Below are positions 1-64,000 of a DNA stretch of 64,000 nt, one piece after another (positions within the stretch are counted from its first letter, which is position 1; every line of letters begins with the position of its first letter). The DNA comes from Achromobacter sp. Root83. GTDB taxonomy: Bacteria; Pseudomonadota; Gammaproteobacteria; Burkholderiales; Burkholderiaceae_B. The notes beneath the pieces were generated by a model that ran no database searches, was not told the origin of the DNA, and saw nothing but the letters and a program-made list of their open reading frames with translations. A program made the translations under genes and the position numbers. Location: the NCBI RefSeq assembly GCF_001428845.1, contig NZ_LMIU01000005.1:63248-127247 (forward strand), written 5' to 3'.

Positions 1-1144
1 CGCGGCCCATGCTGGTCTGCAGGCCCACGCCACGCCCCTGGCAGCCAATGTCCACCAGCAACCCCGGTTCCGGCTCGTGCAAATGCGGCAGATAGTCGCG
101 CGTGATGGCGACGCGGCCGCACCAACGGAATTCGAACGGCGTCCCCGCCACCTGCGGGAACATCTTCAGCATCACGCGCTCGAGGTGCGCCCAATCCCCG
201 GCCCCCCTGGGCTCGCGGAAAGGACCGCGTCCGCCCATCAACAGCCTGCCCTGGTGGTCCAGGCGGAAGTACAGCAGCAGGTTGCGGGTGTCGGACGAGA
301 CATGCCCCTCTGGAAATATGCCGGCCCTGATGTTTTCGGGCAATGGCGTGGTCGCGACCTGGAACGTATTGGCGTCGATGATCGACGGCTTCAAGCCCGG
401 CCACAGATCGCCTCCGTAGGCATTGGTGCACATCACGACGCGGTCGGCCGTGATGGTGGGCCCCCGGGCAGTGGAAGCCGTCCATTTGCCGCCCTCTCGC
501 TTGAGGCCGGTGACGGGGGTGTCCGTATGAAGAAAGGCGCCCGCGTTCAACGCGGCGCGCGCCAGGCCGCGCGCATAGCTCAGCGGCTGTACGGCGCCCG
601 CCCGCTTGTCGAGCCAGCCGCCCAGGTATTTGTCCGCGCCGATCAGATGGGACACCTGCGCACGGTCTAAAGGCTGGGCATCCGCGCCATGCCGCGCCCA
701 CTGCGCGGCGCGCTCGTGCGCCACGCGCAGGGCTTCGGGATTGTGCGCCCCCTGGATCCAGCCATTGCGCACACGCGGCACGTCCATGGCGTGCCGCTCG
801 ATCAGGTCGAACACCGAATCCGCCGTGGCGCCGGCGAACCGCAGCAGCCTCTCGCCGCGTTCGGGACCGAACATGGAGATCAACGCATCGGGGTCATACT
901 TCAGGCCAGGAATGACCTGTCCGCCATTGCGCCCCGATCCGCCGAATCCGATCTCGCGCGCTTCCAGCAACACCGCCTTCACGCCCTGTTCGGCAAGATG
1001 CAGCGCAGTGCTCAGGCCGGCATAGCCTCCGCCAATCACCAGCACGTCCGCCTGACTGGAGGCGGCCAGGGGTTCCGTGGGCGGTGGCGCCGCGGCGGTC
1101 GCTGCCCACAAGGACGGGGAAAGGGGAAACGGCGCTTGCGGCAT
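1..1144 (-). CDS. FAD-dependent oxidoreductase, PuuB/DAO type (partial, 3' end outside window)
   Basis: I read this frame directly from the minus strand: 381 codons are present and the C-terminus lies beyond the left edge. After a proline/alanine-rich N-terminus comes a dinucleotide-binding GGGYAG (residues 38-43) in a beta-alpha-beta fold, then SGRNGGQV (70-77), a hallmark of the gamma-glutamylputrescine oxidase/glycine oxidase group. Near the edge, GCQGRGVG is the usual C-terminal FAD contact. Members oxidise primary or secondary amines with release of an aldehyde or imine and H2O2. The gene begins 9 bp after the ABC ATPase gene, so it is probably cotranscribed with an amine or amino acid importer. 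The exact substrate cannot be read from the sequence; gamma-glutamylputrescine or a related amine is my inference. Confidence 0.85.
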   Translation of the reverse strand, partial: MPQAPFPLSPSLWAATAAAPPPTEPLAASSQADVLVIGGGYAGLSTALHLAEQGVKAVLLEAREIGFGGSGRNGGQVIPGLKYDPDALISMFGPERGERLLRFAGATADSVFDLIERHAMDVPRVRNGWIQGAHNPEALRVAHERAAQWARHGADAQPLDRAQVSHLIGADKYLGGWLDKRAGAVQPLSYARGLARAALNAGAFLHTDTPVTGLKREGGKWTASTARGPTITADRVVMCTNAYGGDLWPGLKPSIIDANTFQVATTPLPENIRAGIFPEGHVSSDTRNLLLYFRLDHQGRLLMGGRGPFREPRGAGDWAHLERVMLKMFPQVAGTPFEFRWCGRVAITRDYLPHLHEPEPGLLVDIGCQGRGVGLQTSMGR

Positions 1145-1153
1145 GATGATTCC

Positions 1154-1885
1154 TTACATGGGATGCAGCACGCGGCGCAGGAAATCCTGCGTACGGGGAT
1201 GCTGCGGATGATTCAGCACTTCACGGGCGCCGCCCTGCTCCACCATGACGCCGCCATCGAAGAACATGACACGGTCCGCGACCTCGCGCGCGAAACTCAT
1301 TTCGTGCGTCACGACGACCATCGTCATGCCGGCCTCGGCCAGCTTGCGCATGACGCCCAGCACATCGCCGACCAGCTCCGGATCCAGCGCGGACGTCGGC
1401 TCGTCGAACAAAATGGCCTTGGGCTGCATCGCCAGCGCGCGCGCAATGGCCACGCGCTGCTGCTGGCCGCCCGACAACTGGTTCGGATGGGCGTCCTCCT
1501 TGTCAGCAAGGCCCACGCTGGCCAGGAGCTCGCGGCCGCGCTCCAGCGCCTGGGTGCGCGGTTCCTTTTTCACGAAGATCGGCCCTTCGATGACGTTCTC
1601 CAGCGCCGTACGGTGCGGAAACAGATTGAAGCGCTGGAACACCATCGCAACCTGCGTGCGGATCGACACGATGGAGGGCGCATCGCAATCCACGAGTTGT
1701 CCGTCCACGGTAATGCGGCCGGCGTTGTAGCGCTCCAATCCATTGATGCACCGCAGGATGGTTGACTTGCCCGACCCGGACGGGCCGACCACGCAGACCA
1801 CTTCGCCCTGGGCGACCTCGGCGTCGATGCCCTTGAGCACCTCGAGCGGACCGAAACTCTTGCGGACTCCACGCAGTTCGATCAT
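1154..1885 (-). CDS. Polar amino acid ABC transporter, ATP-binding protein
   Basis: This 243-residue protein is the ATPase of a GlnQ/HisP-type importer on the cytoplasmic face of the membrane. Walker A is GPSGSGKST (34-42), the signature is LSGGQQQR (137-144), Walker B is ILFDEP (158-163) and the switch histidine is H194 (VVVTHE). The length is normal for the family. I chose the ATG at 1885 because it gives the canonical N-terminus [12 protein letters not shown] and overlaps the permease stop codon as ATGA; an in-frame upstream extension would run inside the permease gene. The order binding protein, permease, ATPase, oxidoreductase suggests import followed by oxidation of an amine or amino acid. 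It appears intact. Confidence 0.96.
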
Positions 1886-2535
1886 TTGGTGGCACTCCTT
1901 TTTTCCAGATGCCGGACCAGCAGAATCAGCGGCACGCACATCACCAGGTACATCAGCGCCACCAGCGAAAATACGGTGGCGTTCTTGAACGTGGAGACGG
2001 CAATCAGCTTGCCCTGCAACGCCAGCTCCGCCACCGTGATCGTGGAGGCCTGCGAGGAATCCTTGAGCATCATGATCATGATGTTGCCGTACGGCGGCAG
2101 CACGATCTTCACCGCCTGCGGCAGCACCACGCGCCGCATGGTGAGGCTCCAGCTCATGCCCATCGCCAGGGCGGCTTCGATCTGCCCGCGGTCGATGGCC
2201 TGTATGCCTGCACGGAAATTTTCGGCCTGATAGGCGGAATATGCCACCCCCAGGCCGATGATCGCGGCCTGCACCGCGCTCAGCGACACCCCCATGTCAG
2301 GCATCACGAAGTAGATGTAGAACAGCAGCACGATGATGGGTATGCCGCGCAGCAGGTTGATCACGCCGCCGCTGAAACTGGACAGGTATTTGTTGCCCGA
2401 GACCCGCATCAGCGCCCACACGAGCCCCAATACCGTGGACAGCGCGAGCGAACCCAGCGTGACCAGGATCGTGAGCTTTGCGCCTTCCAGCAGGATCGGC
2501 ATGAACTCTGCCGCGTCTTTGAAGAATTCCATCAT
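1882..2535 (-). CDS. Polar amino acid ABC transporter, permease (HisM family)
   Basis: This is a 217-residue inner-membrane permease with several hydrophobic segments, starting with [19 protein letters not shown] near residues 13-31. The EAA loop that contacts the ATPase is visible as [20 protein letters not shown]. Only one permease gene is present, so the channel may be a homodimer, as in other single-permease members of this family. Two adjacent ATG codons (2535 and 2532) both precede [12 protein letters not shown] used the first and rejected a longer frame whose extra residues are arginine/glycine rich and do not resemble the family. The stop overlaps the ATPase start by 4 bp. Confidence 0.94.
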
Positions 2536-2656
2536 GACTCGACCCACCCCGACTAGACAGCCTGCGGGAGCGCGCGATGCGCCCCGTCCGCCGGCGTGCG
2601 CGAACACGCCGGCGGAGCCTGTGCAATGGCTTGGTTAATGCGCGGTCAGGCGGGCG

Positions 2657-3412
2657 TCATGCGCCGCCCAGGCCCCACTTCTTCAGAATGGCATCGATGG
2701 CGCCATCGGCCTTCAGCTTGGCCAGCGCCTTGTTGATGCGTTCCAGCAATTCCGTGTCTTCCTTCCGCGTAGCCAGACCCAGGCTGCCCATGATGGTGGG
2801 CTGATAGGCCTGCGCCATCTTCAGGTTGGGGTAGTTTCCCTGCGTCAGGATGTAGGTGGCGATGGGAAAGTCCATGAAGCCGCCCTGGATGCGGCCGGCG
2901 TTGGCGTCTCGCATCATGTCGGGGGGATTGTCGTAGAGCTTCACTTCCTTGAAGACGCCGCTTTTCTGAATCGGCTCGACGAACGCGGTGCCGACCTGCA
3001 CGCCGACCGTCATGCCTTTCATGTCCGCAAACGACTTGTATTCCTTGTTGTCGGTTTTCAGCACCATCAACCCTTCACCGTAGCGGTAGACCGGCTCGGA
3101 AAAGCTCACGACCTGCTGGCGTTGCGGGGTGATGAACATGGCTGCCGACACGATGTCGATGCGCTTGGACGTCAACGAGCCGATGAGCGCCGAAAACGCC
3201 ATGGGCTCGATCTGCACCGCGAACCCGGCCTCTTTGCCGACCGCCTTCACGATGTCGACCATCACCCCTTCGATGCTGTTGGTCTTGGTGTCGAGAAACG
3301 TGAACGGACTGCCGGTGGGCGTCGATCCCACCTTGAGCACCGTCTGGGCTTGCGCGCCCGCGGCCATGGACAATGCTGCGAATACAGAGACAACAAGAGT
3401 CTTGAATTTCAT
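2657..3412 (-). CDS. Polar amino acid ABC transporter, periplasmic binding protein
   Basis: The protein has 251 residues. A signal peptide is clear: MKFK, a hydrophobic core, then AGAQAQ with likely cleavage after AQA near residue 22. The mature part is a family 3 solute-binding protein (SBP_bac_3): the start TVLKVGSTPTGSPFTF, the segment IEGVMVDIVKAVGKEAGF, and the hinge-side GVQVGTAFVEPI all match the pattern. Such proteins deliver an amino acid or related cation to the permease. It is the first gene of the transporter set, about 120 bp upstream of the permease, and carries a GAGGAT ribosome site. The ligand is not predictable with confidence; the downstream PuuB-type oxidase points to a polyamine or amine. 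Confidence 0.95.
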   Translation of the reverse strand: MKFKTLVVSVFAALSMAAGAQAQTVLKVGSTPTGSPFTFLDTKTNSIEGVMVDIVKAVGKEAGFAVQIEPMAFSALIGSLTSKRIDIVSAAMFITPQRQQVVSFSEPVYRYGEGLMVLKTDNKEYKSFADMKGMTVGVQVGTAFVEPIQKSGVFKEVKLYDNPPDMMRDANAGRIQGGFMDFPIATYILTQGNYPNLKMAQAYQPTIMGSLGLATRKEDTELLERINKALAKLKADGAIDAILKKWGLGGA

Positions 3413-3511
3413 GACATATCCTCATCGTGGCAAGGAAATCCGGGCGGCGCTGCGCGCGTCCGGTGGCGGAATGATCCCCAGCGTCAATCCGCCGCATTAG
3501 GTGCTGCGCGC

Positions 3512-4177
3512 TCATGGCGCTTGTTGCGAGTCGTCCCCCAAGGCTTGATTGATATTCGAGATGGCCCAGATGACCTCTGTCGTCTGAGATCCGGGATTGC
3601 GCCAGCGGCGCGGTGTGCTGCTGGCATAACAAAAACTGTCGCCTTCCTTGAGGAGGATGACGCGATCGCCCACCCAAAGCTCCAGCGAACCCTTGAGCAC
3701 CAAGCCGATCTGCTCGCCTTGCCCCGTGACGAACAGCTCGTTGCCGGTTGAACCGCCGGGTTCGATGGAGGCCCGGCACAGATCCATGCTGCGGCACGCA
3801 GGCGGCGTGTACATCTCTTTGCGGATGCCCTTTTCCTGCAAGTCGATGTGCCGGTGCGTTCCCGCGCGGGCCACGCGTCCGTCGTCCTCGCCCTCGGTGT
3901 GTTCGGCATTGCGCAGCAGCGAATTGACCGAAACGCCGAATTCACGGGCCAGCAGCTGCAGCACTTTCACGGAGGCGGAGCTCAGGCCGCGCTCGATCTG
4001 GCTAAGCAGGCCCAGCGACATGCCGCAGGCGCGGGCCACGTCGGCAAGCGACCGACCATGCTGCTTGCGCAACTGGCGCAGTTGCTGGCCCAGCCAGAGA
4101 TCAACCGCGGACTCGGGACGCCCGGGCAGGGTTGTCGGAGGCAAGCTGGCACGGCGTTCGGCGGCGGATTGGCTCAT
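3512..4177 (-). CDS. XRE-family regulator with C-terminal cupin domain (PuuR-like)
   Basis: The 221-residue protein has an N-terminal helix-turn-helix at about residues 30-85 (LGQQLRQLRKQHGRSLADVA, then MSLGLLSQIERGLSSASVKVLQLL) and a C-terminal cupin barrel at about 130-210 (GEQIGLVLKGSLELWVGD, LKEGDSFCYASSTPRRWRNP). This HTH plus cupin layout is that of PuuR and related ligand-sensing repressors of polyamine and amine catabolism. It lies upstream of, and on the same strand as, the binding-protein gene, with a gap of about 99 bp. A TGAAAAT/ATTTTCA palindrome begins 2 bp before its start codon, so autorepression is likely. The assignment to control of the neighbouring transporter and oxidase is inferred from context. 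Confidence 0.93.
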   Translation of the reverse strand: MSQSAAERRASLPPTTLPGRPESAVDLWLGQQLRQLRKQHGRSLADVARACGMSLGLLSQIERGLSSASVKVLQLLAREFGVSVNSLLRNAEHTEGEDDGRVARAGTHRHIDLQEKGIRKEMYTPPACRSMDLCRASIEPGGSTGNELFVTGQGEQIGLVLKGSLELWVGDRVILLKEGDSFCYASSTPRRWRNPGSQTTEVIWAISNINQALGDDSQQAP

Positions 4178-4178
4178 G

Positions 4179-4206
4179 TGAAAATTTCATTTTCATGTAA
4201 TTTTCA
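4179..4206 (-). promoter_or_regulatory. Palindromic operator before the XRE-cupin gene
   Basis: On the plus strand TGAAAAT (4179-4185), spacer TTC, then ATTTTCA (4189-4195) forms a perfect 7-bp inverted repeat starting 2 bp from the ATG. A third half-site, ATTTTCA, follows at 4200-4206. The position suggests that the XRE-cupin protein represses its own gene by blocking transcription or translation start. The AT-rich island stands out in a GC-rich window. Confidence 0.6.
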
Positions 4207-4303
4207 ATACTAAGGAGCCGCAAAATCGCCCACAACCTAGGAACATCCCTAGCGGTTGCGGGCGTGAATATCGTGACGGATGGGCGTAGACACGCGGGGC
4301 GCG

Positions 4304-5176
4304 TCAGGACGGATCGGATGTCTCGGGCGTGCCGGGCGCGACCGGGGGCACGTCGCCGGAAACCGTTTTCCGGGGCTTTCGGCGATGTGAAGGCGTCTTG
4401 GTCCCCGGCACGTCGATGCCAGTCAATTCCGCCAGGTAACGTTCGTCCAGTTTGCTCAGCCAACCCTGGGCGCGGGCGGCTTCGATCAGTTCGGGCCGCC
4501 GCGTGGCGGTCAGCGCCAGCGAACGCTCGCGCCGCCAGCGGGCGATATTGGCGTGATGTCCGCTCAGCAAGGGCGCGGGCACGGACGCACCTTCGTACAC
4601 CTCTGGGCGGGTGTAGTGCGGACTGTCCAACAGGCCGGACAAGGTCTCGTTGAACGAATCCTGCAAGGCGGAATCGCCGTCGTTGAGCACGCCGGGCAAC
4701 AGGCGCACGGCGGCATCGATTACCGCCAGCGCAGCGATTTCTCCGCCGGACAGCACGAAGTCGCCCAGCGAGATTTCATGCGTGACGCAGCGCTCGATGA
4801 AGCGCTGGTCCACGCCTTCGTAACGGCCGCAAATGAGGATGATGCCCTCGCTCGCGGCCAGCGTTTCAGCGCCGGCCTGGTCGTAGCGCTGGCCTACGGG
4901 GGCCAGCAGCGCCACGGGTGCGCGGCCCAGCCCTTGCGCGGCACGCGCTGCCTGGGCGGCATTGACGGCGGCCTCGAGGGGGGCCGCCATCATCACCATT
5001 CCGGGGCCGCCGCCGTAGGGACGGTCGTCCACCGTGCGATGCACGTCCTGCGTGAAATCGCGGGGATTCCAGGCGTGCAGGGACCACCGGCCCTGGGCAT
5101 GAGCCCGGCCGGTGACGCCCAGGTCGCGCACTACCCCGAACATCTCGGGAAAGAGCGTAACGACGTCAAATCGCAT
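4304..5176 (-). CDS. trmD: tRNA (guanine37-N1)-methyltransferase
   Basis: TrmD methylates G37 of tRNAs using S-adenosylmethionine and prevents +1 frameshifting. The 290-residue protein starts [13 protein letters not shown] and contains the deep-trefoil-knot SAM site: [15 protein letters not shown] (about 115-128) and [16 protein letters not shown] (134-149). The last 35 or so residues, rich in P, T, R and K, form an extension beyond the usual length of about 250. The ATG at 5176 overlaps the rimM stop (TGATG); a longer upstream frame was rejected because it would lie inside rimM. It is the last gene of rpsP-rimM-trmD; the rplS gene that often follows in other bacteria is absent here. Confidence 0.98.
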
Positions 5177-5793
5177 CAGAGATCCGCGGGCCAGTCGCTG
5201 TCGATGCGGCGGGCAGCCAAATCGACGGCGTGGATGTGCGCGCGTACGAACGGAACGAGCATTTCGGCGGGTCGGCCTTTGGCGTCCAGGATGGGCTCGG
5301 GACCTTGGTCCCCCGCCTTCTGGCACAAAATCTTCAAGACGGCGTGAGCGCCGTTATCGAGGACTTCGCCAACCACGCCTATCAGCGCGGGTTCTCCGTT
5401 GGCGCTGGTGTACAGCGCACAACCGATAAGATCGACCCAGTAGTATTCGTCTTCCTGGGGCGCGGGAAAAGAACCGCGCGGCGCCTGCACGGAATAACCG
5501 CGCAGCGCTTCGGCCTGGTCGCGATCCGCAATGCCCTTCAGTTGCGCCACCACGGTGGCGCCCTGCGAACGGACTTGCACGATCTTGAATGCGACAGGCG
5601 CAGACGCGACAGCGCCCCGCGCCAATTCAGGCACAGGGCGAGTCAACCACCATTGAGACGCTGAGAGCAGCACTTCGGCATTGGCCGAATGTGGCTGCAC
5701 CTTAACCCAGCCTTTCACACCGTAGGCTGCAGTGATGCGGCCCAGCTCGATCAAATCCGTAGGCGCCGCGTTGGAGGTTGCGGCATCAGACAT
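5176..5793 (-). CDS. rimM: 16S rRNA processing / ribosome maturation factor
   Basis: RimM assists maturation of the 30S subunit by binding ribosomal protein S19 and the 16S 3' domain. This 205-residue protein has the N-terminal RimM beta-barrel beginning [18 protein letters not shown] (about 16-34) and a C-terminal PRC-like barrel around [15 protein letters not shown] through AEMLVPFV. Length is a little above the usual 170-180 residues. It lies between rpsP (about 100 bp upstream) and trmD (1-bp overlap downstream), the standard order, which makes the call secure. Confidence 0.97.
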
Positions 5794-5892
5794 GTATCGT
5801 GCTCTTGTTAGTGTTCTTGGTAGCTATAAAGCAATGAACGGCAGCTTTTAAGCGTAGAAAAACTAGCAGCTCAGGCTTTGCGACGCGGGCAA

Positions 5893-6153
5893 TCAAGCCG
5901 CGGCGGAAACCTTGGCCGAGTAGTCTTTGACCAGACGCTCGACAGCGGGCGACAGTTGCGCGCCGGTGCCAGTCCAGTATTGCACGCGGTCCAGCGCAAT
6001 GCGCAGGTTTTCCGTGCCTTCGCTAGCTACGGGGTTGTAGAAACCCACGCGCTCGATGAAGCGGCCGTCGCGACGGTTACGCGAATCGGTGGCCACCAGG
6101 TTGTAAAACGGACGCTTCTTGGACCCACCGCGGGCCAGGCGAATCACCACCAT
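5893..6153 (-). CDS. rpsP: 30S ribosomal protein S16
   Basis: The 86-residue protein matches S16 across its length: [20 protein letters not shown] at the start, the segment [13 protein letters not shown] near 34-46, and a C-terminal tail with [17 protein letters not shown]16 is an early assembly protein of the small subunit. It is the first gene of the rpsP-rimM-trmD group and is preceded by a good sigma-70-like promoter at 6189-6218. Nothing appears unusual. Confidence 0.98.
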
Positions 6154-6592
6154 AGGTAATCCCTTGAATTAGTTGTGAAAAACGGGAAATTCTAGCACTT
6201 AAACAAGCCTGCTGGCAAATGAGAGTGCTGAAATGTGTGAGGCGGCGCGATTTGTATCCTAAAACACCCGCATCCGGGTATTCTACAAACACGGGCCATG
6301 GCCCGCCGCAGCCCGAAGTGTAGCCGCCTAGCGGCACTTGCGGCTGCGTAATCGCTACTTTTAATGCGTTTGAGCGGTTGGTGCGTCTGAAGAACAGCCC
6401 GATTGGAGAGATCGGTTTTATGTCGTTCTACGCAATAACTCCACGCCTTACCCCGCCAGCATGCGCCCCAGCGGCGCCGGCATCGCCTTTTCTTCAAGTC
6501 GTCCCGTCCCGGCGCCCGTGTGGCCCGAGGCCTCGGCCCTTCTTTTCCCGCGTTTTCCCCCAAAACTTCCTCTACCTGGAGGGTGCATCACC
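6154..6592. other. Divergent intergenic region, rpsP / secreted protein
   Basis: This 439-bp stretch holds the rpsP promoter on its left side. The right side carries a GGAGGG ribosome site just before the start of the secreted-protein gene. I see no convincing small gene, tRNA or structured RNA in the rest, and the open frames crossing it have no recognisable content. Confidence 0.6.
6189..6218 (-). promoter_or_regulatory. Sigma-70-like promoter of rpsP
   Basis: On the minus strand TTGCCA (6218-6213) is separated by 18 bp from TAGAAT (6194-6189), and TG sits just upstream of the -10 as an extended -10 (TGCTAGAAT). The start codon of rpsP is about 36 bp downstream. Confidence 0.65.
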
Positions 6593-7174
6593 ATGAAGAA
6601 ACAAAAATCAGTCTTCGCTCCCGTCGCACGCCTGGCTTTGGCTGGAGTGCTGGCGGGAACACTGGCGATGCCGATGGCCGCGTCCGCGCGAGTGATCGGC
6701 GCGGCACTGACGACCGCTTCGGGCCAGGTCACGGCGGTGGACCAGGCCACCCGCACGATCACGCTGCGAGGCCCGAATGGCAACTCGATGGACGTCGTCG
6801 CGGGGCCGGACATCCGCAACTTTCAGCAGATCAAGCCCGGCGATACGCTGACGCTCGACTATTACGAGTCGGTCGCGGTGGATGTGCGCCCCGCCGGCTC
6901 GGGCGCGCCCGAAGTCGTGACTGAAACCGCGGCCACCCGCAGCGCCAAGGGAGCCCGGCCCGGAGGAGCCGTTGGCCGTCAAACCACGATCACCGCCGAG
7001 ATCTGGCACATCAACAGAAGCGCGAACCTGGTGATACTGAAGGGTCCGCAAGGCGGCAGGCGCACCATCCAGGTTCGGGACCCCGCGCTGCGCGAGAAGC
7101 TGCAGCAACTGAAGGAAGGCGATCTGGTGGACTTCACGATCACGCAGGCGGTTGCGGCGGCCATTCACCGGTAA
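6593..7174 (+). CDS. Secreted protein of unknown function with two related halves
   Basis: I do not recognise a named family. The 193-residue protein has a signal peptide (MKKQK, hydrophobic segment, MAASARV with likely cleavage after about residue 34). The mature part has two similar units: GQVTAVDQATRTITLRGPNG followed by IKPGDTLTLDYYESVAVDV, and AEIWHINRSANLVILKGPQG followed by LKEGDLVDFTITQAVAAAI. Both show strand, turn, 'GP(N/Q)G', then a KxGD turn, consistent with small beta-barrel (OB-like) repeats; the fold is inferred. The start was set at the ATG after GGAGGG, where the signal peptide begins. A bidirectional terminator follows. Confidence 0.85.
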   Translation: MKKQKSVFAPVARLALAGVLAGTLAMPMAASARVIGAALTTASGQVTAVDQATRTITLRGPNGNSMDVVAGPDIRNFQQIKPGDTLTLDYYESVAVDVRPAGSGAPEVVTETAATRSAKGARPGGAVGRQTTITAEIWHINRSANLVILKGPQGGRRTIQVRDPALREKLQQLKEGDLVDFTITQAVAAAIHR

Positions 7175-7190
7175 ACATCGGCGGTTTACG

Positions 7191-7221
7191 AAAAAAAGGC
7201 CCGCTGTGCGCGGGCCTTTTT
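7191..7221. terminator. Bidirectional rho-independent terminator
   Basis: GGCCCGC (7198-7204), loop TGTGC, GCGGGCC (7210-7216) is flanked by an A-run on the left and a T-run on the right. It serves the secreted-protein gene from the left and tusA from the right. Confidence 0.88.
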
Positions 7222-7244
7222 GCCTGAGTCGGACTGCAGCAGAC

Positions 7245-7514
7245 TTAGCGGCGGCGCAGGAAATGCACGCAATGGCCTTCGGCCTCCTGCTGCGCGACCA
7301 ACACGTTGCCGGTTTGGCGCGCGAAGGCCTGGAAGTCGCGGATGGCGGTGCGGTCGGTGGTGATGACGCGCAACACCTGACCGCTTTCCATCTGCGCCAG
7401 TGCCTTCTTGGCCCGCAGGATAGGCAAGGGACAGGTCAGCCCAGTGGCATCGACCTGATGCTCGAAGGCCGGCGCCTGGGCGCCGGCATCCAGGTTGGCA
7501 TCCACGCCGCTCAT
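7245..7514 (-). CDS. tusA: TusA-like sulfurtransferase
   Basis: An 89-residue SirA/TusA family protein. The active-site motif is ATGLTCPLPILRAKKAL, in which the cysteine of CPxP carries a persulfide; the C-terminal half has GQVLRVITTDRTAIRDFQAF. TusA proteins relay sulfur for tRNA thiolation, molybdenum cofactor or sulfur metabolism; which of these applies is not shown. The ATG at 7514 overlaps the alaS stop as TGATG, so the two genes are translationally coupled. Whether this is the TusA of mnm5s2U synthesis or a paralogue needs comparison with other copies in the genome. Confidence 0.9.
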   Translation of the reverse strand: MSGVDANLDAGAQAPAFEHQVDATGLTCPLPILRAKKALAQMESGQVLRVITTDRTAIRDFQAFARQTGNVLVAQQEAEGHCVHFLRRR

Positions 7515-10138
7515 CAGAGACGCTCGTCCACCCATTTCTGCACGCCGGCGATCGCCGCGGGCAATGCCGCGAGGTCCGTGCCGCCGCCCATGGCCATATC
7601 AGGGCGGCCGCCCCCCTTGCCTCCTACCTGGCTGGCGACAAAGCCGACCAGATCGCCGGCCTTGATGCGGTCGGTCAGGTCGGCGGTCACGCCGCCCACC
7701 ACGCTGATCTTGCCGTCGGCGGAGCCGGTAGCCAACAGCACCACGGCCGGCTTCAGGCGGTCCTTCAGGTTGTCGACCATGCCGCGCAGCGCCTTGGGAT
7801 CCACGTCGACGATGCTGGCGGCCAGGACCTTGATGCCCTTGACCTCAACGGCGGCGCTGGAAGCCAGATCATTGCCGGCGCTGGCAGCCAGCTTGTTGCG
7901 CGATTGTTCCAGTTCTTTCTCGAGCGCCTTGACCTGATCCTGGACCTGCGCGATGCGGACGGGCAAATCCGCCGGCGTGCTGCGCAGCATGCCCGCGACC
8001 TGGGTCAGCAAGGCGTTCTGGTTCTGCACCCAGGCCAGCGCGTTGTCGCCGGTGATGGCTTCGATGCGGCGGACACCCGCGGCCACGCCGCCCTCGGAAA
8101 CGATCTTGAACAGGCCGATATCGCCCGTGCGGCTGACGTGCGTGCCGCCGCAGAGTTCGCGCGAGAAACCGATGTCCAGCACGCGCACCGTATCGCCGTA
8201 TTTTTCACCGAACAGCGCCATGGCGCCGCCCTTGACGGCGTCATCGTAGGCCATGACCTGGGCCACCGTGGGGTGATTGGCCAGCACCTCGGCGTTGACG
8301 ATGGCCTCGACGCGGGCGATCTGCTCCGCGGTCAGCGGCGCGTCCTGCGCGAAGTCGAAACGGGTCTTGTCGGGGTCCACCAGCGAACCGCGCTGCTGCA
8401 CATGCGCGCCCAGCACCTGGCGCAGCGCCTTGTGCATCAGGTGAGTGGCGGAGTGGTTGCGGACCGTGCGGGCGCGGCGGACCGCGTCCACGCGGGCCAG
8501 CAGGGTGTCGCCGACCGACAGCGAACCGGATTCGAGGACGCCGTGGTGGCCGAACACGCCGGCCTGGATCTTCAGGGTGTCGGCGACGGCAAAGCGCACG
8601 CCGTCGGCTTCCAGCAGGCCGGTATCACCCACCTGGCCGCCCGATTCCGCGTAGAACGGGGTGGCATCCAGCACGACCACGGCGCTCTGGCCGGCCTTCA
8701 CTTCCTGGACCTGGGTGCCGTCGACGTACAGCGCCGTGACCTTGACGTTGTCCAGCTCCAGCTTTTCGTAGCCTTCGAAGCGCGTGTCGGCGCCTTCGTA
8801 GCTCAGGCCTTCGGCCATCTTGAACTTGCCGGCGGCGCGGGCCTGGTCGCGTTGGCGCTCCATGGCGACCTCGAAGCCAGCCATATCGACTTCAACTTCG
8901 CGCTCGCGGCAGATGTCGGCGGTGAGATCCACGGGGAAACCGTAGGTGTCGTACAGGGTGAACAGCGTGGTGCCGTCCAGCACGCCGCCCTTGGGCACAT
9001 TGGCCAGGGCCGTGTCCAGGATGCGCATGCCGTGCTCGAGGGTTTCGCCGAAGCGCTCTTCTTCCTGCTTGAGCACCTGGGCCACGCGGTCGGCCGTGGC
9101 GGCCAGTTCCGGATAGGCTTCGCCCATTTCGGCGACGAGGTCCGGCACCAGGCGATGGAAGAACGGCTTGGTCTGGCCCAGCTTGTAGCCATGGCGCAGC
9201 GCGCGGCGCACGATACGGCGCAGCACATAGCCGCGGCCTTCGTTGCTGGGGATCACGCCGTCGACGATCAGGAAGGAGCAGGCGCGGATGTGGTCCGCGA
9301 TGACCTTGAGCGAGTTGTCTTCCAGGTCCTTGATGCCCGTTTCGCGCGCGGCGGCGGTGATCAGGTGCTGGAAGAGATCGATTTCGTAATTGGAGTGCAC
9401 GCCCTGCAGGACGGCGGCGATGCGTTCCAGGCCCATGCCGGTATCCACACAGGGACGCGGAAGGCGCGGCATGTTGCCGGCCGCATCGCGTTCGAACTGC
9501 ATGAACACCAGATTCCAGATCTCGATGTAACGGTCGCCGTCTTCTTCGGGCGAGCCCGGGGGGCCGCCCCAGATCTCGGGGCCGTGGTCGAAGAAGATTT
9601 CCGAGCACGGACCGCAAGGCCCGGTGTCGGCCATCTGCCAGAAGTTGTCGGAGGCGTAGCGCGCGCCCTTGTTGTCGCCGATGCGGATGATGCGCTCGGC
9701 CGGCACGCCGACTTCCTTGGCCCAGATGTCATAGGCCTCGTCGTCTTCCTGGTACACGGTGACCCAGAGCTTTTCGGCGGGCAGCTTGTAGACCTGCGTC
9801 AGCAATTCCCAGGCGTACTGGATGGCGTCGCGCTTGAAGTAGTCGCCAAAGCTGAAATTGCCCAGCATTTCAAAGAACGTATGGTGGCGGGCGGTGTAGC
9901 CCACGTTCTCCAGGTCATTGTGCTTGCCCCCGGCGCGCACGCTGCGCTGCGACGAGGTGGCACGCGTATACGACCGCGACTCCTTGCCCGTGAAGACGTC
10001 CTTGAACTGGACCATGCCCGAATTGGTGAAAAGCAAGGTCGGGTCGTTGCCCGGGACGAGCGAGGACGAAGGAACAATGGTGTGTCCCTTGGACTTGAAG
10101 AATTGCAGAAACTGCTGGCGAATCTCGGAGGATTTCAT
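7514..10138 (-). CDS. alaS: Alanyl-tRNA synthetase
   Basis: The 874-residue class II synthetase charges tRNA-Ala. Motif 1 region: [20 protein letters not shown] and [12 protein letters not shown]; motif 3 region: [15 protein letters not shown]. The editing domain has the zinc-type HxxxH in [14 protein letters not shown] and the later CGGTHV. The C-terminal C-Ala domain carries [14 protein letters not shown]. Length is typical (about 875). It follows pilV on the same strand but has its own TATAAT upstream. A very long open frame on the opposite strand is a GC-rich shadow. Confidence 0.99.
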
Positions 10139-10170
10139 CGTGGATGAAGCAGAATTTAGGCGAATCGTTG

Positions 10171-10176
10171 ATTATA
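10171..10176 (-). promoter_or_regulatory. Probable -10 element for alaS
   Basis: A perfect TATAAT is present on the minus strand 33 bp before the alaS start. No good -35 hexamer lies at 16-18 bp, so the promoter is only partly supported. Confidence 0.4.
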
Positions 10177-10198
10177 GAGGGTTGGCGGAAAACCGCGG

Positions 10199-10215
10199 AA
10201 AAGGGGCGCCGCCCC
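10199..10215 (-). terminator. Possible terminator of the pil operon
   Basis: On the minus strand GGGGC, loop GGC, GCCCC is followed by TTTT. It lies just after the last pil gene and before the alaS -10. The stem is short but GC-only. Confidence 0.45.
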
Positions 10216-10231
10216 GGAACTGCCCCGGGGG

Positions 10232-11308
10232 CTACCGCACGCAGACGTAACCGGTGGTCCACCCCTCGGTTTCTGTCCATTTGCCCCCTGCGGACACGAT
10301 GACACTGGCGTACCCGTCGGGGCAGGAACACTGGCCGGTGCGCGGGTTCGCGGTGGAAACGCCCGTGAAATGGGAACAGCCCAGCGGGTAATTCATGCTG
10401 TACGCGCCGCCAAACCCGCCGCTTGCCTGAGCCCAGACCCCCGATTGGCAAGCCAGCAGCTCGCCCTGGGCGGAACTGGCCAGCGCGCCCGATGTGACGC
10501 CGCAGTAATGGCCCGGCGTCTCTCGGGCGCCTACCGTCACATAGCCGCCCGCGTGCACGTTGCCGGCGACCGAGAGCGAACCCTGGAGGTCGGGGTCCCG
10601 TGTGTCCCGCATTTTCACGTAGCGATTCATATCCGGCTGGCCGCTACCCGCCCCCGCGCCAGCCCACAGCGCCAGGGTTCCCGCCGCATACGTCGGCGCG
10701 CCGGCACCCAGGGGATTGGGAAAGCTGTACGCGGCTCCGCGCAGTAACGCAGGCGCCTCGGGCCATACCGCGCCGCCGTAGCCGCCCGCGGCCTCGATGA
10801 CGGACGCCATGGCAATGTGATCGGTAAACTGCGTCCCTTTTTTAAGCAATGGCTTGTCGGCATAGACCACGCCGTCGATGCGGCAAGGCTCGCCGGGACA
10901 CGCCGTTGCCCGCAGAATCCTGATGTCCGCGCCGAAGCCCAAGGCCGACTGGTTGGGAAAGTCGCCGGGCAGGTATCCGTTGCTGCGCAATTCGGCCAGG
11001 GTGGGCAGGAATGCGTTCACGAACAAGGGAAGCCCTTGGCTGTTGACGGGCCCCTCGCCCTTGGCCATGACGTCGAAATGCCGCGTCAGCACGCCCGCTA
11101 CCGCCACCCGGACCTGGGTCATCCAGACGCCCGCCGACCGGGCCGCGGCGGCCTCGATGTGGTGCACCACGTCGTTGGATGCCCAGATGGCGACCGCGGT
11201 GGCAATGGCCAGCGCCAGCGCCATGGCGGCCAACGAGAAGCCCGCCTGCCGCCGTTGGCCGGCGGCCGCGCGGAAGGGACGGCCCGGCACGCAGTCAGGC
11301 CGGCTCAT
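10232..11308 (-). CDS. pilV: Minor prepilin, PilV-like pilus-tip adhesin of a type IVb pilus
   Basis: The 358-residue protein has a type III leader ending QRRQAG, then FSLAAMALALAIATAVAIW, a pilin-like hydrophobic helix. The rest is a long, glycine-rich ectodomain with a C-terminal cysteine-containing part (CSCPDGYAS near the end). In R64-like thin pili PilV sits at the tip and chooses recipients through a variable C-terminus. Here the +5 position after the leader Gly is Ala, not the usual Glu. The start was placed at the ATG overlapping the pilS stop (ATGA). No shufflon repeats or rci recombinase gene follow; alaS comes next. Confidence 0.8.
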   Translation of the reverse strand: MSRPDCVPGRPFRAAAGQRRQAGFSLAAMALALAIATAVAIWASNDVVHHIEAAAARSAGVWMTQVRVAVAGVLTRHFDVMAKGEGPVNSQGLPLFVNAFLPTLAELRSNGYLPGDFPNQSALGFGADIRILRATACPGEPCRIDGVVYADKPLLKKGTQFTDHIAMASVIEAAGGYGGAVWPEAPALLRGAAYSFPNPLGAGAPTYAAGTLALWAGAGAGSGQPDMNRYVKMRDTRDPDLQGSLSVAGNVHAGGYVTVGARETPGHYCGVTSGALASSAQGELLACQSGVWAQASGGFGGAYSMNYPLGCSHFTGVSTANPRTGQCSCPDGYASVIVSAGGKWTETEGWTTGYVCVR

Positions 11309-11922
11309 CTTGCGGTGAACACGAAAGTATTCACGTCGCCCTGGCTGCATTGGGCCTGCGCCTGCGCCGCGCGGTAGGGCACGCCGGGCTTGGCTATCGT
11401 GTCCTTGACGACCTTGGCGCCGCTGGTTCCCGTGATGGAAATGATCTCCGATACCCGCTGCAGGACCGAGGCGAGCGCGGGGCAGGCCGCGTGGCTGACG
11501 CTGGTCAGCGTGAGCGTAAACGCGGATCCCATGCCAGCGCCGTCGACGGCGACAGGCTCGACCCCGACAGTGCCGCTGCCGCCCGTTCCACTGCCACCCA
11601 AGCCATGGGCAACGCTGGCCGTCGTGCCCGAGCCCTGCACGGCCAGCACGGTGGAATCGCGCAGCGCATTGGCCAGGGCGCCGGTATCGAGCCCCGTATA
11701 GGGCGTGACCCCGCCGCCCTGGGCATTGATTTTCATGCTGGCAACGAAGCGCTGCAGTTCTTCCCCCACCTTGGGCACCTTGTTTTCAATGACGTACGAG
11801 CCGATCGCCGGGATGCCGACAATCGCGATCAACAAGACAATGGCGGTGACGATGGATACCTCCATCAACGAGAATCCCCGTTGGCGCATCGCGCCGGACC
11901 GGAACCTATCAAGACCTTGCAT
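11305..11922 (-). CDS. pilS: Major prepilin of a type IVb pilus, PilS-like
   Basis: The 205-residue protein has a 16-residue leader ending RQRG, followed by FSLMEVSIVTAIVLLIAIVG: the prepilin peptidase site with Glu at +5 and a hydrophobic helix. The C-terminal part carries two cysteines (HAACPAL and AQCSQGD) that could form the D-region disulfide. Secondary features match PilS/TcpA pilins. The ATG at 11922 has AGAGG about 5 bp upstream. It lies between pilR and pilV, its usual place in R64-type clusters. Confidence 0.86.
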   Translation of the reverse strand: MQGLDRFRSGAMRQRGFSLMEVSIVTAIVLLIAIVGIPAIGSYVIENKVPKVGEELQRFVASMKINAQGGGVTPYTGLDTGALANALRDSTVLAVQGSGTTASVAHGLGGSGTGGSGTVGVEPVAVDGAGMGSAFTLTLTSVSHAACPALASVLQRVSEIISITGTSGAKVVKDTIAKPGVPYRAAQAQAQCSQGDVNTFVFTAR

Positions 11923-11976
11923 GGCTACCTCTTTTGAATGAAGGCGCAGCGCGGCTGCGCCGTGATGGCCGGCCGG

Positions 11977-13113
11977 CTATTGGCTGGCATAGAAGTTGGT
12001 CAGTGCCTGACGAAGCTCGTCGATGACCGCGTAGTGCCAGAGCGTGATTCCCAGCACGGTTCCCAGGGACAGGATCAGCAACGACCAGCGCAACACGAGC
12101 GCCTGCCGCCGCACTCGATCCAGCAACCGGAGTTCGACCCGCTGGCGCACGCGAGCCAAGCCGGTTTCCACGCCTAGCGCATCCATCATGTCGGCCATGT
12201 ACCACCACGTTTCGGGGTCCAGCAGCCCCGTGCCGAATATCTCGGGACCGCTCGCGCCGGCGTCGATACGGCTCAGCATGGCCTGCAGGTGCGCATGCAG
12301 CCAGGGCTGCGCATCGCGGGCCTGCACGGACAGCGCGTACCGCAAGCGGGTGTCGGCCGCTCCGTGCTGCCGGATGAGCACGGCCAGCAACGAAAGAAAG
12401 CGGATCGCCTGAAAATCCCGGTACAACCGCCAAAGCAGCCAGCGATCCAGAACCGCCCTGATGTCTCCGGTGAGGTTCGCCAAGGACCACAGACTCAGCA
12501 GGGCCGCACCGAAAAGCAGGACCACCCATAGCGCGAGCCATTGCCGCAAGCCGTTTGCCAGCGCGAACAGCGCGCGCGTCAGGGGCGCGTAGTCATCCGC
12601 GGGCACCGCCTGAAACACCTGCTGCAGCCGCGGCACGGTGAAAAAAGGAATGGCGCAAAGCAACGCGAAAGCCACCATTGCCGCCACCACGCCCGTCGCG
12701 GCGGCCGACACCAGCGCCTTCCATGCGCCGGATGCCAGCCTGACCGCGCGCGCCAGATCCCGCAGTGCCGCGGCCAGGTCCCCGCCCTCTTCCTGAACGC
12801 AGCTGAGCAATTGGCATTCGCTGGACGGCAGCGTGTCGGACCAGGCAACACCCAAGTCGCCGCCGGCAGTGAGATAAGCCGACGCCCAGTGCCCGCACAG
12901 GCGGCCGCGCACGGTATCCGGCCCGTATCGGCGCGCGTCGTCGTCGAAGATGTCGCGCAGGCTCTTGCGCCCTTGCGTGCCTTCGACGACGTCGGCCAGA
13001 TATTCGTAGTAGTCCGCGCGGCGCGAGCGAAAGCGCAGCGCGTCCAACCGCGAACGAGGAACCGCGCCGACGATGCGGGACCAGGGGAATGGGCGCAGCG
13101 TGGGATCAGCCAT
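11977..13113 (-). CDS. pilR: Type IVb pilus inner-membrane platform protein, PilR (GspF family)
   Basis: The 378-residue protein belongs to the T2SSF/PilC group of polytopic membrane platforms. It shows two copies of the F domain, with transmembrane helices at about ALVSAAATGVVAAMVAFALL, ALWVVLLFGAALLSLWSL and LILSLGTVLGITLW. In this family it couples the cytoplasmic ATPase to the assembling pilus. The start overlaps the end of the ATPase gene by 8 bp. Identity as PilR rests on family and on its position after PilQ. Confidence 0.85.
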   Translation of the reverse strand: MADPTLRPFPWSRIVGAVPRSRLDALRFRSRRADYYEYLADVVEGTQGRKSLRDIFDDDARRYGPDTVRGRLCGHWASAYLTAGGDLGVAWSDTLPSSECQLLSCVQEEGGDLAAALRDLARAVRLASGAWKALVSAAATGVVAAMVAFALLCAIPFFTVPRLQQVFQAVPADDYAPLTRALFALANGLRQWLALWVVLLFGAALLSLWSLANLTGDIRAVLDRWLLWRLYRDFQAIRFLSLLAVLIRQHGAADTRLRYALSVQARDAQPWLHAHLQAMLSRIDAGASGPEIFGTGLLDPETWWYMADMMDALGVETGLARVRQRVELRLLDRVRRQALVLRWSLLILSLGTVLGITLWHYAVIDELRQALTNFYASQ

Positions 13114-14833
13114 GCACGCCCCCTGCCGGTTCCACGCCCCCGGCGGGCGGCGCCGTGGGCAGGTCGAACCTGCGCAAGAGCGCCCGGGGATCGATTTCGC
13201 CGCGGCTGACCTTGTACAGCGCGCAATCCAGCGCCCGCGCGCTGCCCGTGGCCGCGTCGCGCCAGGCTACAGGGCCGGCCGCCTGGGCCTGCTTCTTCAA
13301 GCCCAGGTTGTCCCGCCTGCGTACCGAATCAAGAAATCCGTGCGCGCGTTCGGGTTCGATCATTTCGGCGGCGACGCAGCGGCCCACCGTGCCGTTCAGC
13401 TCGGGCAATTGCGCACGCCGGCATTCGGGGCATCCCGCTGCGTTCCTGACCCGTAGCGTATCGGTATCGAGCTCGAAAGCCCTTTGCATTTCCCGCACCC
13501 ACGTCCGCCAGTCCTGCGTGGCGCCCGACGACCGATGCCTCTGGGCCTGGCTCCAAAGGCTGTCCACCGGCAGCGCGCAGCGATTGCAGAGCCGTGGCAG
13601 CAAGGTCTGGTAGACGAGCAGCTTCAGGATGCCGGGCGACGCCAGGAAGTCGCGCGACACGCCGATCGCATCCGACGCCAGCCGCTCCGGAATCATGGCC
13701 GCCGAACCTGAATGGGTGGTGGCATACAGGCTGACGCCCGAGCTGGCGAGATCCATGAAGGCGCGGCCGGTATGGGTATCCCGGATCTCGCCGATCAGCA
13801 GATCGTTCATCGCCGATCGCTTGATGGTCTTGAGCTTGGCATCCAGGGCGGGCCACGCGGAATCCGCCAAGGCACCCGCCAGCGTATTCTGCAGGGCATT
13901 GCCAATGTGGTATTCCACCGGGTCTTCCAGCGTGATGACCTTGCGGGTGGGCGCGATGCCGCGCATCAACGCGGCGATGGTGGTGGACTTGCCCGAACCG
14001 ACGACGCCAGCCAGCACGATGGCGCCGCCGTCGCGCTCGCGCGCCCTGAGCAAGGTCTCGGCCTGCCCCGGCAGGTAGCCCAGCGCAAGCAGGTCGCCGT
14101 CGACGGCCGCGTCCAGCCGCAGGATGCGCAGGCACACGGAAGGCCCCGCATCGGCGGCCAGCGATGCCCAGCGCAGCACGATGGGAACGGCGTCCACGTC
14201 AAGCGCAATGCGCCCCTGCTGTTCCAGCGCGGGATCGAACACCGCGCCGTTGCCGCCGCGCACGTCCATCCAGGCCACGGCCAGCACCTCCAGCAGCGTG
14301 GAACTGGACAGGCCCGTGAACCGCTCCGTGCCGATGTACTCGCCGTGGATCGTGTAACGGACGTGGCCGGCGTCGCGCCGCTGGTTCACATTGATGTGTA
14401 CGTCGCTGGCGCCTTGGGCCACTCCCCAGCGCACGATGTCAAGGAACAGCGCGGCCAGCGCCGAGACGCGTTCCGCCTGTCTCGTTCTGGTCCAGCGCCC
14501 CGGGCCCGGAGCCTGGAACTGGCCGCGGGCGATCATCAGCAGGAGCGGCGCGGAGAGCACATAGCGGGAGGGTTGCGCCATGCGGTGGCCAGCTGCCTTC
14601 ACCATGCGTTCGACTTCATCGATCTGGTCGCCCACCGTGTACTCCCTCACGGTGAAGATCGCGGCTACGCCCCCTTCCAGCAGTACCGGGCACAGCCGGC
14701 CGGCCAGCGAGGCCAGATCGAATTCGCGGCCCAGCGCGCGAACGAACGCCGGATCCAGACGCGCGATGTCTTCCGGTGATTGAAGTTCGGGCGGGCGCAC
14801 GGCCGGCTCCGCACTCAAGGAGGACGAGATCAT
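13106..14833 (-). CDS. pilQ: Type IVb pilus assembly ATPase, PilQ (GspE/VirB11 family)
   Basis: The 575-residue protein powers pilus extension from the cytoplasm. Walker A is GVVGSGKST (276-284), the Asp box is TLEDPVEYHI (301-310), and the Walker B region is MNDLLIGEIRDTHTG (about 343-357). A CxxC pair (CNRC, then CPEC) forms the zinc-binding C-terminal element seen in GspE-type enzymes. The R64 PilQ is the nearest match in organisation. The start overlaps the pilP stop (ATGA). Note that in type IVa systems the name PilQ means the secretin, which is a different protein. Confidence 0.92.
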   Translation of the reverse strand: MISSSLSAEPAVRPPELQSPEDIARLDPAFVRALGREFDLASLAGRLCPVLLEGGVAAIFTVREYTVGDQIDEVERMVKAAGHRMAQPSRYVLSAPLLLMIARGQFQAPGPGRWTRTRQAERVSALAALFLDIVRWGVAQGASDVHINVNQRRDAGHVRYTIHGEYIGTERFTGLSSSTLLEVLAVAWMDVRGGNGAVFDPALEQQGRIALDVDAVPIVLRWASLAADAGPSVCLRILRLDAAVDGDLLALGYLPGQAETLLRARERDGGAIVLAGVVGSGKSTTIAALMRGIAPTRKVITLEDPVEYHIGNALQNTLAGALADSAWPALDAKLKTIKRSAMNDLLIGEIRDTHTGRAFMDLASSGVSLYATTHSGSAAMIPERLASDAIGVSRDFLASPGILKLLVYQTLLPRLCNRCALPVDSLWSQAQRHRSSGATQDWRTWVREMQRAFELDTDTLRVRNAAGCPECRRAQLPELNGTVGRCVAAEMIEPERAHGFLDSVRRRDNLGLKKQAQAAGPVAWRDAATGSARALDCALYKVSRGEIDPRALLRRFDLPTAPPAGGVEPAGGVHG

Positions 14834-15324
14834 GGCCGGGTGCCTCCTGCGTCGAGGCAGGCGGTATGGTCGCGGCCCTCGCGGTGCAGGCGCACGCAGG
14901 CCCCATCAATGGACAACAGGCGATAGGCGTCCATCGTGGCCGAGCCCGCGACGGGATCGGCGCGGCCCGCGCGATAACGCAGCAACGCGCCGTTGACGAC
15001 GACGTCGGCGTTCAGGCTCCTGGCCGTGCCGAATATCGCAGCGACCCGGATGTCGTCCCGCGTTCGCGCCGACGGCGCAGCCGATGCGGTGAATTCGCGT
15101 CCGGGTGCGCAAATGCCGGGCACCCTGCAATCCGCAAGGGCGGCAGCGGCATCCGCCCGCAGCAAGGTGAGCACGGTCTCGGTTTCCGGCCAGGGCTGCG
15201 GTTCCGGTGTCTGGGGCGAAGCGGCGTGGGCCCGGCAGGCCGCTGCGCCAGCGGCCAACGCGATACCGAGCAAAAGCCGTCCGAGGGCCGACCGGCTGGA
15301 AATGCCACGGCTATTCCTGTTCAT
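14830..15324 (-). CDS. pilP: Type IVb pilus biogenesis protein, PilP-like
   Basis: This 164-residue exported protein has a signal sequence (SALGRLLLGIALAAGAAACRAHA) and a short mature part with DDIRVAAIFGTARSLNADVVVNG near the middle, as in the R64 PilP group. PilP proteins are periplasmic links between the inner platform and the secretin. An upstream ATG at 15348 is possible, but AAGGAG lies 7 bp before the ATG at 15324, so the shorter start was chosen. It overlaps pilO by 14 bp. Confidence 0.78.
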   Translation of the reverse strand: MNRNSRGISSRSALGRLLLGIALAAGAAACRAHAASPQTPEPQPWPETETVLTLLRADAAAALADCRVPGICAPGREFTASAAPSARTRDDIRVAAIFGTARSLNADVVVNGALLRYRAGRADPVAGSATMDAYRLLSIDGACVRLHREGRDHTACLDAGGTRP

Positions 15325-16648
15325 AGATATCTCCTTGCAATTCGGCAACGAGCGCGCTGGCGGTCAGGCTGGGCCGCAACTGGGGCTGAACGTCCACGAC
15401 CAGACGGGACCACCGGGCGGCGGGAACGGGCCCAGGCATGAGCGCCATCGAACGCAGCGGCCCGTGCAAGGTCAAGGCCCGCCGCCTGAGGACGGGCAGG
15501 TCCATGCGCACCGCGCCCGCCTGCGGAACATCCGCTTGCGCGGGCGCGGCCATGCGCGGCAGCAGCGGAATCGGCGGCGACAGCACCACCGATGCGAAAG
15601 CCGGGCGCAGGCCCTGCAATCCCCCCGCCACCTGAGTGTCGACGTGCAGCGCGGAGGGCAGCGCGATGTCGGCCAGCGGTAACGTTCCCGATGCCACGCG
15701 CCAAGCCAGCGTGGCCTCTTCGAGCGGTTTGAACGACACTTGCCAGCCGGCTGGCAACAAGGCGTGCAGACTATGATTGTTAGCCAGCGGATGGGCCCTG
15801 GCGTAGATTGCCGAACAGTTCCATTCCCGCGCGCCGGCGTCGCACTGCGCCCGGCGCAATGCCCAGCCCCTGACCTGTATGGGCAGCCTGCCCATGGCGG
15901 CCAGCAAGCGCCCCAACGCGGCCGGCTCGTGCGCGGCGGTGCCGCGCAGCATGGCCTGGTAGGCGTCGGCGACGGGATCACGGACTGGAGACGGCTGGGG
16001 CGTCGGGGGTTGTTTCCTGAGCAGCGGACTGACCGTGCCGTTCCACAAGGGGGGAACCACGGCGGCGCAGACCATGCACGCCAGAAACAAGCGCAACGCC
16101 AACGGCAGCTCGGCCCAGCGCGAAGGAAGCGCCGTCAGCCGGGCAGCGGGCTCGGCCGCCTGCTGCAAAGCCGCCCATACCTGGTCCGAAGCGTGCTCTT
16201 TCAAGGCCGGGCGCAGGGCAAGCAAGGCCCGCTGTTCATGCTGCGCCGCCTCAAGCGAGCCAAATACCCTATCCGTCTGCGATATCACCGCGCCGCCATG
16301 AGCCGCCACGAGCCAATGCCGCCCGTCTGGCAGATGCACCAGGCTATGGCCGCCATCCGGATACAACAGCGCGAACAACTGCGCGGCCGCCTGCAGAGGG
16401 GCCGCGCCTGCCCGACGTCCAGCTGGGACGTGGCGGCGGTACCGCCATCCCAAACGCGCCCGGCCATAGCCGGCCACCGTGGCGGGCACGCCGCCCACCA
16501 CGTAATGCGTCGCCCGCAAGCGCCGGCCGCGCGCACGCGCCAGCGCGGGGACGTTGGATCCGATCAGCGCGAACCAGCGCAGACCGAACGCCAGCATCCG
16601 TCCCGAACCCGGACATTCAAGCAGGAAGAACTGCGGGGCCCGGTTCAC
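15311..16648 (-). CDS. pilO: Type IVb pilus inner-membrane protein, PilO-like
   Basis: The 445-residue protein has a long cytoplasmic N-terminal part, a single transmembrane segment at about residues 185-205 (LALRLFLACMVCAAVVPPLW) and a periplasmic C-terminal half. This is the layout of PilO proteins of R64-type clusters (PilO2 family), which with PilP form the inner alignment complex. The N-terminal portion has TVAGYGRARLGWRYRRHVPA and several Trp/Tyr-rich motifs typical of the family. It lies just downstream of the secretin gene (gap 2 bp). Confidence 0.78.
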   Translation of the reverse strand: MNRAPQFFLLECPGSGRMLAFGLRWFALIGSNVPALARARGRRLRATHYVVGGVPATVAGYGRARLGWRYRRHVPAGRRAGAAPLQAAAQLFALLYPDGGHSLVHLPDGRHWLVAAHGGAVISQTDRVFGSLEAAQHEQRALLALRPALKEHASDQVWAALQQAAEPAARLTALPSRWAELPLALRLFLACMVCAAVVPPLWNGTVSPLLRKQPPTPQPSPVRDPVADAYQAMLRGTAAHEPAALGRLLAAMGRLPIQVRGWALRRAQCDAGAREWNCSAIYARAHPLANNHSLHALLPAGWQVSFKPLEEATLAWRVASGTLPLADIALPSALHVDTQVAGGLQGLRPAFASVVLSPPIPLLPRMAAPAQADVPQAGAVRMDLPVLRRRALTLHGPLRSMALMPGPVPAARWSRLVVDVQPQLRPSLTASALVAELQGDIYEQE

Positions 16649-16650
16649 GC

Positions 16651-18240
16651 TCAGTATCCTTCTTCGACCTGGGCCGTCACGAGCACCAGCGTGGTCAGGC
16701 GTTCGGACGCGGCGCTATCCAGGCCCCCGGCAAGCAGCGGCATCCCTGGCGCCAACCGCTGGCGATCATGCTGATCCTGATTGCGGTCGAAGCCGGAAAC
16801 GATGACGGGCTGCCCGGGGCGCAGTTCGATCTGCTGCACGGTGCCGCTGCCGTCGATGGTGATCTGCTGAACCTGAACCTGGTTGGCGCTTTCTCCGAAG
16901 GTGATGGTCTTCAGGGGCTGTGCAACCGCATTGTCATAGGCGATGGACAAGAGGATCTGGCCGTCTTCCTGTATGTCCGGCAACAGCGTCAGGAACGAAC
17001 CGACCGTCTCTTCCTTCTGGCTGATGGACACGGCGGGCAGCGACCCGTTGGCGCCGCTGGACGTCATGCCTGGGACCGCGGTGCTTTGCACGCGGTCGAT
17101 ATAGGAGAAAGTGGTTCTGACGGCATGCGTGACGGGCCGGCGGTTCAAGGTCAGGACCGGAATCTTGCTGTGCCGCACGACCGCGCCCATGGTGCTGAGC
17201 GCGGAGACGATGCCTTGCGAACCCTGAAACGCCCCCCTGCCGGCCGCCGCCTGAAACAACCCCGCGCCCGTGCCCGATGCGCCGGGCACGGCAAGCCTTG
17301 CGGTAGCGCCCGCCGCGGCATAGAGGACGTTCCAGTCGATGCCGCCCGAGGCCTCGCTGTTGGCAATCAGGGTTATTTCCTCGAATACCAGGCGCACGCG
17401 GCGGGTGAGCGCCTTGTTCTCGCGCTCGAGGTAGCGGGCAACCCGGTCCAGGGCCTCTGGCGTATCGGTCACGACGAGCGTGGTGGCGCCATCCACCGGA
17501 TCTCCGATCACGCCGGACCGGGTCAGGAAGGGCAGGATGCTGGCGCGCAGAATGGCCATCGCGTTGTGCTCACCCGCAGAGAGGGAGGTATTGGAAGTGC
17601 TTTCGAAGCCCTCTCCTTCCGCGCTGCCTGAACGGCCCAGCCTGACGTCGACCTTGCTGGCCAGCGACAGCGCCCGAAGGTCAAACACGCGCGTATCGGT
17701 GCGGTAGAACTCCAGCGCGTTGTGTTCGTAGCGCCAATGGACCGAAAAGCGCGCGGCCAACGCGTCCAGCAGATCGGCAAGCGGCTGCGGATCCGCGCGC
17801 ACCTCGATACGGACAGGAGCGGAAAGCGCCAAGGACCCGCTGATGGCCAGGCGCGGCAGGAACAGATCCTGAGGCAGCAGCGCATCCGGACGAACCCGCA
17901 CCGCGATGCCGGTGGCGGCGGTCAGGCGCTGGGCCAGCGTGGGAAGGTCGGCGTCGTCCGCGAGCATGAGCGTGGTTTGCACATTTTCCCGAAGCGCGGG
18001 CGGCAGCAGGACCTCGCGCGCGAGCGGCTGCGGCTTGCCCGCCAGCCAGGGAGCCGCCACCTCTTGCGCGTCAAGACGCGCCTGGCGGTCCGACAGGCCG
18101 TCGGCGAAGGCCTGATGACGGGCGGCCACATCGGCATGTCTGCCGATGGCCGTGCGGCGCAGCTCGGATACCTGCTGCGACACCGCGCAGCCGCCCAGGA
18201 CGCAGGACATCGCGGCGGAGACAAGCAGTCTGGGATTCAT
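16651..18240 (-). CDS. pilN: Outer-membrane secretin lipoprotein of a type IVb pilus, PilN-like
   Basis: The 529-residue protein begins MNPRLLVSAAMSCVLGGC; LGGC is a lipobox, so it is a lipoprotein. N-terminal secretin-type repeats lie in the middle (TLVVTDTPEALDRVARYLER near residues 240-260), and the C-terminal beta domain includes GSFLTLLPDIQEDGQILLSI and IELRGQ-like segments (about 430-500). Lipoprotein secretins of this size are typical of R64 PilN and TcpC. The start was placed at the ATG overlapping the previous stop as ATGA; an upstream frame was rejected as it runs inside the pilL gene. Confidence 0.88.
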   Translation of the reverse strand: MNPRLLVSAAMSCVLGGCAVSQQVSELRRTAIGRHADVAARHQAFADGLSDRQARLDAQEVAAPWLAGKPQPLAREVLLPPALRENVQTTLMLADDADLPTLAQRLTAATGIAVRVRPDALLPQDLFLPRLAISGSLALSAPVRIEVRADPQPLADLLDALAARFSVHWRYEHNALEFYRTDTRVFDLRALSLASKVDVRLGRSGSAEGEGFESTSNTSLSAGEHNAMAILRASILPFLTRSGVIGDPVDGATTLVVTDTPEALDRVARYLERENKALTRRVRLVFEEITLIANSEASGGIDWNVLYAAAGATARLAVPGASGTGAGLFQAAAGRGAFQGSQGIVSALSTMGAVVRHSKIPVLTLNRRPVTHAVRTTFSYIDRVQSTAVPGMTSSGANGSLPAVSISQKEETVGSFLTLLPDIQEDGQILLSIAYDNAVAQPLKTITFGESANQVQVQQITIDGSGTVQQIELRPGQPVIVSGFDRNQDQHDRQRLAPGMPLLAGGLDSAASERLTTLVLVTAQVEEGY

Positions 18241-19121
18241 GCCGCGGCCCCTTGCGACGCCGCTGCCCGTGAGCAGGATTGGGCCAGGGGAACGACGCGC
18301 AGCACGCGGTTGCCGTAGAAGCACGGTTGCAGCGGCCTGTCCGCCAATTCGGTGGCCCCCAGCAGCCCGCGCACCGCGGATTTGAAGTCGCCGGAGAATT
18401 CGGCGGTGGCGGACAGGGGGATGTCCACATCCACGGCCCAATGCTGAGGCTGGAATGTCCAGCCCGCCGTGTCGGCCCAACGCGCCAGCACGGCCCGCAG
18501 CGTAGCGTCCGGCGGCGCTGCGCGGAATGGCGCGACAGGCGCGGCGGCGGACGCGGCCGGAACGGCGTCCGTGGGCGGCGTGCGCGCGGGGGAGCCGCCC
18601 GCGATGACGGCATCGGCGGGAAGGCGGCCTGGGGATTCATGCCCCGGCGCCCCGGACGATGCCGGATTCGGCGCCATGCCAGGGGCGGCATCTTGCCTGC
18701 CGGCGGTGGTGTCGCCGGCGCGGCGTTCCGATTCTGCCTCTTGCGCCGGACCCGGTTCGGCGGACTGTGCCCGCTGCGCTTTGGCCGTCAGCCGCCCGCC
18801 TCGAAAGGACAGGCCTTTCCAGGCGCCTGCGACCACCACGTAGGGATCGCGGCGCACATAGGGCAAGGCGCGCTCGCCGTCGCTGCCCACGCCGAAGATC
18901 GCGGGCAGGGGCTGGCCCGGCACGAACTGCAGCCAGGTTTCGCGGCCGTCGTCGAACACCTGCAAGGGCGCGACGGCGGGATCACCGGACAGTTGCCAGT
19001 CGAAGCGGAAGCCTTGCGCGGGCGGACTGGCGGCCCACGGCGGCCCGCCCGCGCCTGGCCCGGACCACGTGCATGCGCCCAGGCAGGACAGCCCGGCCGC
19101 CAGGAAGAAGATTCGTACCAT
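18237..19121 (-). CDS. pilL: Lipoprotein with TcpQ-type C-terminal domain, PilL-like
   Basis: The 294-residue protein has a lipobox (LGAC, Cys17). Residues about 38-115 (FDWQLSGDPAVAPLQVFDDG, then PAIFGVGSDGERALPYV) resemble the N-terminal lobe of VirB9/TrbG-type proteins. A linker of about 95 residues rich in A, P, G, E follows. The C-terminal 75 residues (LARWADTAGWTFQPQHWAVD, then DFKSAVRGLLGATEL, then PLQPCFYGNRVLRV) match the TcpQ/PilL domain that helps place the secretin. It is the first gene of the pil operon, with GGTGAGG before the ATG. Confidence 0.75.
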   Translation of the reverse strand: MVRIFFLAAGLSCLGACTWSGPGAGGPPWAASPPAQGFRFDWQLSGDPAVAPLQVFDDGRETWLQFVPGQPLPAIFGVGSDGERALPYVRRDPYVVVAGAWKGLSFRGGRLTAKAQRAQSAEPGPAQEAESERRAGDTTAGRQDAAPGMAPNPASSGAPGHESPGRLPADAVIAGGSPARTPPTDAVPAASAAAPVAPFRAAPPDATLRAVLARWADTAGWTFQPQHWAVDVDIPLSATAEFSGDFKSAVRGLLGATELADRPLQPCFYGNRVLRVVPLAQSCSRAAASQGAAA

Positions 19122-19211
19122 GCCTCACCGCAAACAAAGGGCGCATCGGGAGCGACACGCATGAGAGGCATGGTGGGTGAGAGCTTGCGCTGCCGCCAGA
19201 CTGGCATGTAC

Positions 19212-19233
19212 GCATGGATGGATTGATCCATGC
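19212..19233 (-). promoter_or_regulatory. Inverted repeat upstream of the pil operon
   Basis: GCATGGAT, spacer of 6, ATCCATGC is a perfect 8-bp inverted repeat about 90 bp before the pilL start. It may be an operator. I see no clear -35/-10 pair around it. Confidence 0.4.
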
Positions 19234-19256
19234 CGCCGGCAAGGGATCGGCCGACG

Positions 19257-19287
19257 AAAAAAAAGCCCGGTCCAGAGACCGGGCTTT
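19257..19287 (-). terminator. Rho-independent terminator of dadA-ugpB
   Basis: AAAGCCCGGTC, loop CAGA, GACCGGGCTTT is followed on the minus strand by a run of eight T. It separates the ugpB-like gene from the pil operon. Confidence 0.93.
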
Positions 19288-19327
19288 CGCGGAAAACGCG
19301 TGGCGCGTCAGCGGCGCGCCGTGGCGA

Positions 19328-20674
19328 TCAGCGTTGCGGTTGCGCCGCGATGCTGCGCGCCTGCGAGGCGGCGTTGTTCAAGGCCGCGACCGGGGGCACC
19401 TTGCCTTCGAAGGCATCGGTGAGCTCCTTGTTCAGCACGGGCTCGATGCGTTCGTAGTTGGCCATGCGGAACCCGCGGCTGTTGGCCACCGGCTTGGCGC
19501 TCATGGAAGCGATCAGCGTCTGGGCGCCCGGGATGCGGCTGTAGAACGAAACATCGGACGCACGGAAAGCGGCTTCGGTCAGCGGCAGATAACCGGTGCG
19601 CTGGTGCCATTCGGCGGCGACAACCGGCTTGGAGAGCCAGGCCAGGAACTGAGCGGTGGCTTTTTCCTGGTCCTTGGGGTGGCCGTCGAGCGCCCACAAT
19701 GCCGAACCGCTCACGAACGGCTTGCCGCCTTCCTTGGTGGCCTGGTCGTAGTAAGGCAGGGGCGCCACGCCGAACGACAGCGACTTGGTGGCAAGGAACT
19801 GACCGAACGCGCCCGAGTTGGCCGTCAGCACCGCACATTCGCCCTTGGCGAACAGCTTGTCGCTGGCGTTGTCGCCGGAGTACGCCATGAACAGCAGCGA
19901 ACGCTTCCAGCTCACCATCATCGAGATGTGGCGCATGTAGAGCGTGTCGAACTGCATGGCGGGCGCGGCAGACTTCTTGCTGACGGCGTCAAGGCCATTG
20001 TTATTGCTGGTGAACTGCTGATTGTTGACCGGCGCCAGGTTCTCGAGGTGGACCGCGACCTGATCGCTGGAAGCGTAGGGGCAATCGATATCAGCCACGT
20101 CGCGCAGCTTGAGCAATTCGGCCTGCAGGCCGGTCCAGGTGCGGGCCGGCTTGTTGGGATCCAGGCCGGCCTTCTTGTAGGCGGCGGTGTTGTAGAACAT
20201 CACCGGCACTTCGGCCATCCAGGGGAAGGCCAGCAGGCGACCCTTGCTGTCGCGGGTGAAGCTGCTGGTGGCGGGGATGAACCAGTTCAGGTCCTTGATC
20301 GGGTACTTGGCCAGCAATTCGTACAGCGGAAGCACCGCCTTGTGCTGGGCCACGACTTCGGGCGAGTGGTTGTCGTTCAACTGCAGCAGGTTCGGGCCCT
20401 TCTTGGCCTTGACCGCGGACACGGCCTCCTGTTGGAGGGCGTTGGGCGACGCAAAGCCGCGCAGCGTGACGCGGACGTCGTCCTGTTCCTTGTTGTATTG
20501 CTTGGCGAGCTTTTCAAACTCTGCCTTGTTAGCGTCGGACAGTGTGTGCCAGACCTGGATCTCGACGGGCGCGGCATGCGCCGCGCCGGCCATCGCCATG
20601 GCGGCGCCAAATACCCATGCGCGCCGGCTGGCGAACATCGCGCGGGCAACGCCCGCCAATTGCAGTTTCTTCAT
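19328..20674 (-). CDS. UgpB-like ABC transporter binding protein (orphan)
   Basis: The 448-residue protein has a signal peptide (cleavage near AHA, residue 34) and the body of a family 1 extracellular binding protein: VEIQVWHTLSDANKAEFEKL at the start of the mature part, VMFYNTAAYKKAGLDP, and the C-terminal AEWHQRTGYLPLTEAAF. This pattern is that of UgpB (sn-glycerol 3-phosphate). The gene starts 4 bp after dadA. No matching permease or ATPase gene is nearby, so it must use distant ones or has another role. The upstream in-frame extension lies inside dadA and was rejected. Confidence 0.87.
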   Translation of the reverse strand: MKKLQLAGVARAMFASRRAWVFGAAMAMAGAAHAAPVEIQVWHTLSDANKAEFEKLAKQYNKEQDDVRVTLRGFASPNALQQEAVSAVKAKKGPNLLQLNDNHSPEVVAQHKAVLPLYELLAKYPIKDLNWFIPATSSFTRDSKGRLLAFPWMAEVPVMFYNTAAYKKAGLDPNKPARTWTGLQAELLKLRDVADIDCPYASSDQVAVHLENLAPVNNQQFTSNNNGLDAVSKKSAAPAMQFDTLYMRHISMMVSWKRSLLFMAYSGDNASDKLFAKGECAVLTANSGAFGQFLATKSLSFGVAPLPYYDQATKEGGKPFVSGSALWALDGHPKDQEKATAQFLAWLSKPVVAAEWHQRTGYLPLTEAAFRASDVSFYSRIPGAQTLIASMSAKPVANSRGFRMANYERIEPVLNKELTDAFEGKVPPVAALNNAASQARSIAAQPQR

Positions 20675-20678
20675 AGGT

Positions 20679-21935
20679 TCACAGACCAAGAAAAGGGAAT
20701 TCCGGTTCTGGCCGCCGTCCACTGAGCAGATCGGCCAATGCCCGGCCCGAGCCAACACCCATCGTCCAGCCAAGCGTACCGTGTCCTGTATTGATATACA
20801 AATTGGGGATACGGCTACGGCCGATGATGGGCACGTTCGAGGGGGTGGACGGGCGCAAGCCCGCCCAATAGCTGACACGCCCGAAATCGAGCGCGTCGGG
20901 AAAGAGTTCACGCGCCAGGCGCGTCATGGCTTCGCAACGGCCCGTATTGAGGCCGCGGGAATAGCCGGAAAGTTCCGCGGTGCCCGCCATGCGCAGCCTG
21001 TCGCCCAGTCGCGAGAAGACGACCTTGTGGCTGCTGTCCGTGAGGCTGACCGTCGGCGTGGCGGCGGGATTCAGGACCGGGAACGTCGCCGAATATCCCT
21101 TGGCCGGATAGACGTTGCAGGGGATGCCCAGGGGACGCAGCAATGCGGGGCTGAAGCTGCCCATCGCCACCACATAGGCATCGGCCGCCAGCGTGGCGTA
21201 CTGCCCGTCGGGCTCGATGAGTTCCACGCCCGTCACGGTGCCCCCGGTGGTCAGGAGCCGCGTCGCGCGCGTGCTGTAGCGGAACTCGACACCCGCGCGC
21301 GCGCAGCGTTCGGCCAGCGCCACAGTGAACAGATGCACGTCCCCGCTTTCGTCCTCGGGCGTGTAGTCGCCCCCGACGATGGTTCGGCGATGCGGCGCCA
21401 GCGCGGGCTCGATCGCAACGACTTCGTCGGCGGAGACGACGCGGCGCTCGACGCCGAAATCGCGCATCAGGCCAGCGGCGCGCTGCGAGTTTTCGAATTC
21501 GTGGGGATCGCGGTAGAAATTGAGGATGCCGCGTTCGAGGTGGTCATATTGGATGCCCAGATCCGCGCGCATGCCGCGCAAGGTGGCGCGGCTGTATTCC
21601 GCCATGCGGACCATGGCGCGGATGTTCGGAGCTAGGCGGCCGGGCAGGCATTCGCGCAGGAACGCCAGGCCCCACATCCATTGCCGCCAGTCCAGTTGGG
21701 GCCGGAACAGCAGGGGCGCGTCGTCCCGGAACATCCATTTGAGCAGCTTGAGCGGCGCCTGCGGGTTGGCCCAGGGCTCGGCATAGGACACGGAAATCTG
21801 CGCGCCATTGGCCAGGCTGGTTTCCTGTGCGGGACCGGTGCAGCGATCTATGACCACGACGTCGTGGCCCGCCTGGCTTAGCCACCAGGCGCTGGAGATG
21901 CCGATAATGCCGCTACCCAATACCGCTACTTTCAT
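20679..21935 (-). CDS. dadA: D-amino acid dehydrogenase
   Basis: The 418-residue flavoprotein oxidises D-amino acids, notably D-alanine, to 2-oxo acids and passes electrons to the respiratory chain. GSGIIG (7-12) in MKVAVLGSGIIGISSAWWLS binds FAD; later motifs include AKGYSATFPV and GLRPSTPSNVPIIGRSRIPN, followed by NTGHGTLGWTMGVGSGRALA near the C-terminus, all standard for DadA. Length is close to the usual 416-432. No alanine racemase (dadX) or Lrp-type regulator gene lies beside it; instead a UgpB-like gene follows in the same operon. Confidence 0.93.
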   Translation of the reverse strand: MKVAVLGSGIIGISSAWWLSQAGHDVVVIDRCTGPAQETSLANGAQISVSYAEPWANPQAPLKLLKWMFRDDAPLLFRPQLDWRQWMWGLAFLRECLPGRLAPNIRAMVRMAEYSRATLRGMRADLGIQYDHLERGILNFYRDPHEFENSQRAAGLMRDFGVERRVVSADEVVAIEPALAPHRRTIVGGDYTPEDESGDVHLFTVALAERCARAGVEFRYSTRATRLLTTGGTVTGVELIEPDGQYATLAADAYVVAMGSFSPALLRPLGIPCNVYPAKGYSATFPVLNPAATPTVSLTDSSHKVVFSRLGDRLRMAGTAELSGYSRGLNTGRCEAMTRLARELFPDALDFGRVSYWAGLRPSTPSNVPIIGRSRIPNLYINTGHGTLGWTMGVGSGRALADLLSGRRPEPEFPFLGL

Positions 21936-22045
21936 GCCCGCATTGCTCCTTGCACGCCAGTTCCGTTCGTGGACCCGATGTCCGCGCCCCCTGGCAAGCC
22001 GCCGCCAAAGCAGTTTACCCCGCCGCTTTGCCGCCGCCTAAGTAA

Positions 22046-22097
22046 TAAAAAGGGGCGGAAGTCACAGACCTTTTCAGGTTCATGCGTTCCGCCCCTT
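22046..22097 (-). terminator. Rho-independent terminator downstream of the ferredoxin-reductase gene
   Basis: An 11-bp stem AAGGGGCGGAA (22050-22060) with TTCCGCCCCTT (22087-22097) and a loop of 26 is followed on the minus strand by a T-rich stretch. Confidence 0.8.
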
Positions 22098-22115
22098 CCG
22101 CTTATCTCATGTTAC

Positions 22116-23162
22116 TTACGACGCGGCTTTCGCCAGGTCGGCTTCGGACGTGAAGGCGTCCGCGTAGAACTCTTCCGGCGGCAGGGCATTCTGCACGCTG
22201 AACTCGCGCCGCGCCGCATCCACCATCAACGGCGTGCCGCAGGCATAGACCTGATGGCCCGACAGATCGGGGATATCGGCCATGACGGCTTCGTGGACAA
22301 ATCCGGTGCGGCCGGTCCAGCCGTCTTCCTGCAAGGCATTGGAAACGACGGGCACGTAGCTGAAGTTCGGCAGCAGCCCGGACCAGGATTGCGCCAGCGC
22401 GTGCATGTAGAGGTCTTGGGGACGGCGGCCGCCCCAGTAGAGCGTGACCGGGCGGGCAATGTTCTCGTGGATCATGTGTTCCACGATCGCCTTGACCGGC
22501 GCGAAACCGGTGCCGCTGGCAAGCAGCACGATGGGCTTGTCGCTGTCTTCACGCAGGAAGAACGAACCGAACGGCCCTTCGAGGCGCAGGATCTCGCGCT
22601 CTTTCATCTGCGTGTCGCCTGCGCCGAAGACGTGGTCGGTGAACAGGCCGCCGGGCATGTGGCGGATGTGCAGCTCCAGGGGGCTGCCGGTGTGCGGCGC
22701 GCCTGCCATCGAGTAGCTGCGGCGGCGGCCGTCCTTCAGGATGACTTCCACATACTGCCCCGCGTAGTAGCGGAACTGCTCGGACGCCGGCAACTGCAGT
22801 TTGAGCACCGTGACATCGGGCGCCACGCGTTCCAGCGTCTGCACGCGCGACGGCAGCTTGCGGATCTGGATATCGCTGGCCAGCCGGACCTCGGTGGATT
22901 CGACCACCAGATCGGACTCGGGCCGCGCCTGGCAAAACAGCGTATAGCCGTCGGCCAGTTCTTCGGGCGAGAGTATCTGCGCGGGATACTGGCCGGCGTC
23001 GTAGTCTCCGGACACCACTTTGCCCTTGCACGTGGAGCACGCGCCGTTGCGACAGCTATAGGGCAGCACAATGCCTGCCGCCAGCGCGGCGTCGAGCACG
23101 GTCTGGCCGGGCTCGACCGGAAATTGATGCTTGCTGGGTTGGATGATGACCTGGAAGCTCAT
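22116..23162 (-). CDS. 2Fe-2S ferredoxin:NAD(P)H flavin reductase, AscD/CDP-6-deoxy-glucoseen reductase-like
   Basis: The 348-residue protein joins an N-terminal plant-type 2Fe-2S ferredoxin domain (Cys37, Cys42, Cys45 in SCRNGACSTC, then Cys77 in LFCQAR) to an FAD/NAD(P)H reductase: RRRSYSMAGAPH for FAD, and VLLASGTGFAPVKAIVEHM for NAD(P)H. This layout is that of AscD, oxygenase reductases and related proteins. The name AscD-like is by general family; no oxygenase or deoxysugar gene is near. It follows panD by about 70 bp on the same strand and ends in a terminator. Confidence 0.85.
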   Translation of the reverse strand: MSFQVIIQPSKHQFPVEPGQTVLDAALAAGIVLPYSCRNGACSTCKGKVVSGDYDAGQYPAQILSPEELADGYTLFCQARPESDLVVESTEVRLASDIQIRKLPSRVQTLERVAPDVTVLKLQLPASEQFRYYAGQYVEVILKDGRRRSYSMAGAPHTGSPLELHIRHMPGGLFTDHVFGAGDTQMKEREILRLEGPFGSFFLREDSDKPIVLLASGTGFAPVKAIVEHMIHENIARPVTLYWGGRRPQDLYMHALAQSWSGLLPNFSYVPVVSNALQEDGWTGRTGFVHEAVMADIPDLSGHQVYACGTPLMVDAARREFSVQNALPPEEFYADAFTSEADLAKAAS

Positions 23163-23231
23163 GATGAAACGGTTCAGAGTCGACGAAGCGCCTGCCGGCA
23201 TGGCCGGAATGGCGCTCCGCCCGGCCCGGCG

Positions 23232-23600
23232 TCAAGCCGGGAACTTGCGGATTTCCTTGACGCGGTTCGCATCGTCCACCAGCACGACTTGCGGCTTGTG
23301 CGTGGCCGAATCGGCTTCCGACATCGGGCCATAGGTGCAGATGATCAGCAGATCGCCCACCTGGGCCCGGCGCGCGGCCGCGCCGTTCAACGAAATGGCG
23401 CCGCTGCCGCGGGCAGCCTTGATGATGTAGGTGTCGAAACGTTCGCCATTGGTGACGTTATAGAGTTCGATGCGTTCGAACTCGCGCATGCCGGCAGCGT
23501 CCAGCAGGTCTTCGTCGATGCCGCAAGAACCCTCGTAGTGGAGGTCGGCTTCGGTGACCGTGACGCGGTGCAGCTTTGCCCGCAGCATGATGCGTTGCAT
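23232..23600 (-). CDS. panD: Aspartate 1-decarboxylase proenzyme
   Basis: The 122-residue proenzyme makes beta-alanine for pantothenate and coenzyme A synthesis. It cleaves itself between Gly24 and Ser25 (HYEGSCGID) to yield the pyruvoyl cofactor. Lys9 and Tyr58-region contacts are in [20 protein letters not shown] and [14 protein letters not shown]. Length is standard. The ATG at 23600 was chosen because it gives the conserved start; an upstream in-frame extension has no family similarity and covers the divergent promoter. Other pan genes are not in the window. Confidence 0.98.
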
Positions 23601-23667
23601 AAAAAATATCCTGGTTTCGCGGCCCGGAACGCGAAGTGTTGCAAGAGTTGATACGCGGCACCCGGTT

Positions 23668-23695
23668 TTGCCGCCGAAAGCCGGTATTCTATAAT
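23668..23695 (+). promoter_or_regulatory. Promoter of the gdx transcript
   Basis: TTGCCG (23668-23673), 16 bp, TATAAT (23690-23695). The expected transcript start near 23702 falls just at the 5' end of the riboswitch hairpins. Confidence 0.7.
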
Positions 23696-23702
23696 TTTTG
23701 CC

Positions 23703-23765
23703 GCAACGGGACGGCCCGCTGCTGCGCACAGTCAAACGGCTGGCGCTTTTTCCGGGGACGACCCC
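23703..23765 (+). promoter_or_regulatory. Guanidine-II (mini-ykkC) riboswitch
   Basis: Two short hairpins each carry an ACGR tetraloop: CGGG-ACGG-CCCG (23707-23718) and GGGG-ACGA-CCCC (23754-23765), joined by a linker of 35 nt. This pair of hairpins is the defining feature of the mini-ykkC motif, which binds guanidinium, frees the ribosome site and turns on guanidinium exporters. Directly upstream is a TATAAT promoter, and directly downstream is a SugE/Gdx gene, the usual target. A third, unrelated hairpin follows at 23768-23790. Confidence 0.85.
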
Positions 23766-23767
23766 TG

Positions 23768-23790
23768 TATGTGCCGGCGCCCTGCCGGCA
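23768..23790 (+). other. Extra hairpin between the riboswitch and the gdx ribosome site
   Basis: GTGCCGGC, loop GCCCT, GCCGGCAC gives a perfect 8-bp stem without a T-run, 22 bp before the gdx start. It lacks an ACGR loop, so it is not a third guanidine-sensing hairpin. It may space or shape the ribosome-binding region (GGGAG near 23800). Confidence 0.5.
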
Positions 23791-23811
23791 CCGCAAGCAA
23801 GGGAGTCGCGC

Positions 23812-24129
23812 ATGACCTGGATCATCCTGGTACTGGCAGGCCTGTTCGAAATCGTCTGGGCCGTCGGCCTGAAATACACCCACGGGTTCACCCGTCTTTG
23901 GCCGTCCCTGATTACCGCGGGCGGCATGGCCATCAGTTTCTGGCTGCTTGCCCTTGCCATGAAAACCCTGCCCCTGGGCACCGCCTACGCCGTGTGGGTA
24001 GGTATCGGCACGGTCGGCGCCTTCGTGGCGGGCATCGTGCTGTTCGGGGAATCGACGAGCTGGCTGCGCATCGCCAGCGTCGCCCTGATCGTGCTGGGCC
24101 TGGTTGGGCTGAAGCTGTCTTCGCCCTGA
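23812..24129 (+). CDS. gdx: Guanidinium exporter of the small multidrug resistance family
   Basis: The 105-residue protein has four transmembrane helices: [58 protein letters not shown], and [14 protein letters not shown]. The Glu in helix 1 (LFEIVWA) is the coupling residue, and [12 protein letters not shown] after helix 1 marks the Gdx/SugE branch, which exports guanidinium in exchange for protons. An upstream in-frame start was rejected because it would cover the riboswitch. The riboswitch upstream independently supports the function. Confidence 0.93.
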
Positions 24130-24149
24130 GGCCCGGGCCGGGCGGCGGG

Positions 24150-25022
24150 TCAGAAATCCAGTTCGATCTCGACCGCGTCGCCCACCTTCAGCCGCGCCCC
24201 CGCCGGCGCGTCCAGAATGGCATTCTGGCCGAACACCACCCCGATATCCAGATTACGGTAGCCCGCGAGCGTGCGGCCCGGCTCGTCGTGCTGCCGCGCC
24301 GTGCGCTGGTCGATATCGGGAATCGAGCACCGGGTGCAGGGCTTGACGAACGCCATCCGCACGTCCGCCACGGTGATCATGGCGGTGTGGTCTTCGTCGT
24401 AGGCTTCCCATTCGCCCTCGACCACGATGTTGGGCCGGAAACGGTCCATCGGAACCGGCGGCTCGCCCTTGGCGCGCAGCCGGGCGTTCAGGTCATCCAG
24501 CGACGCCTGGTTGGCCACCAGCAGCGGAAATCCGTCGGCAAAGCCAAAGTGATGGCTCCCGGCGAATGCGTCGGCCAGGTCGGGATGCGCGTCCGCCCAG
24601 CGCGACACCCAGTCGGGCTTGGCGGTCCGCTGCGCCTGGACGTCGACCTTGAGCAGCCGGCAGGGCGTCTTGAGGAAATCCGTGAACCACTGCCCTGCCG
24701 CCGCGCTTTCGCGTCGGGCGGAAATGGTGTCGCTCCATACGTCCACGGTTTCCGCCCCCGGCTCCAGGCCGGATCCGTCCAGGGCGACGTCCAGGTCCGG
24801 CATGCCGGGCGCCGACACGCGCAGCGCTTCGGCGTCGAGGGCGGTACGTATCAGCGCCATGGACGGCCATTGGCGCTGCGTCATGAACTTCCCGTCGGCG
24901 CCGATCAGCATCCAGCGCCGGTCCTGGGCCAGGCCGGCGCGGTCGATGGGGGATTCACCCAGGTCGATGCCTGCGCAGGATTTGATCGGATAGATGTGCA
25001 GGCTGAGGATGCGGGCGGACAT
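24150..25022 (-). CDS. MOSC domain protein (YcbX-like)
   Basis: The 290-residue protein has the MOSC N-terminal beta-barrel (LSLHIYPIKSCAGIDLGESP, then GLAQDRRWMLIGADGKFMTQ) and the MOSC domain with RFRPNIVVEGEWEAYDE, and KPCTRCSIPDIDQRT, whose cysteine is the expected ligand for the molybdenum cofactor. E. coli YcbX of this group reduces N-hydroxylated compounds together with a ferredoxin-type reductase. It lacks a fused C-terminal ferredoxin domain; the AscD-like reductase gene about 1 kb upstream could be a partner, but this is conjecture. It converges on gdx with a 20-bp gap. Confidence 0.88.
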   Translation of the reverse strand: MSARILSLHIYPIKSCAGIDLGESPIDRAGLAQDRRWMLIGADGKFMTQRQWPSMALIRTALDAEALRVSAPGMPDLDVALDGSGLEPGAETVDVWSDTISARRESAAAGQWFTDFLKTPCRLLKVDVQAQRTAKPDWVSRWADAHPDLADAFAGSHHFGFADGFPLLVANQASLDDLNARLRAKGEPPVPMDRFRPNIVVEGEWEAYDEDHTAMITVADVRMAFVKPCTRCSIPDIDQRTARQHDEPGRTLAGYRNLDIGVVFGQNAILDAPAGARLKVGDAVEIELDF

Positions 25023-25144
25023 GGCGGCGTGGACTCAACGTTGGGAATGCCGCAGAGAATACAAGAAATGCGCCTGCCACGGCACCACCCCGGCGGCCGT
25101 CACGCGCCACGGTGCATGCATGGCCGCGGACCTGGGCGGCTGGA

Positions 25145-25174
25145 TAAAAAAACCCGGGCCTGTGACCCGGGTTT
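25145..25174 (-). terminator. Terminator of the ect operon
   Basis: AAACCCGGG, loop of 7, CCCGGGTTT, followed on the minus strand by a T-run. It lies just after ectD. Confidence 0.9.
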
Positions 25175-25192
25175 GCAGGACGTACGTCCGTA

Positions 25193-26119
25193 TCAGCTTC
25201 CCACCAGCTTCAAGGTGTCCAGCGGCGTGGCCGCCTTGAACCCCTTGCGCGTCGCGATATGTTCGGGACGCGGCGTCAGCCCGTACTTGGGCGGGTTCAG
25301 TGTGTTCTCCATGCTGTTGTAGACCATGAAGACATTGGCGCGCGGCCACGGCGATATATTGCTGTTCGAACCATGCATGGTGTTGCAGTCGAAAAACACC
25401 ACCGAGCCGGCCTTGGCCGTCATCGAGCGGATGCCGCCCTGCTCCACCAGCAGCTGCAGGCTGACGGGATCCGGCACGCCGTATTCCTGCTTCTTCAGCG
25501 ACTGCTTGTAGTGCTCGTTCGGGGTCTCGCCCACGCACGAAATGAACTGCCGGTGCGATCCGGGAACCAGCATCAGCGGGCCATTGCAGTCATTGTTGTC
25601 GGTCAGCAGCACCGAGCAACTGAGCGCGCGCATCGAAGGCATGCCGTCCTCGACGTGCCACGTCTCGAAGTCGGAGTGCCAGTAGAACTCCTTGCCCTTG
25701 AAGCCCGGCTTCATGTTGGCACGAGACTGATGGATATAGACCTCGGACCCGAGGATCTGGCGCGCCACGTTGACCAGCCGGGGATCGCGCACCAGGCGCG
25801 ACAGCATGGGATTGAGCACATGCACCATGAAAATGGACCGCACGGCATTGCTGCCGGGCTCGGTGATGGACTCTTCGCGCCGGACGATGGACGGATCGCG
25901 CGTCATGCGCTCGACTTCGGCCGACAGCGCGCGGATCTCGTCTTCCGAGAACAGGTTTTCCAGCAGCAGAAAACCATCGCGCTCATATTGGCCGACTTGC
26001 TCGCCGCTCAAGGCGTTGGCGTACTTGCCATCCTCGTAAACCACCGGATCCTGACGGGAGATGATGGCGGAGCTTCGATCCGTGCGCGAGGCGTACGGAT
26101 CCTGTGCAGGTGAAATCAT
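25193..26119 (-). CDS. ectD: Ectoine hydroxylase
   Basis: EctD turns ectoine into 5-hydroxyectoine using Fe(II), O2 and 2-oxoglutarate. The 308-residue protein has the HxD...H iron site: H148 and D150 (YWHSDFETWH) and H249 (NTMHGSN). The signature FxWHSDFETWHxEDGMPxMR is essentially complete. Length matches the family (about 300). It is the last gene of the ect operon, 15 bp after ectC, and ends in a strong terminator. Confidence 0.98.
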   Translation of the reverse strand: MISPAQDPYASRTDRSSAIISRQDPVVYEDGKYANALSGEQVGQYERDGFLLLENLFSEDEIRALSAEVERMTRDPSIVRREESITEPGSNAVRSIFMVHVLNPMLSRLVRDPRLVNVARQILGSEVYIHQSRANMKPGFKGKEFYWHSDFETWHVEDGMPSMRALSCSVLLTDNNDCNGPLMLVPGSHRQFISCVGETPNEHYKQSLKKQEYGVPDPVSLQLLVEQGGIRSMTAKAGSVVFFDCNTMHGSNSNISPWPRANVFMVYNSMENTLNPPKYGLTPRPEHIATRKGFKAATPLDTLKLVGS

Positions 26120-26134
26120 ACGAATCTCCTTGGT

Positions 26135-26533
26135 TCAGGCCGCGACGGCTTCGGGCAAGGCGTAGACGCCTTCCTTGTCATGCACTTCCTGGCCGGTCAG
26201 CGGCGGGTTGAAGACGCAGATGACGCGCAGCGGCTCCTTGCCGCCGCACAGCCAGTGCTCGTCGTTTTCGTTCAGTGCGTAGACCACGCCCGGACCCAGG
26301 TCGTACTTCTTGCCGTCAGCGATGGTTTCGATGGAACCGTCGCCTTCGATGCACCACACCGCTTCAAGATGGTTCTTGTAGTGGATGTGCGTGCGGCCGC
26401 CCGGAAAAATGGTGGTCTCGTGGAATGAAAAGCCCATGCCGTCCTTCTTCAGCAGCACGCGGCGGCTGACCCAGGTGTCGGTGCGGACTTCGTCGGCGGT
26501 GCCGATCACATCTTTGACATTGCGTACGATCAT
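26135..26533 (-). CDS. ectC: L-ectoine synthase
   Basis: The 132-residue cupin-type enzyme closes the ring of N-gamma-acetyl-diaminobutyrate to form ectoine. MIVRNVKDVIGT, the segment FPGGRTHIHYKNHLEAVWCI (about 44-63) and GVVYALNENDEHWL (about 82-95) carry the metal-binding and catalytic residues typical of EctC. It overlaps the ectB stop by 4 bp (ATGA). Confidence 0.98.
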   Translation of the reverse strand: MIVRNVKDVIGTADEVRTDTWVSRRVLLKKDGMGFSFHETTIFPGGRTHIHYKNHLEAVWCIEGDGSIETIADGKKYDLGPGVVYALNENDEHWLCGGKEPLRVICVFNPPLTGQEVHDKEGVYALPEAVAA

Positions 26534-27837
26534 TGACGTTTTCCTCCAAATTTCAGAATGCGCGCGGACTGACCTTCGTCGGCCAGCGCCTCGGCCACGC
26601 TGGCCTCGATCAGATCCAGGCCCTTGGCCAGCAGGTCTTCCTCGATCGTCAGCGCGGGCAATAGCTTCAGCACTTCATCGTGCGCGCCCGAGGTTTCGAT
26701 CACGACGCCCTTCTTGAAGGCGCACTGGGAGATCCGATTCGCCAGCGCCGGCGTCGTGTTGGCCACCAGGCCCTGGATCAGGCCGCGGCCGCGCGCCGAC
26801 AGGCCGGCGTTGGGATAGCTGTGCACCAGGTTTTCGAGCCAATCGCCCACCAGGCGCTCCTTGCGCTGGATCTCGGCGGTGAACGCCGTGTTGGTCCAGT
26901 AGGTTTCCAGCGCCTGGGTCGCGGTGACGAAAGCCAGGTTGTTGCCACGGAAGGTGCCGCTGTGGGCGCCGGGCTTCCAGATGTCCAGTTCGGGCTTCAT
27001 CAGCACCAGCGACATGGGCAGGCCGAAACCGGACAGCGACTTCGACAGCGTGATGATGTCCGGCCGGATGCCCGCGGCCTCGAAACTGAAGAACGTGCCC
27101 GTGCGGCCGCAGCCGACCTGAATGTCGTCCACGATCAGCAGCATGTCGTGGCGCTTGCACAGCTTGTCCAGTTCCTTCAGCCAGCGCAGCGTCGCCACGT
27201 TGACGCCACCCTCGCCCTGCACCGTTTCAACGATCACGGCGGCGGGCTTGTCCATGCCGCTGCTGGGATCTTCCAGCATGCGCTCCAGATAGGCCATGGT
27301 GTCCACGTCCGGGCCGAAGTAGCCGTCATAAGGCATGAACGTGGTGTTGCCCAGCGCATAGCCGGCTGCGTCGCGGAACTTCATGTTGGCCGTCGCCGCC
27401 AGGGATCCCCCGCTCACGCCATGGAAGCCGTGGGTGAAGGAAATGACATTGGAGCGTCCCTTGACCTGCCGCGCGATCTTCAGCGCGGCTTCCACGGCGT
27501 TGGTGCCGGTCGGGCCGGTGAACTGCAGGGTGTATTGCCAGTTGCGCGGCTTGAGCAGCACGCGATCCACCGTCTCCAGGAAACGCTTCTTCGCGCTGGT
27601 CGCCATGTCCAGTCCATGGACGACGCCGTCCGACTGTACATACTCCAGCAGCTTTTCCTTGAGAACAGGATTGTTGTGTCCATAGTTCAGCGTGCCTGCG
27701 CCGCTGAAGAAATCGATGTACTCGGTGCCTTCTTCATCGATCAGCGTCGAGCCCCGGGCCTGATTGAATATCACGGGAAACGACCGGATGTAGCCCCGCA
27801 CTTCCGACTCCATACGGTCAAAGATCTTCAAGTCCAT
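26530..27837 (-). CDS. ectB: Diaminobutyrate--2-oxoglutarate transaminase
   Basis: EctB makes L-2,4-diaminobutyrate from aspartate semialdehyde. The 435-residue class III aminotransferase has the PLP lysine at K266 (IITLSKSLSGFG), the Asp pair of IVDDIQVGCGRTG (about 235-247) and the start MDLKIFDRMESEVRGYIRSF that is typical of EctB. A GGGAGG ribosome site precedes the ATG. The gap of 125 bp to ectA is the longest within the operon. Confidence 0.98.
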   Translation of the reverse strand: MDLKIFDRMESEVRGYIRSFPVIFNQARGSTLIDEEGTEYIDFFSGAGTLNYGHNNPVLKEKLLEYVQSDGVVHGLDMATSAKKRFLETVDRVLLKPRNWQYTLQFTGPTGTNAVEAALKIARQVKGRSNVISFTHGFHGVSGGSLAATANMKFRDAAGYALGNTTFMPYDGYFGPDVDTMAYLERMLEDPSSGMDKPAAVIVETVQGEGGVNVATLRWLKELDKLCKRHDMLLIVDDIQVGCGRTGTFFSFEAAGIRPDIITLSKSLSGFGLPMSLVLMKPELDIWKPGAHSGTFRGNNLAFVTATQALETYWTNTAFTAEIQRKERLVGDWLENLVHSYPNAGLSARGRGLIQGLVANTTPALANRISQCAFKKGVVIETSGAHDEVLKLLPALTIEEDLLAKGLDLIEASVAEALADEGQSARILKFGGKRQ

Positions 27838-27962
27838 GATTAATCCTCCCTTTTCATCTCATAAATTGACGGACGGCCAGATCCCCTCCGGGTGCGCCAG
27901 GCGCATCCGGATCGGTGAGACCATCCCGGTAATTCGATAAGTCCTTCAGGCCTGCGCCGCCC

Positions 27963-28523
27963 TTAAGGGGACGGTGAGGCCAGCGGGCCTATCCTCAACA
28001 ACATCTCGTCGTCATGGTCCGCGCCGCCGAAGAGTTGCCGGTCGAAGAACGGCTGTTCGGAAACGTGGGCGCCTGCCTCGCCGGCCAGGCCAGCGAAGGT
28101 GCGGCGCGAAGCCTGGTTGTCAGGCCCCACCGTGGTTTCAAGATAGCGGACATGCGCCAGGCCCTTGCGCTGCAAGAGTTCCCGAAGCATGGCGCGGCCA
28201 AGGCGTTGGCCGCGTGCGCGGGCGTGCACCGCGACCTGCCAGACGAAAAGCACGTCGGGGCGGGACGGGTCCACATAAGCGGAGATAAATCCGTTGATAC
28301 GTCCTCCGGCGCTTTCGGCCAGGACGCAGGTGTCGCGAAAGTGCTCGCACAGGAGCAGGTACGCGTAGAGGGAATTCAGGTCGAGCGGCGGGCACTCGGA
28401 AATGAGGCGGTGGATGGCGGCGCCGTCTTTGCGGTCGGGCAGACGCATGGTATGGGTCTGCGCGCTGACCGCCGGCGCCACGGCACTTGAGAGTATTGGG
28501 GTATCCAGTTCGTTTTTCTTCAT
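27963..28523 (-). CDS. ectA: L-2,4-diaminobutyric acid acetyltransferase
   Basis: EctA acetylates diaminobutyrate at the gamma-amino group. The 186-residue GNAT-fold enzyme shows [20 protein letters not shown] at the fold start, [20 protein letters not shown], the acetyl-CoA loop [11 protein letters not shown] (about 113-123) and [16 protein letters not shown] (about 138-153), as in the family. Its ATG overlaps the ectR stop (ATGA), so it is translated together with the regulator. Confidence 0.97.
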
Positions 28524-29068
28524 GCGACGATTCCTGATTCTGGGGGTGCCCCGCCCGTGGGCACTTCAAGGATGGGCGACGACACGTCTCCATGCGTGTC
28601 GACAGCGGCCTGCCCGTCCTGTTCCATGAGCGTCACGATGCGCTCCAGGGACAGGGTGATGGTGGCCTGTTCCAATTCCGGCAAGGCATTGAGCGCGTCG
28701 GCCAGGTGCTTCTGAAGCGGCGACGGCGCGCCTTGCGCCAACTCCCGCCCGGCATCCGTGGCGGTGACAAATACGATGCGGCGGTCTTCGCGGCCGCGCT
28801 CGCGGCGGATCAAACCCTTGTCTTCCAGGCGATCCAGGATGCCGACCACCGTGCTGGGGCTGACGTGCATCTCGCGGCTGATGGCCGTGGCCGTCATGGG
28901 CCCGCTGGCGATCACCGCACGCAAGCACATCAACTGCGGCGCGGTGATGTGGCTGACCGCGGACAACTGGCGCGAATGCAGCGCGATCGAACGCGTAATG
29001 CGGCGCAGGGCTCGCAATATGCGCAGGTCGTACTGCTGTGAAGGATCGGTTTTCGCGGCGTCAGTCAT
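28520..29068 (-). CDS. ectR: MarR-family regulator of ectoine genes
   Basis: The 182-residue MarR protein has the winged helix at about residues 45-120: [20 protein letters not shown] for the recognition region, and [20 protein letters not shown] for the wing. Members of the EctR1 type repress ect genes and respond to osmolarity. Here ectR is the first gene of the operon, so it would control its own synthesis. The start at 29068 was preferred because the ATG at 29095 falls within 5 bp of the expected transcript start (promoter at 29106-29134); neither has a strong ribosome site, and a leaderless start at 29095 cannot be excluded. Confidence 0.88.
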
Positions 29069-29105
29069 GGTTGAGGTGGGTTGATTCAAATTCATTTCTA
29101 CACAA

Positions 29106-29134
29106 ATCATATGCGCCCAACTAATTCGAGTCAA
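29106..29134 (-). promoter_or_regulatory. Sigma-70-like promoter of the ect operon
   Basis: On the minus strand TTGACT (29134-29129), 17 bp, TATGAT (29111-29106). It is near consensus and drives ectR-A-B-C-D. The palindrome TTGATTCAA at 29081-29089, just downstream of the expected start, could be the EctR operator. Confidence 0.8.
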
Positions 29135-29265
29135 ATAAAAAGACCCGCATCGATGTAAATAAATGAACGCAGATTTGCCGAGGATGACTGCACTATGACC
29201 GGACTTGACGTTTACACAAGAAGCGCGCCCCGATGGTCAGCCGGCATCCGTTTGGGGAAATCCCT

Positions 29266-29318
29266 ATAAAAAACACATGTTTTTTATTTTCACATTTACT
29301 TATCATATGTTTTTTATA
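29266..29318 (+). promoter_or_regulatory. Repeated AT-rich operator boxes before the RpiR gene
   Basis: ATAAAAAA-CACATG-TTTTTTAT (29266-29287) is an 8-bp inverted repeat. The box CACATGTTTTTTAT (29274-29287) recurs as CATATGTTTTTTAT (29304-29317), exactly 30 bp later, about three helical turns, on the same face. This AT island lies just upstream of the RpiR-family gene and is a likely autoregulatory site. Confidence 0.6.
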
Positions 29319-29334
29319 GGTCTTCTTGCCCGCC

Positions 29335-30264
29335 ATGTCCTTGCCGTCCTCTCTCCTCCTGACCCTGCAGGAAAAGCTGGAGCAGCTGCCGCCCGAATTG
29401 CAGCGCGCGGCGCACTGGGTCGTGGCGCATCCCGCCGAAGTGGGACTGTGGTCGATGCGGCGGCAGGCGCAGGCACTGGGGGTCGCGCCCGCCACCATGC
29501 TGCGGTTGGCGCGGGCGGTCGGCTACGCCAGCTATGAGGATTTCCGCCAGCCCTTCCAGCAGGCGCTGGCCGGACAGAGCCCCGGGCTGCGCGACCGCGC
29601 CGCGGCCCTGCAGGCCGCCGCAGGCGAAGCCGCCGCTCCTGGCCACGACGTGCTGACCGACTATCAGATCCAGGCCATGGCCTCCGTGTGCGCGCTCAAT
29701 CCGCCTTCGGCGTTCGACGAGGCGGTGCAGAGCCTGCTGGAAGCCCGACAGGTCGGCTTCCTGGGTACGCGTTCGGCCTTCGGCATCGCATTCCAGATGC
29801 GCTATGCATACCAGCTCGTGCGCCGCAACAGCGTCCTGATCGACGGCATGGGCGGCGCCCCCGCCGAACAGGCGGACAACCTCGGGGCGGGCGACGCGCT
29901 GATCGTCATTTCGCAGGCCCCGTACCCGACCGCCACCGTGCAACTGGCTCGCCAGGCCGCGCATCGGGGCGTGGCGCTGGTCGCGCTGACCGACGACCCG
30001 CTGTCGCCGCTGGCCATCGAGGCTCGCCACACGCTGCGCTTTGCGCCGCCCGATCGCGACGGCGTGCGGGCCAGGCCCGCGCGCCAGGGGCCGGGGTCGT
30101 TCTTTCACACCACCGCCGGCCTGCTGGGTCTGGCCGAACATCTGATCGCGCGCTTGACCGCGCGCGGCGGCGACGAGGTCCTGAACCGCCTGACCGAGGT
30201 GGAACAGCGCCTGAACGCCGACAACGTCTATTGGAGCGGCGCTCCCCCGCGCCGGCCGGGCTGA
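29335..30264 (+). CDS. MurR/RpiR-family regulator (HTH + SIS)
   Basis: The 309-residue protein has an RpiR helix-turn-helix in the first 80 residues (ARRAHWVVAHPAEVG-type start, then GVAPATMLRLARAVGYASYE) and a SIS sugar-phosphate-type domain (about 125-265: VGFLGTRSAFGIAFQMRYAY, then GDALIVISQAPYPTATVQLA). Such proteins usually sense phosphosugars, but many RpiR proteins next to transporters sense other ligands. It heads the set with a class III aminotransferase and a TRAP transporter. A TTG codon 9 bp upstream in frame is possible; the ATG was preferred. Confidence 0.9.
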   Translation: MSLPSSLLLTLQEKLEQLPPELQRAAHWVVAHPAEVGLWSMRRQAQALGVAPATMLRLARAVGYASYEDFRQPFQQALAGQSPGLRDRAAALQAAAGEAAAPGHDVLTDYQIQAMASVCALNPPSAFDEAVQSLLEARQVGFLGTRSAFGIAFQMRYAYQLVRRNSVLIDGMGGAPAEQADNLGAGDALIVISQAPYPTATVQLARQAAHRGVALVALTDDPLSPLAIEARHTLRFAPPDRDGVRARPARQGPGSFFHTTAGLLGLAEHLIARLTARGGDEVLNRLTEVEQRLNADNVYWSGAPPRRPG

Positions 30265-30317
30265 GCCCCGCCCGCCCCGCCGTTCGTCCTTAACCCTTGC
30301 CTCACGGAAACGCCAGC

Positions 30318-31658
30318 ATGAGCCAGACTCACGTCCTGCATCGTTCTCTACGCCAGACGCCCCCCGTCGCCGTACGCGGCCAGGGGGTGTGGATACACGA
30401 CAGCGCCGGCCGCGCCTACCTCGATGGATCGGGCGGCGCCGCGGTGTCCTGCCTGGGCCACAACCATCCGGAAATCCAGGCCGCCATGCATCGGCAGATC
30501 GATGCGCTGGCCTACGCCCACACCAGCTTCTTCACCACCGAGGTCGCCGAACAGTTGGCCGCCCGGCTGGTAGCCGATGCGCCGGCGGGCACATCGCACG
30601 CCTACTTCGTTTCCGGCGGCTCGGAAGCGGTGGAGGCCGCCTTGAAGATGGCTCGGCAGTACTTCGTGGAAATCGGCCAGCCTCAGCGCCGTCACATCGT
30701 GGCGCGCAGGCAGAGCTATCACGGCAACACGCTGGGCGCGCTGGCCGTGGGCGGCAACGCCTGGCGGCGCGCCCAGTTCGCGCCGCTGCTGATCGAGGTT
30801 GAGCACGTCTCGCCCTGCTACGCCTATCGCGACCAGCGCGAAGACGAGACGGCCGAGCAGTACGGCGAACGCCTGGCGCAAGAGCTTGAGCAGACCTTCG
30901 AACGGCTGGGATCCGGCACCGTGATGGCCTTCGTGGCCGAGCCGGTCGTGGGCGCCACGTCGGGCGCCGTCACGGCGGTGCCGGGCTATTTCCGCCGCAT
31001 CCGCGAGGTCTGCGACCGCCACGGCGTCCTGCTCATCGCCGACGAGGTCATGTGCGGCATGGGCCGCACCGGCACCCTGTATGCCGTAGAGCAAGAAGAC
31101 GTGGTGCCTGACCTGATCACCATCGCGAAGGGACTCGGCGGCGGCTACCAGCCCATCGGCGCGGTGATGGTCCAGCAGCGCATCGTGGACGCCATGCAGC
31201 AGGGCAGCGGCTTTTTCCAGCACGGCCACACCTATCTGGGCCACGCCATCGCCTGCGCGGCGTCGCTGGCCGTGCAAGACGTGATCCGCCGCGACAAGCT
31301 GCTGGAGCGGGTGCGCGCCCAGGGCGCCGGCCTGCGGCAGCGCCTGGAACAGGCGCTGGGCAACCATCCGCGGGTGGGTGACATCCGTGGGCGCGGTCTC
31401 TTCATGGGGGTGGAACTGGTGCGTGACCGGGCGACCAAGCAGACCTTCGACCCCAGCCTTGCGCTGCATGCGCGAATCAAGCGCGAAGCCATGGCGCGGG
31501 GCCTGATGGTCTATCCCATGGGCGGCGCCCTCGACGGCCGCCAGGGCGACCACGTACTGCTCGCGCCGCCCTTCATCATCTCCGACGACGAACTGGACCA
31601 ATTGACAGAGCGGCTGGCCGGCGCCATCGACGCCGGCATCGCCCAGTCGGGCGGCTAG
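30318..31658 (+). CDS. Class III PLP-dependent aminotransferase
   Basis: The 446-residue enzyme is of the ornithine/omega-amino acid aminotransferase fold. PLP contacts are D242 (LLIADEVMCGMGRTG) and K271 (DLITIAKGLGGGYQPIGAV); FVSGGSEAVEAALKMARQY (98-116) binds the phosphate. The substrate is unknown. It lies 53 bp after the RpiR gene and before a TAXI-TRAP importer, so the imported compound is plausibly an amine or amino acid that this enzyme deaminates. The start was chosen at the ATG; a TTG 21 bp upstream is also open. Confidence 0.91.
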   Translation: MSQTHVLHRSLRQTPPVAVRGQGVWIHDSAGRAYLDGSGGAAVSCLGHNHPEIQAAMHRQIDALAYAHTSFFTTEVAEQLAARLVADAPAGTSHAYFVSGGSEAVEAALKMARQYFVEIGQPQRRHIVARRQSYHGNTLGALAVGGNAWRRAQFAPLLIEVEHVSPCYAYRDQREDETAEQYGERLAQELEQTFERLGSGTVMAFVAEPVVGATSGAVTAVPGYFRRIREVCDRHGVLLIADEVMCGMGRTGTLYAVEQEDVVPDLITIAKGLGGGYQPIGAVMVQQRIVDAMQQGSGFFQHGHTYLGHAIACAASLAVQDVIRRDKLLERVRAQGAGLRQRLEQALGNHPRVGDIRGRGLFMGVELVRDRATKQTFDPSLALHARIKREAMARGLMVYPMGGALDGRQGDHVLLAPPFIISDDELDQLTERLAGAIDAGIAQSGG

Positions 31659-31836
31659 CCGCCGCCCCGGCGCACGGCGGGGGGATCCGTCGGGCGCCGC
31701 GCGTCGGGCGCCGGGGCACCGCCCGCCGACAGCGGGCACGTGATGATTCAGCACAGGGCGACCCGCGGCTCGCGGGGCTGCCAACCGCCGGCACAGACCG
31801 GCAATATCACGGGGAAAACCCCCAAAAGGAGTTTGC

Positions 31837-32841
31837 ATGACCACGTCCGTCAAACACACCTTGGGCCATCGCAATGCCTGGACGCTCGCCGCGGCGGGCC
31901 TGGCCACGGCATTGCTGTCCACGGCGCCGGGTCCGGCCGCCGCTCAACAGAAGTTCGTCAGTATCGGCACGGGCGGCGTCACCGGCGTCTACTATGCCGC
32001 CGGCGGCGCGATCTGCCGCCTGGTCAACAAGGACCGCGCGAACCATGGCATCCGCTGCTCGGTCGAATCGACCGGCGGCTCGGTCTTTAACGCCAACACC
32101 ATCAAGGCCGGCGAACTGGACCTGGGCGTCGTGCAATCCGACGTCGGCTTCAATGCCTTCAATGGCGAGGGCCAGTTCAAGCAGGCCGGCCCCTATCCCA
32201 AGCTGCGCTCGGTCTTCTCGATCCATCCCGAGCCGTTCACCGTGGTGGCGCGCAAGGAATCCAACATCAAGGGCTTCGAAGACCTCAAGGGCAAGCGGTT
32301 CAACGTCGGCAACCCCGGTTCCGGCACGCGCGCCTCGATGGAAGAGCTGCTGGCCACGATGGGATGGACGCTGAAGGACTTCTCGCTGGCGTCGGAGCTG
32401 CGTCCCGACGAGCACGGATCGGCGCTGTGCGACGGCAAGATCGACGGATTCTTCTATGGCGTCGGCCACCCGTCTGCCAACATCCAGGACCCGACCACCA
32501 GTTGCGGCGCTAAGCTCGTGCCGCTGACCGGCCCTGCCGTGGATAAGCTGGTCGCGAAATACCCCTACTACGCCCACGCCACGATTCCTGCGGGGCTGTA
32601 TCCGGGCAACCCGGCGGAAACCAAGACCTACGGCGTCACCGCCACCTTCGTCACCTCCGCGGACGTGCCCGACGCCACGGTCTATACGGTGGTCAAGGCG
32701 GTGTTTGACAACTTCGACGACTTCAAGAAGCTGCATCCCGCCTTCGCCAATCTGAAGGCGGCCGACATGACGAAGAACGGCCTGTCGGCGCCGCTGCATC
32801 CGGGCGCCGAAAAGTACTTCAAGGAAAAGGGCCTGCTCTAA
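31837..32841 (+). CDS. TRAP transporter binding protein, TAXI family
   Basis: The 334-residue protein has a signal peptide (cleavage near AAA, residue 36), then [20 protein letters not shown], the hallmark of the TAXI family, and later [18 protein letters not shown] and [23 protein letters not shown] proteins bind glutamate, other amino or organic acids and feed a fused TRAP permease. An AAAAGGAG site precedes the ATG. It is cotranscribed with the large permease gene that follows, 141 bp away. Confidence 0.94.
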
Positions 32842-32982
32842 GGCCCGCTGGATCGGCCCGTCCGGGCGAGCGGGCTTGCGCCGCTTGCCCCGGACGGCTG
32901 CCGCCCCTTGCGCGTTTCATGCGCGCAAGGACTCATCGCGCGCCGCTGGGCCGGCCCGCGCCACGATACGCAGGGGAATTTC

Positions 32983-35601
32983 ATGACACAACAGCCGCAT
33001 GCGCCGACTCCGGACCTGGAACAGCTCGTCGCCGACGCTGACCGCGGCGGCCGCGCCGTCGGCGGCGTCGCCGGCGCCACGCTGGCGGCCGGCGCGCTGA
33101 TCTGGTCCTTCTTCCAACTCTGGTACGCATCGCCGATACCCTTCGCGCTGAACTGGGGCATCTTCAACGACACCGAGGCGCGGGCACTGCACCTGGGCAT
33201 CGCCATGTTCCTCGGCTACCTGGCCTATCCGGCCAGCAAGCGGTCGGCGCGCGACCGCATGCCTTGGTACGACTGGGCGCTGGCGCTGACGGCGGGCTTT
33301 TGTGGCAGTTACCTTTATCTCTTCTACAACGAGCTGGCCGGGCGGCCCGGCCAGCCCACGCCGATGGACGTGTGGACCGCGGTCGCCGGCCTGGCGCTGC
33401 TGCTGGAGGTGACGCGGCGCGCGCTCGGCCTGCCCATGACCGTGCTGGGCCTGGTGTTCGTCGCCTACGCGCTGGCCGGCCCCTGGCTGCCCGATGTGCT
33501 GGCTCACCGGGGCGCGTCGCTGGAGCGGCTGATGTCGCACATGTGGCTGACCACCGAGGGCGTGTACGGGGTCGCGCTGGGAGTATCGGTGTCGTACATC
33601 TTCATCTTCGTGCTGCTGGGATCCTTGCTGGACAAGTGCGGCGCGGGCAACTACATGATGCAGGTGTCCTTTGCGCTGCTGGGCCACCTGCGCGGCGGGC
33701 CGGCGAAAGTGGCCGTCGTGTCATCGGCCGTCAATGGCCTGGTGTCGGCGTCGTCGGTGGCCAACGTGGTGACAGGCGGCATTTTCACGATTCCGCTGAT
33801 GAAGAAGGCGGGCTATGGCGGGGTGCGCGCGGGCGCGATCGAAACGGCGTCCTCGGTCAACGGGCAGATCATGCCGCCCGTCATGGGCGCCGCGGCGTTC
33901 CTGATGATCGAGTATGTGGGCATCCCCTACACCGACATCATCCGCCACGCGATCCTGCCTGCTGCCATCTCCTACATTGCGCTCTTCTATATCGTCCATC
34001 TGGAAGCCCTGAAGCTGGGCATCCAGCCCATGATGGCCTCCGGCCCCGCGCGCACGCCGCTGCAGAAGCTGGCTGGCTGGGGCATGGGCATCAGCGGCAC
34101 GCTGCTCGTGATGGGCGCCGTGTACTGGATCGGCACCGGTGTCCAGGCGCTGGCCGGGCCGGCGGCGACCTGGGTGCTGCTGGCCATCCTGGCGGTCCTG
34201 TATCTGTGGCTGCTGCGCGTGGCGGCCCGCCACCCTGATCTGCCGCAGGACATCGACATCAACCATCCCGTGCGCCCCCTGCCCTGGCCCACGGTCCGCG
34301 CCGGCCTGTACTTTCTTATCCCGATCGGCATCCTGGTCTGGTGCCTGAGCGTAGAGGAGCTTTCAGCCGGCCTGTCGGCGTTCTGGGCCGCGATGGCCAT
34401 GCTGTTCCAGATGGTGACGCAGCGCCCGCTCATCGCGTGGTTCCGCAAGCAGCCAGCGTCGCCGGCGTGGCGCCAGGGATGGCGCGACGCCATCGGCGGC
34501 CTGCAGGACGGCGCTCGGAACATGATCGGCATCGCCATCGCCTGCGGCACGGCGGGGCTGATCGTCGGCGCCATCACCCTGACGGGGCTGGGGCTGCGCA
34601 TGACCGCCTTCGTCGAGCTCGTGTCGATGGGCAACGTGCTGCTGATGCTGATCTTCACGGCGGTGGTGTGCCTGATCCTCGGACTCGGCATGCCGACGAC
34701 CGCCAACTACATCCTGATGGCCACGCTGATGGCGCCCGTCGTCGTGGAGCTGGGCGCGCAGAACGGCCTGGTGATCCCGCTGATCGCCGTCCATATGTTC
34801 GTGTTCTATTACGGCATCATGGCCGACATCACGCCGCCGGTGGGCCTGGCCACCTTCGCGGCGGCGGCGATATCCGGCGAGGATCCGATCAAGACCGGCA
34901 TCCAGGGCGTCACCTACGCGGCGCGCACGGCGATCCTGCCGTTCATGTTCGTATTCAATCCGATGCTGCTGCTGATCGACGTGGACTACGGCTGGGAACT
35001 GGCTCTGGTGGTGACGGGCGCCACGCTCGCTTCGCTGACCTTCGCCGCGGCCACGATGAAATGGTTCCGGGTGCGCTGCACGCTGGCCGAGGTCGTGGTG
35101 CTGCTGCTGGTGACGTTCATGCTGTTCCGGCCCGACTGGTTCATGGACCATTTCGCGCCCAGCCATGAAGACCGTCCGGCATCCGAGATGGTCGCCACCG
35201 CGGCGGCGCTGCCGCACAACGGCCGGCTGACCGTGGTGCTGCGAGGCATCAATCTGGAGGGCGATGAACTGACCAAGACGGTGGCGGTCGCCCTGCCCGC
35301 GCTGGAAACGGGAGCGACCGCTCCCGACGCGGGCCGCAAACGGCTCGCCGAAGCCGGGCTGACGTTGATGAGCCTGGGCGACCAGACGCAGATTGGCGGC
35401 GTGCGCTTTGGCAGCCGCGCGCAGCGCGCGGGCTGGGAGCAAGGCTGGGACGTGGTGAACGTGAAGGCGCTCAATCCGCGGCGCTGGTCGGACTTCTGGG
35501 TGTACGTGCCCGCGCTATTGCTTCTGGCGGGCATGTGGGTGCGGCAGGGCCGGCGCGACGGCGGCGCCCCCGCCAGCCGGCTGCGCGCCAGCGCCGCGTA
35601 G
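32983..35601 (+). CDS. TRAP transporter fused 4TM/12TM permease with C-terminal domain
   Basis: The 872-residue membrane protein joins the small and large TRAP subunits in one chain, as is usual for TAXI systems. Its hydrophobic segments run from about residue 25 to 720: examples are VSYIFIFVLLGSLLDKCGAG, SSAVNGLVSASSVANVVTGG and GLGMPTTANYILMATLMAPV. After these a soluble tail (about 725-850), like the DUF3394 type, contains LTVVLRGINLEGDEL and QIGGVRFGSRAQRAGWEQGW. The start at 32983 follows a CAGGGG site. Its stop lies 1 bp from the stop of the convergent DUF418 gene. Confidence 0.93.
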   Translation: MTQQPHAPTPDLEQLVADADRGGRAVGGVAGATLAAGALIWSFFQLWYASPIPFALNWGIFNDTEARALHLGIAMFLGYLAYPASKRSARDRMPWYDWALALTAGFCGSYLYLFYNELAGRPGQPTPMDVWTAVAGLALLLEVTRRALGLPMTVLGLVFVAYALAGPWLPDVLAHRGASLERLMSHMWLTTEGVYGVALGVSVSYIFIFVLLGSLLDKCGAGNYMMQVSFALLGHLRGGPAKVAVVSSAVNGLVSASSVANVVTGGIFTIPLMKKAGYGGVRAGAIETASSVNGQIMPPVMGAAAFLMIEYVGIPYTDIIRHAILPAAISYIALFYIVHLEALKLGIQPMMASGPARTPLQKLAGWGMGISGTLLVMGAVYWIGTGVQALAGPAATWVLLAILAVLYLWLLRVAARHPDLPQDIDINHPVRPLPWPTVRAGLYFLIPIGILVWCLSVEELSAGLSAFWAAMAMLFQMVTQRPLIAWFRKQPASPAWRQGWRDAIGGLQDGARNMIGIAIACGTAGLIVGAITLTGLGLRMTAFVELVSMGNVLLMLIFTAVVCLILGLGMPTTANYILMATLMAPVVVELGAQNGLVIPLIAVHMFVFYYGIMADITPPVGLATFAAAAISGEDPIKTGIQGVTYAARTAILPFMFVFNPMLLLIDVDYGWELALVVTGATLASLTFAAATMKWFRVRCTLAEVVVLLLVTFMLFRPDWFMDHFAPSHEDRPASEMVATAAALPHNGRLTVVLRGINLEGDELTKTVAVALPALETGATAPDAGRKRLAEAGLTLMSLGDQTQIGGVRFGSRAQRAGWEQGWDVVNVKALNPRRWSDFWVYVPALLLLAGMWVRQGRRDGGAPASRLRASAA

Positions 35602-35602
35602 G

Positions 35603-36805
35603 TCAGTCCGCCTGCGCGCGCCGCCAGGGCGGCCAGGCGCCGATGGTCAGCGCGCGCAGGAACCACTCTACCGGGCCATACGCATGGCGGCGCAACCACC
35701 AGGCCGACAGCGGCATTTGCGCCGCGAAGATGACGACGGCGATGCCGAACGCCGCCAGCGGCGATACGGAGGCGAACAGCCGCAGCCCCCAGGCGGTGAA
35801 CAGGAAGGCGCAGACCACGGATTGCATCAGGTAGTTGGTCAGCGCCATCCGCCCCGCCGGCGCCAGCCAGACGCCCGCGCGCCGGCCCGGCCGGGTGCGC
35901 AGGGCCAGCAGGAACGCCGCGGCGTAGGACATACTTAACAACGGCGCGGTCAGCAGCCCCACCGCCAGACCGGGCAATTCCCAGGCAACGCCTATCCACG
36001 GCAATGCGGTGGTTGCATAGACCGCCGCGCCCGCAAGCCCCGGCAACAGCCCCAGCGCGCACAGCAGCCAGAGCGCGCGCGGGGCGCGCCAAGGGTCCGC
36101 CAGCGCGTTGCGCCGGCCCAGCGCGTAACCAAGCAGGAACATGGCAAACACAAACGGCCCCTGCACGAACAGCACCGTGAACCAGATGGTTTCGATCAGT
36201 TCCTTGATGTGCTGTTCAATGGTGGACCCGATGGTGCCCCGGTAGGCTTCGATCGAAGCCAGCGCGTCGGCCTTGTATTGCGCCGCATAGCCGGTCTGTA
36301 CCGGATCCAGGAAGCTCAGCGCCCCCAGGATCGCCCAGGCCATCGCCGCCAGCACGATCAGCCAGAGCGCGCCGCGCAGCGCCCGCCCCGGGTCCATGCG
36401 CCGGCAAAGCAGCAGCGCCAGGCCCAGCAATGCGTAGGTCACCAGGATGTCGCCCTGATAGAACAGCACCGCGTGCGCCAGGCCCAAGATGGCCAGCCCG
36501 GCTAGCCGGCGCAGGAAGCGCGGCGCGAAGGCAGCCTGGCTGCGTTCGGCGGCCGCCATCTGCAGGGTGAAGCTGTATCCAAAAAGGAAAGAGAACAGCA
36601 GGTAGAACTTGGTCTCGAACAGCCAGGCGACCAGCCAGCCGACGGTCAGATCGAGCGGCCGCGAGTACGCCGGGTCCGGCGTGCTCGCGCCATAGAACGG
36701 AGACGCGAACACCCCGATGTTGACCACCAGGATGCCGAACAGCGCGAAACCGCGCAACGCATCCACCTGCGCGAGCCGCGCGCGGGTGTCGGTTGCGATG
36801 GCCAT
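35603..36805 (-). CDS. DUF418 family membrane protein
   Basis: The 400-residue polytopic protein begins with RLAQVDALRGFALFGILVVN (about 10-29), the conserved start of DUF418 proteins, and ends with WWLRRHAYGPVEWFLRALT-like residues, also conserved. About ten transmembrane segments are visible. Function is not established; these are distantly related to acyltransferase-like membrane proteins (YeiB). It follows parC by 15 bp and may belong to the parE operon, which is unusual and not explained. Confidence 0.86.
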   Translation of the reverse strand: MAIATDTRARLAQVDALRGFALFGILVVNIGVFASPFYGASTPDPAYSRPLDLTVGWLVAWLFETKFYLLFSFLFGYSFTLQMAAAERSQAAFAPRFLRRLAGLAILGLAHAVLFYQGDILVTYALLGLALLLCRRMDPGRALRGALWLIVLAAMAWAILGALSFLDPVQTGYAAQYKADALASIEAYRGTIGSTIEQHIKELIETIWFTVLFVQGPFVFAMFLLGYALGRRNALADPWRAPRALWLLCALGLLPGLAGAAVYATTALPWIGVAWELPGLAVGLLTAPLLSMSYAAAFLLALRTRPGRRAGVWLAPAGRMALTNYLMQSVVCAFLFTAWGLRLFASVSPLAAFGIAVVIFAAQMPLSAWWLRRHAYGPVEWFLRALTIGAWPPWRRAQAD

Positions 36806-36820
36806 GCCCGGCCCCAGGCC

Positions 36821-39157
<2,337 letters not shown>

Positions 39158-39192
39158 GATGTATTCAGGTAGACAATTTCATCGAAACGGCG

Positions 39193-39797
39193 TCAATGCG
39201 CCTGCGCGGACGCAGCGAGCTGCGTGTCGGCGACGTGGGCGCGCAACTGGGCGCGCACCGCCTCCAGCGTGGCGGCGTCCTGCCCGCGCTTGGGGATGAT
39301 CACGCCCTGCAGGGTGCCAAGAATGACGTAGAGGTGTTCGGGGGTTTCCTCGACCCGCCGCACATCGGCCCAATCCATGCGGCCGGAGGCCGTCGCGGTG
39401 GAGTCCGACACGCCGTCGGGGCCGAAGTCCAGCCGATGCCGGCCCAGGTACAGCGTATCCGGCTGCTTGGCGAGCATGCGCCGCGTGTTCATTTTCACCA
39501 GCGCGGGCAGCACGTATTCATAGGCGAGCGCCAGCACGGCCAGGATGCCCAGGCCCACGGCCAGCCCCTCGAAGTACACGGGCAGCAGCCGGCCCCAGTC
39601 CGGCCCCTTGCCGTCCCAGGTCTGCCAGATCAGGTAGGCCAGCAGCGCCACGACCATCAGGACGGCGAAGCGCAGGTGGGACCGGTAGCGGCGGCGCCGC
39701 AGCTCCGGCCGTTTGTACACATAGGCGGCGAAGTCGGCGTAGTCGTCGGCCGTCAGGTCGACGGTCATGCTGGCTTGACCTGGCTCGGATGGCGTCA

Positions 39798-39798
<1 letters not shown>
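39193..39798 (-). CDS. Small YcxB-like membrane protein
   Basis: The 201-residue protein has two transmembrane segments (FAVLMVVALLAYLIW and LAVGLGILAVLALAYEYVLP) and a C-terminal soluble part with RMDWADVRRVEETPEHLYVI and GVIIPKRGQDAATLEAVRA, which resembles the YcxB C-terminal domain. Its function is not known. The ATG at 39798 overlaps the parE stop (TGATG); a second ATG at 39768 (MTVDLTADD) also fits. A long in-frame extension upstream lies inside parE and was rejected. Confidence 0.8.
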
Positions 39799-41759
<1,961 letters not shown>

Positions 41760-42083
41760 GTTATCCCCAACATCTGTGGAAAAAAACCGACATTTTACGG
41801 ATAAGCCTAGATTCTGCGCGGCTCCGGGTGGGATGCGCACGACCTGACCAGCTCCGAATTCGGTAGGATGATGACAGTCACAGCCAGCGCTTTCGGGTTG
41901 GACGTCCCGGATCGCGACAACTGCGCCGCAACATCCTACACAAATCCTGCAAACCCTGTTGTTATTAACAGTGGTATGCCTGTTGTTATTGACAGTGGTA
42001 TGCTTTAGTCCATTCCACAAACAAGAACAACGGCAAGGCGCGTCTTCCACGCGCCTTTTGCTGCCGAACCGAGAATCACCATC
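41760..42083. other. Divergent intergenic region, parE / trxA
   Basis: The 324-bp region is AT-richer than its neighbours, especially 41930-42040. It holds the ribosome site of parE at the left, a pair of 24-bp tandem repeats in the right half, and the trxA leader. No gene is visible. A perfect TTGACA lies at 41989-41994 but no good -10 sits at the right distance. Confidence 0.6.
41956..42003 (+). repeat. Pair of 24-bp tandem repeats upstream of trxA
   Basis: Unit 1 (41956-41979) and unit 2 (41980-42003) share 23 of 24 bases; the only difference is A/G within TATTAACAG versus TATTGACAG. The units abut without spacer and each contains an imperfect AACAG...CTGTT-type dyad. They could be binding sites for a regulator of trxA or parE. 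Confidence 0.85.
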
Positions 42084-42410
42084 ATGAGCGACCAAATCAA
42101 GAACGTCAGTGACGCGAGCTTCGATGCCGATGTGTTGAAATCCGGCCAGCCGGTGCTGGTGGACTACTGGGCTGCCTGGTGTGGCCCCTGCAAGATGATT
42201 GCCCCGATTCTGGAAGAAGTCGCCACCGAGTACGCGGGTCGCCTGACGATCGCGAAGCTGAACGTGGACGAAAACCAGGGCACGGCCGCCAAGTACGGCA
42301 TCCGTGGCATTCCCACCCTTATGCTCTTTAAAGACGGCCAAGCCGCCGCCACCAAAGTTGGCGCGCTGTCGAAGTCGCAACTCACCGCATTCCTGGACGG
42401 CGCGTTGTAA
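42084..42410 (+). CDS. trxA: Thioredoxin 1
   Basis: The 108-residue thioredoxin reduces disulfides in cytoplasmic proteins. The active site is WCGPC (Cys33, Cys36), and the cis-proline lies in RGIPTLMLF (about 74-82). Length matches E. coli TrxA. It lies upstream of rho on the same strand, as in many proteobacteria. Confidence 0.98.
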
Positions 42411-42430
42411 ACTGCGTGCTGTGAACGAAG

Positions 42431-42451
42431 GCGCCGCCGCGGAGGCGGCGC
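42431..42451 (+). other. Hairpin between trxA and rho
   Basis: GCGCCGCC, loop GCGGA, GGCGGCGC: a perfect 8-bp GC stem without a T-run, 21 bp after the trxA stop. It could stabilise the trxA mRNA 3' end or act in the rho leader. Confidence 0.55.
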
Positions 42452-42485
42452 TCATTCAGTACCGCGCGAGCCCGTCCGTGGCGCG

Positions 42486-42527
42486 CCGCCAGAGCCCTCC
42501 TCTACTTTTCCCCCAACACTCACCGCG
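42486..42527 (+). promoter_or_regulatory. C-rich, G-poor leader before rho
   Basis: The 42 bp before the rho ATG contain many C and few G (for example TCCTCTACTTTTCCCCCAAC). This composition is that of Rho utilisation sites. It lies where autogenous Rho-dependent attenuation would act. There is no Shine-Dalgarno sequence here. Confidence 0.4.
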
Positions 42528-43787
42528 ATGCACCTCAACGAACTGAAGGCGCTGCACGTCTCGCAGCTGCTCGAAATGGCCGCTGGCCTGGAAATCGAGA
42601 ACGCCAACCGCCTGCGCAAGCAGGAATTGATGTTCGCCATCATGAAACGGCGCGCCAAGCAAGGCGAGCAGATCTTCGGCGACGGCGTTCTGGAAGTCCT
42701 GCCCGACGGGTTTGGTTTCCTGCGCTCGCCCGAGACCTCGTACCTGGCCAGCACGGACGACATCTATATCTCGCCGTCGCAGATCCGCCGCTTCAATTTG
42801 CACACTGGCGACTCGATCGAAGGCGAAGTCCGCACGCCCAAGGATGGCGAACGCTATTTCGCCCTGGTGAAGGTGGACAAGGTCAACGGCGTGGCGCCCG
42901 AAGCGATCAAGCACCGCATCATGTTCGAAAACCTGACGCCGCTGCACCCGAACCGGACCATGCGCCTGGAACGCGACATCAAGAGCGAAGAAAACCTCAC
43001 GGGCCGCATTCTTGACGTCTTCGCTCCCATCGGCATGGGCCAGCGCGGCCTGATCGTCGCCAGCCCCAAGTCCGGCAAGACGGTGATGATGCAGCACATT
43101 GCGCACGCCATCACCACGAACTACCCCGACGCGGTCATGATCGTCCTGCTGGTCGACGAGCGCCCCGAGGAAGTGACCGAAATGCAGCGCACCGTGCGCG
43201 GCGAAGTGGTGGCGTCGACCTTCGACGAACCCGCGACCCGCCACGTGCAAGTGGCCGAAATGGTCATCGAAAAGGCCAAGCGCCTGGTCGAAATGAAGAA
43301 AGACGTCGTGATCCTGCTGGACTCGATCACCCGTCTGGCCCGCGCCTACAACACCGTGGTGCCGGCCTCCGGCAAGGTGCTGACCGGCGGTGTCGACGCC
43401 AACGCCCTGCAGCGTCCCAAGCGCTTCTTCGGCGCGGCCCGCAACCTGGAAGAAGGCGGTTCGCTGACCATCCTGGGCACCGCGCTGATCGAAACCGGCA
43501 GCCGCATGGATGAAGTCATCTATGAAGAATTCAAGGGCACGGGCAACTCCGAAGTCCACCTTGAGCGCCGCCTGGCCGAAAAGCGCGTCTACCCGTCGAT
43601 CAACCTGAACAAGTCCGGCACCCGCCGCGAAGAGCTGCTGATCGCCCCCGACCTGCTCCAGAAGGTCTGGGTGCTGCGCAAGTTCATCCACGACATGGAC
43701 GAAGTCCAGTCCATGGAGTTCATCCTGGACAAGATGCGCGCCACCAAGACCAATGCCGAATTCTTCGACATGATGAAGAAGAAGTAA
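42528..43787 (+). CDS. rho: Transcription termination factor Rho
   Basis: The 419-residue hexameric RNA helicase ends transcripts at C-rich sites. The N-terminal part starts [18 protein letters not shown]; the RNA-binding fold has [17 protein letters not shown] (53-69). Walker A is ASPKSGKT (178-185), and the Walker B region is [16 protein letters not shown]. The Q/R-loop-like motif [20 protein letters not shown] follows. Length is normal. No strong ribosome site precedes the ATG. Confidence 0.99.
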
Positions 43788-43805
43788 ACGAGTCCCGCGC
43801 TCGCC

Positions 43806-43838
43806 AAAAAAACCGCTCTGCCGAGCGGTTTTTTTTTG
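43806..43838. terminator. Rho-independent terminator after rho
   Basis: AAACCGCTC, loop TGCC, GAGCGGTTT followed by a run of nine T. The A-run on the left could also stop the convergent yhdP-like transcript. Confidence 0.92.
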
Positions 43839-43914
43839 CGCCATGCCGAAGGCAAGAACCCGCTGCGGCCACCGCCCCCAAGGCCAGCGGGCGGGCTTCA
43901 AGCCGGGAGGTGAA

Positions 43915-46900
43915 TCAATGCTCGATGAATTCGGGTATTCGGCGCGGCGTCGAATCCGCCGGCCGGGGCGTCTGCTTGTCAGGTTGCTTGCCCGACCCAT
44001 CGATCGGTTCGATCCGCGGATCGTCCCAACTGCCCGTCACGGCGTATTGCATGGTCATGGCGCGCGCCAGAGGTTGTTTCAGCAGCCACTGCGTGACAAA
44101 GGCGCCTAGGCCGATCAGCGGGTTGACGGCCAGCGCGGTCACCATCGCGGCGCCACTGGCGTCCAGGTTGGGGATGACCACCGCCTTCAGGTCCCAGCGT
44201 TCCTTGATGAGATCCACGCCCCCAGCCAGCACGATGGCGGCCACCGGCCCATTGATCTTGTAGCCTTCCGTGGACACCATCCCGTTGGCCACCTTCAGAT
44301 TGCCGCGGATGGTGTCGAACGGAAATCCGTCGCGCAACAGGTTGGTGGGATTCACATCCAGCCGCGCCAGCCGCTGCAGCGATTGCAGCGACAACAATTC
44401 CAGAAGCCGGGCCGTGCGGGAGTTCACATGCATGAAGCGGCCGTTGTCCAGGCTGACGACCACATCGCCCGCCACGTCGGCGATGTTGTGGGCCCAGGGC
44501 AGGTTGCGCCAGGTTGCCTTGCCCTGGACGGTGCCCTTGCCGCCAGACACCACATTCTCGAAACCGATCCGATTCATGAAGTCGCCGACATTCTCGAACT
44601 TCACGGTGGCGTCGACGGTCAGGCCGCGGTCCGGCCCCTCGAGCCGCCAGTTGCCGGCGGCGTTCAGCGCGGCCGACTCGTTGACGATGGACAGCTTGTC
44701 CAGACGCCACTGCCGTCCGCGTTCGAGGTTGGTGCCGTTCACCTGGAGCTCGCCCAGATTCTTGCCGTAAAGCAGGAACTGCTTGGCCTGCAGGTCGATC
44801 GCGGGAATATCCGACAGCTCGTTCCCGGAAGCCAGCGCTTTGTCGGCCTCATTGGCATCGTCTTCTCCGCCAAACGACAGGTGCTTCAGGCGGGCGGTGA
44901 TCTGCCCGGCGATCGCGCCGGAGGCTTCACGCCATTCCAGCGTACCCGTGGCCTGCCGGGACTGCATATCGACGCGCCATTGCGCCGGCCCCGGGCGCGT
45001 CGCGTACAGCGTCAGGTCGTTGAAGGTATAGCCGCTGGTTCGCAGGATGCCGGCCGCCAGGCTGACGCGCTCGGGTTGCGGCAGGACGGGCTTGGGCGCG
45101 CGCTTGCCCTTGCCGGCCGGCGCGCTGAAGCCGTCGGCGACCGCCTCCCAGCCGTCCACGTCCAGTTCCGGCAGACTGGCATTCAGGCTCAGCCCCCGTT
45201 CGGGCAGGCTGGCCGGCCGCCCGATACCGAGGGCGCCGCGCGCGAAATACGACGGCGCGGGGTCATTGGGGTCCCGTTCGAAAAGCGCGTTGACGCCTTC
45301 GCCCAGGCTGGCCGTGAGCCAGCGCCGGCCCTTCGAACCGCGGTCCTGCGCCGGTCCCCATTGCAGCTTTAGCGGCAGTGCGGACTGCGCTGGCTTGCCC
45401 GCGGGCGCAGGCATGTCGATCGCCATGCCGACCAGATCGGACTCGACCGCGACATCGATCGCGCCGCCCCGTTGATACCCCAGTCTGCCCTTGTAGGCGG
45501 CCTTGCCCGAAAAGCGCGACATGGACGGCGTATTGCTCAGTTGCGACAACGCCGATCCCGCCAGCGTGCCGTCGAAGCGCAAGACGTCGGAGCTTTGCGC
45601 CAGGGCGCCGAAGATCTTGACCGGTCCGTCAAGGAACTGCGCCCGGATTTCCTTGGTCTGCACGCCTTTTTCAGAGAATTCGAGATCGCCGTGCAACTGG
45701 CTGAGCAGCGGCATCTCCGGCATGAACGTGAAGGTGTTGTCGGCAAAGAGGATATGGCCCTGCACCTGCGTATCGTCGGCGTTGAGCAGCGGCACTTTCA
45801 GCTTGAGCGGCATGCGCCAGTCGCCCGTGCCGCGCGCCTCGTCCAGCGCGCCGTCAAGCAGTTCGCCAAGCGGGGAATTCGCCGCCATCGCCAGATAGGC
45901 AGGGACGGGCCCCGACGTCTCTCCCGAGACGAGCAATTCGGAAGCGTGCTCCATATCGGGAATGGAGGCGGTCACGGCGCCCAGCGTGACGGTGTGTCCC
46001 GGTCCGGTGTGCGCCACGGCGCCGCCCGCGCTATCGAGCGCCAGGCTCACCTTGTCGATGCGGAAGTTGCCCGACAGGTTTTCCAGCATTGGCCAACCCT
46101 TGCTGTGCGGCCGGGCCGGCGCGTAGTCGACCTTGGCGCCGGCATACGCGCCCGCGATGACGAATTCGCCCGCGACGCCAGGCGCGCCGAAGGGAAAGTC
46201 GTCCAGGTCGCCCTTGAGCGTAATGGCGGCGGAACGCATTTCGCCCGCAGGCAGCCCCGTGGCCAGCCATTCGCGGGCGTCCGCGTTGACTTCCAGCGGC
46301 AGGTAGCGATGAATGGCCGACATGGCGCCGCGCGCCATCGTGCCGCGCACATCGGCGCTGCCCGCCGCGGTCTTGCCCTCCCGTTGCCATTGCCCCTGCA
46401 AGCGCACATCCAGGTCGTCGTTGACCACATGCAACTGGGCAATGTCCACGAACCAGTCCTTGGCGTCCGGCCCCTTGACCTCGGCATCCAGTTCTATGTC
46501 GCGCGCCTCGAGCGTGGGGGTTTCGAATACGCCGGGCAGGGTCACGCGCAATTGATGCAAGGCGCCCTTCACCGCCAGGTCGGTTGCTCCCTCGCTGCGC
46601 GCCATCGGCAGGCCGTCGACCTGCAGGAAGTCGCCGGGCATCGCGGAAATGCGGAACTGCGCCGAGCCGCCGTGCACCGAAGGACCCTCCGGGGCGGGCG
46701 CCCAAGCCACGCCGCGCACCGCGACGTCGCTTGTCAATTGCGAGAGCTGGCCGCGTTCGAGCTGCCACCAGGCCCGGCCGGCGATGCGCCCGGCAATCGC
46801 GGGCACCTTGACCCATGCCGACCACGCAAGCGGTTCCAGGTCATCGACTTGCGCATAGAGCTGCCCGCTCCAGTTCGCGGGGTTCTTCGCGTCCGCGGCG

Positions 46901-47568
46901 AACAGGCTGCGGTTGAACTCACCGCGCAGCTCGATCTTGCGGGCAAGCGCGGCACCGGCCGACGCGCGCAAGACGAAGCGGTGGGACAGCTTGCCATTGC
47001 GCGCCAGGAAATCGACGTCTTCCAGCTTCAGTTCGGGCGCCTGGCGCAATTCGTCCTGCCAGCGCAGCGTGGCGCCGCGGACCCGCAATTCGCGCTGCGC
47101 CGCCAGCCAGCGCAATCCGGGATGATCCAGGTCGGACTTGTGATCGCTGGCATTCAGGTCGATTTCCTGTCCGGCCACCCACAGGTGGTTGGCCGGATCC
47201 CGGCGCAACATCAGTTCCGGCTTTTCGAGCTGCAGGCGCACCAGCGTGGGAGACAGAGCCAGTATGCTGCGCCATGCGAGCACGGCGGATACGGATGGCA
47301 GCGACAGCACTGGACCAGCCTCGTCGTCGTAGACCTGGACGGAGGCAAGATCGAGCCTGGGATTCAGCCCTTGCCAGTTGGCGCGGATCGCGCCGATCGT
47401 AACTCGGGCGCCCAACGCCTGGCTGGCGTAGGCTTCAATCTGAGGGCGCCATTGGTCCACTCGCGGAAGGACCCAATAGCGCACGCCCAGAAACCCGACG
47501 GCAACGACGCCATATACGGTCAGCGCAGCCCAGAACAGGCAGCGGAGCACTTTTTTTGAAACAGACAC
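43915..47568 (-). CDS. Very long YhdP/AsmA-like protein
   Basis: The 1217-residue protein has one N-terminal transmembrane anchor ([23 protein letters not shown], about 10-32) and a long beta-rich periplasmic body. The start of the body, [28 protein letters not shown], and the C-terminal [24 protein letters not shown], then [20 protein letters not shown], are typical of the YhdP family (TIGR02099). E. coli YhdP helps move phospholipids to the outer membrane as a bridge-like protein. It is divergent from glnE, with an 84-bp gap. Confidence 0.92.
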
Positions 47569-47652
47569 GGATCAGTGGGCAGGAGAATATGTCTTGCGGT
47601 ATCGTCCCCACTTATACCTGAAACGCGTCCATCCGTCTGCCGCCCTTTAGCC

Positions 47653-50430
47653 ATGTCCAATCCGTCCCTGCTTGCCCCCGCCCTCGCCTGGTCCGGCCAT
47701 CTGCGCCGGCGCCTGGATGCCCACCCGGATCTGGCCGCCTGGCTGGCGCAAGCCGTGCGCAATCCGGTCACGCCCGCGTTGATGGCGCAATGGCAATCCG
47801 AGTTGGCCGGCGCCGGCGCGCCCGGCGTGCTGCCGATAGACGCCTGCCGCATGGTGCTGCGCAAATTGCGCGAGCGCGTCTTCAGCGTGCTCATCGTGCG
47901 CGACTTGACTGGCCAGGCGGAGCTTGAAGAAGTCGTCGGCGCCATGACTGCGCTGGCCGACATCGCGGTGGCTGCCGCCTATCGCAGCGTGGCCGCCGAC
48001 CTCGCTGCCGTCCATGGCGTGCCCCGCGACCCCGCCACGGGCAAGCCGCAAGAGATGCTCATCGTGGGCATGGGCAAGCTGGGCGGTTGCGAATTGAACG
48101 TGTCGTCCGACATCGACCTGATCATGCTGTACGGCGAGGAAGGGGAAACCGACGGCCCGCGCCGCATCAGCCACCACGAATTCTACGGCCGCCTGACGCG
48201 CCGGATGATGCCGGTGCTGTCCGAAGTGGACGCCAATGGCCAGGTGTTCCGGACCGACCTGCGCCTGCGCCCCGATGGCGACGCCGGCCCGCTGGCCTGG
48301 AGCCTCGATGCCCTGGAGCATTATCTGATCGGCCAGGGCCGCGAATGGGAGCGCTATGCCTGGCTCAAGGCGCGGCTGATGCCCGCCCAGGCATTCGAAG
48401 GCAGCGATTGCGCCGCGCAAGCGCGGCAACTGGAAAGTCTGCGGGTGCCCTTCGTCTATCGCAAGTATTTCGACTTCGACGCGCTGGCCGCGCTGCGCGC
48501 CTTGCGCGAACGCATCCGCCAGGATTGGCAGAGGCGCGCAAGCGCGCGCAACGGCATCGACAGCGCAAACAATATCAAGCTGGGCGATGGCGGCATCCGT
48601 GAGATCGAATTCGTGGTGCAGCTTGCCCAGCTCATCCGGGGCGGCCGCATGCCGGCCCTGCAGAAGCGCGGTTTGCTGGAGGCGCTTCATGCCGAACGCC
48701 TGGCCGGCCTGGTGCCCGAAGAAGACGCGCGGCGCCTGGAAGACGCCTACCGCTTCCTGCGCCGCACCGAGCATGCCCTGCAATACCGCGAAGACGAGCA
48801 GACTCACCTGCTGCCGGGCGACCCCTCCCTGCGCGCCGCCCTTGCCGCCGCACTGGGCATGAGCCCCGAGGACTTTGAACGCACGCTGGCCGAACACCGC
48901 ACCTTCGTCTCGCAGACCTTCCGCAACGTGTTCCGCATGGTGGGCATGGGCGAAGAAGAGCAGGCCCCCCCGGCAAGCGCCGCCGACACCGGCACGGGCC
49001 AAGACGAACCCGACAGCGAAAGCGAGCTGGCCGACCAGATCCGCCAGGCGTTTGGCGACGACGCGCAAGACCTGCTGCGCCGGGCCGAGACCCTGTCGGG
49101 CAGCCACCGCGTGCGAAGCCTGCCCGAAAGCAGCCGCCGCCGCATGGAAATCCTGCTTCCCGCGGCCCTGCGCGCGGCCTTGCAGACTCCCGCGCCGCGT
49201 GAGGCCGCCATCCGCCTGTTCGACCTGATCGAGAAGATCGCTCAACGCAGCGCCTACCTGGCGCTGCTGGCCGAGTATCCGGACACGCTTGCGCGCGTGG
49301 CGCGCATGGTTGCCGCCAGCCCCTGGGCCGCGCAGTACCTCACGCAACACCCCCTGCTGCTCGACAGCCTGATCGATTGGCGCACCCTTTTCGAGCCGCT
49401 GGACTTTGCCCAGATCGCCCGGCAACTGACGGCGGACCTGGATGCCTGCCGTCTGCCGGACGGCGCCCCGGACGTCGAGCGCCAGATGAACCTGATGCGC
49501 GACGTGCAGCGCCAGGCCAGTTTCCAATTGCTGGCGCAAGACCTGGAAGGCGAGCTCACGGTGGAAAAGCTGGCCGATCAGTTGTCGGCGCTGGCCGACC
49601 TGCTGCTGACCGAGACCATCCGCCGCGCCTGGCCGCTGGTGAACAAAGCGGAAGGCGCCGTGCCGCGCTTCGCCGTCATCGCCTACGGCAAGCTGGGCGG
49701 AAAGGAACTGGGCTACGCCTCCGACCTGGATCTGGTCTTCCTGTTCGACGACCCGCGCGAGGACGCCGCGGAAGTCTATGCCAAGCTGGGCCGGCGCATG
49801 TCGTCCTGGCTGTCGACCATGACCTCTTCCGGGCGGCTTTACGAAGTGGACCTGAGGCTGCGGCCGGATGGCGACGCGGGGCTGCTCGCCGTATCCATGG
49901 AAGCCTTCGAGCAGTATCAGCGCAAACACGCCTGGGCCTGGGAACACCAGGCGCTGACGCGGGCGCGCCATGCCGCCGGGGACGCGGACGTGGGCGCCCG
50001 ATTCGAAAAAATCCGCGAAGATATCCTGGTGTTGCCGCGCGATCCCGCTACGCTGCGCCAGGAAGTCCTGACGATGCGCGAGAAAATCAACGCCGGCCAT
50101 CCGAACACCAGCGACCGGTTCGACCTCAAACACGACCGTGGCGGCATGGTCGATGTGGAGTTCGTCACGCAATATCTGGTGCTCTGCTACGCCGGAACGC
50201 ATCCGCTGCTGGTGCGCAACCTGGGCAACATCGCGCTATTGCGCCTGGCGGGCGAAGCCGGGCTGATCCCCCCGGATCTGGCCTCCCGCGCGGGCGACGC
50301 CTACCGCACGCTACGCCGGGTCCAGCATCAATTGCGCATGCAAGGGGTGGAAAAGGCGCGCGTGGGGCCCGAGCAACTGCAGGAAGAGCGGACAGCCGTC
50401 AGGGAACTCTGGGCGGCCGTGCTGGGCTGA
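47653..50430 (+). CDS. glnE: Bifunctional glutamine synthetase adenylyltransferase/removase
   Basis: GlnE adds AMP to glutamine synthetase and removes it, under control of PII and glutamine. The 925-residue protein has two nucleotidyltransferase domains: [19 protein letters not shown] (about 138-156, deadenylylating half) and [20 protein letters not shown] (about 676-695, adenylylating half), each followed by a helical domain. Both DxD catalytic pairs (SDIDL, SDLDL) are present. The ATG at 47653 was chosen; a longer open frame starts before the divergent gene's 5' end. Confidence 0.97.
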
Positions 50431-50550
50431 CCGCCGGCCACGCGAAAGCCAAGGGGGACAGGGCCGGGCAAAGCCATGGCGCCGCGCCCGCCCTCTTTGC
50501 GGCAACTCATCGTAAAATAAGGGGTTTTCCGCCTTCTTAGCTGCAAGCCC

Positions 50551-51225
50551 ATGTCCGAACTCGTGCGCCCCAAACTCGACCTGCCCCCCGGCCGCGGCAA
50601 GGTGCTGATGCATTCATGCTGCGCCCCCTGTTCCGGCGAAGTGATGGAAGCCATGACGGCATCCGGCATCGACTACGCGATCTACTTCTACAACCCGAAC
50701 ATCCATCCGGTCAAAGAATACGAAATCCGCAAGCAGGAGAACATCCGCTTCGCCGAGCAGCACGGCATCGAGTTCATCGATGCCGACTACGACATGGACA
50801 ACTGGTTCGACCGCGTCAAAGGCATGGAAAACGCGCCCGAGCGCGGTGAACGCTGCACGGCCTGCTTCGACATGCGTTTCGAGCGCACGGCGCTCTACGC
50901 CCACGAGCACGGCTTCGACACCATCACCAGTTCGCTGGGCATTTCGCGCTGGAAGGACATGAATCAGATCAACGGCTGCGGCGAACGCGCCGCCGCGCGT
51001 TACGACGACCTGATCTACTGGACCTACAACTGGCGCAAGGGTGGCGGCTCGGCCCGCATGATCGAAATCAGCAAGCGCGAGAACTTCTACCAGCAGGAAT
51101 ACTGCGGCTGCGTCTATTCGCTGCGCGACACCAACCGCCATCGCCGCTCGCAGGGCCGCGAACGCATCCACATCGGCGTCAAGTTCTACGGCAAGGAAGA
51201 CCTCATCAACGAGGAACTCCTCTAG
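50551..51225 (+). CDS. queH: Epoxyqueuosine reductase, QueH type
   Basis: The 224-residue protein makes the last step of queuosine synthesis in tRNA. The cluster-binding pattern is [11 protein letters not shown] (Cys23, Cys24, Cys27), and later Cys pairs lie in [11 protein letters not shown] and [16 protein letters not shown]. These fit QueH (DUF208), the cobalamin-independent alternative to QueG. It follows glnE by 120 bp with an AT-rich stretch, TAAAATAAGG, that could be part of a promoter. Confidence 0.95.
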
Positions 51226-51252
51226 GCGCCTGGCCGCAAAGCCGGCCAATAA

Positions 51253-51297
51253 GAAAAAAGCCCGGCGGACCGCGGCGCGCGCGTCCTGCCGGGCCTT
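51253..51297 (-). terminator. Terminator of the quinone oxidoreductase gene
   Basis: GCCCGGC-GGAC, loop of 12, GTCC-T-GCCGGGC: a two-part stem with a bulge, followed on the minus strand by TTTTTTC. It also stands just after queH. Confidence 0.75.
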
Positions 51298-51339
51298 GCG
51301 CGGCGCCCGGAGACCGGACGCGCGGATGGCAAGCAGCGA

Positions 51340-52329
51340 TCAATCCAGCATCAGCACGGTCGCGCCGGTCGTCTTGCGCGAGGCCAGCGCGGTCTGCGCT
51401 TCGCCCACCTGCTCCAGCGGATAGCGCTGGTCGATGCGAACCTTGATCTTCTTCTTCAGGACCAGGTCGAACAGCTCTTCGGATGCGGCCTGCAGCTTGG
51501 CCAGCGTATTCACATGGACGCCCAGCGACGGGCGGGTGACGTACAGGCTGCCCTTCTGGTTCAGCGTAGCCAGGTTGACGCCGGCCACCGGGCCGGAAGC
51601 ATTGCCGAAGCTGACCATCAGGCCGCGCGGCTCGATGCAGTCCAGCGACGTTTCCCAGGTGTCCTTGCCCACGCCGTCGTACACCACCGGCACCTTCTTG
51701 CCGCCGGTCAGTTCCAGCACGCGCTCGGCCACGTTTTCGCGCGAGTAGTCGATGGTTTCCCAGGCGCCGTTGGCGCGGGCCAGTTCGGCCTTTTCGGGGC
51801 TGGAGACCGTGCCGATCAGCTTCACGCCCAGGGCCTTGGCCCATTGGCATGCGATCAGGCCGACGCCGCCGGCGGCGGCATGGAACAGAATGGTTTCGCC
51901 GCCCTGCAGGCGGTAGGTCTGGCGGAACAGATACTGAACCGTCAGGCCCTTGAGCATCAGCGCGGCGGCCTCGTCGAAGCCGATGCCCTTCGGCACTTTG
52001 ACGACCTGGACGGCGGGCACATTGCGCGCCTTGGCGTAGGCGCCGATGGGGCTCTGGCCGTAGGCGACGCGGTCGCCCTTCTTCAGGTGCTTGACGTCGG
52101 CGCCCACGGCGGTCACGACGCCCGCGCCCTCGAAGCCGAGGCCGTGCGGCAGCGGATGCGGATACAAGCCCGTGCGGAAATAGATATCGATGAAGTTCAG
52201 ACCCGCGGCGTGCTGCTCGATCGTGACTTCATTGGCGGCGGGCGGAGGCACTTCGACCTCGACCAGCTTCAGGACTTCGGGACCACCGTGCTGCTCGATA
52301 CGAATTGCCTTGACGAGATTGCTGGCCAT
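51340..52329 (-). CDS. NADPH:quinone oxidoreductase (zeta-crystallin type)
   Basis: The 329-residue MDR-superfamily enzyme lacks the zinc ligands of alcohol dehydrogenases. It starts with IEQHGGPEVLKLVEVEVPPP and has AAGLNFIDIYFRTGLYPHPL (about 46-65), the Rossmann motif HAAAGGVGLIACQWAKALG (about 149-167) and GSLYVTRPSLG. This matches QOR, which reduces quinones. A strong AAGGAGG site lies before the ATG. It is downstream of an EamA transporter gene on the same strand (gap of 50 bp). Confidence 0.93.
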   Translation of the reverse strand: MASNLVKAIRIEQHGGPEVLKLVEVEVPPPAANEVTIEQHAAGLNFIDIYFRTGLYPHPLPHGLGFEGAGVVTAVGADVKHLKKGDRVAYGQSPIGAYAKARNVPAVQVVKVPKGIGFDEAAALMLKGLTVQYLFRQTYRLQGGETILFHAAAGGVGLIACQWAKALGVKLIGTVSSPEKAELARANGAWETIDYSRENVAERVLELTGGKKVPVVYDGVGKDTWETSLDCIEPRGLMVSFGNASGPVAGVNLATLNQKGSLYVTRPSLGVHVNTLAKLQAASEELFDLVLKKKIKVRIDQRYPLEQVGEAQTALASRKTTGATVLMLD

Positions 52330-52379
52330 GCTGGCCTCCTTTTATGGGAAATAATGCGACACAACGAGAAAACCAGACT

Positions 52380-53360
52380 TCAACGCGGCGGCGGCGCGCC
52401 GCCTTGCGCGGCGGACCCGCGCCCGCCGGCGCAGCCCCCCATCAGCGCGAACACCCCCGCCAGCACCAATGCGGTTCCCGCCATCTGCCAGACAGTGATG
52501 GGTTCGTCCAGGAACCACGACGCCAGGAACAGGACCGACACCGGCCCCACCATCCCCAGCAGCGACGCGGTCGGGGCGCCAATCAGCGACACCGCCCACA
52601 TCAGCATGAATACCGGCACCACCGTATTCAGCGTGGCGTGAATGATCGAATAACCGTAGACCCCGATGGGCTGGATCAGCATCGACGCGGGATGCACCAG
52701 AAAGAACTGGATGATGCAGGCCACGCACGACACCAGCATGGCGTACGCCACCAGGCGCGTGGGGCCGATACGCTTGATCAGTTCTCCGGAACAGATCAGG
52801 TACACAGAATAGCTTGCCGCCGAACCGAAAACGAACAAAGACCCTAACAGCACCTCGCTGCCGCCGCCGAACGACAGATCATGCGCGAACACCAGCACCA
52901 CGCCGGCGTAAGACAGCACCATGGCCATCCATTGCCTGCGCTCGATCGGCCGCTTGAACCAGAATGCCGACAGCAGCACAACCAGCGACGGCGACAAAAA
53001 CAGGATCAGCCGCTCCAGGCTGGCGGTGATGTATCGCAGCCCCAGGAAGTCCAGGAAGCTCGACAGGTAATAGCCCAGCAGCCCCAGGACGCACACCTGC
53101 AGGCGTTCCTTGGCCGTCAGGGCAACGATCTCGCCGCGTGCCGCAAGGCGCGACTGATGCCACGCCACCGCCGCGAAGAACGGCATGGCGAACAGCATGC
53201 GAAAGGCGATCAGGGTGACTGCGTCGATACCATAGCGGTAGGTGAACTTGACGACGATGGCCTTGGCGGAAAAGAGGACCGCGCCAAGCATCGCCATGGC
53301 TATCCCGGCGGCGCGGCCGGAAGGCCGCAGGACCGGCGTAAGCTTGGCAATACGATTCAT
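52380..53360 (-). CDS. EamA-family (DMT) transporter
   Basis: The 326-residue protein has ten transmembrane helices in two EamA repeats: first repeat from AAGIAMAMLGAVLFSAKAIV, second from LLGSLFVFGSAASYSVYLIC. Members export amino acids, metabolites or drugs; substrate unknown. It is transcribed away from a second EamA gene (82-bp gap), and the QOR gene follows it. Near the C-terminus MGGCAGGRGSAAQGG is a hydrophilic tail. Confidence 0.9.
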   Translation of the reverse strand: MNRIAKLTPVLRPSGRAAGIAMAMLGAVLFSAKAIVVKFTYRYGIDAVTLIAFRMLFAMPFFAAVAWHQSRLAARGEIVALTAKERLQVCVLGLLGYYLSSFLDFLGLRYITASLERLILFLSPSLVVLLSAFWFKRPIERRQWMAMVLSYAGVVLVFAHDLSFGGGSEVLLGSLFVFGSAASYSVYLICSGELIKRIGPTRLVAYAMLVSCVACIIQFFLVHPASMLIQPIGVYGYSIIHATLNTVVPVFMLMWAVSLIGAPTASLLGMVGPVSVLFLASWFLDEPITVWQMAGTALVLAGVFALMGGCAGGRGSAAQGGAPPPR

Positions 53361-53443
53361 GCGATGATTTTAAGTTCAGCGCAAAAATAATTGCACGCTT
53401 CTCGCCCGCTTTTTGGCCATATTTCCCCAAGCTCCCTCCACGC

Positions 53444-54340
53444 ATGACCCGACATCGCGCTCTGACTTATATCCATATTGCCGCCGTGCTATTCGGCCTG
53501 ACCGGCGTTTTCGGGGAACTGATCCAGGCCAGCGCCGCCGTCATCACCCTGGGACGGGCCGTGTTCGCGGTCATCTCGCTGGGAATCTTTGCGCGCATGC
53601 GGCGCAAGCCGCTGCTGGGCGCGCTGACGCCCGCGCAACTGTTCGTGCTGGTGATCGCCGGCGTGTTGCTGGCGGCGCACTGGGTGACCTTCTTCATTTC
53701 CGTGAAGGTGGGCGGCATCGCCATCGCGACACTGGGCTTCGCCAGCTTCCCGGCCTTCATCACGCTATTCGAGGGCCTGATATTCCGCGAACGCGTCCGC
53801 ATGGCGGAATGGCTGCTGCTTGGCCTCGTGACCGCTGGCCTGGTGCTGGTCACGCCTTCGTTCGACCTGGCGGACCAGGGCACCATCGGCCTGGCCTGGG
53901 GCCTGCTGTCGGGCCTCAGCTTCGCGCTGCTCGCCTTGAGCAATCGCCGCTCGGCGTCCGGCATGGATCCGATGCAGGTGGCATGCTGGCAGAATCTGGT
54001 GGTCGCGCTGGTGATGGTGCCCTTCGCCGTCGGCCAGTTGCCCGCCTTGCCCGCCGTGGACTGGTTGTGGCTGGCGCTGCTGGGCGTCTTCTGCACCGGG
54101 CTGTCGCACTATCTGTTCGTGTCCAGCCTGACCCGGCTGAATGCGCGCAGCGCGGGCCTCGTGATCGCCCTGGAACCTGTCTACGCCATCGCCTTTGCCT
54201 GGATGCTGTTCAGCCAGGAGCCCACCCCTCGCATGATGGCCGGCGCCGCCCTCATCGTTGCCGCCATCGTCTGGTCCGGATTGCGCAAGCAGCCTCCCGC
54301 CGCGGCGGACTCCGCAACCGCCTCCCAGACACAGCCTTGA
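53444..54340 (+). CDS. EamA-family (DMT) transporter
   Basis: The 298-residue protein has ten transmembrane helices in two EamA repeats, beginning ALTYIHIAAVLFGLTGVFGE and LAWGLLSGLSFALLALSNRR. ALEPVYAIAFAWMLFSQEP near residue 245 is a common motif of the family. Substrate unknown. Its stop overlaps the -35 of the marR promoter, so the two genes are tightly packed but separately controlled. Confidence 0.92.
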   Translation: MTRHRALTYIHIAAVLFGLTGVFGELIQASAAVITLGRAVFAVISLGIFARMRRKPLLGALTPAQLFVLVIAGVLLAAHWVTFFISVKVGGIAIATLGFASFPAFITLFEGLIFRERVRMAEWLLLGLVTAGLVLVTPSFDLADQGTIGLAWGLLSGLSFALLALSNRRSASGMDPMQVACWQNLVVALVMVPFAVGQLPALPAVDWLWLALLGVFCTGLSHYLFVSSLTRLNARSAGLVIALEPVYAIAFAWMLFSQEPTPRMMAGAALIVAAIVWSGLRKQPPAAADSATASQTQP

Positions 54341-54365
54341 CAATAACTGACTAGGCAGCTAAATT
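54337..54365 (+). promoter_or_regulatory. marR promoter with operator in the spacer
   Basis: TTGACA (54337-54342), 17 bp, TAAATT (54360-54365). The spacer holds TGACTAGGCAG (54348-54358), an instance of the TGnCTAGnCA palindrome. The expected transcript start coincides with the marR ATG at 54372, so a leaderless mRNA is predicted. Confidence 0.72.
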
Positions 54366-54371
54366 TGGCGC

Positions 54372-54887
54372 ATGACTGCCGCCCCGCCCCCATCCACGCC
54401 CGAATCCGCCGATACGCCCGTCCACTACCGCAATGACACGCGGTGCATGGCGGAAGACAACGCCGGCTTCCTGATCAAGCTGGCTTACCATTCCCTGACC
54501 CGGATGCTGGACCAGGAGATGGCCCCGCTGGACCTCACCGCCATGCAATGGCGGCCCCTGGCCATGGTGTTTTTGGGCCGCGCCGACACGCCGGCCGAAC
54601 TGGCCCGCCTGAACGATATGGACACCGGCGCAATGACGCGCGCGCTGGACCGCCTGGAGGCCAAGGGCCTGCTCCGCCGCAACCGCAGCCAGGAAGACCG
54701 GCGGGTGGTCAAGATCGAACTGACCGAGCTGGGCGAGGCCAAGGCCCGCGACATCCCCCCCAATATCGCGCGCGCGCTCAATCACCATCTGCGGGGTTTT
54801 TCAACCGGCGAAGTCGCCCAGCTCATGCATTTTCTGCGCAGAATGATCGCCAACGGGTCTGGGCCCGCCTCTCCGCCCGAACGCTGA
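54372..54887 (+). CDS. MarR-family repressor of the efflux operon
   Basis: The 171-residue protein has a MarR winged helix at about residues 60-115 (TPAELARLNDMDTGAMTRAL for the recognition helix, then LEAKGLLRRNRSQEDRRVV for the wing) flanked by dimer helices. It lies directly before the tripartite efflux genes. The same palindrome is found in its own promoter and in the efflux promoter, so it is probably a repressor of both. The ligand is unknown; the pump suggests a hydrophobic drug, uncoupler or phenolic. Confidence 0.92.
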   Translation: MTAAPPPSTPESADTPVHYRNDTRCMAEDNAGFLIKLAYHSLTRMLDQEMAPLDLTAMQWRPLAMVFLGRADTPAELARLNDMDTGAMTRALDRLEAKGLLRRNRSQEDRRVVKIELTELGEAKARDIPPNIARALNHHLRGFSTGEVAQLMHFLRRMIANGSGPASPPER

Positions 54888-54932
54888 CCGGCACGGCCGT
54901 AGACGCCCGCTCCTGCAGAGCCGGGCATTATT

Positions 54933-54961
54933 TTGGCATAATAACTGCCTAGTCAAATACA
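54933..54961 (+). promoter_or_regulatory. Efflux operon promoter with operator in the spacer
   Basis: TTGGCA (54933-54938), 17 bp, AATACA (54956-54961). The spacer holds CTGCCTAGTCA (54945-54955), the reverse complement of the site before marR. The -10 is weak but the geometry equals that of the marR promoter. Confidence 0.62.
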
Positions 54962-54993
54962 GATTAATCAATTACTTTCAGCAAACAGTCAGG

Positions 54994-56409
54994 ATGAAAC
55001 GCTTTCTTTCTACCGTATTGGTGCTGGCCCTGAGCGGTTGCGCTCTGATGGACGCCGGCCCCCCGCCCGTGGCGGCGCTGGATGCGGCCAAGCTGGGATT
55101 GACCGGCCAGGCCGCCGAATGGCCCGCCACGCAATGGTGGGAACGCTATGGCGACCCGCAACTGAACGCGCTGCTGACCGACGCGCTGGCCAACAGCCCG
55201 TCGATGAGCGCGGCGCAAGCCCGCCTGGCCAGGGCCAACGCCGCGGTCGGTACCGCCCAGGCTCCCCTGCTGCCAAGCGTGGACGCGAACTATGCGCTGA
55301 CCCGTGAGCATCTGTCCAAGGATTACATCTATCCCGCCCCGCTGGGCGGTTCGGTGGTCAGCAACAACCGGCTCGCGCTGGACTTCAGCTACGAGCTGGA
55401 TTTCTGGGGCAAGAACCGTTCGCGCCTGCAGTCCGCGGTATCGCAGCAGGAAGCCGCCGCCGCCGACGCGCAGGCGGCGCGCAACATGCTGGCCAGCGCA
55501 ACCGTGCGCGCCTACCTCAACCTGCAGAATGCGTTTGCCCAACGCGACGTGCTCAACCGTGTGCTCGCGCAACGCGCCGAGGTGCTGTCGCTGACGCAGG
55601 GCCGGTATTCGGCCGGACTCGATACCCAGGTAGAGGTCAAGCAGGCCGAATCGTCGCTCGCCGCCGGCAAGGTGGAATTGACGCAGACCGAGACCACGCT
55701 GGCGCAGTTGCGCAACCAGGTCGCGGCGCTGGCCGGTGCAGGTCCGCAGCGCGGCCAAGCCCTGACCGCCGTGGCGCTGACCGTCCCCGCCGGCGGCGTG
55801 CCGGCCAGCATCCCGCTGGATCTGCTGGGCCATCGCCCCGACGTCACCGCCGCCCGCTGGCGCGCCGAGTCGGCGCGTCACGCGATCGACAGCGCCAAGG
55901 CCGAGTTCTATCCCAATGTGAACCTGGCCGCGTTCGTCGGCTTCCAGGCCCTGGGCACGGGCAACCTGCTGGGCGCCGATGCCCGCATGGCCGGTTTCGG
56001 CCCCGCCGTGACCCTGCCGATCTTCCACGGCGGAGAGCTCAATGCCAACCTGGCGGGCCGCCGCGCCGACGCCGACCTGGCCGTGTCCGACTACAACCAG
56101 ACCGTGATCGACGCGGTGCATCAGGTTGCCGATGCGCTGGACGGCCTGCGCCTGCTCGACCAGGAAAAGGCGCAGCAACGCCAGGCGCGCGAAGCCATCG
56201 AGGCGGCGTACGACCTGGCCGTCAAGCGCTACAAGGCCGGCATGGGCAACTACATCACCGTGCTGATCGCGCAGACGGGCGTGCTGACCCAGGCCCGCCT
56301 GGACACCGACCTGCGCATCCGCGCCTATCAGCTCGACGCCAATCTGGCCACGGCGCTGGGCGGCGGTTACGCCCCCCGCGCCGAGCCCGCCCCGAACCCC
56401 ATTCATTGA
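54994..56409 (+). CDS. Outer-membrane efflux lipoprotein (NodT/OprM family)
   Basis: The 471-residue protein has a lipobox (LSGCALMDAG) and the two outer-membrane efflux repeats: PQLNALLTDALANSPSMSAAQARL-type start, FSYELDFWGKNRS (about 131-143), and the second repeat with RPDVTAARWRAESARHAIDS (about 281-300). It forms the TolC-like trimer duct for the HlyD/MFS pump encoded downstream. Spacing to the next gene is 22 bp. Confidence 0.95.
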   Translation: MKRFLSTVLVLALSGCALMDAGPPPVAALDAAKLGLTGQAAEWPATQWWERYGDPQLNALLTDALANSPSMSAAQARLARANAAVGTAQAPLLPSVDANYALTREHLSKDYIYPAPLGGSVVSNNRLALDFSYELDFWGKNRSRLQSAVSQQEAAAADAQAARNMLASATVRAYLNLQNAFAQRDVLNRVLAQRAEVLSLTQGRYSAGLDTQVEVKQAESSLAAGKVELTQTETTLAQLRNQVAALAGAGPQRGQALTAVALTVPAGGVPASIPLDLLGHRPDVTAARWRAESARHAIDSAKAEFYPNVNLAAFVGFQALGTGNLLGADARMAGFGPAVTLPIFHGGELNANLAGRRADADLAVSDYNQTVIDAVHQVADALDGLRLLDQEKAQQRQAREAIEAAYDLAVKRYKAGMGNYITVLIAQTGVLTQARLDTDLRIRAYQLDANLATALGGGYAPRAEPAPNPIH

Positions 56410-56431
56410 ACGATCCCCGGATTCAGACGTC

Positions 56432-57625
56432 ATGAACGCTGCCACCCCCAAGACCCACCCCGCCCGGAAACGCCTGCTGCTCACGGCATCCGGGGTATTC
56501 ATTGTTGCCGCGATCGCCTACGGCATCTGGTGGGCGCTGTTCGGCGCCCATTTCGAAAGCACCGACGACGCCTATGTGCACGGGAATCTGGTGCAGATCA
56601 CCCCTCAGGTCCCCGGGACCGTCGTGGCGATCGAAGCCGATGACACCGAGACCGTCGCCGCCGGCCAGCCCCTGGTCAGGCTGGATCCCGCCGACACCGA
56701 CATCGCCCTGCAGCAGGCAGAGGCCAAGCTGGCGCAAATGGTGCGCCAGGTGCGGACCTACTACGTGCAGAACGATGCGCTGGCCGCCGATGTCGACCTG
56801 CGCAACGCCGACATCCTGCGCGCGCAGGCGGAACTGACCCGCGCGCAAAGCGACGTCAACCGGCGCCAGCAACTGGCCAAATCGGGCGGCGTCAGCGGCG
56901 AAGAGATCCTGCACGCCGAAGCGGCCTTGAAGTCCGCTCAATCCGGCCTGGCTCAGGCCAAGGCCGCCCTCGCCGCCTCGCGGGCCAAGCTGGCGACCAA
57001 CCAGGCCTTGACGCAAGGCACCTCGGTTGCCAACCATCCCGACGTGCGCCAGGCGGCAGCCGGTCTGCGCAACGCCTGGCTTGCACAGTCGCGCACCGTG
57101 CTGCCCGCCCCGGTCGGCGGCGTCATCGCGCGCCGCAGCGTTCAGGTGGGCCAGCGCGTCGCCCCCGGCGCCGCCCTGATGACCGTGGTTCCGCTGGACC
57201 AGGTCTGGGTTGAAGCCAACTTCAAGGAAGGCCAGCTTCGCAAGATGCGCATTGGCCAGCCGGTCCAGATGGTGGCCGACCTGTACGGCAGTTCGGTGAC
57301 CTACCACGGCACGGTCGCCGGCCTGGATGCCGGCACGGGCAGCGCCTTCGCGCTGCTGCCGGCCCAGAACGCCACCGGCAACTGGATCAAGGTGGTGCAG
57401 CGCGTGCCCGTGCGCATCCTGCTGGATCCCGAAGACCTGAAGAAACATCCCCTGCGCGTTGGCCTGTCCATGGACGTCGAAGTCGACGTGGGCAAGCAGG
57501 AGGGCGAGCCGCTGACGCAAGCCGCGCGCAAGGAACCCGCGTGGTCGACCCGCGCCTTCGAACCCGCGCACGATGAAGTCGACACCATGATCAGCAAGAT
57601 CATCGAGGCCAACCTCGCATCATGA
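56432..57625 (+). CDS. Membrane fusion protein, EmrA/HlyD family
   Basis: The 397-residue periplasmic adaptor has one N-terminal transmembrane helix (LLLTASGVFIVAAIAYGIWW), a lipoyl half-motif (STDDAYVHGNLVQITPQVPG at 47-66), a coiled-coil hairpin (about 95-205) and a second lipoyl half (LPAPVGGVIARRSVQVGQRV at about 224-243), then a beta-barrel with VWVEANFKEGQLRKMRIGQP. This is EmrA-like. It overlaps the MFS gene by 4 bp. Confidence 0.95.
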   Translation: MNAATPKTHPARKRLLLTASGVFIVAAIAYGIWWALFGAHFESTDDAYVHGNLVQITPQVPGTVVAIEADDTETVAAGQPLVRLDPADTDIALQQAEAKLAQMVRQVRTYYVQNDALAADVDLRNADILRAQAELTRAQSDVNRRQQLAKSGGVSGEEILHAEAALKSAQSGLAQAKAALAASRAKLATNQALTQGTSVANHPDVRQAAAGLRNAWLAQSRTVLPAPVGGVIARRSVQVGQRVAPGAALMTVVPLDQVWVEANFKEGQLRKMRIGQPVQMVADLYGSSVTYHGTVAGLDAGTGSAFALLPAQNATGNWIKVVQRVPVRILLDPEDLKKHPLRVGLSMDVEVDVGKQEGEPLTQAARKEPAWSTRAFEPAHDEVDTMISKIIEANLAS

Positions 57626-59235
57626 GCACGACCGCCCAGCCCGCTGGCGCAGGCGCGCCCGCGCAAGCCGCCCGCCCGCCGGTCGCCCATCCGCCGCTGG
57701 AGGGCGCAACCCGCATCATCGGGTCCATCGCGCTGTCCACGGCCGTCTTCATGAACGTGCTGGACACCTCGATCGCGAACGTGTCCATTCCCACCATTTC
57801 CGGCGACCTGGGCGTGAGTTCCAGCCAGGGCACGTGGGTGATCACCTCTTTCGCCGTCGCCAACGCCATCACGGTGCCGCTCACCGGATGGCTTACGCAG
57901 CGCTTCGGGCAGGTGCGCCTGTTCCTGATCTCCACGCTGCTGTTCGTGCTGGCATCCTGGCTCTGCGGCTTCTCGCCATCCCTCGAGGCGCTGATCGCCT
58001 TCCGCGTGCTGCAAGGGGCGGTGGCAGGTCCGATGATCCCCCTTTCCCAGACCCTGATGCTGGCCAGCTTTCCAAAGTCGAAGGCGGGCATGGCGCTGGC
58101 GGTCTGGTCCATGACCACGCTGGTCGCGCCGGTCGCGGGCCCGCTGCTGGGCGGGTGGATCTCCGACAACTACACCTGGCCGTGGATTTTCTATATCAAC
58201 GTGCCCGTCGGCCTGTTGGCCGCCTGGATAAGCTGGCGGATCTACGGCAAGCGCGAGTCCGTGACGCGCAAGCTGCCCATCGACAAACTGGGCCTGGTGC
58301 TGCTGGTGGTCTGGGTGGGCGCCCTGCAGATCATGCTGGACAAGGGCAAGGAACTGGACTGGTTTGCCAGCCCCACGATCATTGCCCTGGCGGCGACTGC
58401 ATTCGTGGCGTTCGTCTTCTTCCTGATCTGGGAACTGACCGACGCGCACCCCGTGGTCGACCTGCGGCTGTTCAAGATCCGCAATTTCACGGTCGGCGCG
58501 CTGACGCTGGCGGTGGCCTATGGCGTCTTCTTCGGCAACGTCGTGCTGCTGCCCTTGTGGCTGCAGAGCAATATGGGCTTCACCGCGACCTACGCGGGCC
58601 TGGTGACCGCCCCCGTCGGCCTTCTGGCGATCCTGCTGACGCCCATCGTGGGCAAGATGCTGGCCACCCGCGACCCGCGGCAGATCGTCACGGTGGCGTT
58701 CCTGATCTTCGCGCTGGTGTGCTTCATGCGGGCGGGCTTCAACACGCAGACGGATGTGCGCACGCTGATGCTTCCGACCATCATCCAGGGCGCGGCGATG
58801 GCGGCGTTCTTCGTCCCGCTGACATCCATCACGCTGTCCAGCATCGAGCCGTGGCGCATCCCGGCAGCCTCCGGGCTGTCGAATTTCCTTAGGCTCACGG
58901 CGGGCGCGTTCGGCACGTCCATTGCCACGACGCTTTGGGAGAACCGCGCCACCATGCACCATTCGCAACTGACCGAGATCGCCAAGCCCGGCCAGCAGGC
59001 GTTCGACCAGACCATGGGCGCCCTGCAGAACGGGTTGGGCGTGTCGCACCAGCAAGCGCTGAGCATGGTCGATGGGCTGATCAACGCACAGGCTTTCACC
59101 ATGTCGGCGGTGGACGTGTTCTATGCCTCGGCCATCATCTTCCTGATGCTGACGGGGTTGGTGTGGTTCGCGCGGCCCCGTTCCGCCAAGGCAGCGGCCG
59201 GCGGCGCGGCGGAAGCGGCGGCCGGCGCGCACTGA
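57622..59235 (+). CDS. MFS drug exporter, DHA2 (EmrB-like, 14 TM)
   Basis: The 537-residue protein has fourteen hydrophobic segments. Motif C-type sequence VAPVAGPLLGGWISDNYTWPWIFYINVPVG (about 172-202, read in two parts) and the motif at TSIANVSIPTISGDLG (about 50-65) fit the EmrB group. With the adaptor and the OprM-like duct it forms a three-part pump across both membranes. Downstream is a strong terminator. The EmrB substrates are hydrophobic compounds; the actual one here is unknown. Confidence 0.96.
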   Translation: MSTTAQPAGAGAPAQAARPPVAHPPLEGATRIIGSIALSTAVFMNVLDTSIANVSIPTISGDLGVSSSQGTWVITSFAVANAITVPLTGWLTQRFGQVRLFLISTLLFVLASWLCGFSPSLEALIAFRVLQGAVAGPMIPLSQTLMLASFPKSKAGMALAVWSMTTLVAPVAGPLLGGWISDNYTWPWIFYINVPVGLLAAWISWRIYGKRESVTRKLPIDKLGLVLLVVWVGALQIMLDKGKELDWFASPTIIALAATAFVAFVFFLIWELTDAHPVVDLRLFKIRNFTVGALTLAVAYGVFFGNVVLLPLWLQSNMGFTATYAGLVTAPVGLLAILLTPIVGKMLATRDPRQIVTVAFLIFALVCFMRAGFNTQTDVRTLMLPTIIQGAAMAAFFVPLTSITLSSIEPWRIPAASGLSNFLRLTAGAFGTSIATTLWENRATMHHSQLTEIAKPGQQAFDQTMGALQNGLGVSHQQALSMVDGLINAQAFTMSAVDVFYASAIIFLMLTGLVWFARPRSAKAAAGGAAEAAAGAH

Positions 59236-59255
59236 CGCGCACCGGGCAGCAACCG

Positions 59256-59287
59256 CAAAAAGGGCGCCTCAGAGGCGCCCCTTTTTT
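59256..59287. terminator. Bidirectional terminator after the efflux operon
   Basis: GGGCGCCTC, loop AG, and AGGCGCCC form a GC-rich stem flanked by A-run and T-run. It serves the efflux operon and the convergent gene. Confidence 0.9.
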
Positions 59288-59300
59288 CGCGTTCGATGCG

Positions 59301-60260
59301 TCATTCCTTCAGCAGGGTTTGCCAATCCTTGCGTTCGAGGATGTCGGGGGAGAGCGCGCTGATCGGCGACAGGTTGAACACCGACACGCCCCGCTCGCGC
59401 CAGTGCGACGAGGCAAACCTGAACGAGGGTTCGATCAGGCGCGAAAAATTGCGCGTGAGCCGGCTGGTCTGCGGGCGCCCGCCCTCGTCATAGAAGCGCA
59501 GGCCGCTCTGCACCGTCAGGTCCAGGCCATGGACATACACCTGGCGCGCTCCACTCGACACCAGCACCTGCAGCGCGGCGTAGGCCACCGTGTCGGCGTC
59601 GAACACCCCCAGCGACACATCGAAACTGTAGCCCAGCCCCTGCTTCGCATCCAGCAACTGCACATCGGGCGTTGCCGCCGCAATGCGCTTGAGCACGGCC
59701 GGCGCGACGGTGCGCTGGTAGGCACGGCGGGATATCAGCTCGATGATGCAGATGCGGCAGCGGATCTGCTCTTGCGGGATGCCTTGCATGATGTAGCGCA
59801 GCACCTCGGGGAATACGTACAGGGTGAGGTCCCGCGCCACGATCTCGCGAACCAGATCGATGCGGTCGCGCACGAAATTCTGGTCGATGATGCAGTAGTA
59901 CTTGAACTGCAGATTAAACTTGCGCGCCAGCGCGATCGCGCCGTTGACGCCCATCGCCACGCCGATATTGAGCCGGTCATAGGGGATCTGAGCGACGGAC
60001 GGGCCGCTCAGGATCAGATGCACCGATTCGTCCGCGGGGTCGTAACCCTGCGCCAAGGGCGTAACCGGCAGCGAGCGGCCAAATGCGCGAAAGCCGCAGA
60101 TGGCCCCCTCTCTGTCCCGCCAGATTCGGACGAAAGGCCAAAGGTGCTGATTGTGCCTTTGGGTGCGCGAACGCAGCACGCGGAAAAGCTTGCGCACAAA
60201 ACGGTCGGCCCGTCCGCCGCCCACATGGTCGGAGGGGGGAGAGAAAATGGTCTCGTTCAT
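59301..60260 (-). CDS. WaaZ-like LPS core protein (putative Kdo transferase)
   Basis: The 319-residue protein has the pattern of the WaaZ/RfaZ family of core oligosaccharide enzymes: VHLILSGPSVAQIPYDRL (about 79-96), GVAMGVNGAIALARKF, YCIIDQNFVRDRIDLV, and the C-terminal YVHGLDLTVQSGLRFYDEGG with VFNLSPISALSPDIL. E. coli WaaZ is linked to a third Kdo residue on the LPS core. The call is from remembered pattern, not a search; GT42/DUF115-type transferases are alternatives. No other LPS gene is near; it follows the tartrate dehydrogenase gene by 35 bp. Confidence 0.6.
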   Translation of the reverse strand: MNETIFSPPSDHVGGGRADRFVRKLFRVLRSRTQRHNQHLWPFVRIWRDREGAICGFRAFGRSLPVTPLAQGYDPADESVHLILSGPSVAQIPYDRLNIGVAMGVNGAIALARKFNLQFKYYCIIDQNFVRDRIDLVREIVARDLTLYVFPEVLRYIMQGIPQEQIRCRICIIELISRRAYQRTVAPAVLKRIAAATPDVQLLDAKQGLGYSFDVSLGVFDADTVAYAALQVLVSSGARQVYVHGLDLTVQSGLRFYDEGGRPQTSRLTRNFSRLIEPSFRFASSHWRERGVSVFNLSPISALSPDILERKDWQTLLKE

Positions 60261-60295
60261 CTACCAGCCAGACAGGCCTTGCCCGCCAGAAGCGC

Positions 60296-61363
60296 TTAAC
60301 CGGTCTGGATCAGCGACGCGATTGCGTTGCCGACATCGACGGTGGAAGCATTGCCCTTCATATCCCGCGTGCGCGGACCCTCCGCCAGCACGGTCTCGAT
60401 CGCCGTCACGACGGCGGCCGAAGCCTCGGGATACCCCAAGAAATCAAGCATCAACGCACCGCTCCAGATCTGACCAATCGGGTTGGCGATGCCTTGGCCA
60501 TAAATATCCGGCGCCGAACCGTGAACCGGCTCGAACAGCGACGGGAACTTGCGTTCGGGATTCAGGTTCGCCGACGGCGCGATGCCGATGGTGCCCGTGC
60601 AGGCCGGCCCCAGATCGGAAAGAATGTCGCCGAACAGGTTGGAGGCCACCACGACGTCGAACCAGTCGGGATGCTGCACAAAATGCGCGCACAGGATATC
60701 GATGTGATATTTGTCCCAGCGCACTTCCGGATAGTTCCCGGCCATCTCGGCCACGCGCTCATCCCACCAGGGCATCGAAATGGAGATGCCGTTGGACTTG
60801 GTCGCCGCGGTCAGGTGTTTGCCGCGCTTTTGCGCCAGTTCGAATGCGAACTTCAGCACGCGCTCGGCGCCGATGCGGGTGAACACGCTTTCCTGGATGA
60901 CCACTTCGCGCTGGGTACCCTCGAACAGGCGGCCGCCGCTGTTGGAATATTCGCCTTCGGTGTTCTCGCGCACGATGAAGAAATCGATCTCGCCGGGCTT
61001 GCGGCCAGCCAGCGGAGACGGCACGCCGGGCATCAGGCGCACGGGGCGCAGATTGATGTATTGGTCGAATTCGCGGCGGAACTTGAACAGCGAACCCCAC
61101 AGGGCTTCATGATCGGGCACCGTGGCGGGCCAGCCGATCGAACCGAAGAAAATGGCTTCATGCTGGCCGATCTGCGCCTTCCAGTCGTCGGGCATCATCT
61201 TGCCGTGCTTGGCGAAATAATCGCAGCTCCAGTCGAAATGATCCCATTGGAATTCGATACCGAAGCGCGTTGCCACGGCATCCAGCACCTTCAACCCTTC
61301 CGGCACGACCTCCTTGCCGATCCCGTCTCCCGGAAGCACCGCAATCTTGTGTTTCTTAGCCAC
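60296..61363 (-). CDS. Tartrate / D-malate dehydrogenase (isocitrate dehydrogenase family)
   Basis: The 355-residue NAD enzyme is of the beta-decarboxylating dehydrogenase family. KIAVLPGDGIGKEVVPEGL, FFIVRENTEGEYSNSGG (about 128-144) and VVASNLFGDILSDLGPA (about 218-234) carry the substrate, cofactor and metal-binding residues; FEPVHGSAPDIYGQGIANP is the NAD loop. The closest group is TtuC/DmlA (tartrate dehydrogenase/decarboxylase, D-malate). A leuB or icd identity is less likely since the signature of TtuC, GRLFEGTQREVV, is present. The substrate is inferred. Confidence 0.9.
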   Translation of the reverse strand: MAKKHKIAVLPGDGIGKEVVPEGLKVLDAVATRFGIEFQWDHFDWSCDYFAKHGKMMPDDWKAQIGQHEAIFFGSIGWPATVPDHEALWGSLFKFRREFDQYINLRPVRLMPGVPSPLAGRKPGEIDFFIVRENTEGEYSNSGGRLFEGTQREVVIQESVFTRIGAERVLKFAFELAQKRGKHLTAATKSNGISISMPWWDERVAEMAGNYPEVRWDKYHIDILCAHFVQHPDWFDVVVASNLFGDILSDLGPACTGTIGIAPSANLNPERKFPSLFEPVHGSAPDIYGQGIANPIGQIWSGALMLDFLGYPEASAAVVTAIETVLAEGPRTRDMKGNASTVDVGNAIASLIQTG

Positions 61364-61484
61364 CGTTTATCCTTTGGTTCTCTCTGTTTCACCGCCCGGA
61401 ATCATAGGCATAAAAGACGGCAATGCAACACCCCCCGTTACAAAACGGCCGGTGTGTAGACGCGCCAGTTACGCCCGCCGAGGC

Positions 61485-63020
61485 TCAGCGGCGGCCTTTC
61501 GATCCCAGCAGCGACCCCAATATTCCGCGAGTGAGTTCGCGGGCGATGGAACGAGCCGAACTCTTGGCCATGGTCTGCACCACACCATCGCGCTTGCCGC
61601 CCCGGGGGCCTGTCGATCCGAACAGCACATCCTTCAGGCTGTCCATCAAGCCGCCCCCCGCGTCCTCGGCCGGGGTCCGCTCGGGCGGTGGCGTCGCAGC
61701 CCCCTTCGCAGCCCCCTTCGCATCCGCCTGGTCCGCCGGCACCGCCGCCCGGCGCGCCAGGATTTCGTACGCCGATTCGCGATCGACGGCCTTTTCATAC
61801 TTGGCCGCCAGCGCGCTGCCCTGTCGCAGCGCTTGCCGTTCGGCATCCGTCGCCGGGCCGATCCGGCTGGCGGGCGGCATGACGTACGCGCGCTCGGTCG
61901 GCATCGGCCGGCCCTTGGCATCCAGCAGCGACACCAGCGCCTCTCCCACGCCCAGTTCGGTGATGGCGGCCTCGATATCCAGGCCCGGATTGGGACGCAT
62001 GGTCTGCGCGGCCGTCTTGACGGCCTTTTGGTCCCGGGGCGTGAAGGCCCGCAAGGCGTGCTGGACGCGGTTGCCCAGCTGGCCCAGCACGGTATCGGGA
62101 ATATCCAGGGGATTCTGCGTCACGAAGTAGACGCCCACCCCCTTGGACCGGACCAGGCGCACCACCTGTTCGATCTGGTTCAACAAGGCCGGCGGCGCGT
62201 CATTGAACAGCAGGTGGGCTTCGTCGAAAAAGAAGACCAGCTTGGGCTGGTCCATGTCGCCTACTTCAGGCAGCTTTTCATACAGGTCGGCCAGCAGCCA
62301 GAGCAGGAAGATGGCATACAGGCGCGGCGCCTGCATCAGCTTGTCGGCCGCAAGCACGTTGACCATGCCCCGGCCCTGCGCATCCGTGCGCATCAGGTCG
62401 GAGACGTCCAGCATGGGTTCGCCGAAGAACTTCTCGGCGCCCTGCGACTCCAGCGCGAGCAGGCCGCGCTGAATGGCGCCGACGCTGGCCGATGACACGT
62501 TGCCGTAACGCGTCTTGAGGTCGGCCGAGCGGTCGGCCACGTTCTGGAGCATCGCCCGCAGGTCCTTCAGGTCCAGCAGCAGTTGCCCTTCGTCGTCCGC
62601 CACCTTGAAAACCAGGGTCAGCACCCCTTCCTGCGTGTCGTTCAACTCCAGGATGCGGGACAGCAGCAGCGGTCCCATGTCGGTGATGGTGGCCCGGACC
62701 GGCAGCCCTTGCTGGCCAAAAACGTCCCACAGCGTGACCGGGCTGGCTCCCCAGGCCGGTTCGGGCAGGCCCAGCCCCTTCAGGCGTTCCTGCAGCTTGG
62801 CGCTTGCCGCTCCAGCCTGGGAAATACCGGTCAGGTCGCCCTTCACGTCCGCCATGAACACCGGCGTGCCGATACGGGAAAAGGATTCGGCCAGCACTTG
62901 CAGGGTGACGGTCTTGCCGGTACCCGTGGCCCCCGTGATGCAGCCGTGCCGGTTGGCCAAGGCCGGCAGCAGCGCCAACTCGGTCTGCGCATTCTTGGCG
63001 ATGACAATGGGGTTGGGCAT
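61485..63020 (-). CDS. HerA-like ATPase (DUF853)
   Basis: The 511-residue protein has Walker A GATGTGKT (30-37) near the start, [20 protein letters not shown], and Walker [16 protein letters not shown] (about 236-250), then [18 protein letters not shown]. This is the DUF853 group of HerA/FtsK-like ATPases (YjgR type), possibly with a role in DNA handling; function is not proved. The C-terminal 100 residues are proline/alanine rich, then [20 protein letters not shown]. The ATG at 63020 gives the conserved [10 protein letters not shown]; a longer open frame was rejected. Confidence 0.92.
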
Positions 63021-63181
63021 GGGCGGCTCTCCGGACCAGGGATCAGATGGATGCCCAAGTGTAGAGCGTGCCGCGCGCCTTGTGCGCGTGGCTATAAGGA
63101 CACATGCGGCCCTCCCGCCGGGCGCGAGGGCCGCCGGCACGGTAAAATGCCGTCTTTGCAGACAATTTATCCTGGGAAGCC

Positions 63182-63913
63182 ATGGCCGGACACAGCAAAT
63201 GGGCCAATATTCAGCACCGCAAAGGGCGCCAAGACGCCAAGCGCGGCAAGCTCTGGACCAAGATCATTCGTGAAATCACCGTGGCGGCGCGCGCCGGCGG
63301 CCCCGACCCGGACAGCAACCCGCGTTTGCGCATGGCCTGGGACAAGGCCACCGACGCCAACATGCCCAAGGACAACATCCAGCGCGCCATCCAGCGCGGA
63401 GCGGGCGGCGCCGACGGCGTCGCCTACGAGGAAGTCCGCTATGAAGGTTATGGCATCGGCGGCGCGGCGGTGATCGTCGACTGCATGACCGACAACCGCA
63501 CCCGCACCGTGGCCGAAGTCCGCCACGCCTTCGCCAAGAACGGCGGCAACCTGGGCCAGGAAGGCTCGGTGGCCTTCATGTTCAAGCACTGCGGCCAATT
63601 CGTGTTCGCGCCCGGCACCCCGGAAGACAAGGTCATGGAAGCCGCCCTCGAGGCCGGCGCCGAAGACGTGACCACCGACGAGGAAGGCGTGATTGAAGTC
63701 GTGTGCGCTCCGCCCGACTACGCCGCCGTGCGCCGCGCGTTCGACGACGCAGGCCTGAAGGCCGAAGTCGACGGAATCGTCATGAAGGCCCTGAACGAGA
63801 CCGAACTGGCCGGCGACGACGCCATCAAGATGCAGAAACTGCTCGACGCCCTGGAAAGCCTGGACGATGTGCAGGAAGTCTATACCACCGTCATTTTCGA
63901 CGAAGCGCAGTAA
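63182..63913 (+). CDS. YebC/PmpR-family protein
   Basis: The 243-residue protein starts [20 protein letters not shown], the standard start of the family, with [20 protein letters not shown] (about 40-59) and [20 protein letters not shown] (about 81-100). Members bind DNA as transcription regulators; some assist translation of proline-rich stretches (TACO1-like). Length is usual. It is divergent from the HerA-like gene, with 161 bp between the starts. Confidence 0.97.
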
Positions 63914-63925
63914 ATCCCCTTACCC

Positions 63926-63956
63926 GGCGCGCGGCGGCCACGGCCGCCTGCGCGCC
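63926..63956 (+). terminator. Strong GC hairpin after yebC-type gene
   Basis: GGCGCGC-GGCGGCC, loop AC, GGCCGCC-T-GCGCGCC: two 7-bp stem parts with one bulge. No T-run follows, so it may be a pause or mRNA-stabilising hairpin rather than a classical terminator. The window ends 44 bp later with no further gene visible. Confidence 0.4.
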
Positions 63957-64000
63957 AGGCCGTAAATCGGATCTGGGCTGTCCCGGATCCGTTGCCTTCC

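Follow-up and report, generated by a model that had tools for sequence, protein, structure and literature searches.

The window (64,000 nucleotides of contig NZ_LMIU01000005.1 of Achromobacter sp. Root83) contains an eight-gene pil operon on the minus strand (19121-10232), which probably encodes a complete, vertically inherited chromosomal type IVb adhesive pilus, whose prepilins would be cut by PilD and which would do without a dedicated transglycosylase, while the VirB9-like part of its PilL would also have a use independent of the pilus.

Gene content and borders of the pil operon

The genes follow the order pilL-N-O-P-Q-R-S-V, as expected from the original prediction of an R64-type pilus operon; all eight frames are open, closely packed and located on one strand. 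The locus comprises the following features:

7514..10138, minus strand: alaS, downstream flank
10171..10176, minus strand: TATAAT box of the likely alaS promoter, present before alaS both in loci that have the pilus and in loci that lack it (13 loci)
10232..11308, minus strand: pilV, minor (tip) pilin; 358 aa if started at the favored 11308; leader G/FSLAAM, which lacks Glu at +5
10235..10438, minus strand: PilV tip segment, residues 305-372 (numbering based on the 11350 start), the most conserved part
11305..11922, minus strand: pilS, major pilin, 205 aa; leader G/FSLMEV with Glu at +5; PF08805 E 3.5e-8
11977..13113, minus strand: pilR, GspF-type platform protein, 378 aa; PF00482 E 3e-6, TIGR02120 below cut-off
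13106..14833, minus strand: pilQ, assembly ATPase, 575 aa; PF00437 E 1e-34
14830..15324, minus strand: pilP, 164 aa, assigned by position and conservation; weak match to TIGR03021 (E 0.058)
15311..16648, minus strand: pilO, probable accessory protein of R64 type, 445 aa, sharing 30% identity with its C26 counterpart
16651..18240, minus strand: pilN, secretin, 529 aa, matching TIGR02520 (PilN family) below its cut-off; probable lipoprotein (lipobox by eye)
18237..19121, minus strand: pilL, 294 aa lipoprotein with a VirB9/CagX C-terminal-like domain (PF03524 E 9e-13) and a TcpQ domain (PF10671 E 1e-20)
18291..18530, minus strand: TcpQ domain of PilL (PF10671), residues 198-277
18753..19019, minus strand: VirB9-like domain of PilL, residues 35-123
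19261..19288, minus strand: intrinsic terminator after the ugpB-like gene and upstream of pilL, from a terminator scan and a stem in relatives
19328..20677, minus strand: ugpB-like gene, upstream flank

Neighboring genes share an ATGA overlap (pilL/pilN, 18240/18237), overlap otherwise (pilO/pilP, pilP/pilQ and pilQ/pilR) or are separated by gaps of 2 bp (pilN-pilO) and 54 bp (pilR-pilS). For pilV, a start at 11308 is more likely than the start at 11350 assumed in an earlier note, which would give 14 extra residues, since the former creates an ATGA overlap with the pilS stop and the closest homologues (P0121, P0122) have 358 aa; other PilV homologues range up to 376 aa and more.

With regard to family assignments, PilS reached 34 bits against PF08805 (cut-off 22) and PilN matched TIGR02520 with E 1.8e-51 and 175 bits, which is under the curated cut-off of 287.65. 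PilO had no Pfam match, and the related PilO of the C26 cluster matches PF06864 only below cut-off. PDB searches gave no match for PilO by sequence; for PilS, Salmonella PilS turned up only with an E of 0.085, amid chance matches.

The operon had been predicted to be bordered by a strong terminator and by alaS. Its alaS border is located 93 bp downstream of pilV on the same strand, with a TATAAT of its own, and the terminator on the ugpB side ranks first in strength among the seven that the scan returned, its stem being visible after ugpB in relatives as well; however, the seven terminators taken together are not above the number in shuffled sequences (mean 9.7).

Missing functions and candidates elsewhere in the genome

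No pilM, transglycosylase, peptidase or recombinase gene is present in the operon, and neither the whole-genome search (6.2 Mb, 28 contigs) nor the relatives' loci revealed any nearby, in agreement with the predicted lack of a local PilM, PilT, PilU and recombinase. The genome search for a peptidase, a transglycosylase and other pil loci, proposed along with that prediction, yielded an A24 peptidase on contig C2, five SLT matches, all on contigs other than that of the operon and one of them in the C26 cluster, and the C26 cluster itself. The A24 protein, the single match in the whole genome, is PilD-like, although without an NCBIfam model match at 1e-10, and its gene adjoins a frame read as coaE. 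The peptidase was thus rightly expected to come from elsewhere, and PilD, as the sole candidate found in this genome, would be the enzyme cutting PilS and PilV. In most relatives of the genus PilD is not the only candidate, since 40 of the 43 genomes carry two or more A24 matches. At the family level, at least one A24 match was found in 257 of 268 genomes and in 191 of the 193 bearing PilO, so that the presence of a peptidase does not discriminate.

A switching apparatus is absent as well, as predicted: in and around pilV we found no shufflon-like repeat set, just two 18-nt inverted-repeat pairs with 78% complementarity, and no integrase match lies closer than about 36 kb. Among the seven PF00437 matches of the genome no PilT was recognized; T2SS GspE and VirB11 are over their own cut-offs, a Tad-type ATPase falls just below its cut-off, and the remaining matches are the PilQ of the operon, the PilQ of another R64-like cluster on C26 and two more that fall below the Pfam cut-off.

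Two further pilus clusters were observed in this genome. Contig C26 (L016:464-11886, L015) carries a second R64-like cluster, pilL-N-O-P-Q-R-S-V, followed by genes for a 292-aa unknown protein, TrbM and SLT. It is likewise without pilU, has a VirB11 ATPase in its vicinity and, given integrase matches at C26:70911 and C26:161566 as well, is probably part of an integrative element. At C5:22242-30928 (L017:10243-18929), a Tad-type cluster comprises an ATPase (TIGR03819 just below cut-off), two T2SSF matches and, by eye, CpaB, RcpA and TadE-like frames, there being no second A24 peptidase in the genome. For Kerstersia, an incomplete tadE-orf-rcpCA-tadABC set is described in the available part of PMC6461280.

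Conservation and inheritance of the locus

Comparison of the ugpB-alaS locus across relatives, also suggested by the original prediction, revealed the same operon order in 29 of 29 genus loci (the window, L014, L050-L069, L135-L140 and L146, with L056, L065, L136 and L138 cut by contig ends). These loci represent 29 of the 36 genus genomes, out of 43, that have a PilO match. In the family, PilO was matched in 193 of 268 genomes and 34 of 43 genera by a profile that includes the C26 PilO and therefore counts either kind of cluster. Among 40 high-scoring stretches from 22 other genera (L078-L117), 39 contain the operon, the exception being L116 with a C26-type cluster, and alaS follows on the same stretch in 31 of the 39. 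BLAST did not detect pilP in seven of these 39 stretches, where the gap has room for a diverged pilP; a few show additional sequence before alaS or within the operon, and none matched the SLT and TrbM proteins of C26 by tblastn.

Distances of PilN, PilQ, PilR and PilS correlate with those of AlaS (r 0.88-0.94 for 56 of 66 loci; none of 500 permutations as high), also within the genus (0.60-0.84). Together with the shared eight-gene set between ugpB and alaS, this tracking of AlaS points to an old, stable and vertically inherited locus and not to a recent reduction. The description as a "reduced" pilus is therefore not quite right, since it implies a local loss, while most of the family carries the eight-gene set at this site. 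On the same distance data, a recent transfer was rejected for the operon. Local decay was rejected as well: the genes are intact with dN/dS of 0.14-0.31. Decay of the operon or a nearby set of pilT, pilU and rci would have spoken against the original prediction; no decay and none of these three genes nearby was found. A frame change in pilV of L054, either a mutation or a sequencing error, is an exception.

A conserved PilV tip

The pilV gene of R64 carries a shufflon with the recombinase gene rci, both of which are absent here. Over 19 sequences (the 21 genus loci minus three with breaks, plus the window), amino acid identity was 0.78 in the tip, 0.64 in the shaft and 0.51 in the N part of PilV, and pN/pS was 0.22, 0.40 and 0.66, respectively. 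Judging from these alignments, the tip is the most conserved part of PilV, the opposite of a shufflon, and this inverted conservation had been missed in the original account of pilV. In other genera, 30 of 38 loci show a PilV match that extends to the very C-terminal residues, and it ends earlier in eight (L084, L088, L093, L100, L107, L110, L112 and L113), which suggests a tip that is mostly kept and perhaps sometimes exchanged. At position +5, 35 PilV sequences have Glu in 15, Gly in 13, Ala in three (window included) and a gap in four cases. No match for PilV was obtained by sequence, or by fold below E 0.001 in PDB or viral models.

PilL joins a VirB9-like domain to TcpQ

The second aspect overlooked in the original prediction concerns PilL, namely its VirB9-like domain and the survival of this domain after pilus loss. 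PilL is a lipoprotein (lipobox by eye, Cys17 invariant in the alignment of relatives) joining the VirB9/CagX C-terminal domain, known from the T4SS core, to TcpQ. Residues 35-123 have the VirB9 C-terminal beta-sandwich fold by prediction and match PF03524, the same fold as the C-terminal domain of VirB9/TrwF/CagX in the outer-membrane core of T4SS. In contrast to VirB9, PilL has a lipobox at its start, is fused to TcpQ, lies outside a T4SS operon and lacks the VirB9 N-terminal domain, covering only positions 113-189 of 198 in the PF03524 profile; no T4SS genes were found among the open reading frames around the pil locus. A domain exchange between T4SS and secretin systems is also described for Xanthomonas VirB7 with its N0 domain in the available part of PMC3093366, where a secretin-type domain occurs in a T4SS, while PilL has a T4SS-type domain in a pilus operon. 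In a genome of another family (G315), the frame L206:1411-3063 has a VirB9-like start and a TcpQ match and directly follows a VirB10-like frame; by eye, it also has a second TcpQ match and an OmpA-like middle, so the same two domains occur on what is apparently the T4SS side.

The VirB9-like gene without the pilus

All seven pilus-less genomes of the genus keep only the VirB9-like part of PilL. Here, 663-724 bp between ugpB and alaS hold one open frame, which matches PilL from the start to residue ~106-133, and TcpQ and pilN-pilV gave chance matches only. When a tree was built from the DNA of oxr, ugpB and alaS, one clade (support 100) united six of these genomes and grouped with the pilus-bearing L137 (99), while the seventh, G025, falls outside of the six and L137, its own place in the tree not being settled; these branches imply at least two losses in the genus. 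One deletion behind all six is the simplest reading, although the junctions are no proof.

In the family, 75 of 268 genomes had no PilO match, 46 of which match the VirB9-like domain (six weakly or, by length, as T4SS VirB9), whereas 29 do not (nine of them smaller than 1 Mb); the domain is hence not always kept. Of 22 PilO-less genomes outside the genus, chosen for having a domain match, 17 have a solo gene, three (G053, G061 and G066) a PilL with TcpQ and two (G141 and G211) only T4SS-like matches, while all 11 PilO-bearing genomes inspected alongside have TcpQ; of 40 stronger solo candidates, all but 12 were inspected, G170 close up only. Neither TcpQ nor pilN-pilV gave a match at 1e-5 in any of the solo loci, 17 in number (L177-L193). 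There, alaS lies within 1 kb in ten, after 4-6 kb in two and adjacent but opposite in one, is off the stretch in three, and one locus ends at a contig edge. In L189, L190 (g8) and L191 (g6), the solo lipoproteins have no alaS on the 18-kb stretch, and the gene may thus persist away from alaS. Ten of ten solo domains tested match PF03524, eight of them above cut-off. On an alaS tree built without an outgroup from 54 of 68 rows, six changes are required to account for the solo state, five of which are forced by well-supported branches.

Retention under selection suggests that the VirB9-like lipoprotein has a pilus-independent use, and on balance we lean towards a family that encodes a stand-alone VirB9-like outer-membrane lipoprotein with its own function, usually upstream of alaS, which the pilus machine has adopted into PilL and which is often kept alone after repeated pilus losses. 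Alternatively, the solo frames could be decaying, functionless pilL stubs left behind by deletions. Consistent with such stubs, the C-terminal tails of the genus solo frames read into the leader of alaS in frames that differ, solo copies have a higher pN/pS than intact pilL (0.50 vs. 0.28, with one young pair at 0.83) and the 29 PilO-less genomes mentioned above have no match. Nevertheless, we regard this as unlikely: over 120 codons, the solo genes of six species contain neither stop nor indel where 8.9 stops would be expected without selection (P ~1e-4 from stops alone), their omega peaks at 0.25 in a Muse-Gaut codon model (lnL -1395.7 vs. -1436.0 at omega 1, i.e., 2 delta lnL ~80), the youngest trio, although its omega is higher at ~0.4, still favors a value below 1 (2 delta lnL 7.5), and the g2 solo genes (four genomes) are conserved end to end with an omega of ~0.15. 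For the three g39 genomes, which are poorly aligned and give a flat curve, omega is below 0.2. It is also possible, though less likely, that the solo lipoprotein is ancestral upstream of alaS, that PilL arose by a later fusion to TcpQ on entry of the pilus operon and that the deep solo lineages were never piliated. Those members of g2, g25 and g39 that were inspected are solo, branch at one extreme of the alaS tree (midpoint-rooted) and share a motif (by eye) which PilL lacks; this tree, however, has no outgroup, and later losses are required anyway by the solo cases nested within the genus, g3, g13 and g27.

Proposed working of the pilus

In our model, the prepilins would be cut by PilD, the general peptidase of the cell, and PilQ and PilR would assemble PilS on a PilO/PilP platform. 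PilL may dock on the secretin PilN through its TcpQ domain and may form or brace an outer-membrane ring with its VirB9-like domain, by analogy to VirB9 in T4SS; the retention of this lipoprotein under selection in many pilus-less lineages suggests an additional use without a pilus. The single conserved PilV tip would bind a surface ligand, probably a glycan, a proposal based on the LPS binding described for the C-terminal parts of PAPI-1 PilV2 and R64 PilV (PMC5297154, available part). The pilus would accordingly act in adhesion or aggregation and not in conjugation. As transfer of PAPI-1 is described to need all ten pil genes, including pilT2 and pilM2 (PMC5297154, same part), a pilus without both might need substitutes, none of which were found here.

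The R64 pilus serves conjugation. This is also reported for the R64-type pilus of PAPI-1 in the available part of PMC5297154, and a VirB11 T4SS ATPase is located on contig C26; the operon could therefore be a mating-pair accessory that was captured from a mobile element and now acts in trans for plasmids or the C26 element. We consider this very unlikely: C26 is already equipped with an R64-like pilus of its own, along with SLT and TrbM genes, and a recently captured element would not show the synteny across many genera and the tracking of alaS seen for the chromosomal operon. The operon as the pilus of the C26 element itself was rejected, since C26 carries its own set.

Comparison with known type IVb pili

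With the R64 thin pilus (IncI1), compared here by description, the operon shares the order L-N-O-P-Q-R-S-V, the PilS family and probably the PilN family. We know of no published R64-type member without pilM. As described in the available part of PMC3984277, R64 has 14 genes including pilM, pilT and pilU, the three missing here, and the pil operons of Salmonella Typhi, pSERB1 and Yersinia pseudotuberculosis are without pilI, J, K and pilT, but are not listed there as being without pilM or pilU, both of which are absent from our operon. The C-terminal segments of R64 PilV are variable (PMC5297154, in part), whereas the PilV tip is the conserved part here. According to the same parts of these sources, the type IVb pilus of PAPI-1 (Pseudomonas aeruginosa) also lacks pilU, with PilS2 being cut by the chromosomal PilD (PMC3984277), yet it keeps pilT2 and pilM2 and is mobile and conjugative (PMC5297154), unlike the operon described here. 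Tfp7 of Burkholderia pseudomallei is likewise chromosomal, genus-conserved and without pilU, and has TcpQ in place of PilL, but differs in gene order, the presence of pilM2 and a pilT2 nearby (PMC3984277, available part). In both PAPI-1 and Tfp7 the peptidase is supplied from elsewhere (PMC3984277), and the T4bP peptidase is treated as a loner in the available part of PMC6668835.

Since published members lack pilT or pilU, the missing pilM, pilT and pilU were not treated as excluding R64-type membership; clusters without pilU or without pilT are already known (PMC3984277, in part), and the absence of all three is a variant thereof. New here are their joint absence as a family norm, the VirB9-TcpQ architecture of PilL and the solo gene after pilus loss. 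Among the matches listed for an alaS-linked pilus in Bordetella, a TcpQ/VirB9 combination, R64-type pili in Achromobacter/Bordetella and a solo VirB9-like gene, open-access titles and abstract starts contained nothing on this locus.

Implications

The family would possess a type IVb pilus that is non-mobile and has a single fixed, conserved tip, as opposed to the switching, variable-tip pili of plasmids, and the operon represents a small candidate gene set for a type IVb pilus. PilL points to a T4SS outer-membrane-core domain at work in the partner of a pilus secretin. Moreover, the solo lipoproteins make the role of a VirB9-like domain without T4SS operon or pilus testable, for which nature offers pairs of species, one with the pilus at this locus and one without it.
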